DNA of 38,307 nt from Oscillospiraceae bacterium (lineage in GTDB: Bacteria; Bacillota; Clostridia; Oscillospirales; Ruminococcaceae), in contig JAUNSK010000033.1 in assembly GCA_030539275.1 (NCBI GenBank), positions 1-38,307 of the forward strand, written 5' to 3'. Positions 1 through 38,307 of the stretch are shown here, piece after piece. Position numbers and translations under genes: made by a program. The notes beneath the pieces were generated by a model, which searched no databases, was not told the origin of the DNA, and saw nothing but the letters and a program-made list of their open reading frames with translations. Each line of letters starts with the position of its first letter. Positions within the stretch are counted from its first letter, which is position 1.

Positions 1-339
1 ACAACGACTACAACGACGACAACACCACAGACAACGACAACAACAGCAGCAACATCAGACAGTGAGCTTGATATTACCTTAACTACAACATACATAGAAA
101 CAGGTTTACCATCAACTGACGTTACTGCGCTGACAACAACACAGAATTCGGATCAGACAGTTACTACTACACCATCCACAACAGCAACAACAAGTCAGAG
201 TACAAAATCATCATCAACTACACCGCATAATCAGTCATCAACACCGGCTACTGGTGATAGTACTGATATGACAACAGTAATATTAACAATGGCATGTGCA
301 TGCATATCCATGGCAGTTCTTAAGAGAAAAACTAAATAA
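1..339 (+). CDS. C-terminal end of a Thr-rich, wall-anchored surface protein (5' partial)
   Basis: Frame 1 is open from the window edge to TAA at 337-339, giving 112 residues. The visible part is almost all Thr, Ser and Gln, with runs of consecutive Thr, as in the glycosylated linkers of Ruminococcus cell-surface and cellulosomal proteins. It ends with PATGD, a hydrophobic stretch of about 18 residues and the basic tail KRKTK. This is the layout of a sortase sorting signal, with PATGD in place of LPXTG. The functional domain lies upstream of the window, so the role (scaffoldin, adhesin or enzyme) cannot be told. Surface anchoring is inferred from the tail alone. A strong terminator follows directly. 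Confidence 0.8.
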   Translation, partial: TTTTTTTTPQTTTTTAATSDSELDITLTTTYIETGLPSTDVTALTTTQNSDQTVTTTPSTTATTSQSTKSSSTTPHNQSSTPATGDSTDMTTVILTMACACISMAVLKRKTK

Positions 340-356
340 TAATCAGGATATTACAG

Positions 357-398
357 AATCCGTATAAAGGCACAATGCTTTTATACGGATTTTTTTTA
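357..398 (+). terminator. Rho-independent terminator after the surface-protein gene
   Basis: The arm AATCCGTATAAA (357-368) pairs with its complement ending at about 391, around a loop with GGCACAATGC. A run of T follows. It closes the partial gene at the left edge. Confidence 0.85.
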
Positions 399-419
399 TT
401 AAGATATACACCTGTAATC

Positions 420-448
420 TTGTCGTATATGTTTTATTATGGTATAAT
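420..448 (+). promoter_or_regulatory. Promoter of the small peptide / NCS1 permease operon
   Basis: The -35 element TTGTCG (420-425) and the -10 element TATAAT (443-448) are 17 bp apart, with an extended TGG before the -10. It leaves a leader of about 130 nt before the first start codon at 585. No riboswitch fold was recognised in that leader. Confidence 0.6.
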
Positions 449-584
449 TGTAGAAGTTTATTTGAATAAAACGGTGGAAATACCAGGAATTAATATTTTT
501 TAATCGGCTTCATTATAGCAGCTGTACATTTTACTATTTATTCAGTAATCATAAATACTATTAATATGATAAGGAGTTAAGATA

Positions 585-764
585 TTGAAAGAAAATGATG
601 ACAGTAAAAGAGATAAACTCGAGAGAGAAATCGAACGCAGGATCAATGAAATGGAAACCGAAAATGAATTTCCACAGAAGTTTTCACGACTCGATTATAT
701 TCTGACAGCATTGGTAATTGTGGTATGCCTCATTGCTGTGATAGCCGGAGGATTTATAGAATGA
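585..764 (+). CDS. Small single-helix membrane protein, 59 aa, coupled to the permease
   Basis: A TTG start at 585 sits 8 nt after AAGGAG (571-576). The 59-residue product has a highly charged N-terminal half (many Lys, Glu, Asp and Arg, about residues 1-30), then one hydrophobic helix at about residues 38-56, and ends GGFIE. Its TGA overlaps the ATG of the permease (ATGA at 761-764), so the two are probably translationally coupled. Small one-helix partners of this sort accompany several secondary transporters, and an accessory or stability role is inferred from context. I do not recognise a named family. The alternative, that this is only a leader peptide, is less likely given the good ribosome binding site and the clear amphiphilic layout. 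Confidence 0.7.
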   Translation: MKENDDSKRDKLEREIERRINEMETENEFPQKFSRLDYILTALVIVVCLIAVIAGGFIE

Positions 765-2188
765 AAGAAAATGTCAACAACATGATCGAAAAAGAAGCAC
801 TGTTCGGAATAGCACCTGTCCTGAAAAAAGAAAAAATCTACGGATTTCTCGATGCTCTGCTGGTTTTATCGGGATATTGCATTGCAACATGGAGTTATAC
901 TCAAGGGTCATATCTTGCAACACTTGTATGTTTCAAACAGCTGATAATAGGTGCTTTTCTCGGCGCTGTTCTAATGCTTGCAATATATCAGCTGCCGGTT
1001 ATTCTATCGGTCAGATACGGAATAGACATCTGGATATGGCTCAAAGCAGTATTTGGTCACAAGGGTGTTGTTCTGATGAGCATAGTGATAATTCTGATCA
1101 ATTATCCCTGGTATGCCGTGTGTGCTGATCTGTTTGCTTCATCAATGGGGAATCTTGCCGGTCTGTTCGGGATAACTGTTCCTGCGGGTGCACATACACT
1201 TCTTGCAATTTCATGTGTGGTTATAGGTACAGCTATCGCCTACAGGGGAGTCGGAGCTATAACGAAGACAACACGGATTCTTGTTCCTCTCCTCCTGGCT
1301 CTTGGAGTTATGGTGGTTATTATTGCTTTTTCTTCTGTACCGGCTGATGTAATATGGAATTACACTCCAAAAGATAATAACTATGAAAATAATATCATCC
1401 CTTACATTATGTCAATAGAAGCAAACTTCGCCTTTGTTATAACACTTGTCGGGGGCATGGCTGAAGTACCGCGTCTGACAAAAAAAGAGACATCAGGTTT
1501 CTGGGCAGGTGTACTTGGCCAGGGCCTGGCTGGTTCATTTTTTGTTGCAGTTGGTGCTGTTATGGCTATAGCTATGGAATATGCTACAGGTAAAATGGTA
1601 GATGATCCGACACTTATGCTTGCTACACTCTCTGTTCCTGCTCTCGCACTTAGCTCACTTCTGCTTGTTGCCTTTGCAAACATCGGTACTCAGGCAGTTG
1701 GATCGTATATTTACGGCGTAATGCTCAAGTCATCATTCAGAAAAGCTGATTACAGATTACTGATTTTTATTCTTGGATTATATGTAACACTGTTTTGTAT
1801 CTGGGGAAAGATAATCGAGTACTTCGGAAAGTTTCTGACGATCAGCGCAAGTATTTATGCTCCTCTTGCAGCACTTCTCTTTGTAGACTTTTTCTTTGTA
1901 AGAAAACAGAAGATCTCTCTTCGCAGTGCATTCGGACTTAAAGGTCACACAGATTATGATTACACAGGCGGATTCAATATAGTCGGTCTTTTTTGTGTGG
2001 CTGCAGGTGCAGGAATGTCACTTATGGTATATGATCCTGTAAATGCCGTAATACATATAAGACCCTTGTTCTATCTTACACCTACCGGATTTTCTTTTTT
2101 AGGAACAGGTGTTTTGTATTTCGTCCTGAGCCGTATTCCTGTAATACGAAAATACATTCTTCGCGACAGAGATAATATTACTGTATAG
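761..2188 (+). CDS. NCS1-family permease (cytosine/purine/hydantoin-type)
   Basis: The product is 475 aa when started at ATG 761, which has GGAGG about 8 nt upstream. A start further upstream at 725 lacks a site and would run inside the small peptide gene. There are about 12 hydrophobic segments. The first has the run FLDALLVLSGYCIATWSYTQG typical of the nucleobase:cation symporter-1 family (PF02133), and the late segment ASIYAPLAALLFVDFFFVRK is also typical. Members import cytosine, purines, allantoin, hydantoins or thiamine-like compounds with Na+ or H+. The substrate cannot be assigned, and no pathway gene is adjacent. It shares an operon with the 59-aa peptide upstream and the acyltransferase 11 nt downstream. 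Confidence 0.8.
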   Translation: MKENVNNMIEKEALFGIAPVLKKEKIYGFLDALLVLSGYCIATWSYTQGSYLATLVCFKQLIIGAFLGAVLMLAIYQLPVILSVRYGIDIWIWLKAVFGHKGVVLMSIVIILINYPWYAVCADLFASSMGNLAGLFGITVPAGAHTLLAISCVVIGTAIAYRGVGAITKTTRILVPLLLALGVMVVIIAFSSVPADVIWNYTPKDNNYENNIIPYIMSIEANFAFVITLVGGMAEVPRLTKKETSGFWAGVLGQGLAGSFFVAVGAVMAIAMEYATGKMVDDPTLMLATLSVPALALSSLLLVAFANIGTQAVGSYIYGVMLKSSFRKADYRLLIFILGLYVTLFCIWGKIIEYFGKFLTISASIYAPLAALLFVDFFFVRKQKISLRSAFGLKGHTDYDYTGGFNIVGLFCVAAGAGMSLMVYDPVNAVIHIRPLFYLTPTGFSFLGTGVLYFVLSRIPVIRKYILRDRDNITV

Positions 2189-2199
2189 GAAGTACTAAA

Positions 2200-3489
2200 A
2201 TGAAAAAGAAAATAGAAACAAAACCCTTTGACAGATATAAAATTCCGCCGAAACAGAATCTCTTTTTTATGCCGGTTATCTGGCTGTGGTGCTGGATTGC
2301 TACCAGAAAGGGAAGACTTAAGATAACAAAGGTACGTATGAAGGGTCTGAAGCCGCCTTATATCGTGCTTGGAACGCATCAGGCTTTTTCTGATTTTTTT
2401 GTAACGCCTCTGGCACTGTTTCCACACAGAGCAAATTATATTTCAGAGCTTGAGGGCTTTGAGGCATATGGAGAATGGCTCTACAGGCAGGCTGGCTGTC
2501 TCGGGACCCGCAAATTTGTAAATGATATAGCGCTTATAAGAAACATCAGAAGGGTTATCGCAAGAAAAGGTATTCTTGCGTATTATCCTGAAGCAAGATA
2601 TGCAAATGCAGGAACAAGCAGTGAACTCCCTGAATCTGTCGGAAAACTCGTAAAACTTCTTAAGGCACCTGTTGTTACGATAAATATGAAGGGAAATTAT
2701 CTGCAGTCACCGATATGGAATCTGAAAATTCGCAAAGAAGCTCAGCAGGAAGCAGTCATTACTCAGATCTATACCAGGGAAGAACTTGAGGCAGCGGACA
2801 TCCCGGAGATAAATGAGAGAATATCACAATATCTCAGTTATGATGAGTATGCATGGCAGTTTGAAACAAAGACTGCAATTACATATGAAAAAAGGGCAGA
2901 GGGACTGGAGCTTGTCTTATACAAATGTCCTTCATGCGGTGCAGAGTTTGAGATGATAACTAAAGGTGCGGATATCATGTGCAGAAGCTGCGGTTTCAGA
3001 AGGCATATGACAGAATACGGACGAATGGAAGAGGGTACTCATGCATTCTCAGTCAGAAAGTCTTCAGACGGTTTTACACATATACCTGACTGGTATGAGT
3101 GGGAGCGCAACTGTACAAAGCAGGAGATAGATGAAGGAAAGTATTCGCTGAATGTTAAGGTTCATATAGAATCACTGCCGAATGCTGTGAATTTTATAGA
3201 TCTTTCAACCGGAATACTAAGGCACACTAAAGACGGTTTTTCTCTTACATACTGTGAATATGGTGAATCGCAAGAGCGTACTCTTTCTTTTTCACCATCC
3301 ACTATGATATCAGTTCATACTGAGTATGATTACAGAGGAAAAGGGCAGTGCATAACACTTTCTACACTAGATAATACATATTTTCTATTTCCTCTTGAAC
3401 CAGGCTTCAACGTGACTAAAATTCAGTTTGCTGCAGAATATCTCTATAAGCTTTCAAAATCTTCAGACAGGATAAACAGTAACAAGTAA
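2200..3489 (+). CDS. PlsC-like lysophospholipid acyltransferase with C-terminal zinc ribbon
   Basis: This is a 429-aa protein. The N-terminal half has the glycerolipid acyltransferase signature: H60-x4-D65 in GTHQAFSD is the catalytic block, and YPEARY (about 129-134) stands where the family has its EGTR block. It would transfer an acyl group to a lysophosphatidate-like lipid at the membrane, in phospholipid synthesis. The second half is unusual. It has a zinc ribbon with cysteines 243, 246, 261 and 264 (CPSC, CRSC), then about 160 residues I cannot assign. Standard PlsC proteins are about 200-250 aa, so this is a fused form. ATG 2200 has AGGAAGT upstream. The 11-nt gap from the permease points to one operon. 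Confidence 0.75.
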   Translation: MKKKIETKPFDRYKIPPKQNLFFMPVIWLWCWIATRKGRLKITKVRMKGLKPPYIVLGTHQAFSDFFVTPLALFPHRANYISELEGFEAYGEWLYRQAGCLGTRKFVNDIALIRNIRRVIARKGILAYYPEARYANAGTSSELPESVGKLVKLLKAPVVTINMKGNYLQSPIWNLKIRKEAQQEAVITQIYTREELEAADIPEINERISQYLSYDEYAWQFETKTAITYEKRAEGLELVLYKCPSCGAEFEMITKGADIMCRSCGFRRHMTEYGRMEEGTHAFSVRKSSDGFTHIPDWYEWERNCTKQEIDEGKYSLNVKVHIESLPNAVNFIDLSTGILRHTKDGFSLTYCEYGESQERTLSFSPSTMISVHTEYDYRGKGQCITLSTLDNTYFLFPLEPGFNVTKIQFAAEYLYKLSKSSDRINSNK

Positions 3490-3512
3490 TTCATTAAAGA
3501 AGGGTGAGATCA

Positions 3513-4001
3513 ATGAATAAAGATTATGAATACATAACAGCACAATCAATAGAGTCCGGCATGATCACTATACCACCTGACAACTTCAGAGCCTGGAAGG
3601 AAGTAACCGATTATAATAACCATATGTCAGACCTCAGATTTAAAAAGAAAGAGCTGAGACTTACAAAAGATTCATTTATTATCACAGATATTCTGATAGT
3701 GTTTGCCTTAGTCTACTCGGAACATTTATTTATTACCAGACCGGTTTTATCATTAATTCTGTCTCTTTTTTATTGTGTATATATTATTATTTTTCCATTT
3801 CAGAAACGCTTTGATATAGTACCAAACACTGCAGCATCTTTGATATGGCTGATCCTTGATATTCGATTTCTGGTCCTGACTCTTTTTAGTTTTGTTGTGT
3901 GTGTTCTTTATAAGCATATAGACGGAAAGCTTCGTAATGAGGACGGTTATCCGGATTTCTTTGATATTGAACTCAGTATCGAGGATAAAACAAAAAAGTA
4001 G
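3513..4001 (+). CDS. Small membrane protein of unknown function
   Basis: The product is 162 aa from ATG 3513, which is preceded by GAAGGG at good spacing. A GTG nine bases earlier overlaps that site and is less likely. About 50 soluble residues at the N-terminus are followed by three to four hydrophobic segments (roughly 55-150) and a short acidic tail. I recognise no family. It is last in the operon that starts with the 59-aa peptide, 23 nt after the acyltransferase, and is followed by a strong hairpin. Confidence 0.6.
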   Translation: MNKDYEYITAQSIESGMITIPPDNFRAWKEVTDYNNHMSDLRFKKKELRLTKDSFIITDILIVFALVYSEHLFITRPVLSLILSLFYCVYIIIFPFQKRFDIVPNTAASLIWLILDIRFLVLTLFSFVVCVLYKHIDGKLRNEDGYPDFFDIELSIEDKTKK

Positions 4002-4012
4002 GCATTAATAAC

Positions 4013-4051
4013 AAGCACAGCCCGTAAGTTGATTCCTTACAGGCTGTGCTT
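4013..4051. terminator. Hairpin between convergent genes, probable bidirectional terminator
   Basis: AAGCACAGCC (4013-4022) pairs with 4042-4051, and GTAAG (4024-4028) pairs with CTTAC (4036-4040), giving 15 pairs with one mismatch. It lies in the 66-nt gap between a rightward and a leftward gene. T-runs are weak on both sides. Confidence 0.6.
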
Positions 4052-4067
4052 GATTTACAGTAATATA

Positions 4068-5375
4068 TCAGCTGTTTTCTCCCATTACATCGCTTGAACC
4101 TAGCTTCACGTCTTTTTTCTTATAGTCAAAATTTTTAAAATATTTCACGTTCTGCGGTGTTCCGCTCGCAGAAGGAAATTCAAAGCCCGGATATTTTACG
4201 ACAGGTGAGCTCTTCTGATTAAGTTTGCTTATAAATTCGTCCGGCAGATTCAGAATAGACTTAATTACCTCACTGGGCGTATTTGCCATCCACTGTGCCA
4301 GAGATACATCAGAATAATGACTGCTGTTGAAGAATTCAAGATATATCAGTTTCTCAGTACCGGTATTCTGAATATAATGAAAACCGCCGACAGAAACATA
4401 TCCCACATCTCCTGCCTGGTAATTAAATGTTCTTGCTTTAGGACCGGGCATAAATACTGTCATTCTTGCCTGTCCCTGAACATAGTACTGGAATTCGTCA
4501 TTGTTGGTATGCCAGTGAATCTCACGCATAGCGCCCGGTTCAATTTCAACCATTGCTAAGGTAACTGTATCGCAGGCGGGGAAGTTTCTCTTGTCAAGAA
4601 TTCTGACTGTACCGCCTTCACTCACTATTGGCTTAACTTTTATCAGTTCATGCTTGTACGTTTGGGGTACCTCGCCGTAAGGCGATTTTATTGTCTGTGA
4701 TTCAATCGGACCAGGATCTCCGCCGTCTGTAATATAAACTTCATCTTTGGGTATCTTGTCAAACATTGACTCCGGACATCCGAAATTTGCACTCAGTACG
4801 TCTTTAGGAAGATGTGAAAACAGTTCACTTATAGAGAACGTATTGTTTTCTGAATATGTTCCTTTGTCAAACAGCATAAGAAATTCACAGCCCTCATGAA
4901 GCCCCTGAATTGAGTGAGGGATATTTTTAGGAAAGATCCATCCTTCACCTGGCTTGCAGTCAGCAATAAAGTTTCTTCCCATTTCGTCAACAGCTGTTAC
5001 TCTTGCTCCGCCTACCAGCACAAAACCGAATTCCGACTGCTGATGAGAATGCATTTCGCGCACACCAGGCGACAGATTCATGTCAACTATTGCAAATGTG
5101 TCTGATATCGGAAGTTCTCTTTTTGTAATCTCACGGGACCATCCTCCGGGTTTTATGGCCATGTGAGCGTCAGCGAAAGAGAACTTCATATTTGGCAGCA
5201 AACCGTGGTCGGTCGCCGGGGGTACAAGTATGTCAGGTGATTCTTCGTCGCGTTTGACATTTCGCGGACCGAGATCAAGTGCGCCGGCACCGTCACTTCG
5301 TATCGGTTCAGGTTTGTCTGATGCCTTGAGCTGATCAAGTTTTTCCTGCATTCTATCGAAATATTCTCTGTTCAT
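4068..5375 (-). CDS. oxdC: Oxalate decarboxylase-family bicupin
   Basis: This is a 435-aa bicupin. Oxalate decarboxylases split oxalate to formate and CO2 with Mn. Domain 1 has H109, H111, E115 and H154, and domain 2 has H287, H289, E294 and H333. All are spaced as in Bacillus subtilis OxdC (95/97/101/140 and 273/275/280/319). The equivalents of Arg92 (R106) and Glu333 (E347) are also present. The flexible lid reads SENNT (175-179). It keeps the Glu that favours decarboxylation, whereas oxidases have a different lid. No signal peptide is seen. ATG 5375 follows AGGAGG. It is transcribed alone and leftward. A related bicupin with another acid substrate cannot be excluded. Confidence 0.85.
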   Translation of the reverse strand: MNREYFDRMQEKLDQLKASDKPEPIRSDGAGALDLGPRNVKRDEESPDILVPPATDHGLLPNMKFSFADAHMAIKPGGWSREITKRELPISDTFAIVDMNLSPGVREMHSHQQSEFGFVLVGGARVTAVDEMGRNFIADCKPGEGWIFPKNIPHSIQGLHEGCEFLMLFDKGTYSENNTFSISELFSHLPKDVLSANFGCPESMFDKIPKDEVYITDGGDPGPIESQTIKSPYGEVPQTYKHELIKVKPIVSEGGTVRILDKRNFPACDTVTLAMVEIEPGAMREIHWHTNNDEFQYYVQGQARMTVFMPGPKARTFNYQAGDVGYVSVGGFHYIQNTGTEKLIYLEFFNSSHYSDVSLAQWMANTPSEVIKSILNLPDEFISKLNQKSSPVVKYPGFEFPSASGTPQNVKYFKNFDYKKKDVKLGSSDVMGENS

Positions 5376-5445
5376 AGTTACCTCCTGTTTTTTTATTATC
5401 TTGTATTAAATACTATAAAAATATTCATGCATATATAAAAATGGG

Positions 5446-5481
5446 CAATAAAAAAGCATAACCTTATAAAAGATTATGCTT
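5446..5481 (-). terminator. Terminator for the leftward membrane-protein gene
   Basis: On the minus strand AAGCATAA (5481-5474) pairs with TTATGCTT (5461-5454), and TTTTTA follows. It lies 48 nt past the stop of the gene that ends at 5529. Confidence 0.75.
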
Positions 5482-5528
5482 AATATTATTTTATTGATTG
5501 TGAATGTATAAATGAATAAATTTGTATA

Positions 5529-6554
5529 TTATTGCTGATCTTTATGTGTCATCGGGTTAGGTGAAATGCTGTCCATAAACTGGCCTCCTGAATATTTGTT
5601 GTCAGGTCTTTTGCCGGATTTGTTTATGTAATTTATTTCTTCCGGTTTACACTTGACGAGAGATATAGGTCGGCGTTTGTTCTTAACTGACAGGTTATCA
5701 TAAGTATTGTCTGTTTTGCTTGTTAAGGCAGAGCCGCTGTTGCTGCTGTTAAGCTGACGCTGTCTTCTGTATATCTCAATGTCGGTTTCCTGCTCACGTA
5801 CGTGAATGATATAATGGTACGATCGATTGTATAGAAAAGTCTGTAAACCGTATGTAAAAATAAGAAACAAATAAAGAATAAACTCAGAGTCGACAGGACC
5901 AAGAGCAAGCAAAGTTAAGCTCTCCATAATATGGACTATGATACCTTTTCTGATCATTTCAGTGTTTTTGGGAAGAAGAGCGCAAGCAAGGAAAAAGGTT
6001 TCCACAGCGCAGCATATCCAGTTAAGAGGGTGAAGATCCAGACCACCCAGTATTAATATGATAAGGGAAAGAAGAACGCTGTATTCGTAAACATTCTTTG
6101 GCAGTCTTAAGTTGCCTTTGGGTTTGCCGTTTACAGAATATTTTTCGTCATTTATTATGATAGGTGTATTTGCGCAACAGTTTTTCTGTCCGGAGTTATT
6201 GTCAGTAATACCTGCCTGAGGACTAAAGTAAGGGTACTCCTCAAGCATTCGGAGTTTTTCATCAACGCGCGAGCACTGATACATTTTAAAACCCAGAGCG
6301 GCCATCGGAATGCCTGATAAAAGCAGATATGGATGTGTAAACGCAAAGAAACCACAGGCAAGAATGTGCCATAAAAGATTGAATAAGGATATTGTCTTGT
6401 TTTTCGCAGATTGCTGCAGCAGAAAGAAAATTGATATTACAGGTATAAGCGGAGATGAAAACAGCGCAGACGCTGCAATAAATATTATTTCAGCTATTTC
6501 GGCTATTCGCATCCATTTGTTGATATTGTCCATTAATGATTTGTTGTCATCCAT
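5529..6554 (-). CDS. Multi-pass membrane protein, paralogue of the gene at 6716-7726
   Basis: The product is 341 aa. ATG 6554 follows AGAAGGGA on the minus strand. There are about eight hydrophobic segments in two blocks. The first block (about 15-100) ends in the phrase EYPYFSPQ, and the second (about 150-245) starts at RLPKNVYEYS. A polar C-terminal tail of about 90 residues, rich in Asn, Ser, Lys and Asp, follows. The neighbour at 6716-7726 has the same layout and matching phrases (GYPYFNQN, RMPQNIREYA, ILGG then LHP or LHF), so the pair arose by tandem duplication. I do not recognise the family. Nothing nearby gives a function. Confidence 0.7.
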   Translation of the reverse strand: MDDNKSLMDNINKWMRIAEIAEIIFIAASALFSSPLIPVISIFFLLQQSAKNKTISLFNLLWHILACGFFAFTHPYLLLSGIPMAALGFKMYQCSRVDEKLRMLEEYPYFSPQAGITDNNSGQKNCCANTPIIINDEKYSVNGKPKGNLRLPKNVYEYSVLLSLIILILGGLDLHPLNWICCAVETFFLACALLPKNTEMIRKGIIVHIMESLTLLALGPVDSEFILYLFLIFTYGLQTFLYNRSYHYIIHVREQETDIEIYRRQRQLNSSNSGSALTSKTDNTYDNLSVKNKRRPISLVKCKPEEINYINKSGKRPDNKYSGGQFMDSISPNPMTHKDQQ

Positions 6555-6597
6555 GATCTATCCCTTCTTTTTGTTCAGGTTTATCTATATATGTTTT

Positions 6598-6626
6598 ATA
6601 ATATAATAATTAATAAATAATTTCAA
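6598..6626 (-). promoter_or_regulatory. Promoter of the 5529-6554 gene
   Basis: On the minus strand, TTGAAA (6626-6621) and TATTAT (6603-6598) are 17 bp apart, 44 nt upstream of ATG 6554. Confidence 0.45.
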
Positions 6627-6715
6627 TATTTTATATTTTAATATTGACATATGGTGTATAAAGAATGAATGAGACAGACGAAAGTATAAACCGGTGGTTA
6701 CAGGATCAACAGAAA

Positions 6716-7726
6716 TCAATTATCAGCAAACGGATCATTATCGGTATATATACCCTCCATCTGCTGTCCCTGCGTTCTGGTATGAGCTGAGTTAAGTCCG
6801 GAACTGTTACCCGGATCTATTGCTTCCAATTCATTTTTATTAATGAATATTTTATTTGTTTGTACTATTGGCTCTGATCTGTTTGCTTCTATGTCTGATC
6901 TATCACATTTATCTGTTTGTGTCCTGATATTCTGCGCATCTGAGATCATTTTTACGTTTTGCTGCTCCACGGGTCTGAGCTCCGGGATGTAGTTTCTGTA
7001 GCACTTAAAATAAACAAATGCCTGCAGACAATATAAGAGGATAAGAAACAGGTATACTGCCGGATTTGTATTATAAATGCCGCAAATCAGCAGAAGAACA
7101 ACAGCAGCTATATGAGAAAAAATACCCACTTTCATCATCATGCGATTGTTTGTAATAAGGGCACTGCTGAGTTCAAAAGCTTCCATTACACAAATGATCC
7201 GGTTTGCAAAGTGAAGATTGAATCCACCAAGTATTATGATAAAAAGTGAAAGTGCAATAGCATATTCACGAATATTTTGAGGCATTCTGAGTCTGATAAC
7301 AGGCAGTCTGAATCTGGCCTTCTTCTTATCTTCAGGAGAAGTATTTCGTTTGGAAATCTGAGAACTGCTCATGCTGGCTTCAAAATTCTGATTAAAATAA
7401 GGATATCCGGGCAAAGTTTTCAGATAATCATTCTGATCTGCGCATTTACAGGCAACAATGTAACAAGGAATAATTACTAATCCGATTGCGCTCATAAATT
7501 CCTCAACTTTAATAATGCAGAAGACAGTAACAGCAGCATACCACATTAGTCCGATCCGGGTCATATGTTTATCCTTCTGAGGCAGCTGAAGCAATAAGAA
7601 GATAGAAATTATAGATATAACCGGATCCAACAGATAAGAAGCTGCAACTATATAAGCTATTTCAACTGTTTCAATAATTCGTATCCTGCTGTTGATTTTA
7701 TTAAGCTCAAACCTGTGTTCATCCAT
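6716..7726 (-). CDS. Multi-pass membrane protein, paralogue of the gene at 5529-6554
   Basis: The product is 336 aa from the ATG at 7726 (MDEHRF), which follows AAAGGAGGG. An in-frame ATG 14 codons upstream has no site and would place the ribosome binding site inside the gene. The layout copies that of the downstream neighbour: a short polar start, a first membrane block, a cytoplasmic loop with PGYPYFNQN, a second membrane block starting RMPQNIREYA, and a polar tail of about 90 residues that has diverged in sequence. The two genes are 161 nt apart and the 5529-6554 gene has its own promoter, so they are probably transcribed separately. Function unknown. Confidence 0.7.
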   Translation of the reverse strand: MDEHRFELNKINSRIRIIETVEIAYIVAASYLLDPVISIISIFLLLQLPQKDKHMTRIGLMWYAAVTVFCIIKVEEFMSAIGLVIIPCYIVACKCADQNDYLKTLPGYPYFNQNFEASMSSSQISKRNTSPEDKKKARFRLPVIRLRMPQNIREYAIALSLFIIILGGFNLHFANRIICVMEAFELSSALITNNRMMMKVGIFSHIAAVVLLLICGIYNTNPAVYLFLILLYCLQAFVYFKCYRNYIPELRPVEQQNVKMISDAQNIRTQTDKCDRSDIEANRSEPIVQTNKIFINKNELEAIDPGNSSGLNSAHTRTQGQQMEGIYTDNDPFADN

Positions 7727-7920
7727 GGGATACCCTCCTTTATACAAATGTATTCCTGCGTCATTCATATTCTTATTGTATAATAAAAGTTAATTTATTT
7801 CAATATATTCTAGTTATTTTCTTTTTGTATTACTATAAAACAGACCTTATTTAAATATATGTGCAGGAAGATGTACAGGTATTAATATCAGTTTCTGTCA
7901 CTTTGTTTAAATCGCATTGC

Positions 7921-7949
7921 TTTACTTTATAACATTTGTATGATATAAT
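7921..7949 (+). promoter_or_regulatory. Promoter of the hydrolase / acyltransferase operon
   Basis: TTTACT (7921-7926) and TATAAT (7944-7949) are 17 bp apart with an extended TGA before the -10. It lies 82 nt upstream of ATG 8032. The rest of the 305-nt gap from 7727 to 8031 is AT-rich and holds nothing else I can name. Confidence 0.6.
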
Positions 7950-8031
7950 AGCTTAAAAAGATCAGAAACTTAAAACCGGCAAGCCAGAGAAACAGAAGTT
8001 TTAATTATTATATATTAAGGAGCAGATCAGT

Positions 8032-8955
8032 ATGGCTATTAATCCTGCAATCCGACTTGCGATCAAGGCAATATCATATTCAGATGTTGATATGAAAAAG
8101 TTTTATAAAGTCCAGAGAACACTTCAGACAATTAAATCTCCGAAAATCAATAATCGTTTTTATAAAATGTGGGATAATAAAATTGTAAGCGGCGGGAGAG
8201 AGATACTCACACGGATCTATGAACCAAAAGAGAAAACCAGAACGCAGCTTCTTCTTTTCTTCCACGGCGGCGGATGGGTGACAGAAAGTGTCGATACCTA
8301 TAATCGTGTATGTGTCAATCTTGCTAATCATACCGGCTGCAGGGTAATGTCAGTAGAATACAGACTTGCACCGGAAAATCCTTTTCCGGACGGACTTGAT
8401 GACTGCTATGCTGTTGCACATAACATTTTGTCGCAGCCGCAGCTCCTTGGCATAGAAACCTCAGATGTTGTACTTATAGGTGACAGCGCAGGAGGAAATT
8501 TTGCTGCAGTGATCTCAATGGTCATTCGTGATATTGGCGAATACAATATTAAGAAACAGATACTTATTTATCCGGCAACTTACAATATACATGATGATAC
8601 TTCTCCGTTTGACAGCGTGAAGAAATTCGGTACTGATTATCTGCTTACTTCAAGACATATCTGCGAATATATGGATATGTATGTTACTGATAAAGCTTGT
8701 CTGAACACTCCATATATTGCGCCTCTTCTTGCAGAGAGTTTCACAGGGCTGCCGGACACTCTGGTAATTACTGCTGAATTTGATCCTCTGAGGGATGAAG
8801 GAGAAATGTATGCGCAGAAAATAAACCAGGCAGGAGGCTCAGCTCATGTTCACAGAGTTCATGATGCCATACACGGATTCTTTGCACTTGATGCAAGATA
8901 TGCTCATGTTAAGGAAGCATACAGAGTTATCAATGCATTTTTAAATAAAGAATAG
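8032..8955 (+). CDS. Alpha/beta hydrolase, hormone-sensitive-lipase-like esterase
   Basis: This is a 307-aa cytoplasmic esterase/lipase of the GDXG family. The oxyanion-hole motif HGGG is at 78-81, the nucleophile Ser152 sits in GDSAGG (150-155), the acid is Asp250 in EFDPLRDEG and the base is His280 in HGFF. Order and spacing match the family (PF07859). It should hydrolyse short acyl or acetyl esters. ATG 8032 follows AAGGAGC. The acyltransferase begins 12 nt downstream, so hydrolysis and formation of the same kind of ester or amide may be paired. The actual substrate is unknown. Confidence 0.85.
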   Translation: MAINPAIRLAIKAISYSDVDMKKFYKVQRTLQTIKSPKINNRFYKMWDNKIVSGGREILTRIYEPKEKTRTQLLLFFHGGGWVTESVDTYNRVCVNLANHTGCRVMSVEYRLAPENPFPDGLDDCYAVAHNILSQPQLLGIETSDVVLIGDSAGGNFAAVISMVIRDIGEYNIKKQILIYPATYNIHDDTSPFDSVKKFGTDYLLTSRHICEYMDMYVTDKACLNTPYIAPLLAESFTGLPDTLVITAEFDPLRDEGEMYAQKINQAGGSAHVHRVHDAIHGFFALDARYAHVKEAYRVINAFLNKE

Positions 8956-8967
8956 GATTAAATAATA

Positions 8968-10242
8968 ATGACAGATAAAAAAAATTTATCGTGGAGCCGC
9001 CTTGACAATGCAGCTAAAGTATTTCCGTCTACAACACAAAAAACTGATACAAGAGTATTCAGGTTCGGGTGTGAACTGAAGTTTGACGTTGACAGTCAGG
9101 CACTTCAGGATGCACTGGACAAGACGATACAGCTGTATCCTCATTTTTTGTGTGTTATGAGAAAAGGAGTGTTCTGGTATTACCTTGAGCAGACAGAACT
9201 TAAACCTGTTGTAAAAGAAGAGTATAAGCCTATCTGTGATCAGCTTTATAAGAGCGGAGAGAGAAATCTTCTTTTTGAAGTAACGTATTATAAGAACAGA
9301 ATAAATTTTGAAGCGTTTCATGTTCTGACTGACGGAACAGGAGCCATGAACTTTCTTAAAACACTGGTTCTTAACTATATTATCGGTATGTACGGCGACA
9401 GATTCGGAGAAAATGTACCTTTCCTTGACGATACATCATCACTGACACAGAGGGTACAGGATGGATTTACAAAGTATTATCAGAAACAAAAGCGCGTAAG
9501 AATCAGGTCAGAGCATGCTTTCAGACTGCACAGACCCAAAAGGGAAAATGATGATCTGCTGATAATTGAAGGTATTACATCAGTAAGATCTCTTCTTCAG
9601 ACTGCACACAAGTACAATACAACACTGACTATCCTCCTTACTGCATTCCTTATAGAGGCCTTCCATCAGGAGATGTCTCTTCAGAATAAAAATCTCCCGG
9701 TTTCAATAGGGGTTCCGGTTAATCTGAGAAACTACTTTCCGTCAGAAACAGCAAGAAATTTTTTTGCTATGATAAATGTCAAGTATTCATTCGGCGAACG
9801 AAGCGGCGAACTGGAGGATATAATCAAGGTAATAAAACAGAGTTTTGAAGAATGTCTTACAGCAGAGAAACTGTCAGAGGGAATGAATTCTTATGCTGTG
9901 CTTGAGCATAACACATTTATACGTCTTGCACCTCTGCCGCTCAAGGATGCAGTGATAAGATATGCCAGAATGCAGTCAGATAAGGGAACCACTGCAGTGA
10001 TCTCAAATATCGGACAGATAAAGATGCCGGAAGGATTATCTGAGTATATCAATCTGTTTTATGTTTTCGCAAGTACTATGACACAGCAGTTATGTGTATG
10101 TTCGTACGGTGATAAGCTGGTTCTCGGATTCAGTTCGGCATTTACAAGCACTGAAGTAATCAAAAATTTCTTCATGCAGATAACCAGGAACGATATTCCT
10201 GTAACTATAAACTGCAATGATTTTAACAGCAGGGGGGTATAA
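8968..10242 (+). CDS. Condensation/CAT-fold acyltransferase (alcohol acetyltransferase-like)
   Basis: The 424-aa product carries H118-x3-D122-G123 in HVLTDG. This is the catalytic HxxxDG motif of the chloramphenicol acetyltransferase superfamily, which includes NRPS condensation domains, Pap proteins and the alcohol acetyltransferase family. A second structural phrase, SIGVPVNLRNYFP (about 250), resembles the bridging segment of these enzymes. It is stand-alone, with no carrier-protein domain. It lies 12 nt after the esterase and 3 nt before the DUF6320-like gene. An acyl transfer to an alcohol or amine is likely, but donor and acceptor cannot be read from sequence. Confidence 0.7.
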   Translation: MTDKKNLSWSRLDNAAKVFPSTTQKTDTRVFRFGCELKFDVDSQALQDALDKTIQLYPHFLCVMRKGVFWYYLEQTELKPVVKEEYKPICDQLYKSGERNLLFEVTYYKNRINFEAFHVLTDGTGAMNFLKTLVLNYIIGMYGDRFGENVPFLDDTSSLTQRVQDGFTKYYQKQKRVRIRSEHAFRLHRPKRENDDLLIIEGITSVRSLLQTAHKYNTTLTILLTAFLIEAFHQEMSLQNKNLPVSIGVPVNLRNYFPSETARNFFAMINVKYSFGERSGELEDIIKVIKQSFEECLTAEKLSEGMNSYAVLEHNTFIRLAPLPLKDAVIRYARMQSDKGTTAVISNIGQIKMPEGLSEYINLFYVFASTMTQQLCVCSYGDKLVLGFSSAFTSTEVIKNFFMQITRNDIPVTINCNDFNSRGV

Positions 10243-10245
10243 AAG

Positions 10246-10911
10246 ATGCTGTACTGCAGAAAATGCAAGACAGATATTACAGGGGACAAGCGCTGCTGTC
10301 CATTATGTCAGGGAGAGCTGTCCGGGAGTCCTCAGAAGAACAGTGATGTTTTTCCTAATATGCAGACAAAGAAATACAGCCGCAGTTTTACCATGAAGCT
10401 GGTGGCTTTTATCGCGATCGTACTGATCGTAGTATGTTTTTCAGTAAATATACTTGTATCAACACAACACTGGTGGTCATTGTTTGCAGGAGCGGCTATT
10501 GTGTGGCTGTGGATAACGGTTGTTGCCGGAATAACCCAGAGGAGAAATATTTCAAAGGCAATTTCTCTTGAATTATTTCTTCTTACCGCTTTTGCAGTCC
10601 TTGCAGATGTTTCGACAGGATGGCACAGATGGTCTATTGACTATGTAATACCTGTTGCATGTATAATGTCGATGATCTCAATGGTAATAGCATCAAAATT
10701 ATTTCACAAATCAGTAAATGACTATGTTGTATACCTTGTCATATCTGCGATATACGGCATCATTCCTGTGATATTTATCTTTACAGGTGTGCTGAATCAG
10801 AAACTGCCTTCAGTGCTTTGCGTAGCATCCAGCATCATTCTCATTGCTGCTATACTGATCTTTGAGGGCAGAAATATGAAATATGAATTTACAAAGAGAT
10901 TTCATATTTAA
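10246..10911 (+). CDS. Zinc-ribbon plus membrane protein, DUF6320-like
   Basis: The 221-aa product starts with a small zinc ribbon (CRKC at about 4-7, CPLC at about 19-22). A linker follows, then about six hydrophobic segments (roughly 45-210) and a short basic end. The layout fits the DUF6320 family, which I believe occurs with hydrolase and acetyltransferase genes like these; that point is from memory. The start is 3 nt after the stop of the acyltransferase, so it is the third gene of the operon. A membrane anchor or sensor role is only inferred. A terminator follows 25 nt later. Confidence 0.65.
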   Translation: MLYCRKCKTDITGDKRCCPLCQGELSGSPQKNSDVFPNMQTKKYSRSFTMKLVAFIAIVLIVVCFSVNILVSTQHWWSLFAGAAIVWLWITVVAGITQRRNISKAISLELFLLTAFAVLADVSTGWHRWSIDYVIPVACIMSMISMVIASKLFHKSVNDYVVYLVISAIYGIIPVIFIFTGVLNQKLPSVLCVASSIILIAAILIFEGRNMKYEFTKRFHI

Positions 10912-10936
10912 TTTAAATAAATATTGCATAATTTAT

Positions 10937-10985
10937 AAAGCTGTTCGTATAAAATTTATTATTTATACAAACAGCTTTAATTTAT
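10937..10985 (+). terminator. Terminator of the hydrolase / acyltransferase operon
   Basis: AAAGCTGTT and GTATAAA (10937-10953) pair with TTTATAC and AACAGCTTT (10962-10978), with one unpaired base. A short T-rich tail follows. Confidence 0.7.
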
Positions 10986-10995
10986 TATGTATATA

Positions 10996-11023
10996 TTGAA
11001 AATTTATTAAAATATGGTATAAT
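10996..11023 (+). promoter_or_regulatory. Strong promoter with long leader before the 11313 gene
   Basis: TTGAAA (10996-11001) and TATAAT (11018-11023) are 16 bp apart with extended TGG. The leader of about 280 nt up to 11313 has no convincing gene. A 20-codon reading frame at 11076-11138 with AGAGGAAAAGG upstream may be a leader peptide, at low confidence. Confidence 0.6.
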
Positions 11024-11312
11024 ATAAGCATATCCGGATCAATGTAGTTCAAATATGACTGTAAGAGGAAAAGGCATGACTGATGACAATAACATGAATA
11101 GAATCTCAGATGATATGCTGTCCAGTAATAATCAGTGATGCGGACAGTTCCTGCCTTCTGCCTGTATATGAACAGGTATACAGGTAATGTTTTTGTCAGA
11201 TCAGGAAGAGCAGAGAACCGGTGTTTATTTCCTTTATTCTTCAGAATTTCTGATTTACATATAATCTGAAAAAAACCGTTAAATAAAGAGAAAGAAAAGG
11301 AGACAGACAGAA

Positions 11313-11990
11313 ATGAATGAAAATAAAAAATTAATGCCCAAAGATTTATTTATTGGAATGTCAAACGTGGAAGTAAGAGTCGCATTTTTTTTAGTGTATA
11401 TGTGTTGTGCTCGTTTAATTACTATTTTTAATGCAAATACTTTAATTACGCTGCTATTAATGGTTGCGTTGATGATAGCTTTAGTATTTATTTTTCATTA
11501 TACATCACACCGTGTTACTCTGGATGACAGGATCAGATCACAGTATGAACCCGTATGGGAATATGTAACACCTGATGTATTCAATACAATATGTGAATAT
11601 AAAAAATCTCAAAATTATCTGCAGAATTTTATTTATAAAATGATTGCGCTTGGTGTAGTTGATGCTTTGCTGATCTTTATGAGTATATATGCTCAATGGA
11701 ATCCTTTCATTGTTTTTATAGTCATAATTTCAGTTTTATTTTTTTTACAGTTCTATTCTGAATATCTCAATGAAAAAAGATGGACTAAAATATCAGACAG
11801 TGCGCAGTACTGTTATCTGCCTGTGAAGGTCCTGAGGGTCAGTTCAAACTCTCAGAATCATTTCGTATATGTAAGTGTTGTAAAGAATAATCGGAAATAC
11901 ATTTACAAATGTGTTTGTTGTCCCGGACAGATAATAGAGAGAATTATGATAGTAAGTGACGGCAGCAAATCCACATATATTTTGCCGTAA
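11313..11990 (+). CDS. Membrane protein of unknown function
   Basis: The product is 225 aa and ATG 11313 follows AAAGGAGAC. Two hydrophobic segments (about 25-60) and two more (about 105-145) flank a polar loop. The C-terminal 75 residues form a soluble domain with two close cysteines (CVCC). I recognise no family. It is a single gene with its own promoter (-10 at 11018-11023) and a clear terminator after it. Confidence 0.65.
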   Translation: MNENKKLMPKDLFIGMSNVEVRVAFFLVYMCCARLITIFNANTLITLLLMVALMIALVFIFHYTSHRVTLDDRIRSQYEPVWEYVTPDVFNTICEYKKSQNYLQNFIYKMIALGVVDALLIFMSIYAQWNPFIVFIVIISVLFFLQFYSEYLNEKRWTKISDSAQYCYLPVKVLRVSSNSQNHFVYVSVVKNNRKYIYKCVCCPGQIIERIMIVSDGSKSTYILP

Positions 11991-12004
11991 TGCAATAAAT
12001 AAGT

Positions 12005-12036
12005 AAATGCATCTTGAATAAAGATGCATTTTTTAT
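12005..12036 (+). terminator. Terminator after the 11313 gene
   Basis: AATGCATCTT pairs with AAGATGCATT around a 5-nt loop, and a T-run follows. Confidence 0.85.
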
Positions 12037-12099
12037 ATGTATACACAACTTAAAATCAATACAGATGTTATTTTACTTAAAAACCTTTAAATTTGTCTA

Positions 12100-12128
12100 T
12101 TGACTAGTTTTTCACTAAGTGCTATAAT
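12100..12128 (+). promoter_or_regulatory. Promoter with long leader before the VOC gene
   Basis: TTGACT (12100-12105) and TATAAT (12123-12128) are 17 bp apart. About 200 nt separate it from ATG 12339. The 348-nt gap between genes holds no other feature I can support. Confidence 0.55.
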
Positions 12129-12338
12129 TAAATTACAATATTTTCTTATTTAAACGTTTACTTTTTCTTATTCTATCAAGACACAATATTTTATACATAC
12201 TTCTACTTCCTTACAGGTTAAGATGCATCAGATTTTCAGGACATAATACTATATGATGCAGTCAGACATTGGTTTATTTCAGCATTTGCTGATTTAAATA
12301 TAAACTTGAGAGAAATGTGTTCAGAGGAGGAACAAAAT

Positions 12339-12728
12339 ATGAAGCTTGACGGATTTGGCATTTTGGTAAAGGATATGGCTGTTATGGTCAGGTTTTACCG
12401 TGATGTGATGGGCTTTGCAATCAAAGAGGAGGAAAATGCATCTAACGTTTTCCTTGAAAAGGACGGTACAACTTTTTTGTTGTACAGAAGAACAGATTTT
12501 GAAAAAATGACAAGAAGAAGCTTCAGTTATGCAAATGGCATCAATGGCCATTATGAAATTGCAATGAGTGCTGATAATTATGCAGATGTTGATGCTACTT
12601 ATGAGCGTGTAATCAAAGCAGGAGCTATTCCTATCATGCAGCCGACAACCGAGTCATGGGGACAGCGTTCCTGTTACATATCTGATCCTGAAGGGAATCT
12701 GATAGAGATAGGTTCATTCAGAAAATAA
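12339..12728 (+). CDS. VOC (glyoxalase/bleomycin-resistance fold) protein
   Basis: This is a 129-aa single VOC module (PF00903-like). It starts MKLDGFGILVKDMAVMVRFY and ends with the family phrase YISDPEGNLIEIGSF, where the Glu is the usual metal ligand. ATG 12339 follows AGAGGAGG; an upstream TTG at 12306 has no site. Members bind a divalent metal and act as lyases, isomerases, thiol transferases or antibiotic-binding proteins, so the fold alone does not give a function. It stands alone with its own promoter (-10 at 12123-12128) and terminator. Confidence 0.8.
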   Translation: MKLDGFGILVKDMAVMVRFYRDVMGFAIKEEENASNVFLEKDGTTFLLYRRTDFEKMTRRSFSYANGINGHYEIAMSADNYADVDATYERVIKAGAIPIMQPTTESWGQRSCYISDPEGNLIEIGSFRK

Positions 12729-12735
12729 CTTTTGG

Positions 12736-12772
12736 CCTTTGTTGGAGATTGCCTGTCCGACAAAGGTTTTTA
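12736..12772 (+). terminator. Terminator after the VOC gene
   Basis: CCTTTGT (12736-12742) pairs with ACAAAGG (12760-12766), followed by TTTTTATT. Confidence 0.7.
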
Positions 12773-12889
12773 TTATTATTTCCGGTATATTTATTATGAC
12801 TGTCTTTGCCAGTAAAAAGCCATAATAGATTTGAGTACTGATCACTATATTTATCCAAAAAATTTATTAATACATATAAGGAGCATAAT

Positions 12890-13312
12890 ATGATAACGTA
12901 CAAAGAAATGACAAAAAATAATATTAAAGAAGCTCTGGAGTTCTGGGCCGGGGTACCTGGTGTTCACCTCCATGATAATGGTGAGGATACATATGAAGGA
13001 ATTTTATTATATCTTGAAAGAAATCCTGGTTTCAGTTTCATTGCGGAAAGTGACGGTGAAATAGCAGGTGCTGTTTTATGCGGCCATGACGGCAGAAGAG
13101 GATTTATCAATCATCTTGCAGTAGGGACTTCATACAGACATCAGGGTATTGGCAGACACCTGGTTGACCTGACACTTGACAGGTTAAAAAATAATAATAT
13201 AACAAAATGTGCTCTGTTTGTTATCAAAGAGAATACATCAGGACAGGAGTTTTACAAAGCAATAGACTTCAGCCAGGAAAACATTGTAAACGTGTTCTCT
13301 AAAGTACTTTAA
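12890..13312 (+). CDS. GNAT-family N-acetyltransferase
   Basis: This is a 140-aa single GNAT domain. The acetyl-CoA binding motif A is HLAVGTSYRHQGIGRHL (about 75-91), with the R/Q-x-x-G-x-G core RHQGIG. The C-terminal phrase with NTSGQEFYKAIDF matches the usual N-x-x-A-x-x-x-Y segment of motif B. ATG 12890 follows AAGGAGC. The substrate may be a small amine or a protein N-terminus and cannot be told. It is a single gene. Confidence 0.85.
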   Translation: MITYKEMTKNNIKEALEFWAGVPGVHLHDNGEDTYEGILLYLERNPGFSFIAESDGEIAGAVLCGHDGRRGFINHLAVGTSYRHQGIGRHLVDLTLDRLKNNNITKCALFVIKENTSGQEFYKAIDFSQENIVNVFSKVL

Positions 13313-13446
13313 TAAAATAATAAATTAATTATCTCTTTTGTGACGCATTTTATATCGCTCAAAAGTATTATTAATAAATATAGATAAAAAAAATAATTCT
13401 ATATTCTATTTTCATATTCTGTTAAATTATTTTAGAGGTGATTTTT

Positions 13447-14817
13447 ATGAAATTAAAGAAAGCTGCTGCTGTTATTATGTCTGTTGCCATGATAGGAGGA
13501 GCAGGAGTTTGTAATGGTTTTTCGGACATAATGAGTTATGAGAGCGTTTCAGCAATAGGATTAGTTCCATATTCTCTTAAGGCATCACTTGGAAGCAATG
13601 TATTTGTTGTCAATGAAGGAGAAAATATTGATAATGATGATCTGATCGGACATGATCTCGTTATCGATGAGTTGGTAGGATATGCTCATGATATGCCTCA
13701 GGATGAATTATACGGACAGATAACACCGTCTGATACGTATAATAGGCATTCTGTTGATGAGTGCACAGTAACATATCCTGAAAAACTTGTGAACGGAACT
13801 AATACTTTAACTATCACATATGTACCGCATAATGCACCGTCATATGCAGTGTCTACTGACCTCAGAATATTCGTAAAATTTTCGGAGGATTTATCTTTGC
13901 CCGGAGATATCCTTCCGGATTTTATTAATGCATCAGAAGACGCAGTTACAAAGTATAAAAGGTCAGGAAAAAATGAATCATACTGTGTAGTAGAAAAGGA
14001 TTCAGCACGTGTATATAATACAAACCAGTATAATAATGTTAAAACACTGGTTTACCAGGGCGATGATATCGAGAAGCTCAGAGCAGATTTTCCTGATATA
14101 GATATTACTGCGATCTATAATGATATTAAGTTTAACTGCGGCTCACTCAGCAATAACTGCTGTTGTGTAAACAAAGCAGATGATTTATCTTACTATAATC
14201 TTAATACAGATGAAATGACGCAGGAAGAGTATTCTGATCTCTATGCAGATCTTCTTGTATCTGATTATGCTGAAAATATTTATGTTGCTCAGTTCGTTTC
14301 ACAAAGAGACATTGAAATAATGGATATTTCGTTTATGCTTGAATCAGATACTGAACCTGTAAAAGAAGAATTCAGTGGTCTGGAATCTTTTACTTATGAA
14401 GACAATGGTGACGGCACGTATAAAGTTGAGGCTTCGATAGGACTTGATACAAATATTTATCAGGCACTTCGCAGCATAGACTTAAACAGCGATGTTTCAG
14501 ATGTTCAGTATAATTATATCTGGGATATGGAGTATATAATGCCTGAGTGGTGTTATCTTGTTCCGGCTGTTATGTACGAAATAAATGTTCCGGGAGTAAA
14601 TAAAGCAGCTCTTGTTTACGGTGATACAGACTTAAACGGAGTTGCTGACATGTCAGATCTGACACTGCTTTCTCAATATCTGCTCGGAGACAAAAAGCTT
14701 GATGAAAAAGGAATGCTGTGTGCAGATGTAACAGGTGATAATGATGTATCACTGGCTGATCTTTCACATTTTAAACAATATATTGGCAAGGAAAATGTCA
14801 AGCTTGGTCCACAATAA
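13447..14817 (+). CDS. Secreted dockerin-bearing protein A, unknown ectodomain
   Basis: The product is 456 aa from ATG 13447, with GAGGTG 6 nt upstream. A signal peptide (KLKK then a hydrophobic core, cleavage probably after VSA near residue 36) leads into an ectodomain of about 350 residues that I cannot assign to an enzyme or binding family. The C-terminus is a type I-like dockerin with two calcium loops: DTDLNGVADMSD, and DVTGDNDVSLAD followed by LSHFKQYI. Dockerins dock secreted proteins onto cohesins of a cellulosome-like scaffold. A paralogue follows 268 nt downstream. Because it has no recognisable catalytic motif, it could be a binding, inhibitor or structural component. Confidence 0.85.
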   Translation: MKLKKAAAVIMSVAMIGGAGVCNGFSDIMSYESVSAIGLVPYSLKASLGSNVFVVNEGENIDNDDLIGHDLVIDELVGYAHDMPQDELYGQITPSDTYNRHSVDECTVTYPEKLVNGTNTLTITYVPHNAPSYAVSTDLRIFVKFSEDLSLPGDILPDFINASEDAVTKYKRSGKNESYCVVEKDSARVYNTNQYNNVKTLVYQGDDIEKLRADFPDIDITAIYNDIKFNCGSLSNNCCCVNKADDLSYYNLNTDEMTQEEYSDLYADLLVSDYAENIYVAQFVSQRDIEIMDISFMLESDTEPVKEEFSGLESFTYEDNGDGTYKVEASIGLDTNIYQALRSIDLNSDVSDVQYNYIWDMEYIMPEWCYLVPAVMYEINVPGVNKAALVYGDTDLNGVADMSDLTLLSQYLLGDKKLDEKGMLCADVTGDNDVSLADLSHFKQYIGKENVKLGPQ

Positions 14818-14852
14818 AGTATGTTATTGAAGATATCATGATTAAAATAAGT

Positions 14853-14888
14853 GCCTCTGCCTGAATTAATTATCCGGCAGAGGCTTTT
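14853..14888 (+). terminator. Terminator after dockerin gene A
   Basis: GCCTCTGCC (14853-14861) pairs exactly with GGCAGAGGC (14876-14884), followed by TTTT. Confidence 0.85.
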
Positions 14889-15085
14889 GCTGTTTAAGGG
14901 TTTCATGCCTGGTAAAGCCAGAGTCAGATCTTTAGTGTTCAGTGATAGAAAAATGAAGAATTTAATAAAAATAATAGTTTTCTGTAGCATTTCGTGAAGA
15001 AGTTTAGTATTAATGTCAGATAAACAAAAACCACTTTAGAGTTGATTCAAAAAATTTAAATTAATATTGCAGGAGGATGATTACT

Positions 15086-16561
15086 ATGAAATTTAAAAAA
15101 ATAACAGCATGTGTTTTGTCATTAACGCTTGTTTTTTCAGCTTTTGCAGCAGGCGGATACACAAACATATTCAACAGCGATTCAGTATCAGCTGAGTCAA
15201 AGCTTCCGGAAAATAATATAGATCCTATATACCACAAATATTACGCTCCGAATGAAGAATCAGGTATTGTACCATATTCAATCAGTGCAACACTTGAAAA
15301 CTATGATTTTGAACTGAAAAACGGCGATACTATTGACAAAGAAGATCTTGAAAACCATGGCATTGTTGTAACTGAAGTATGCGGATGGCTTCACGATGTG
15401 CCGGAGGATCCGCTTTGCGGACAGATAACTCCTCTGGCCAGCAACCGAACAAGGACACATACACTTAATGATTGTAAAGTATGTATTCCGTCTAAACTTG
15501 TAAACGGTAAAAATACGATATACATAACATACTGTGCTAAGCAATTCTGTGTTGATACTACTGAGGTAGCAGAACTCGTTGTAAACGTAAATTATACAGA
15601 TGCTTCTTCTGACGCTGAGATAAAAGATTATCTGCCTAATCATATCAGCCGTTCACCTGAGGATATATTCACTTTCAAGTGTGATGAAAATGGAGAGACA
15701 TGTCTGGACGTAAGCCAGAATGAAGCACTTGTTTATTCGTTCAATTACGCAGATTCAACTAAAGCACTGATATACAGCGGCAGCGACATAGAAAATCTGA
15801 AGCTTGACTACCCGGAACTTAAGATCTCTGAGGTTCAGGACACATTATCCTATGGAACAGACGCAGAAGTACCGTGCAATAATATGTCCGATGATACAAC
15901 ATATTACCAGATAGATACTTCTGAACTGACGAAAGAACAATTTACTGAACTCTGCAGCGAATTAGAAGAGAGCAAGTATGGCAATGATATCAATTATGCA
16001 AGATTTGTAAGTACTGATTCAGTTGATTATCTCACTATGTCATTTGTACCGGTTACTTATAATTATATAGAAGACTATGACTTCAGAGGCTGCGACAAGA
16101 CTTATGAAGAAGGAGCATGGCATTATTATAAAACATTCCAGGCTGTTGATTGCTATATATCAAGCTACTTATTCCAGTATGAAAGAAAACTTGATATAAA
16201 AGATTTTGATCTAAGCTATTCACTGCAGGATGATAATGATCCATCATGGTGCTACCTGCAGTCCCTTAAATCAGTTGTAGACAGTTCAGACACATATGAT
16301 GCATATGCAGCCCGCACTGAGTGGGAAGCAGATCCTAATGCTCCGAAGGAAATTGAATATAACCCGCCTGAGCTTGATCATGATATCACAATGTTAGATA
16401 TGACTTTGGTTTCACAGTGGCTGATGTGCGATATATCCCTTACAGATGAACAGGTAACCTATTATGATGTAACAGGTGACGGCTCAACAAATCTCTGTGA
16501 TCTGGCTATGATGAAGCAGTATCTGATGCATGATGAAGTTACTCTCTGGCCAAACAAATAA
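15086..16561 (+). CDS. Secreted dockerin-bearing protein B, paralogue of protein A
   Basis: The product is 491 aa from ATG 15086, with AGGAGG at 15071-15076. An ATG at 15077 directly abuts that site and is unlikely to be used. The signal peptide (MKFKKITACVLSLTL, probable cleavage after VSA) is followed by the same unknown ectodomain as in protein A. Shared landmarks are VPYS near the start, CGQITP or YGQITP, the phrase KLVNG then ITY, and SGSDIENLKLDYPEL against QGDDIEKLRADFPDI. The dockerin is asymmetric. The second loop DVTGDGSTNLCD is intact, but the first (DHDITMLDMTLVS) has lost the normal calcium-ligand pattern. It has its own terminator. Confidence 0.8.
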   Translation: MKFKKITACVLSLTLVFSAFAAGGYTNIFNSDSVSAESKLPENNIDPIYHKYYAPNEESGIVPYSISATLENYDFELKNGDTIDKEDLENHGIVVTEVCGWLHDVPEDPLCGQITPLASNRTRTHTLNDCKVCIPSKLVNGKNTIYITYCAKQFCVDTTEVAELVVNVNYTDASSDAEIKDYLPNHISRSPEDIFTFKCDENGETCLDVSQNEALVYSFNYADSTKALIYSGSDIENLKLDYPELKISEVQDTLSYGTDAEVPCNNMSDDTTYYQIDTSELTKEQFTELCSELEESKYGNDINYARFVSTDSVDYLTMSFVPVTYNYIEDYDFRGCDKTYEEGAWHYYKTFQAVDCYISSYLFQYERKLDIKDFDLSYSLQDDNDPSWCYLQSLKSVVDSSDTYDAYAARTEWEADPNAPKEIEYNPPELDHDITMLDMTLVSQWLMCDISLTDEQVTYYDVTGDGSTNLCDLAMMKQYLMHDEVTLWPNK

Positions 16562-16607
16562 TATTATTAAGATCTCGGTTTACTGCATTATATATTTAAA
16601 CTAAAAT

Positions 16608-16655
16608 ATCAGGTCTCTGCAGGAATTAGTTTTTCCGGCAGAGACCTGATTTTTC
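16608..16655 (+). terminator. Terminator after dockerin gene B
   Basis: ATCAGGTCTCTGC (16608-16620) pairs exactly with 16638-16650, followed by TTTTT. Confidence 0.9.
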
Positions 16656-16810
16656 CGGTTTAATATGCGACTGCATAACCAGATCATCCATACAATCTAC
16701 CGTTGGTTTAGTTACATTGGTGACGAAGAAGAAATCGGAATAATTACTCTGGGACCATAGAGGAATCAGGCACTCTTTTTAATTTTTATAATATTTATAT
16801 AACAAATAAA

Positions 16811-16855
16811 AAACACAGATAAATTTTTACAATGATTTATCTGTGTTTTTTTGGT
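16811..16855. terminator. Hairpin upstream of the catalase gene, terminator-like on both strands
   Basis: AAACACAGATAAAT (16811-16824) pairs with 16835-16848, with T-runs on either strand. The 358-nt gap from 16562 to 16919 contains this hairpin, the one at 16608, and a 31-codon frame at 16665-16760 that I do not accept as a gene. Confidence 0.7.
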
Positions 16856-16919
16856 TTGCTGTGATGAATATAAGAGTCCTGCATGGAAATGATATAAAAA
16901 AGAAAGAGAGGTAATTTCT

Positions 16920-17591
16920 ATGTTCAAACATGAAAAACAACTGTTTCATCCAGTTGAAGTTGAAGGACCAAATCCTCAGTATGCAGCTCTTCTTCAGGAA
17001 CAGATGGGCGGAGGAAACGGTGAGCTGAAAGCTGCTCTGCAGTATATGTCACAGAGTTTCAGAATTAAAGACCAGGAAATCAAAGACCTGTTTATGGATA
17101 TTGCGGCTGAAGAGCTCGGGCATCTTGAAATGGTTGCACAGACTATAAATCTTCTGAATGGTCATGATGTGGATGCCAAGGCTGTAACAGCAGGCGAGAT
17201 CCAGTCACATGTTATTCTTGGACTTAATCCGGGACTTATCAATGCATCAGGTTATTCGTGGACCGGAGACTATGTTACAGTAACGGGAGATCTTTGTGCT
17301 GATCTGCTTTCAAATATTGCTTCAGAACAGAGAGCAAAGGTAGTGTATGAATATCTGTACAGGCAGATAGATGACAAGAAGGTAAAAGAGACGATCGATT
17401 TTCTGTTAAACAGGGAAGAAGCTCATAATGCAATGTTCAGAGAGGCTTTCAATAAGGTTCAGAATACCGGTTCAAACCGTGATTTTGGCACTACTCAGGC
17501 TGCAAGAATGTATTTCAGTATGTCTGAGCCTTCACCACAGGGAACACCGTTCCCGAATGCTGACGTTAATCCTCCGTCATTCAATCAATAG
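16920..17591 (+). CDS. Manganese catalase family protein
   Basis: This is a 223-aa four-helix-bundle di-manganese protein. Ligands can be placed by spacing against Lactobacillus plantarum Mn catalase: E35, E65, H68 (E-L-G-H), E136 (SEQR) and H169 (REEAH). The E65/H68 and E136/H169 distances equal those of the reference enzyme. It would dismutate hydrogen peroxide without haem, which suits an anaerobe. CotJC of spore coats is in the same family. This version is short, ending PPSFNQ, so a spore-coat role is possible. ATG 16920 follows GAGAGG. It is a single gene with a terminator on each side. Confidence 0.9.
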   Translation: MFKHEKQLFHPVEVEGPNPQYAALLQEQMGGGNGELKAALQYMSQSFRIKDQEIKDLFMDIAAEELGHLEMVAQTINLLNGHDVDAKAVTAGEIQSHVILGLNPGLINASGYSWTGDYVTVTGDLCADLLSNIASEQRAKVVYEYLYRQIDDKKVKETIDFLLNREEAHNAMFREAFNKVQNTGSNRDFGTTQAARMYFSMSEPSPQGTPFPNADVNPPSFNQ

Positions 17592-17599
17592 TATTTCAA

Positions 17600-17660
17600 A
17601 ACAGTATAACTGTATTCAGAGGAATGCAGTTATACTGTTATTTTTTTATAGAAAAATTAT
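17600..17660 (+). terminator. Terminator after Mn catalase
   Basis: AACAGTATAACTG (17600-17612) pairs exactly with 17637-17649. ATTTTTTTA follows. Confidence 0.9.
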
Positions 17661-17669
17661 TGAAATAGG

Positions 17670-17698
17670 AGGATCTTTGTGTTATACTTATAAAAGAA
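17670..17698 (+). promoter_or_regulatory. Promoter of the DUF4003-like gene
   Basis: TTGAAA (17670-17675) and TATACT (17693-17698) are 17 bp apart, with TGT just before the -10. ATG follows at 17781. Confidence 0.6.
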
Positions 17699-17780
17699 AA
17701 ACTTACCAGTTAAACAGCTTATACATAATAACGAATTAATTATTTTCCGATATAAACAAATTTTTTCAGGAGGGGCAGGT

Positions 17781-18761
17781 ATGAGAGAAAGTTTACAGAG
17801 CAGAACAAAACTATTTGTAGAGAACAGGCAGAAAATAAAAAGTGCATTTATTCTGGAAAATATCTATATGTACCCTCTGAGTGCGTTTATGTATGCACAA
17901 AGGGGACTGGATGCAGATGTGTCAGCCATCAAGAACTCAGCTGATCTTATCAGGCAGAAAACCGGATTGTTTTCTAACTTCCGCGGAACTTCAAAGCTCG
18001 CTGTTGCAACAGTAATGTCGCTGACAGAAGATCCTAAGAGCAGGATAGACAGGATGCTCAGTATATATAATAAACTAAGAAAAGTATTCCCGGGCTCCGA
18101 ATACCTTACAGTTGCAGCACTTGTAATAAGTGATATAACCGACGAACAAATAGAAGATCAGCTGATAATGAGAACTAAATCATTATATAACATGATGAAG
18201 AAAAATCATCCCCTTGTTACTTCAGGCGATGACTATACTCTGGCGGCACTTCTGGCAAAATCAGATACTGATGATATAACTATCATGGAGATGTCTGAAA
18301 AATGCTTCGATATACTTAAAAAAGAATTTTTATCATCCAATGCTGTTGCGGCACTTTCAAATGTCATAACTCTTGGCGGTACAAGAATGCAGGAAAACTG
18401 TCAGAGAGCAATTGACATTTTTGAAGGACTTAAAGCAAGAGGCATAAAATACGGAACAGGTTTTGAACTTCCGGCTCTTGGTGTGCTTTCGATTCTCGAC
18501 ATTGATATTGACAGTATCATTGAAGATATATGCGAAACAGACGAAGTATTAAAAAAAGAAAATGGTTTCGGTGCACTTGGAATAGGTTCAAGACAGAGGA
18601 TAATGTATTGCGCAGCACTTGCAATGTGTGACTACTATCCTTCATCACAGCTCATGAGTGCGGCTGCAATAAATTCTGTAGTCTCGGTAAATATTGCAAA
18701 TCAGATAGCGATATATTCATCCATGGCAGCTGCCAGTGCTGCAAGTGCAGCAGCCTACTGA
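17781..18761 (+). CDS. DUF4003-like protein of unknown function
   Basis: The 326-aa, mostly helical soluble product resembles DUF4003 proteins of Firmicutes. It starts with the phrase FVENRQKIKSAF, and midway has TSGDDYTLAALLA, which recurs in that family. The C-terminus is strikingly rich in Ala and Ser (SSMAAASAASAAAY). No catalytic motif is visible. The start at 17781 follows AGGAGGGG. It is flanked by its own promoter (-10 at 17693-17698) and a terminator, so it is transcribed alone. The role is not known. Confidence 0.75.
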   Translation: MRESLQSRTKLFVENRQKIKSAFILENIYMYPLSAFMYAQRGLDADVSAIKNSADLIRQKTGLFSNFRGTSKLAVATVMSLTEDPKSRIDRMLSIYNKLRKVFPGSEYLTVAALVISDITDEQIEDQLIMRTKSLYNMMKKNHPLVTSGDDYTLAALLAKSDTDDITIMEMSEKCFDILKKEFLSSNAVAALSNVITLGGTRMQENCQRAIDIFEGLKARGIKYGTGFELPALGVLSILDIDIDSIIEDICETDEVLKKENGFGALGIGSRQRIMYCAALAMCDYYPSSQLMSAAAINSVVSVNIANQIAIYSSMAAASAASAAAY

Positions 18762-18778
18762 TAACTATACATATATAT

Positions 18779-18811
18779 ACGCCGTTCATTATTCTGAGCG
18801 GTGTTTTTTTG
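18779..18811 (+). terminator. Terminator after the DUF4003-like gene
   Basis: ACGCCGTTCA pairs with TGAGCGGTGT (two G-T pairs), followed by seven T. Confidence 0.8.
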
Positions 18812-18824
18812 CGTTTGTGTCTGC

Positions 18825-18853
18825 TTGAAAAACAGACCGCGTGATGATATAAT
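18825..18853 (+). promoter_or_regulatory. Promoter of folC
   Basis: TTGAAA (18825-18830) and TATAAT (18848-18853) are 17 bp apart with an extended TGA. ATG 18905 lies 52 nt downstream. Confidence 0.65.
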
Positions 18854-18904
18854 TTACAGTGTACAGGCCATAAGGACCTGATCAAGTAAGGGAGCGATAT
18901 AATC

Positions 18905-20155
18905 ATGGATTACGAACAGTCAATGAAATTTATTAATAAATATACTAAATCAGGAGCAAGGATAAAGGATCTCAGCCGGATAATGACGCTTATGGAGAAG
19001 CTCGGAAATCCTCAGAATGATCTGAAGTTTGTCCATATTGCAGGTACAAACGGAAAAGGCTCAGTTCTTGAGCTTACATCCCAGGCCCTTATAAATGCAG
19101 GATACACAACAGGTCAGTTTACATCTCCGTATATAAGATGCTACGAGGACAGGATACGTATCAACTCAGAAAATATCTCAGAAGAGGATCTGTGCAGATT
19201 TTGTGAGATCACAGCAAAAGCAGCTGAAAAAGATGAGTATTCACAGTTTGAAATTACTATGGCTATTGCAATGCTGTATTTTAAAGAGAAAAAGTGTGAT
19301 ATAGTATTTCTTGAAGCCGGCATCGGAGGACTTCTTGATTCAACAAATATTATTGAAGACCCGCTGGTCTGTGTTATTACCTCTGTTTCACTTGATCATA
19401 CGGCTATACTCGGAAGTACTGTTGAACAGATCGCCATGCAGAAGGCAGGAATAATCAAGCGTGGATGTCCTGCGGTCTTATCATGGAACAACAGCAGGAC
19501 AGAACTTATTTTCGCAAAAGAATGCATATTAAAGGATTCACAGCTTATTATCCCGGACAGGGATGAATTTACGAACTGTACAAATAACGCCGACGGCTGT
19601 TCATTTACCTATAAGGGAAATGAGTATAAAATAAAGATGCACGGAAGTCATCAGATAATAAATGCAGCGGATGCTGTGAAGGTAATTGAAATATTACGTG
19701 AAAAAGGATTTGACATATCAGATGAAAATGTTAAAGAGTCATTTTCACAGGTTCAGATACCAGCAAGAACGGAGATAATTGAAGGGGATATAAAGACAGT
19801 TATTGACGGAGGACATAATCCTGCCGGTGTGACAGCACTGCTGAGTACTCTGGATGCTGCCGGGATAGAAAAACCTGTGATGATATTCGGAATGGTATCA
19901 ACAAAGGACAGTGATACCGCAGCAATGCTTATTTCAGCTGCAGCCGGCGCAGTTATATGTGTTGATTCATTTGCACCTGACTGTATTGTGAGACATGCTC
20001 TGGCAGAGAAGATAACCTGTGAGAAATATTCAAGTGATATCAGTGATGCATATCCTCTTGCAAAACAGCTTGCAAGACAGAAAAATACTTCAGTTGTTGT
20101 ATGCGGTTCACTTTATCTAACTGAAAAAATGAGAAAGATCATTATAAACAAGTAA
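18905..20155 (+). CDS. folC: Folylpolyglutamate synthase / dihydrofolate synthase
   Basis: This is a 416-aa Mur-ligase-type enzyme that adds glutamate to folates (and often to dihydropteroate), using ATP in the cytoplasm. The P-loop is GTNGKGS at 47-53, directly after the family phrase KFVHIA. The omega-loop region carries FTSPYIRCYEDRIRIN, and EAGIGGLLDSTN and SLDHTAILGST are the typical core motifs. The C-terminal domain has DGGHNPAG. The length is normal. ATG 18905 follows AAGGGAGCG. It has its own promoter (-10 at 18848-18853). Whether it has both activities cannot be decided from sequence. Confidence 0.92.
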   Translation: MDYEQSMKFINKYTKSGARIKDLSRIMTLMEKLGNPQNDLKFVHIAGTNGKGSVLELTSQALINAGYTTGQFTSPYIRCYEDRIRINSENISEEDLCRFCEITAKAAEKDEYSQFEITMAIAMLYFKEKKCDIVFLEAGIGGLLDSTNIIEDPLVCVITSVSLDHTAILGSTVEQIAMQKAGIIKRGCPAVLSWNNSRTELIFAKECILKDSQLIIPDRDEFTNCTNNADGCSFTYKGNEYKIKMHGSHQIINAADAVKVIEILREKGFDISDENVKESFSQVQIPARTEIIEGDIKTVIDGGHNPAGVTALLSTLDAAGIEKPVMIFGMVSTKDSDTAAMLISAAAGAVICVDSFAPDCIVRHALAEKITCEKYSSDISDAYPLAKQLARQKNTSVVVCGSLYLTEKMRKIIINK

Positions 20156-20256
20156 AATGAACTTCAAGAAAACGAGAGAAACAGCGTAATCAAGCGAGAA
20201 AGTGAGAGAATATAGCTTGCCAATTAAAAATTAGCGGAATTTTAGCTTTTTTTCGA

Positions 20257-20285
20257 TTGACAAACACTTAGCAAATCTGTATAAT
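20257..20285 (+). promoter_or_regulatory. Consensus promoter of the rplM-rpsI operon
   Basis: TTGACA (20257-20262) and TATAAT (20280-20285) are 17 bp apart, matching the sigma-A consensus exactly, as expected for ribosomal-protein genes. Confidence 0.9.
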
Positions 20286-20299
20286 ATTAAATGTTGTGT

Positions 20300-20391
20300 C
20301 GCGCTGATTCATGATTTATGGTTTTAAACCTTTCATGAGATTCAGATGATTATAATAATAACGACGAAAAAAATATATGGAGGAACGGAAT
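20300..20391 (+). promoter_or_regulatory. Structured leader of rplM, candidate L13 autoregulatory element
   Basis: CTGA (20304-20307) pairs with TCAG (20342-20345), TCATGA (20309-20314) with TCATGA (20333-20338), and GGTTT (20320-20324) with AAACC (20326-20330). This makes one long interrupted hairpin just after the likely start of transcription. Many Firmicutes have an L13 leader at this place. I have not matched it to that family model, so the identity is inferred from position. Confidence 0.5.
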
Positions 20392-20820
20392 ATGTCAACT
20401 TTTATGGCAAAACCAGAAGAAGTAAACCGTAAATGGTATGTACTTGATGCCAGCGGCAAGCCGCTCGGAAGAGTTGCAGCTAAGGCAGCTATATTACTCA
20501 GAGGAAAACACAAGCCAACTTACACACCACATGTAGATTGCGGAGATCACGTAATCATCATCAACTGTGCAGAGGCTGTACTTACAGGAAAGAAGCTTGA
20601 AAACAAGAAGTTCTACTGGCATACAGGCTGGATCGGTGGTCTTAAGAGCGAAAGCTACAAGGACATGATGGCTAACAAAGCTGATAAGGCAATGTCAATA
20701 GCAGTAAACGGAATGCTCCCGAACAACACACTTGGCAGAGCAGCATTAACACGTTTAAGAGTATACAAGGACGCTAACCACAAGCACGAGGCTCAGAAGC
20801 CTGAAGTTTGTGAATTTTAA
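20392..20820 (+). CDS. rplM: 50S ribosomal protein L13
   Basis: The product is 142 aa, the usual L13 length. It contains WYVLDASGKPLGR, RGKHKPTYTPHVDCGD and the phrase GMLPNNTLGR. The correct start is ATG 20392, 8 nt after GGAGG; a start 15 nt upstream would overlap that site. It is an early-assembly protein of the large subunit. rpsI follows after 16 nt, the normal pair in bacteria. Confidence 0.98.
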   Translation: MSTFMAKPEEVNRKWYVLDASGKPLGRVAAKAAILLRGKHKPTYTPHVDCGDHVIIINCAEAVLTGKKLENKKFYWHTGWIGGLKSESYKDMMANKADKAMSIAVNGMLPNNTLGRAALTRLRVYKDANHKHEAQKPEVCEF

Positions 20821-20836
20821 GAAAGGAGCAAAATAA

Positions 20837-21238
20837 ATGTACGAATCAAAACAGAAATTCTATTATGGAACAGGCAGAAGAAAGAGCTCTGTAGCCAGAG
20901 TAAGAGTATATAACGGAAGCGGAAATATCACAATCAACGGCAGAAGCATTGACGATTTCTTCGGACTTGACACACTCAAGCTCATCGTTCGTCAGCCACT
21001 CGCACTGACAGACAACCTCGACAAGTTCGATATCGTTTGTACAGTAACAGGCGGCGGTGTAACAGGCCAGGCTGGTGCTATCAGACACGGTCTTACACGT
21101 GCTCTTCTCGAATTCAATCCGGAACTCAGACCTACACTTAAGGCTGCCGGCTTCATCACACGTGACCCAAGAATGAAGGAAAGAAAGAAATACGGTCTCA
21201 AAGCTGCTCGTAGAGCTCCACAGTTCTCAAAGAGATAA
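20837..21238 (+). CDS. rpsI: 30S ribosomal protein S9
   Basis: This is a 133-aa S9 ending in the universal SKR tail that reaches the P-site tRNA. It contains [13 protein letters not shown] and [17 protein letters not shown] 20837 follows AAAGGAGC. The last bases, CTCAAAGAGATAA, are the core of an integration site, so the integrated element keeps the coding end intact. The natural terminator of the operon is displaced. The first hairpin downstream (21331-21354) belongs to the element. Confidence 0.98.
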
Positions 21239-21239
21239 T
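21226..21239 (+). repeat. att core at the rpsI 3' end (left end of element 1)
   Basis: CTCAAAGAGATAAT is the end of rpsI and recurs exactly at 32696-32709. Both copies are followed by closely related sequence: TTACAAATGG, then GTATTT, then GTTTGGGGCGA. Confidence 0.85.
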
Positions 21240-21292
21240 TATTGCCTTTACAAATGGTGTATTTGCGTTGTTTGGGGCGAACAAATTATCGA

Positions 21293-21315
21293 TTTGGTCA
21301 ACTTTTGGTCAACTA
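21293..21315 (+). repeat. Left arm-type site: two copies of TTTGGTCAACT
   Basis: TTTGGTCAACT occurs twice in tandem, sharing one T. The same double repeat, with one T to A change, lies in the same orientation near the right end at 32548-32570. Paired direct repeats just inside both ends are typical of arm-binding sites of Tn916-type integrases. Confidence 0.7.
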
Positions 21316-21330
21316 ATAATGTCTTTATTA

Positions 21331-21359
21331 ACCTCCCTGTTTCAGCAGGGAGGTTTTTG
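21331..21359 (+). terminator. Terminator near the left end of element 1
   Basis: ACCTCCCTG (21331-21339) pairs with CAGGGAGGT (21346-21354), followed by TTTTGT. It would end the rplM-rpsI transcript and separate it from the convergent integrase gene. Confidence 0.85.
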
Positions 21360-21364
21360 TATCT

Positions 21365-22501
21365 TTATGTAAGTTTCAATGAAATCAACTCTGCTACCTT
21401 TGCTTTTGTACTGCGCAGGACATCAGCGTATACATTGGCGGTCACGCCGATGTCACAATGCCCCAAATGTTCCGATACGATTTTCAGGTCAACTCCACTA
21501 TTTAGTAAAAGAGTCGCATTACAATGACGGAGCTGATGAAGTGTTAGAAACTCAAAATCCGTGCCTTTCAGGAAACGCTTGAATGATGTTCCGAGCGATG
21601 AGCGGTCGCGGTAGTTACCAAGAGCTGAAGTGAACACCATTTCGGGATGAGCAAAACTATCTCCAAGCGCAGTGACTAAGCTATCAATGTAATTTTTCTG
21701 AGCCTTCAGAATATCCGCAAGCGTGTCACTCATTCCAATAACACGGATACTGCTCTGCGTTTTGGGAGTCGTTAGATAATGCTTTCCAGCCACATCAGCA
21801 AGATTGTGGTTAATGGATATTGTTTTATTATCAAAATCAATATCCTCCCACGCAAGTCCAAGGCATTCACCGCTTCGCATTCCGGTGAAAAGCAACACCT
21901 TTATGATACGTTTTATATCCTCATCGCATTTCTTTGTTTCAAGCAGTTCAAGGAATTGCCGTGCCTGTTCTTCATCAAGGACAGGCTTTTTCTTTTTGTT
22001 ACGGTTTTTGGGTAAAATGACATTATGACAAGGTGTTTCTCTGATAAACCCTTGTTCGACACCTCTGTGAAAAATGCTCTGAATGATAACGTAGATTTTT
22101 CTCACGGTTTCGGGATTAAGCTTGATTGACTGAACAAACTGCGTAAGTTTCGGAGTATTGATGTCTTTCACTTTCATATTTCCGAGAACAGGCGCAATAT
22201 GAACATCATAAGCGCTATGGTAATTGTAAACCGTTCCTTCCTTTAGTTCAACAGGTGCATAATTTGCGAAGTACCAGTCTGCAAGCTCCGAAAATCGCAT
22301 ATTTTCATTTAGCTGTGAATAGCCCTTGCAATGTCGCTCAAACTCAAAAGCATACTCTGTTGCCAACTTCTCCGCTTTGCCGCTTGAAACATTATCGGGT
22401 GGAGTAAATGTTGTTGATTTCATTATTTTCTTACCGTTTATGTCTGTACCGACAAAAACTCTTATTCTGAACGTGTTGCCACGTTTTGTGATATTAGCCA
22501 T
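21365..22501 (-). CDS. int: Tyrosine recombinase (integrase) of element 1
   Basis: The 378-aa product has a complete active site: R209 in TGMRSGE, K247 in TTPKT, H322 and R325 in HQLRH, H348 in LGH and Y358 in NVYAD. The N-terminal region holds the arm-binding domain (about 1-60) and the SAM-like core-binding domain (about 65-155), as in Tn916-type integrases. ATG 22501 follows AAGGAGGG on the minus strand. Its 3' end faces the rpsI att site, a common layout. It should catalyse insertion and, with the HTH protein at 25958-26248, excision between the two CTCAAAGAGATAAT cores. A decayed relative lies at 32843-33850. Confidence 0.92.
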   Translation of the reverse strand: MANITKRGNTFRIRVFVGTDINGKKIMKSTTFTPPDNVSSGKAEKLATEYAFEFERHCKGYSQLNENMRFSELADWYFANYAPVELKEGTVYNYHSAYDVHIAPVLGNMKVKDINTPKLTQFVQSIKLNPETVRKIYVIIQSIFHRGVEQGFIRETPCHNVILPKNRNKKKKPVLDEEQARQFLELLETKKCDEDIKRIIKVLLFTGMRSGECLGLAWEDIDFDNKTISINHNLADVAGKHYLTTPKTQSSIRVIGMSDTLADILKAQKNYIDSLVTALGDSFAHPEMVFTSALGNYRDRSSLGTSFKRFLKGTDFEFLTLHQLRHCNATLLLNSGVDLKIVSEHLGHCDIGVTANVYADVLRSTKAKVAELISLKLT

Positions 22502-22631
22502 GCTAAAACCCTCCTTATATTTTAGCTTATGGCATACCTCTACATCAATATTATAGCAAATTTTATTTTTCGTGTCAACGCTTTACCACGCGAAATCAAA
22601 TATTTTTATATAGAGCATGCCTTGCAGTTAT

Positions 22632-23734
22632 TTACCTTAATTTATGTTGTGTAATCGGCTTAATAAACCTCTCCCATTCCTCTTTGAGATTTTTCAGCTT
22701 AAGGAATTCCATAACCCTATCAAATTTTTTCTGTAAGGTTTGGAGTAGTGTGTTTTTCTCGGTAAGTTCAGTATTAAGCTGCTGTATTTTCAAATTCATT
22801 TCGCCGACAATTGAATTGACTTCTTCTACCTCGGTTTTTAAATTACTGTTCTCACTTTTCAAAGTCAGTATTTCAGCAGATAAAGTATGTATCTGATTGG
22901 AAATGTTGTTGTTCTCAGATTTCAGCTTTTGGTTTTCTGCCAACAGTTCACGCTCATCTGCTGTTTCGGCATAATACTGACCATAGCTGTAATCAAGAGC
23001 ATGCAGCTGTCCCGAAATTGTGTCATACTCCTTTTTCAGAGCTTCATTTTCTGTCAGTAATGACCGAACATCCGATTTAAGAGTGGTATTTTCACTTTCA
23101 GCTTTTTTAGCAGTAACGTAACCTTTGGCAGCTGTAGAAAGCGTTTCATAATCTGATTTTTTCAAGGCTACTGTATTCAACGGAAGATTTTTCACGGATA
23201 CTTTTTCAATGTTTTCAATTTCAGAAAGCTGTTCCTGCCTTTCCAAAATTCAGAGCAGTTGATACTCTTGCTGGGCTGACCTTTCCTGTCCTTGCCTTGA
23301 ATGACAGGAATAAAAGAAATGTGCATATGTGGTGTAGCCTCATCCATATGAATCACAGCAGACACCACATACTGCTCACCGCCAACTTTGGCAGTAACAA
23401 AATCATATGCTCGCTCGAAAAAGCGTTTTGTTCTCTCATTTCCCAATCTGTCAAAGAAGTCCTCGTCTGAGGTTATGATGAATTCGCAGAGAATGGTACT
23501 TTGTTTTTCACCGTGCAAACGGAGATTGCCTTTTAAATGCTGTCCGGTGCGTATTATGTCAAATTCTTTGAGATATGACTCTGCTTGAATTTGTTTCAGG
23601 TGGTAATTCAGGTGTGAGCGTGAAAGGTCAATATCCTTGTTGCTGTAATTTTTGTTGCGCCGTTCGTTGTGACGTTCAAGTAGGGGGACGGCATTTACCT
23701 TGTGGTTTTCATTTCTAATTATTGCGTAGCTGAT
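22632..23734 (-). pseudogene. MobV-type relaxase, broken by internal deletion and frameshift
   Basis: The N-terminal catalytic part is readable from about 23734 to 23192 and contains RNENHKV, RHNERRNKNYSNKDI and the histidine motif HMDEATPHMH. After FWKGR (near 23246) the frame shifts. The family sequence resumes one frame over with ERQEQLSEIENIE and KNLPLNTVALKKSDY, then a long coiled coil ending at 22632. The roughly 50-60 residues that normally lie between these parts are missing. AAGGAGG is placed correctly for a start at 23734, but the codon there is ATC. The intact protein would nick oriT and lead DNA transfer. A GTG at 23788 could start translation without a good site. Confidence 0.8.
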
Positions 23735-23790
23735 ATGAAGTCCTCCTTTGAGTGAAGTAATGGGAGCGAAGCGGCAACCTCTATTCACGG

Positions 23791-23816
23791 AATAGTTCTA
23801 ACACACTAGGACTATT
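23791..23816 (-). other. MobV-type origin of transfer (nic site)
   Basis: On the minus strand TAGTGTGTTA (23808-23799) equals the conserved nick core of pMV158-class (Pre/Mob) origins. It is flanked by the inverted arms AATAGT and ACTATT (23816-23811 and 23796-23791). It lies just upstream of the relaxase, as expected. Identification rests on this core and its position. Confidence 0.75.
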
Positions 23817-23866
23817 TTTGCGAAAATAGACCGAGTGTGGCAGCTTTCCTCTGCACCCCCTTAAAA

Positions 23867-24053
23867 GCGGTCACAGACCGCAAACCGTTGCAGGCTTGAG
23901 AGCCTGCAATTTTTATGTCCGAGCGGACACGGGACGGACAGTAAGCGGACGCATTATGAAACAAATGATAAAAGTGGTGTCCGCCCGTCCGAATGGCTAA
24001 ATTGCGTGGCTTTTGCCGTCCGAAAATCTGTCCTGCTGCTGTCCTCGGACGGC
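23867..24053. repeat. GC-rich palindrome cluster, candidate replication origin
   Basis: Four perfect hairpins follow one another: GCGGTC/GACCGC (23867-23881), TTGCAGGCT/AGCCTGCAA (23888-23909), TGTCCG/CGGACA (23916-23929) and GCCGTCCGA/TCGGACGGC (24015-24053). The pentamer GTCCG or its complement occurs about eight times. It lies between oriT and the replication genes and has no credible gene. An origin or single-strand initiation site is inferred. Confidence 0.45.
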
Positions 24054-24073
24054 GGGACGGCAAATTTTAAGGT

Positions 24074-25411
24074 TCAGCTTAAAATAATAGAACGGAATGA
24101 GGTGCGTATACCACGATACCCTCTCACCTCACGATTTTGCTCCGTCCTTATATGCGTTGAAGCAGTTAAGCCATATTTCAGATGATTAGATTTCAGCCAA
24201 CTGCTGAATATCTCCTTTTTCAGTTCGGTCATCAGATTTTTATGACACCAATCAATATATCCGCTATATAAATTTGTCGTGCTTTCGGATAAGTCCACAC
24301 CGAAACTTACATAAGATTTGTCCTGTAAAAACTCAATGATGTTGCAGTTGTCAGCCATGACCTCTGCAACATTTTTCTTTGTCTTTTCCGAAACGGTAAA
24401 CCGAAAGTTATTTTTGATAAGCCGCCGTAAGCCGTCTAACATCCAACAAAATATTTTTTCTTTCTCTGCTATGAACTGTTCTGCAAGAAATGGATTATTC
24501 ACTCTGCCCTTTGGAATAGGCTTGGTTGTCAGTATCAGCAATCGCCTTGCAAAACCGTCCGATTTGTCATACAACGCTTTCGGAGAACCATTGCCAAAGC
24601 AAAGAAACCGTGGATACATTAAAGCCTGTTCCGACTGATGTCCTTTAGCCTCAACATCAATGGGAATAGCGGCGGTAACAAGATTTTTTATGTAGCCCGT
24701 TGTTTGTAATGCGGTAAGTTGCATATCATCATCAAGCATAAGCAGCTTGTCTTTGAGATTGTAACGAAAGAATTTGTCCGTTTCAATTCGTTGAAAGCTG
24801 CCTGTCAGCATTGCACTTTTGAAAATCTCCTGCAACACAATGCCTATCTGCGACTTACCCTCACCGCCGTTTCCGATAATGAACAGCATAGCTTGTCCTT
24901 TTGTTGACGGTATCAGACAGTAACCGAGATATTCCTGCAGGGTTGTAATATCGTCCATATCAAGCATATCCATAAGGAACAGCAAAAACTTTTCAGGGTA
25001 ATACACGCCGTTCCAAATGTTGGAGTGATACTCAATGTTCAGACGATTTACGCAGAATTGTTTTTCGGGAAGCCAAGTGCAGTCTGTTTTAAGCACCCCA
25101 TTGAGAAGATGTATTTCATTTTCCTTAATGGGCAACGGTTCGCTGTGACATTGCAGTTTTAATGCTTCCAACAAAGATTTGACCTTTCGGAAAATCCCTG
25201 TTGTAACGTGTTCGGTAAGCATTTGAGAAATTCTTACGCTGATAATGCTGTCGGAAACTTCTCCGTCAATGTCATAAAGCTTACCGCCGATACATTTCAA
25301 AGGGTAAGCTTGCAGAAATTCATTACAGAACTCGACTTCGTTTATGACGTTCTTCTCTGTTAGCCATTGCGGTGATTTGTTCTCGCTTGTGTTTACATAA
25401 CTGCTGCTCAA
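24074..25411 (-). CDS. P4/D5-type replicative helicase (primase C-terminal family)
   Basis: The 445-aa product has an SF3-type helicase core: Walker A GNGGEGKS at 180-187, Walker B LLMLDDDM about 45 residues later, and the phrase CFGNGSPKALYDKSDGFARRLLIL as in phage/plasmid D5-like proteins. It should unwind the element's origin. The start is a TTG at 25411, 6 nt after GAGGTGA. It overlaps the end of the primase gene by 89 nt in another frame. The overlap and order suggest translational coupling and a joint primase-helicase function split over two proteins. Confidence 0.8.
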   Translation of the reverse strand: MSSSYVNTSENKSPQWLTEKNVINEVEFCNEFLQAYPLKCIGGKLYDIDGEVSDSIISVRISQMLTEHVTTGIFRKVKSLLEALKLQCHSEPLPIKENEIHLLNGVLKTDCTWLPEKQFCVNRLNIEYHSNIWNGVYYPEKFLLFLMDMLDMDDITTLQEYLGYCLIPSTKGQAMLFIIGNGGEGKSQIGIVLQEIFKSAMLTGSFQRIETDKFFRYNLKDKLLMLDDDMQLTALQTTGYIKNLVTAAIPIDVEAKGHQSEQALMYPRFLCFGNGSPKALYDKSDGFARRLLILTTKPIPKGRVNNPFLAEQFIAEKEKIFCWMLDGLRRLIKNNFRFTVSEKTKKNVAEVMADNCNIIEFLQDKSYVSFGVDLSESTTNLYSGYIDWCHKNLMTELKKEIFSSWLKSNHLKYGLTASTHIRTEQNREVRGYRGIRTSFRSIILS

Positions 25412-25961
25412 TTTTTGTCACCTCATCTTTCATTTCCAATTTCTCATCTTTGTTTGCATTGATAAAGCAGTTGCAGAGATATTCCGTGTAATCAAGTTTA
25501 TTCAAGCTTTCAATAAACCTATTATCAAGCGGTTCATCGGGATTATTTGGAGCATAAGCCGACCGCCAATCCCTTAACAGCTTAAAATATGCGGATAAGG
25601 CTTGCCATGCGGATTTTTCCCATTCTAAATATTCACGCTGTTCAGCCCGTTGGTTATGGTATATGGTGATTTGGTTTTGTGAAAGTGGCTTGTCCATTTC
25701 AATATGTAAGCCAAAGTCATAATTCAGCTTTTTTGCCGCTTCAAGCTGTGAAATTCCAAAAAGCTTTGCGGTAAATCCAATAACATCACCGTGTTCACCA
25801 CAGCCAAAGCAGTAGAAATTATTTTCATATATTTTCATTGACGGAGTTTTATCGTTATGGAACGGACAGCTGCACATTCCGCTGTGACTTATCTGCAAGC
25901 CGTAGAATTTCACAACCTCAGACATACACAGCCTTGATTTTACCTGTTCAAAGATGTTCAA
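25323..25961 (-). CDS. CHC2 zinc-finger DNA primase protein
   Basis: The 212-aa product has a CHC2 zinc finger: C32 and H35 in CPFHNDKTPSM, C51 and C54 in FYCFGCGEHGDV. This is the DNA-binding module found at the N-terminus of bacterial DnaG primases. The TOPRIM catalytic domain is absent, so it is only the recognition half, or is active together with the helicase that overlaps its 3' end. The remaining 110 residues are helical and charged. ATG 25961 overlaps the stop of the HTH gene upstream by 4 nt. Confidence 0.85.
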   Translation of the reverse strand: MNIFEQVKSRLCMSEVVKFYGLQISHSGMCSCPFHNDKTPSMKIYENNFYCFGCGEHGDVIGFTAKLFGISQLEAAKKLNYDFGLHIEMDKPLSQNQITIYHNQRAEQREYLEWEKSAWQALSAYFKLLRDWRSAYAPNNPDEPLDNRFIESLNKLDYTEYLCNCFINANKDEKLEMKDEVTKIEQQLCKHKREQITAMANREERHKRSRVL

Positions 25962-26248
25962 GCTGCACCTCCGAAATATGACAGCAGAGCAGTTTTTGAA
26001 ATGAGTATCTTTCCACGCTGACCCTGACCCGTGCGAATGTACGGCAATTTATCTTGTGCAACAAGCTGTCTGACCGTATGCTCTGATAAGCCCTTGATGG
26101 CTTCCGTACACTCCTTTACAGTGAGCATCTCGATAGGCTGGGACTTGCTTTCGGTAATCGTAATCGGCGGAGCATCGTTCGTTTCAATCATTGTGCTGAG
26201 TAATGTGACTACCTGTGCGATAAGTTCCTGTTTGTTTTTCATTGTCAT
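25958..26248 (-). CDS. Excisionase-like helix-turn-helix protein
   Basis: The product is 96 aa from ATG 26248, which lies 7 nt after GGAGGT; an ATG five codons upstream would put that site inside the gene. The C-terminal half (VKECTEAIKGLSEHTVRQL, then LPYIRTG, then ILISKTALLSYF) is a MerR/HTH_17-type DNA-binding domain, as in Xis and plasmid helix-turn-helix proteins. It may direct excision with the integrase or control replication genes. It is first in the leftward operon that continues with the CHC2 protein and the helicase. Confidence 0.75.
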   Translation of the reverse strand: MTMKNKQELIAQVVTLLSTMIETNDAPPITITESKSQPIEMLTVKECTEAIKGLSEHTVRQLVAQDKLPYIRTGQGQRGKILISKTALLSYFGGAA

Positions 26249-26745
26249 TTTTTTGACCTCCATTTAGTTTGTTTATATGCTTCTCCATAAGATAAGGAGA
26301 TTAGCAGTCTATTTTGGCTACCTGCTTCTGAAAGATTGTAAATTTACACAATGAAATGAAAGTTACGTTATGCAGGATAACGGCTTTCATATATTAAGGT
26401 CATTCAGAGGTGCTTTATATAACTCCCTGAAAATATTTTGTAGAAGAACACAAAAATGATTGATGTGACTTGTGGAATTCGTTGCAGAACAACTGCTCTC
26501 ATAAGTTAGGACGAAAAAGACTTGATTTTACGGTCGTTGCAGAAAATTTCTTAAAACTTTGTCTGTTTTATATAAATTCTGCTCAAATTCTTTGTAACTC
26601 TTGTTGCAACCCTCACCTATAGGAAAAATATCAGTGCTTTTTACGGTCAATTTTAAATATTTCTTTTTCAGTCCTCTGTATTGTACAATTTTCAAACGCT
26701 TTTTTGTGTAAGCTGTTATATAATGTGACGTTCTTCATAAGGCAG

Positions 26746-26790
26746 GACAAAAAAATAGCCGAATTCCCACAATAATGAGAATTCGGCTAT
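26746..26790 (-). terminator. Orphan leftward terminator
   Basis: ATAGCCGAATTC (26755-26766) pairs perfectly with 26779-26790 (12 bp). On the minus strand it is followed by TTTTTTTG, and on the plus strand by no T-run. No gene reads into it from the right. Confidence 0.75.
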
Positions 26791-26856
26791 GAAAATCGTT
26801 ATATCGTTGTGTTATTTCTTGAGAAATGCAGAAATACTTGAAGTATATTATCAAAA

Positions 26857-26889
26857 GGCCTTGAAAATTTGCATGATTTGATGTATAAT
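26857..26889 (+). promoter_or_regulatory. Cargo operon promoter with abutting GGCC site
   Basis: TTGAAA (26861-26866) and TATAAT (26884-26889) are 17 bp apart, 34 nt before ATG 26923. GGCC (26857-26860) touches the -35 box directly. GGCC is the expected target of the two enzymes encoded next, so methylation of this site could modulate transcription. Confidence 0.7.
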
Positions 26890-26922
26890 TATATTGAATA
26901 TTTATGCTCTGGAGGCGATCGT

Positions 26923-27765
26923 ATGAATATAATAAATGCAATCATTAACTTGGTTAATAACCCAGTTATAACTATACACGCTCATTATGTTGGACGAAAT
27001 CGTGCAAACAGTATGGGGGACGCGTTAGAAGAATACATTAAAGATTTATTCTGTGGAACATTTGATGAAACTGATGAAGCGAAACGTATTGAAAAGATAA
27101 GCAAGGTGTTTTCGTATCTCGGAAATAATAGTAATCCGCCTGATGGTATGTTGTTCGGTGGTGATGCAATAGAAGTTAAAAAGATTGAAAGTGTTAATTC
27201 AGCGTTGGCACTTAATTCATCTTATCCTAAGCATAAGCTATATGCTGATAGTCCAATGATTAGTAACGCCTGTAAGACAGCTGAAAATTGGACTGAAAAG
27301 GATATTATTTATGCCGTGGGCATAGTAAACGATAATTCACTCAAACATCTAACATTTGTTTACGGTCTCGATTATGCTGCAAGTGATGAGATCTATTCCC
27401 GTATAAAAATGAAAATAAAAGATGGTGTGGAAACCATACCTGACGTTGAGTTTGCGGATACAAAAGAACTAGGTAGGGTAAATAAGGTCGACCCGTTAGG
27501 AATTACATATCTTCGTGTCAGAGGAATGTGGGGTATTGAAAATCCATTCTCGGTTTTTGATTATGTATATAAGCGTGATTTTACAAAAGATTTCAATTTT
27601 ATGTGTATTATCAATGATGAGAAATTTAGCACATTTGCTAACAGACAGAGTCTGATAGATTTGTGCAGTACAAATACAGCGCTATCTATTACTGATGTTA
27701 AAATCAAGAATCCAGACAATCCAGCAAAGCTTGTTAATGCTAAGCTGATAACATACACAATATAG
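26923..27765 (+). CDS. Type II restriction endonuclease, NgoPII-like (GGCC)
   Basis: The product is 280 aa from ATG 26923 after GGAGGCG. It resembles the NgoPII family (RE_NgoPII). The N-terminus [14 protein letters not shown] and the phrase [18 protein letters not shown] fit what I recall of it. A PD-(D/E)XK site can be read as PD (73-74), E84 and K86 in [17 protein letters not shown]. It should cut unmethylated GGCC, the NgoPII site. The adjacent methyltransferase is of the matching type, 8 nt downstream, which supports the call. It is the first gene of the cargo operon. Confidence 0.75.
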
Positions 27766-27773
27766 GTGAAAAA

Positions 27774-28757
27774 ATGAAAATAGTGAGTTTATTTGCTGGT
27801 GCTGGCGGTCTTGATTTAGGTTTTGAACAGGCAGGCTTTGAAATAGTTTATGCTAACGAATATGATTCGTCGATATGGGCTACATATAAAAAAAATCACA
27901 ATGGTTTTCTTGATCAACGCGATATACGAAAGATTGACTCATCTGAAATTCCAGATTGCGACGGAATAATTGGCGGTCCGCCGTGTCAATCTTGGTCGGA
28001 GGCGGGAGCATTAAAGGGCATAGAAGATGCAAGAGGTCAGCTTTTCTATGATTATATTCGTATTCTCAAAGATAAACAGCCAAAATTCTTTTTAGCAGAA
28101 AATGTAGTTGGTATGCTATCGCAAAGGCATAGCTCAGCAGTTGAAAACATAAAGAAAATGTTTGTAGACTGTGGCTATGACCTAACAGTTACTCTTGTTA
28201 ATGTTGCTGATTATGGCATTCCACAGGACAGGAAGCGCGTGTTTTATATCGGCTTTCGCAAGGACTTAAATATTGATTTCAAATTTCCCGAAGCTGGAGA
28301 TGTGCGCCATACACTAAAAGATGCCATATGGGACTTGAAAGACTCTGCTGTTGCTGCGTTAGAAAAGAACTATGCAAATCCAAATGTGGAATTCGCTAAT
28401 CACGAATATTTTACCGGATCGTACTCTACGATATTTATGAGCAGAAACAGAGTGCGTAAATGGGATGAGCCTGGATTTACTGTTCAAGCAAGTGGACGTC
28501 AAGCACAACTTCATCCTCAAGCCCCGATTATGCCCAATGTGGGCAAGAATCGACATATCTTTGCAGAGGGCTATGAGCATTTATACAGAAGAATGACTGT
28601 TCGTGAATGTGCTAGACTTCAGACTTTTCCTGATAGTTTTGAGTTCGTTTATGATAAGGTCGATAACGGGTATAAGATGGTTGGAAATGCAGTGCCGGTA
28701 GAGATGGCGAGGATTATTGGAAAACAAATAAATAAGTATGTAGCATTGAACTTGTAG
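27774..28757 (+). CDS. DNA (cytosine-5) methyltransferase, NgoPII-like (GGCC)
   Basis: The 327-aa product has all main C5 motifs in order: [11 protein letters not shown] (I, residues 7-17), GGPPCQSW (IV, with nucleophile C71), ENV (VI, 109-111), [11 protein letters not shown] (VIII), [15 protein letters not shown] (IX) and GNAVPVEMA (X). It matches M.NgoPII closely in the stretches I can recall, including SWSEAGAL and the recognition-region phrase [17 protein letters not shown], so GGCC methylation is likely. It protects host DNA from the enzyme encoded just upstream. Confidence 0.9.
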
Positions 28758-28803
28758 TAATACTAGGATCTCAATAGTATAACTTATATAATGGAGTACA
28801 CCT

Positions 28804-30672
28804 ATGAATAAAGAAATAGCACAGCTACTGTTATTGAGCAGTAATGATAATTCGATGGCAGAAAAAGCTATTATTTATGCTTATATAATAGGAAAGCGTA
28901 TTAAATATACAGACAATAAAGTTTTACGAGATTATTTATCAGATATAAAATCCCAAGAATATGGAACCGTAAACGAATATCTTAATCAAGGAAACCTAAA
29001 AATAAACAAAATCAGCGAATTACTCTGTATTATGGAACAACTTGTATCTGACAATGACAAAAAAGTAAATGGTGTTGTATATACCCCTAATCAAATAAAA
29101 CAGTATATGATTGGCGAAATGGATATATGTTCAAATTATTCAACCAAAACAACAATATGTGATCCAGCTTGTGGCTGCGGGTCTTTTTTAGTTTCACTTG
29201 CTGACTTTTTACACCGAAAGTTTAATGTTAGCTTTTCTGATTTGTTTCAAAAATGTTTGTTTGGAGTAGATATTCTAGAACACAACGTTTTGAAATCCAA
29301 AGTGCTATTAACCATTCTTGCTCTTGAACACGGAGAAAATTATGAGCGGTCTTTCAATCTTCGAGTAGCAAATTCACTAAGTACAAACTGGACTTTAGAA
29401 TTTCCAAATGTATTTAAATATGGTGGTTTTGATTTTATTATTGGTAATCCTCCATATGTAAGTTTGAAAAATATGACCGAGGATGTACGGCAAAGCTTGG
29501 CGAGTTGGAAAACTTCTAATTATGGCAATACTGATTTATATATCGTTTTTTATGAATTGGCATTGAATATAGCCAAGTCAACAGGAACAATAGGATTTAT
29601 TACAATCAACTCTTTTTTTTCTAGTCTAAATGCACGAGGGCTTAGGCAGTTGATCAAGAACACTAAGGTTGATTTCTGTATCCATAATTTTGCAGATAAG
29701 CAGCTATTTGAAAATATTCAAAGTTATACCTGTATTTCAATAATTAAAAAGGGATTGCTTCAAGAAACCTTAATTACCAAATACAACTCAGAGTTTAATA
29801 ATGGTGTTATTAAAACAGATAGAAGAAAAAAAATCAGGCTTAAGCTTGACAAAAAAATAGGCACTGAACCGTGGCTTCTAATAAATAAAACCGAACTAAC
29901 GGATGTAAGCAAAATGCAGTCTTTCAAGCACAAATTATCTGACTATCAAATTAAAAATGGTATTGCTACATTAAGAAATGATATATATATTTTTACCCCA
30001 TCACAAGAAAATGATGAATATTATTTTTTTTTCAAAGACAATGTACAGTGGGTAGTTGAAAAGCAAATATGCAGGGATATAATTAAGCCAAATATCATAA
30101 AAAACGAACAAGATTTGACAACCAAGTTGGAGAAAGCGATTTTTCCATACTATACAAATAATAATATCATTTTGTGCTATGATGAACATACTTTGAGTGA
30201 TGAGTTTCCACAAGCATACTTATATTTATCCTCACAAAGGGATGAATTAGCTAAACGTGATAAAGGTACCAAGAAATATGAACAGTGGTATGCATTTGGA
30301 AGAAGACAGGGAATGAATCCGAATGGAATTAAGGTTCTTATACCGTACATAGCTGAACATCCTATTGCTGTTATTACTACCGACAATGAAATGTTGTACT
30401 ATTGCGGCAATGCTATATTTGTAGAAAGCTTGGACGATGCAAAGTTCGTTAAGCGTGTGATTGAATCGTCATTATTTGACTATTACATTCGTTCGACGAG
30501 TAAACCATATTCAAACGGCTTTTATTCTTTATCCAAATCGTACATAAAAAATTTTACAATACCAGAATTTACGGATAGCGAGTACAAATATTTTATTACG
30601 CTTAATCAAAATGATGCTAATACTTTCTTAGAGAATAAATATGATATTAATTTGAGGTGTAACTATGAATGA
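28804..30672 (+). CDS. N6-adenine DNA methyltransferase, Eco57I/TaqI-like
   Basis: The 622-aa product has the gamma-class order: VVYTPNQIKQYMI (motif X, about 91-103), the SAM-binding loop DPACGCGSF (120-128) and the catalytic NPPY (215-218). A C-terminal half of about 300 residues resembles TaqI-type target recognition, ending with phrases like SSLFDYYIRSTSKPYSNGFYSLSKSYI. There is no N-terminal nuclease, so it is not a type IIG fusion. It lies 46 nt after the C5 methyltransferase and overlaps the DUF262 gene by 8 nt. The target sequence is unknown. It may mark host DNA for the DUF262/HEPN pair. Confidence 0.85.
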   Translation: MNKEIAQLLLLSSNDNSMAEKAIIYAYIIGKRIKYTDNKVLRDYLSDIKSQEYGTVNEYLNQGNLKINKISELLCIMEQLVSDNDKKVNGVVYTPNQIKQYMIGEMDICSNYSTKTTICDPACGCGSFLVSLADFLHRKFNVSFSDLFQKCLFGVDILEHNVLKSKVLLTILALEHGENYERSFNLRVANSLSTNWTLEFPNVFKYGGFDFIIGNPPYVSLKNMTEDVRQSLASWKTSNYGNTDLYIVFYELALNIAKSTGTIGFITINSFFSSLNARGLRQLIKNTKVDFCIHNFADKQLFENIQSYTCISIIKKGLLQETLITKYNSEFNNGVIKTDRRKKIRLKLDKKIGTEPWLLINKTELTDVSKMQSFKHKLSDYQIKNGIATLRNDIYIFTPSQENDEYYFFFKDNVQWVVEKQICRDIIKPNIIKNEQDLTTKLEKAIFPYYTNNNIILCYDEHTLSDEFPQAYLYLSSQRDELAKRDKGTKKYEQWYAFGRRQGMNPNGIKVLIPYIAEHPIAVITTDNEMLYYCGNAIFVESLDDAKFVKRVIESSLFDYYIRSTSKPYSNGFYSLSKSYIKNFTIPEFTDSEYKYFITLNQNDANTFLENKYDINLRCNYE

Positions 30673-31810
30673 ATTATCTGGTCGTTTAAAAGAATTAAAA
30701 AAAGAAATTGCAACTGATTCCTACGCTATGTCGATTGGAGAATTAATTAATCTTTATGTAGACGAGGAAATGGATATTCATCCGAAATTTCAAAGGCTGT
30801 TTAGATGGACACCGTATCAAAAAACGCGCTTTATAGAATCCATTATGCTGAATATCCCCATACCGCCTATTTTTGTATCACAAAACGAAGCCGGTGTATG
30901 GGATGTTGTTGATGGTGTACAGCGACTTTCGACAATTTTTCAATTTGTGGGCAAGCTGAAAGATGAGAATGGGAAAGTTGTTACCCCTTTGGTTCTTGAA
31001 GGAACAAAGACAATTCCCGAATTTGAAGGCATAAGTTGGGATCCTATTGATGAATCGACACACAGCTTGTCACAAGATTTGAAACTTGATTTTAAGCGTT
31101 CAAAGATTGTTGTGAACATCGTAAAGAAAGAGAGTGATTCAAGCGCAAAGTATGAACTCTTTCAACGACTAAATACGGGAGGAAGTAAGCTGAGTGAACA
31201 AGAAGTACGGAATTGTTTGATGATTATGAGCAATCCGGTGATGTATGATTTTGTAAATAAGTTGTCAGAAAACGATATGTTTGTAAATACAACGCCGATG
31301 TCTACACGTATGATCGAAGAACAATATCGTATGGAGCTTATTGTAAGATATCTTATTGCAATTAACTGTGATGTTTCTACCGCAAAAAAAAGCGGTACAG
31401 ATTTAGCTCCGTTTTTAAATGACAAAATACTCGAGCTATGCAATAACCGTAGTTTTGACTTCGAAAGTCAAAAGGACATATTTATTTCAGTACTAACGTT
31501 ATTGTTAAGCATATCAGAGTATGGTATTTCGCAAGATGATGTATTTAAAAAATATACGGACAAGTTTTCAGGTGCAATGTTAAGCTCAGCGTATTTGACA
31601 ATTACTGTAGGATTAGCGAAAAGAATAAAACACCACAGAGACATCACTTCAACCGAGTACAAAAAAATTTTGAGTAATAAAATCAAGGCTTTATCTTCAC
31701 AAGAAACTTTTGTCAAATATACTGCAAACGGAGTTAGAGCGGTAGATAGATATGTGAATCTTATTTCATTTGGAGAGGAGTATTTCGACGATGAAATTAA
31801 CAACGGTTGA
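30665..31810 (+). CDS. DUF262 protein, GmrS/SspE-type N-terminal domain without nuclease
   Basis: The 381-aa product carries the DUF262 signature: HPKFQRLFRWTPYQKTRFIESIMLNIPIPPIF (about 39-70 in two parts) and WDVVDGVQRLST (79-90). DUF262 is a ParB-like NTP-using domain found in type IV restriction enzymes (GmrSD) and SspE, where it senses modified DNA. Those proteins usually also carry a DUF1524 HNH nuclease, which is missing here. The ATG sits inside the end of the methyltransferase gene, with GAGGTG 5 nt upstream. The HEPN gene overlaps its 3' end by 20 nt, so a sensor plus separate effector is inferred. Confidence 0.85.
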   Translation: MNELSGRLKELKKEIATDSYAMSIGELINLYVDEEMDIHPKFQRLFRWTPYQKTRFIESIMLNIPIPPIFVSQNEAGVWDVVDGVQRLSTIFQFVGKLKDENGKVVTPLVLEGTKTIPEFEGISWDPIDESTHSLSQDLKLDFKRSKIVVNIVKKESDSSAKYELFQRLNTGGSKLSEQEVRNCLMIMSNPVMYDFVNKLSENDMFVNTTPMSTRMIEEQYRMELIVRYLIAINCDVSTAKKSGTDLAPFLNDKILELCNNRSFDFESQKDIFISVLTLLLSISEYGISQDDVFKKYTDKFSGAMLSSAYLTITVGLAKRIKHHRDITSTEYKKILSNKIKALSSQETFVKYTANGVRAVDRYVNLISFGEEYFDDEINNG

Positions 31811-32525
31811 TGAATTGTCCGATATACTTGACAAAGAAATCAGCTGGCGACGTGTTGAATTAACAACAATGAAGTTTAGTGTAAAATGTGCCAAAGGACA
31901 AGAACTGAACACAAGACTACGTGCTAGTCTTGTCCTATTGTATGCTCATTGGGAAGGCTTTGTAAAAAAGGCACTTACATACTACTTACAATTTGTATCA
32001 AATCAAAAACTTGTGAACAGGGAGCTTAATCATTGCTTTTTTGCAATAGAACTTAAATATGATTTGAAATTATTCTCTGAAAGCAAAAAAAACACAGTGC
32101 ATACTCAAATCGTCAATGATATGTTTGACAAACTTGATGAAATATCAAATATACCATACAAAAAGATGATAGATACTAAAAGCAATCTAAAATCAGAGTT
32201 ATTTGTCGAATTAATGAAAACAGTCGGATTAGACTATTCTGATTATGAAACAGAATTCGCACTCATTGATACTCGATTATTGAAAGTTAGAAATGAAATA
32301 GCTCATGGCGAAGCAATGCAAGCACTTTCGCTTACCCAAGAAAGTTATCTTGAACTTCATGAAAAAATTATTACCATTGTGGATAGATTAAGAGAACAAA
32401 TAATTGAATCTGCCCGAAATAAGAATTATATGAAATTAACATCGCCTTCTGATGATGCAAGCGCACAATTTGTTGATGAAATAAATGATTCATCAGAAAA
32501 CAATAAGATTTTGCTACCTATATGA
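31791..32525 (+). CDS. HEPN-domain protein, MAE_28990/MAE_18760-like
   Basis: The product is 244 aa from ATG 31791, 10 nt after GAGGAG; it overlaps the DUF262 gene by 20 nt. The phrase LLYAHWEGFVKKA (49-61) is typical of the MAE_28990-type HEPN family. The catalytic R-x4-H is R167-NEIA-H172 in KVRNEIAHGEAM, the ribonuclease motif of HEPN toxins and defence effectors. The C-terminal 30 residues are acidic and probably disordered. It is the last gene before the right end of the element. It probably acts as an RNase effector released or switched on by the DUF262 protein. This is inference, as some HEPN proteins are inert partners. Confidence 0.85.
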   Translation: MKLTTVDELSDILDKEISWRRVELTTMKFSVKCAKGQELNTRLRASLVLLYAHWEGFVKKALTYYLQFVSNQKLVNRELNHCFFAIELKYDLKLFSESKKNTVHTQIVNDMFDKLDEISNIPYKKMIDTKSNLKSELFVELMKTVGLDYSDYETEFALIDTRLLKVRNEIAHGEAMQALSLTQESYLELHEKIITIVDRLREQIIESARNKNYMKLTSPSDDASAQFVDEINDSSENNKILLPI

Positions 32526-32547
32526 GTTGTGTAGAGATACCATAAGC

Positions 32548-32570
32548 TTTGGTCAACTTTTGGACAACTA
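32548..32570 (+). repeat. Right arm-type site of element 1
   Basis: TTTGGTCAACT is followed by TTTGGACAACT (sharing one T), in the same orientation as the left copy at 21293-21315. Confidence 0.7.
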
Positions 32571-32695
32571 AGTTATGAAAACCTATAAAAAACTATGAAT
32601 CTGTATATAAAACTTGATTGTCGTATCTTTTGAGCATAATGTGAAAACAGCACATTTCGAAAGACACAAAACAGAAAATGAAATGCTATTACCGA

Positions 32696-32709
32696 CTCAA
32701 AGAGATAAT
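32696..32709 (+). repeat. Second att core, right end of element 1 and left end of element 2
   Basis: CTCAAAGAGATAAT is identical to the end of rpsI at 21226-21239. The following 35 bases resemble the left end of element 1, so a second related element starts here. Confidence 0.8.
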
Positions 32710-32793
32710 CTCAAACCTTACAAATGGCGTATTTACGCGGTTTGGGGCGACAAGAACAGAAAAGTGTCATTTTTCTGTCATTATTTTAAAGAC

Positions 32794-32826
32794 AAATCCC
32801 GTTGTTACAAGACAGCGGGATTTTTG
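32794..32826 (+). terminator. Terminator near the left end of element 2
   Basis: AAATCCCG (32794-32801) pairs with CGGGATTT (32816-32823), then TTT. It stands in the same place relative to att as the terminator at 21331 in element 1. Confidence 0.75.
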
Positions 32827-32842
32827 TGTCTTGCTGTATCTT

Positions 32843-33850
32843 TTATGCAAGCTTTAGCACCACCAAATCTGCGAACTTTGTCTTTGAGCTTTTCAGTACC
32901 TCTGCATACACATTAGCCGTAACTTCACTCCGCTATGACCTAAATGCTCGGATACTATTTTCAGGTCAACAAGAAGAAGTGTTGCGTTGCAATGCCGCAA
33001 ACTATGTAATGTTAGAAAATCAAACCTGTTCCTTTCAGAAAACGCTTGAATGATGTGTTGAGAGAGCTGATGAGCACATTTACTTCAGAGGTTATACATA
33101 AGCTTATCCTGCTGCTTTTTATGCTCTTGCAGAATATCGGAAAGAATCTGACTCATTCCGATGGTACGAATACTGCTTTCGATCTTCGGTGTGGTAAGAA
33201 AATGCTTACCACCGATATCAGCAAGGTTGTGATTGATAGAAATAGTCCGGTCTGCAAAATCTATGTCCTCTCAAGAAAGTCCCAAGCATTCGCCGGAACG
33301 CATACCGGTGTAAAGCAATACTTTTATAATGTTCTTTGAATTGTTCTCCCAAGCTTTGGTTTCAAGTAACGTAAGAAAGGCTTTTGCTTTATTTCTCGTC
33401 GAGTACCGGCTTTTTCTTTCTGTGACGTTTTGGAAGAATAACGTGTTTACAGGGAGTATCGCGTATAAACCCTGTTCTACGCCACGGGAAAAAATGCTTT
33501 GCAGAACAACATAGATTTTCTTGACGGTATTTGAGTTTAGCTTGTAGCTTTGCTTTATCTCGGTAATTTTCGGCGTTGTTATGTCTTTTAACTTCATATT
33601 GCCGATTACAGGAGCAAGGTGATTGTCGTACTGGCTTTTGTAGTTGTAGGTTGTGCTTTCTTTCAGCTCAACAGGAGCATAGCTGCTGAAATACCAATCA
33701 GCAAGTTCGGAAAAACGCATATTTTCGTTTAGCGTTGAGTAACCGCGACATTTTTGCTCAAACTCGACCGCAAATTCATTCGCCAGTTTTTTACCTTTGC
33801 TCTCGGTGGTGTTTGACGGCAGCTTCATTAGTACCTACAAAAATCGTCGA
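32843..33850 (-). pseudogene. Decayed tyrosine integrase of element 2
   Basis: Reading leftwards, pieces match the element 1 integrase in order: RFSELADWYFSSYAPVELKES, the TGMRSGECLGL active-site Arg block, INHNLAD, TTPK, HSLRHCNAT and NVYAEVL with the Tyr. The reading frame is lost near 33480 and regained near 33390. The Trp codon after GLS is TGA (33271-33273). Part of the segment between 33050 and 33110 is missing or altered, and the HLRH-to-LGH stretch is shortened. The N-terminal 30 residues lack a start codon in frame. No functional recombinase can be made. Confidence 0.85.
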
Positions 33851-34197
33851 TTTTTTAAGTCTGTTTCCGAAAGATTTTCAAAATACTGTAGTAATTTACA
33901 AACGGGACAGCTTTTTCGACCTTTTAGGTTGTGCATAATATGCCTTCTCACTCAACAGGAGAAAAAACGGGTAAAATCAATGCAATTTCTTTGCTTTTGC
34001 AAAAGTTTTTTTGAAGTTCTCAGATTTGCACAGTTTTGTCTTGCGACTTTTGGACAAAATGAAATTCTGCTTCTTAAATAGAAAAGAAACAGTCAGAGGA
34101 AATTTATTTGTTGATTTTTGGCATAGTGTATGGTATAATATCATTAAATAACTTCCGATAATTTTAGATTATGAGAACTTATGAATGGGGTGACGTT
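33851..34197. other. Intergenic region before hsdR
   Basis: There is no supported gene in these 347 nt. The left part has weak remains of the integrase N-terminus. The right part holds the hsdR promoter. Confidence 0.55.
34111..34139 (+). promoter_or_regulatory. Promoter of the type I restriction operon
   Basis: TTGATT (34111-34116) and TATAAT (34134-34139) are 17 bp apart, with an extended TGG before the -10. ATG 34198 lies 58 nt downstream. Confidence 0.7.
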
Positions 34198-36570
34198 ATG
34201 AGCATATTGTCGAAAAAACAAATGACTGAAGAAGATATTAAGCTTCAGTTTATCACTCCAGCATTAATGTCATGCGGATGGAAAGACAAGATTACGATGG
34301 AAACGCAGGTTAAGATTACAGACGGAAAAATAAATCTACGCGGTAATTTTGTTGTCAGAGAAAAGCCAAAGAAAGCGGACTATGTTCTTTATATTAACGA
34401 CAATTACCCCATTGCAATCGTTGAAGCAAAGGATAACAATCATTCTGTTTCACACGGCTTACAACAAGCAATGACTTATGCTCAGATGTTAAAACTGCCA
34501 TATGCGTATACCTCAAACGGTGATGCGTTTATGGAACATGATTTTCTTACAGGTACTGAACGAGAGATAAAACTCGAAGATTTCCCAACTCCCGACGAGT
34601 TGCTTAATCGTTTCAAAAATGGTGGAAACAATGGTAACGGCTTAAATGATGCTGAAATTGCTATTATGAATCAGCCGTACTATACGAGTATGAATACATA
34701 TCCACCGAGATATTATCAGCGAAATGCGGTAAACCTTACTCTTGACGCAATAGCGAGAAGTCAAGACCGTATTTTACTTGTGATGGCAACAGGCACAGGG
34801 AAAACATATACAGCATTTCAAATAGTATATCGTTTGCTTAAAAGTGGAATGAAACATAAGGTACTTTACCTTGCAGACAGAAATATTCTTGTTGACCAGT
34901 CAATTCAGCAGGACTTTGCTCCACTTGAGAAAACAATTCATAAGATTAATTTCGCAAAGGATGACCCTGTAACAATCACTTCTCACGAAGTGTATTTCTC
35001 GCTCTATCAGCAACTAACCGGTAATTCGGGAAAAGAAGATGAAGTCAGTGATGAAGAATCGGTTATGCGGTTTGCCTCATTGTTCAGTAAAGATTTCTTT
35101 GATTTGATAATTGTTGATGAGTGTCACAGAGGTTCGGCGAAAAAGGACAGTAACTGGCGTAAAATACTTGAATACTTTTCATCAGCAACACAGATAGGTA
35201 TGACTGCTACTCCGAAAGAAACTAAATATATCTCAAATATTGATTATTTTGGAGAGCCAATTTATACTTACAGTTTGCGTGAAGGCATTGAAGATGGATT
35301 TCTTGCACCTTTTAAGGTTATCGACATTGTAACCGATATAGGTGACGGATGGCGTCCTCGTCTTGGTCAGCGCGATATTAATGGTAATGAAATTGAAGAC
35401 AGAATTTACAATAATAGTGATTTCGATTACAATATTGTAATCAAAGATCGAATTGAGCAAGTTGCTACAGAAATAACCAACTATCTGAAGTCAACGGATC
35501 GTATGGCAAAAACCATTGTTTTCTGTGCAACAGAGGAACACGCTGAAAGAATGCGAGTAGCTCTTACAAATTTAAACAAAGATATGTGCAAGAAAAATCC
35601 CGATTACGTTGTAAGAATTACGGGAAGTGATGTTTACGGTAAAAGTAAACTTGATTATTTCATTTCCGTATCTGCAAAATACCCTGTAATTGCCACTACT
35701 TCACAGCTTCTTTCTACGGGAGCCGACTGTAAAATGACGAAGCTCATCGTGCTCGACAAAACTATCGGCTCGATGACCGAATTTAAACAAATTATCGGTC
35801 GAGGTACTCGTCTGCGTGAAAAAGAAGGGAAAACTCACTTTGTCGTTATGGACTTCCGAAAGGTTACAAGACTTTTTGCTGACCCAGATTGGGATGGCGA
35901 AGCGGTGCAGGATGATAACTACAATCCAAACATAAACGGAAATAATGGAAAGCAGGGAACGACACCTCCGCCCTATCCACCGGTAGATCCTCCACAGGAA
36001 AAGCCTATTGTGGATAAAGATGGATGTACAGTGAAAATAATCAACAAGACGGTTTCTGTATATGATACAAATGGTAAGCTTCTGCGCCAAGAAAGCATAA
36101 TCGACTATACAAAGACAAATATTCTCGGTGAATATGCGTCCCTTGACAATTTCATACGTCGTTGGAGTGCAGAAGAAAAGAAAGAGAGTATTCAGGAACT
36201 GCTAAAAGAAAGAGGTATTGACCTCGAAATGCTGAAAGCAGATCAGAATATGACTGATGTGGATGATTATGATTTCATAGTCCACCTTGCGTTTGACCAA
36301 AAGCCATTGACAAGAAAAGAACGTGCGGAGAACGTAAAGAAACGTGATTTTCTGTATAAATACAGCGGCACGGCAAAAGAAGTGCTTGAAGCCTTGCTCG
36401 ATAAGTATATGAATTCGGGCATATATGAGCTTGAAAAGACGGATATTTTAAAGCTTGACCCGTTTACAAAGCTTGGTAAACCGTCACGAATTGCCCAGAT
36501 GTTCGGCGGTAAAGACGGCTATTTGCAGGCTGTAAAAGAACTTGAAGATGAAATATATAAGGTAGGTTAA
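34198..36570 (+). CDS. hsdR: Type I restriction enzyme R subunit
   Basis: The product is 790 aa from ATG 34198, with GGGGTGA just upstream; an ATG nine codons earlier has no site. The N-terminal nuclease has D61 and E76-A-K78 (DYVLYI, IVEAK), the PD-(D/E)XK type. The SF2 motor has ATGTGKT (197-203), DECHR and TATP, and later QIIGRGTRLRE (motif VI). It translocates DNA and cuts it far from the recognition site when that site is unmethylated, in a complex with HsdM and HsdS. hsdM follows after 4 nt. The length is on the short side for HsdR but all core motifs are present. Confidence 0.95.
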   Translation: MSILSKKQMTEEDIKLQFITPALMSCGWKDKITMETQVKITDGKINLRGNFVVREKPKKADYVLYINDNYPIAIVEAKDNNHSVSHGLQQAMTYAQMLKLPYAYTSNGDAFMEHDFLTGTEREIKLEDFPTPDELLNRFKNGGNNGNGLNDAEIAIMNQPYYTSMNTYPPRYYQRNAVNLTLDAIARSQDRILLVMATGTGKTYTAFQIVYRLLKSGMKHKVLYLADRNILVDQSIQQDFAPLEKTIHKINFAKDDPVTITSHEVYFSLYQQLTGNSGKEDEVSDEESVMRFASLFSKDFFDLIIVDECHRGSAKKDSNWRKILEYFSSATQIGMTATPKETKYISNIDYFGEPIYTYSLREGIEDGFLAPFKVIDIVTDIGDGWRPRLGQRDINGNEIEDRIYNNSDFDYNIVIKDRIEQVATEITNYLKSTDRMAKTIVFCATEEHAERMRVALTNLNKDMCKKNPDYVVRITGSDVYGKSKLDYFISVSAKYPVIATTSQLLSTGADCKMTKLIVLDKTIGSMTEFKQIIGRGTRLREKEGKTHFVVMDFRKVTRLFADPDWDGEAVQDDNYNPNINGNNGKQGTTPPPYPPVDPPQEKPIVDKDGCTVKIINKTVSVYDTNGKLLRQESIIDYTKTNILGEYASLDNFIRRWSAEEKKESIQELLKERGIDLEMLKADQNMTDVDDYDFIVHLAFDQKPLTRKERAENVKKRDFLYKYSGTAKEVLEALLDKYMNSGIYELEKTDILKLDPFTKLGKPSRIAQMFGGKDGYLQAVKELEDEIYKVG

Positions 36571-36574
36571 TCTA

Positions 36575-38065
36575 ATGGCTAATATAAATAATTTTGTAAA
36601 GCGTATCCGTGATATAATGCGTAACGATGCGGGAATTAACGGTGATGCACAGCGTATCGAGCAGATAGCGTGGATGTTATTTCTTAAAGTGTACGACAGT
36701 AAGGAAGAGGAGTGGGAATTTGACGATGACAACTATAAGTCGATAATTCCCGATGATTGCCGTTGGAAAAACTGGGCTTATGACGATAAATCAGGCTCGG
36801 CAATGACAGGCGATACGCTTCTTAACTTTGTAAACAACGTTTTGTTTGTAAAGCTCAAATCAATTATCGTTGCGCCTGATACTCCGATAAAGAAAGCTAT
36901 TGTTAGGACAACCTTTGAGGATGCCAACAACTATATGAAGGACGGCGTTCTTTTAAGACAGGTGTTAAATGTCATTGATGAACTGGATTTGGGCGATTAT
37001 GATGAAAGCCACGCTTTCGGTGAAATATACGAATCTATACTGCGCGAATTGCAGAGTGCAGGTTCATCGGGTGAGTTTTACACTCCTCGTGCCGTAACAG
37101 ATTTTATGGCAAAAATGATAAAGCCAAAGATAGGCGAACATGTTGCGGATTTTGCGTGTGGAACAGGCGGTTTTTTAACAAGCTGGCTTAAAGAGCTTGA
37201 AAAATGTAAGGAAACCACCGAAGACCAAGCAGAATACGATAATTCCATATTCGGAATTGAGAAAAAACAGTTTCCATATATGCTTTGCGTAACAAATATG
37301 CTGCTTCATGGCATTGATGTTCCGAAAATATATCACGATAATTCCTTGCTAAAAGATGTTCTTGACTACACGGATGATGATAAATTCGAGGTTGTTTTGA
37401 TGAATCCCCCTTATGGAGGAAATGAAAAGATCGAGGTTAAAAATCATTTTCCGTCGGATTTGGCAAGCAGCGAAACCGCAGATTTATTTATGTCTGTAAT
37501 TATGTACAGGCTCAAAGAAAACGGACGAGCTGCTGTTATTCTACCGGACGGTTTTCTCTTTGGCACAGATAATGCAAAGGTAGCAATAAAAAAGAAACTT
37601 CTGTCAGAGTTTAATCTCCATACAATAATACGTATGCCGCACAGCGTTTTCGCACCTTATACGTCAATAACAACAAACATTCTATTCTTTGATAACACGC
37701 AGCCGACAACCGAAACTTGGTTTTACCGTCTTGATATGCCGGACGGCTATAAGAATTTTTCAAAGACAAAGCCAATGAAGCTTGAACACTTTGCTCCTGC
37801 TATGGAGTGGTGGGATAATCGTACGGAAATAGCTGTTGACGGCTTTGATAAGGCAAAGAAATACACTGCACAAGAGATTGCGGACAAAAACTACAACATT
37901 GACCTTTGCGGTTATCCTCACGAGGAAGAAGAAATTCTGCCGCCGAAGGAGCTTATTCAGCAGTATCAGGAAAAACGTTCAAGTCTGAACGCCGATATTG
38001 ACAGAATACTTGATGAAATTATCGATGCGCTTGGCGTTGATATAATGGGTGATGGTAATGAGTAA
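36575..38065 (+). CDS. hsdM: Type I restriction-modification M subunit (N6-adenine methyltransferase)
   Basis: The 496-aa product has an HsdM N-terminal domain (about 1-140), then SGEFYTPRAVTDFM (165-178), the SAM motif DFACGTGGF (192-200) and the catalytic NPPYGG (277-282). It methylates adenine in the asymmetric target chosen by HsdS. The ATG is 4 nt after the hsdR stop, and hsdS overlaps its end by 8 nt, so the three genes are tightly coupled. The sequence is complete and looks functional. Confidence 0.95.
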   Translation: MANINNFVKRIRDIMRNDAGINGDAQRIEQIAWMLFLKVYDSKEEEWEFDDDNYKSIIPDDCRWKNWAYDDKSGSAMTGDTLLNFVNNVLFVKLKSIIVAPDTPIKKAIVRTTFEDANNYMKDGVLLRQVLNVIDELDLGDYDESHAFGEIYESILRELQSAGSSGEFYTPRAVTDFMAKMIKPKIGEHVADFACGTGGFLTSWLKELEKCKETTEDQAEYDNSIFGIEKKQFPYMLCVTNMLLHGIDVPKIYHDNSLLKDVLDYTDDDKFEVVLMNPPYGGNEKIEVKNHFPSDLASSETADLFMSVIMYRLKENGRAAVILPDGFLFGTDNAKVAIKKKLLSEFNLHTIIRMPHSVFAPYTSITTNILFFDNTQPTTETWFYRLDMPDGYKNFSKTKPMKLEHFAPAMEWWDNRTEIAVDGFDKAKKYTAQEIADKNYNIDLCGYPHEEEEILPPKELIQQYQEKRSSLNADIDRILDEIIDALGVDIMGDGNE

Positions 38066-38307
38066 TAAATATGATAGCAGCCGTATGACTGCACAGCAAC
38101 TGAAAAACTCAATACTTCAAATGGCTGTACAGGGCAAGCTTGTGCCACAGGACCCAAACGACGAGCCTGCAAGCGTGCTGCTTGAAAAAATCCGTGCAGA
38201 AAAAGCAAAGCTTGTTAAGGAAAAGAAAATCAAGGCAGACAAGAATGAGTCATTCATTTACCGTGGTGCCGATAATACCACCTATGAGAAAATCGGCGAT
38301 GTGGTTA
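38058..38307 (+). CDS. hsdS: Type I restriction-modification S subunit, 5' part only
   Basis: It starts at ATG 38058 inside the hsdM stop region (AATGAGTAA) and is cut by the window end after 83 codons. The visible phrase LKNSILQMAVQGKLVPQDPN followed by EPASVLLEKIRAEKAKL is the conserved helical segment that HsdS proteins carry at the start or between their two target recognition domains. It determines the DNA target, which cannot be told from this piece. Confidence 0.9.
   Translation, partial: MSNKYDSSRMTAQQLKNSILQMAVQGKLVPQDPNDEPASVLLEKIRAEKAKLVKEKKIKADKNESFIYRGADNTTYEKIGDVV

What the first reader, a model, noticed from the sequence alone, without database searches (positions are those of the whole stretch)
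28804..32525. Coupled trio of adenine methyltransferase, DUF262 protein and HEPN protein: candidate undescribed defence system
Three genes overlap in sequence (8 nt and 20 nt), a sign of strict co-expression: an Eco57I/TaqI-like N6-adenine methyltransferase without a nuclease, a DUF262 protein without the DUF1524 nuclease domain, and a HEPN protein with an intact R-x4-H site (R167, H172). In known DUF262 systems (GmrSD, SspE) a nuclease is fused to the DUF262 domain. Here HEPN would replace it, suggesting that the DUF262 protein senses DNA modification state and controls an RNase effector. The element places the trio behind a complete GGCC restriction system, which needs none of these genes. 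I cannot exclude that the trio is already catalogued under another name.
Basis: partly seen in the sequence, partly recalled or inferred. Interest (0 to 1): 0.8.

Follow-up and report, generated by a model that had tools for sequence, protein, structure and literature searches.

The report
DNA methylase with sensor–RNase defence pair
Three packed genes encode a DNA-marking enzyme, a likely DNA-state sensor and a likely RNA-cutting toxin; the last two are a known kind of anti-virus pair, and related pairs in several bacterial and viral lineages have a DNA-marking gene beside them, which hints at restriction that cuts RNA instead of DNA.

Summary
Observation confirmed: an N6-adenine methyltransferase (MTase), a DUF262 protein without DUF1524, and a MAE_28990-type HEPN protein with R167/H172 overlap by 8 and 20 nt. 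The architecture is in print: a 2013 HEPN survey lists MAE_28990 "in operon with a ParB nuclease and DNA methylase genes" (PMC3710099; DUF262 is ParB-like), and DUF262+HEPN is PD-T4-2, shown to act against T4 (PMC9519451, PMC10952713).

The DUF262–HEPN pair is the core: HEPN follows DUF262 in 79 of 80 genome loci. But coupling is a clade trait. All 6 sampled rows of the window's DUF262 clade have an Eco57I-family MTase directly upstream. In viral contigs 22 of 30 clusters have an adjacent MTase, C5 or N6, with seeds nearly all from MTase-bearing loci; MTase-less seeds gave 0 of 10 further clusters.

Best reading: a modification-coupled DUF262–HEPN module, R-M-like logic with an RNase effector; no cognate restriction enzyme was found. 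Which DNA state triggers it is unknown. New variant of a known kind.

The parts
28804..30672 (+). N6-adenine DNA methyltransferase of the Eco57I/TaqI-like group, 622 aa, motifs DPACGCG (residue 120) and NPPY (residue 215); presumed modification arm
   Evidence: Pfam Eco57I 1.4e-28; PADLOC MTase_II PDLC03335 1.4e-106 over residues 36-616; solved relatives 8cxz/7lni over residues 82-607, E about 2e-17; motifs
30665..31810 (+). DUF262 (GmrSD_N, ParB/Srx-like) protein, 381 aa, DGVQR at residue 83, no DUF1524; presumed sensor/switch
   Evidence: Pfam GmrSD_N 3.3e-25; PADLOC NsnA 8.1e-58 and PD-T4-2_A 4.6e-32; D83 G84 Q86 R87 invariant in 58 rows; AF2 model pLDDT 92.4; first Foldseek match BrxU, E 3.7e-3, none under 0.001
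31791..32525 (+). HEPN protein (MAE_28990/RiboL-PSP-HEPN), 244 aa, R167-x4-H172; presumed RNase effector (alternative TTG start at 31770)
   Evidence: Pfam PF18735 2.3e-35 and PF18737 6e-33; R167, H172, G173 invariant in 66 rows; AF2 model pLDDT 93.6, mainly helical
27774..28757 (+). Context, not part of the trio: C5 cytosine methyltransferase of the upstream type II R-M system
   Evidence: Pfam DNA_methylase 1.2e-100
26869..27765 (+). Context, not part of the trio: NgoPII-type restriction endonuclease
   Evidence: Pfam RE_NgoPII 8e-113

Best explanation
The trio is a modification-coupled DUF262-HEPN defence module. SHOWN: three packed genes; a strict DUF262-HEPN pair with an intact R-x4-H site; an MTase coupled to this DUF262 clade and, separately, to other clades. 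INFERRED: the MTase marks resident DNA; the DUF262 protein (ParB-like, DGxQR pocket that binds NTP in its relatives) reads the DNA or modification state and keeps HEPN off in properly marked cells; entry of DNA in the wrong state releases HEPN, which cuts RNA and stops the infection, probably by growth arrest. It is restriction-modification logic in which the cutting subunit is an RNase behind a DUF262 switch. I commit to 'MTase mark = licence' over 'mark = trigger', because an MTase kept beside a sensor that fires on its own mark should be lethal; this polarity is the least certain step.
For: Packed, overlapping genes. HEPN directly behind DUF262, same strand, in 79 of 80 genome loci; pattern R-x4-6-HG in 77 of those 79; R167/H172 invariant in the 66 rows aligned. 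Eco57I MTase is the commonest Pfam family of the immediate upstream gene, 6 of 77. An MTase is found in 9 of 156 immediate neighbours against 6 of 638 genes four or more away (odds 6.4, p 6e-4; loci not fully independent). Window clade: 6 of 6 sampled rows with an upstream MTase, SH-aLRT 97 (96). Viral contigs: 55 of 67 with an immediate MTase, 22 of 30 clusters at 70% identity, against 7 of 452 genes three or more away; with a stricter HEPN profile 48 of 59 contigs and 20 of 28 clusters. The MTases are non-homologous classes, C5 in 13 and N6 in 9 viral clusters and several N6 families elsewhere, in upstream, downstream and convergent positions, which points to the DNA mark rather than one protein interface as the common feature. 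Coupling follows the DUF262 tree: 10 changes against 26-37 in 100 shuffles. Flanking genes of 22 viral trios: repressor and phage families lead, no restriction family among the 25 of 44 shown. DUF262 model: BrxU, ParB-N and SspE are the top matches, at low global TM. [quoted passage not shown]
Against: In 67 of 80 genome loci no MTase was found within two genes, and 18 further viral contigs (10 clusters) found with MTase-less seeds have none, so the pair can do without an MTase in cis. Polarity: GmrSD and BrxU act on modified DNA, and PMC10952713 (passages) suggests that the DUF262 of Dazbog recognises methylated DNA; PMC12409349 (passage) says methylases can activate Dazbog. That fits 'mark = trigger' better than 'mark = licence'. 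MTases are exchanged even inside the window clade: window and L013 share one type (37-38% identity), L016 and L019 carry an M.Eco57I type about 20% identical to the window's, and L017 goes with them; this is awkward if DUF262 must read the same motif. In L013, L016 and L019 a type IIG-like protein is also present, so the MTase may belong to that system. Nearly all seeds of the viral scans A10, A13 and A14 came from MTase-bearing loci (all but L009), which inflates the 22 of 30. No function was tested.
Confidence: 0.45

Rival explanations
1. PrrC-like guard: DUF262-HEPN is a second line behind an R-M system (here the GGCC system and/or the N6 MTase). It stays off while the R-M proteins or their marks are intact and kills the cell when a phage disables them.
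For: R-M genes beside the pair in several lineages: type IIG-like + M (L013, L016, L019), BsuBI/PstI (L003, L023, L090), PaeR7I (L007), type III R (L027), and NgoPII + C5 here. PMC3710099 section 10 (read) proposes this model for HEPN genes near R-M.
Against: Viral trios show no restriction enzyme among the 25 of 44 families listed for their flanking genes; in 67 of 80 loci no MTase was found within two genes; a PrrC-type ABC-HEPN fusion is absent.
Confidence: 0.25
2. Stand-alone pair: DUF262-HEPN is a PD-T4-2-like two-gene system that senses a phage cue; the MTase is an orphan or the left-over M gene of an Eco57I-type system and only travels along.
For: Pair strictly conserved, MTase in 13 of 80; 0 of 10 further viral clusters with MTase-less seeds; PADLOC models PD-T4-2 with two components and it protects against T4 (PMC9519451); relatives of the MTase occur with no DUF262 in the stretch fetched (L107, L113, L114, L115).
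Against: Repeated clade-wide coupling to unrelated MTases and persistence of the coupling on the tree.
Confidence: 0.25
3. Toxin-antitoxin pair: DUF262 is simply the antitoxin of the HEPN toxin and the genes serve upkeep of the mobile element.
For: Two overlapping genes, effector second, found on plasmids and viral contigs.
Against: Conserved DGxQR pocket and a BrxU/SspE-like fold suggest more than a neutraliser; MTase coupling unexplained.
Confidence: 0.05

Closest known systems
PD-T4-2 (Vassallo et al. 2022, PMC9519451; domains in PMC10952713)
   Same: DUF262 + HEPN core; PD-T4-2_A profile matches (4.6e-32)
   Different: Window HEPN does not match PD-T4-2_B; the window has an MTase; its DUF262 is 20-26% identical to the two E. 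coli DUF262 proteins aligned
MAE_28990 HEPN operon type (Anantharaman et al. 2013, PMC3710099)
   Same: HEPN of this family in operon with a ParB-like gene and a DNA methylase: the same three-part architecture
   Different: One table line without a named system; neither the clade-specific coupling nor the phage-borne C5 form appears in the passages and the one section I saw
SspABCD-SspE, GmrSD, BrxU
   Same: DUF262 module linked to DNA modification; BrxU and SspE among the top fold matches
   Different: They carry a DUF1524/HNH nuclease; here HEPN and no DUF1524; the modification here is methylation
Menshen (nsnABC)
   Same: DUF262 protein matches NsnA (8.1e-58); two Vibrio phages carry a C5 MTase before a DUF262 system, in one of them noted as Menshen NsnA-C
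   Different: The HEPN partner here has no PADLOC match
PrrC/EcoprrI
   Same: HEPN RNase beside modification genes; may work alike
   Different: No ABC-ATPase-HEPN fusion; separate genes
Eco57I-type IIG + M systems
   Same: In L013, L016 and L019 the MTase next to the pair goes with a type IIG-like protein
   Different: No relative of the L013 protein other than the MTase itself in the window's genome

Membership tests
PD-T4-2 | DUF262 gene directly followed by HEPN gene | tested here: met
PD-T4-2 | PD-T4-2_A profile match | tested here: met
   4.6e-32, (NsnA scores higher, 8.1e-58)
PD-T4-2 | PD-T4-2_B profile match | tested here: not met
   No PADLOC family for the window HEPN at E 0.01; the E. 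coli HEPN of L010 matches at 4e-4
PD-T4-2 | Protection against T4 | not testable with these tools
   No bench work
MAE_28990 HEPN with ParB and DNA methylase (PMC3710099) | PF18737 match with R-x4-6-H | tested here: met
   6e-33; R167/H172
MAE_28990 HEPN with ParB and DNA methylase (PMC3710099) | Operon with ParB-like and DNA methylase genes | tested here: met
   Overlapping same-strand genes; co-transcription itself not tested
GmrSD / BrxU / SspE | DUF262 domain | tested here: met
   GmrSD_N 3.3e-25; fold match E 3.7e-3
GmrSD / BrxU / SspE | DUF1524 nuclease domain | tested here: not met
   No DUF1524 in the three proteins at E 0.01
Type II R-M for the N6 MTase | Cognate restriction endonuclease beside it | tested here: inconclusive
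   The adjacent endonuclease is NgoPII-type with its own C5 MTase; no other relative of the L013 IIG-like protein in the draft genome. An endonuclease of another family elsewhere was not searched for
Menshen | NsnA plus NsnB and NsnC | tested here: not met
   NsnA matches; the HEPN and MTase genes have no NsnB/NsnC match among the families shown
PrrC | ABC ATPase fused to HEPN | tested here: not met
   HEPN protein matches HEPN models only

The most novel reading that the evidence does not exclude
Restriction without DNA cleavage: non-homologous DNA methyltransferases (C5 and N6) were recruited several times by DUF262-HEPN pairs to form an R-M-like system in which the mark licenses self and an RNase, not a DNase, punishes the wrong state. 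The window belongs to a clade of it whose named members are Clostridia and Leptotrichia; in my sample the largest coupled clade is on viral contigs.
Probability: 0.33. Interest if true: 0.82.

Novelty: new variant of a known kind. Interest (0 to 1): 0.6.

Why it matters
PD-T4-2 protects against T4, but the passages I saw do not say what it senses. Clades that keep an MTase beside the pair give a direct handle: if methylation sets the switch, DUF262's cue is a DNA modification state, and systems with modification and an RNase effector would join R-M. It would also explain why MTases without a visible restriction enzyme sit beside such pairs on viral contigs.

Tried and rejected
Rejected: (1) 'HEPN replaces a nuclease only here': HEPN follows DUF262 in 79 of 80 loci. 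(2) 'The MTase is an obligate third part': found within two genes in only 13 of 80. (3) 'MTases lie next to the pair merely because phages carry orphan MTases': 18 further viral contigs found with MTase-less seeds have none. (4) 'File it as PD-T4-2': PD-T4-2_B not met.

Led nowhere: viral scan with the window DUF262 alone (no relative); relatives search (1 weak match besides the own genome in 61); paper search for NsnABC (unrelated acronyms; that Nsn is Menshen is recalled and borne out by the record notes); Foldseek of both models (nothing under E 0.001); PDB sequence search with the HEPN profile (none); phages search with the prophage N6 MTase (none); class search with A10 (one other genome of 391 at E 1e-60).

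Rows dropped and limits of the counts: one search left L024 and L036 out of both lists and L048, L072, L087, L088 out of the HEPN list; A11 used 57 of the 78 listed DUF262 rows plus the window, A12 65 of the 74 listed HEPN rows plus the window (left out to shorten the lists: for A12 L018, L025, L032, L039, L052, L059, L061, L063, L081). The HEPN pattern is absent in L063 and L072, the latter a short frame. MTases were sought with an N6 profile, a C5 profile and one beta-class query only, so 13 of 80 is a lower bound. Five viral contigs found twice were counted once. L131's partner gene was a seed of the wider HEPN profile before I found that it does not match HEPN; strict counts: 59 of 67 contigs keep the pair, 48 with an immediate MTase, 20 of 28 clusters, and all 18 control contigs keep it. 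One search's p-value treats contigs as independent, which they are not. In one search each viral cluster is represented by a member with an MTase if it has one.

Full report
WHAT IS THERE. The three genes are present as described, with 8- and 20-nt overlaps and R167/H172 in HEPN numbered from the ATG at 31791. Domain hits: Eco57I/N6_Mtase for the first protein, GmrSD_N (DUF262) without DUF1524 for the second, and both RiboL-PSP-HEPN and MAE_28990 HEPN for the third. Upstream lie an NgoPII-type endonuclease and a C5 MTase; downstream an integrase fragment and a type I system. The MTase aligns over residues 82-607 with solved adenine MTases 8cxz/7lni (I recall these as CamA of C. difficile, an orphan MTase).

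THE CORE IS A PAIR. HEPN follows DUF262 on the same strand in 79 of 80; in L048 the contig ends 141 nt behind DUF262, and in L024 the DUF262 frame is split. The pattern R-x4-6-HG is found in 77 of the 79 (not L063, L072). R167, H172 and G173 are invariant in the 66 rows aligned, and D83, G84, Q86 and R87 of DUF262 in 58 rows. AlphaFold models are confident (HEPN pLDDT 93.6; DUF262 92.4). The DUF262 model finds BrxU first (probability 0.99, E 3.7e-3), then ParB-N and SspE, with low global TM-scores and nothing under E 0.001. The HEPN model finds nothing under E 0.001.

WHAT IS KNOWN. PMC3710099 (passages and section 10) lists for MAE_28990: 'In operon with a ParB nuclease and DNA methylase genes', and proposes that HEPN RNases near R-M genes act as a PrrC-like second line. 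PMC10952713 (passages) places DUF262 and HEPN in PD-T4-2; PMC9519451 (passages and section 7) reports that deleting PD-T4-2 in its native strain raises T4 plaquing dramatically. So both the pair and the three-part architecture are in print. My searches for a named trio showed none in their listings, in a library that lacks most subscription papers.

IS THE MTASE PART OF IT? Globally no. With an N6 profile, a C5 profile and one beta-class query, an MTase lies within two genes in 13 of 80 loci; other MTase classes were not probed. None was found in the five long regions L108-L112 around pairs from the phylum search. Of 10 plasmid regions opened out of 720 records with a DUF262 match, an MTase is annotated within two genes of the pair in 4 (L003, L007, L011, L012). 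Locally yes. Pfam on the immediate upstream gene of 77 loci gives Eco57I as the most frequent family, 6 of 77. The downstream set of 79 and a control set of 77 list no such excess among the 25 families shown, though one control gene (L016:6694-8670) is itself Eco57I-type. Immediate neighbours: 9 of 156 against 6 of 638 genes at rank four or more, p 6e-4, the loci not being fully independent.

A CLADE WITH AN MTASE IN EVERY ROW. In quick maximum-likelihood trees of 98 and 108 DUF262 rows the window groups with L013, L024, L019, L016 and L017 (SH-aLRT 96 and 97). In the 133-row FastTree the same six cluster at 91. All six have an Eco57I-family MTase as the next gene upstream. The nearest relative, L013 (DUF262 62% identical, MTase 37-38%), has a 1022-aa Eco57I protein in front of that MTase. 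L019 has a 1011-aa protein with HSDR_N and Eco57I domains there, and L016 has one split over its contig ends, which share 127 nt and suggest an 8.5-kb circular plasmid. For L017 the region is not readable (run of N), and in L024 I did not look further. The window's draft genome has no other relative of the L013 protein. So the window may have lost a IIG partner and kept MTase + pair, with the GGCC genes in that place now; this is inference.

OTHER CLADES. BsuBI/PstI R-M genes lie beside the pair in L003, L023 and L090; PaeR7I in L007; a type III R gene in L027. An MTase lies directly behind the pair, with no endonuclease annotated next to it, in L012 and in Terrisporobacter phage TVCOM_ph1, L117. 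Of 38 phage records with a DUF262 match I opened 10. A DUF262-HEPN pair is seen in 5: L117, L127, L128, L130 by Pfam, L129 by its record's note. Four of the 5 have an adjacent MTase: C5 in Mcat24, Chambord and P2_4B2 (there in two ORFs), N6 in TVCOM_ph1; Vibrio PE004 has none annotated. In Chambord the C5 MTase overlaps DUF262 by 8 nt, as in the window. Two Vibrio phages carry a C5 MTase before a DUF262 system, one noted in its record as Menshen NsnA-C. Klebsiella phi5.4 has DUF262 with a partner that does not match HEPN and no MTase annotated. In the other two records no HEPN or MTase is annotated beside DUF262; I did not test those neighbours.

VIRAL CONTIGS. Scans with A10, A13 and A14 gave 67 distinct contigs with the pair. 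55 have an MTase as immediate neighbour: 52 directly behind HEPN (51 convergent) and 3 before DUF262; 22 of 30 clusters at 70% identity (C5 in 13, N6 in 9), 24 within two genes; genes at rank three or more 7 of 452. With a stricter HEPN profile: 48 of 59 contigs, 20 of 28 clusters. All seeds but L009 came from MTase-bearing loci, so a control scan used seeds with no MTase found within two genes (A15): 15 of its 37 loci are contigs already found; of the 22 new ones 18 have the pair, in 10 clusters, none with an MTase found, a few of them cut near one edge. Together 22 of 40 clusters. Thus coupling goes with particular DUF262 clades and is not a by-product of living on phages. On a tree of 133 rows, 37 with an immediate MTase, the state needs 10 changes against 26-37 in 100 shuffles. 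Of 61 genes flanking 22 viral trios the leading Pfam families are HTH/S24 repressors, then terminase and replication proteins; no restriction-enzyme family is in the 25 of 44 shown.

MECHANISM. The common factors of coupled clades are DUF262, HEPN and DNA methylation by non-homologous enzymes, which argues for the mark rather than a single protein contact. [quoted passage not shown] I therefore favour a licence model: the mark keeps DUF262-HEPN silent, and wrong-state DNA releases the RNase. Against it: GmrSD and BrxU act on modified DNA, the DUF262 of Dazbog is suggested to recognise methylated DNA (PMC10952713, passages) and methylases can activate Dazbog (PMC12409349, passage); MTases are exchanged within the clade; and the many MTase-less pairs must use another cue. 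The PrrC-like guard model and the hitchhiker model remain open.

VERDICT. Observation confirmed; interpretation partly supported; new variant of a known kind.

Noticed in passing
window 34171-38306: EcoAI/FtnUII-type hsdR (1081 bits to NF046051), hsdM, and the start of a frame that looks like hsdS by eye, cut by the window end: a further R-M system in the same stretch.
   Followed up: no
window 33271-33828 (-) and 24074-26263 (-): Tyrosine integrase fragment (185 aa) on one side; P4-type primase and CHC2 zinc-finger primase pieces plus a 101-aa gene that looks excisionase-like by eye (not scanned) on the other: probably an integrative element with this cargo.
   Followed up: partly
L016 (BNUG01000073.1, 8672 bp): Contig ends share 127 nt, so probably an 8.5-kb circular plasmid carrying a type IIG-like gene, M.Eco57I-type MTase, DUF262 and HEPN, with a TIR-domain gene beside HEPN.
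   Followed up: partly
L132 (Vibrio phage L9-1) 1368-6686 and L133 (Vibrio phage 10N.286.55.E6_PE002) 1957-7101: C5 MTase directly before a DUF262 system, noted as Menshen NsnA/NsnB/NsnC in L133: a DUF262-MTase link with a different effector.
   Followed up: no
L018, L020, L021, L022: In four cyanobacterial loci the gene before the pair is 330 aa long; phenylalanyl-tRNA synthetase is found in 4 of 77 upstream genes, presumably these, one inherited site.
   Followed up: no
L065 10860-12080 and L016 4608-5333: Abi_2 and TIR-domain genes directly behind the pair, suggesting stacked suicide effectors.
   Followed up: no
L027 1505-4552: Type III restriction subunit (ResIII + RE_endonuc) directly upstream of the pair.
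   Followed up: no
Genes flanking viral trios (alignment A16): One flanking gene is an ApeA-type HEPN protein (ApeA_NTD1 2.3e-60, HEPN_Apea 1.8e-41).
   Followed up: no
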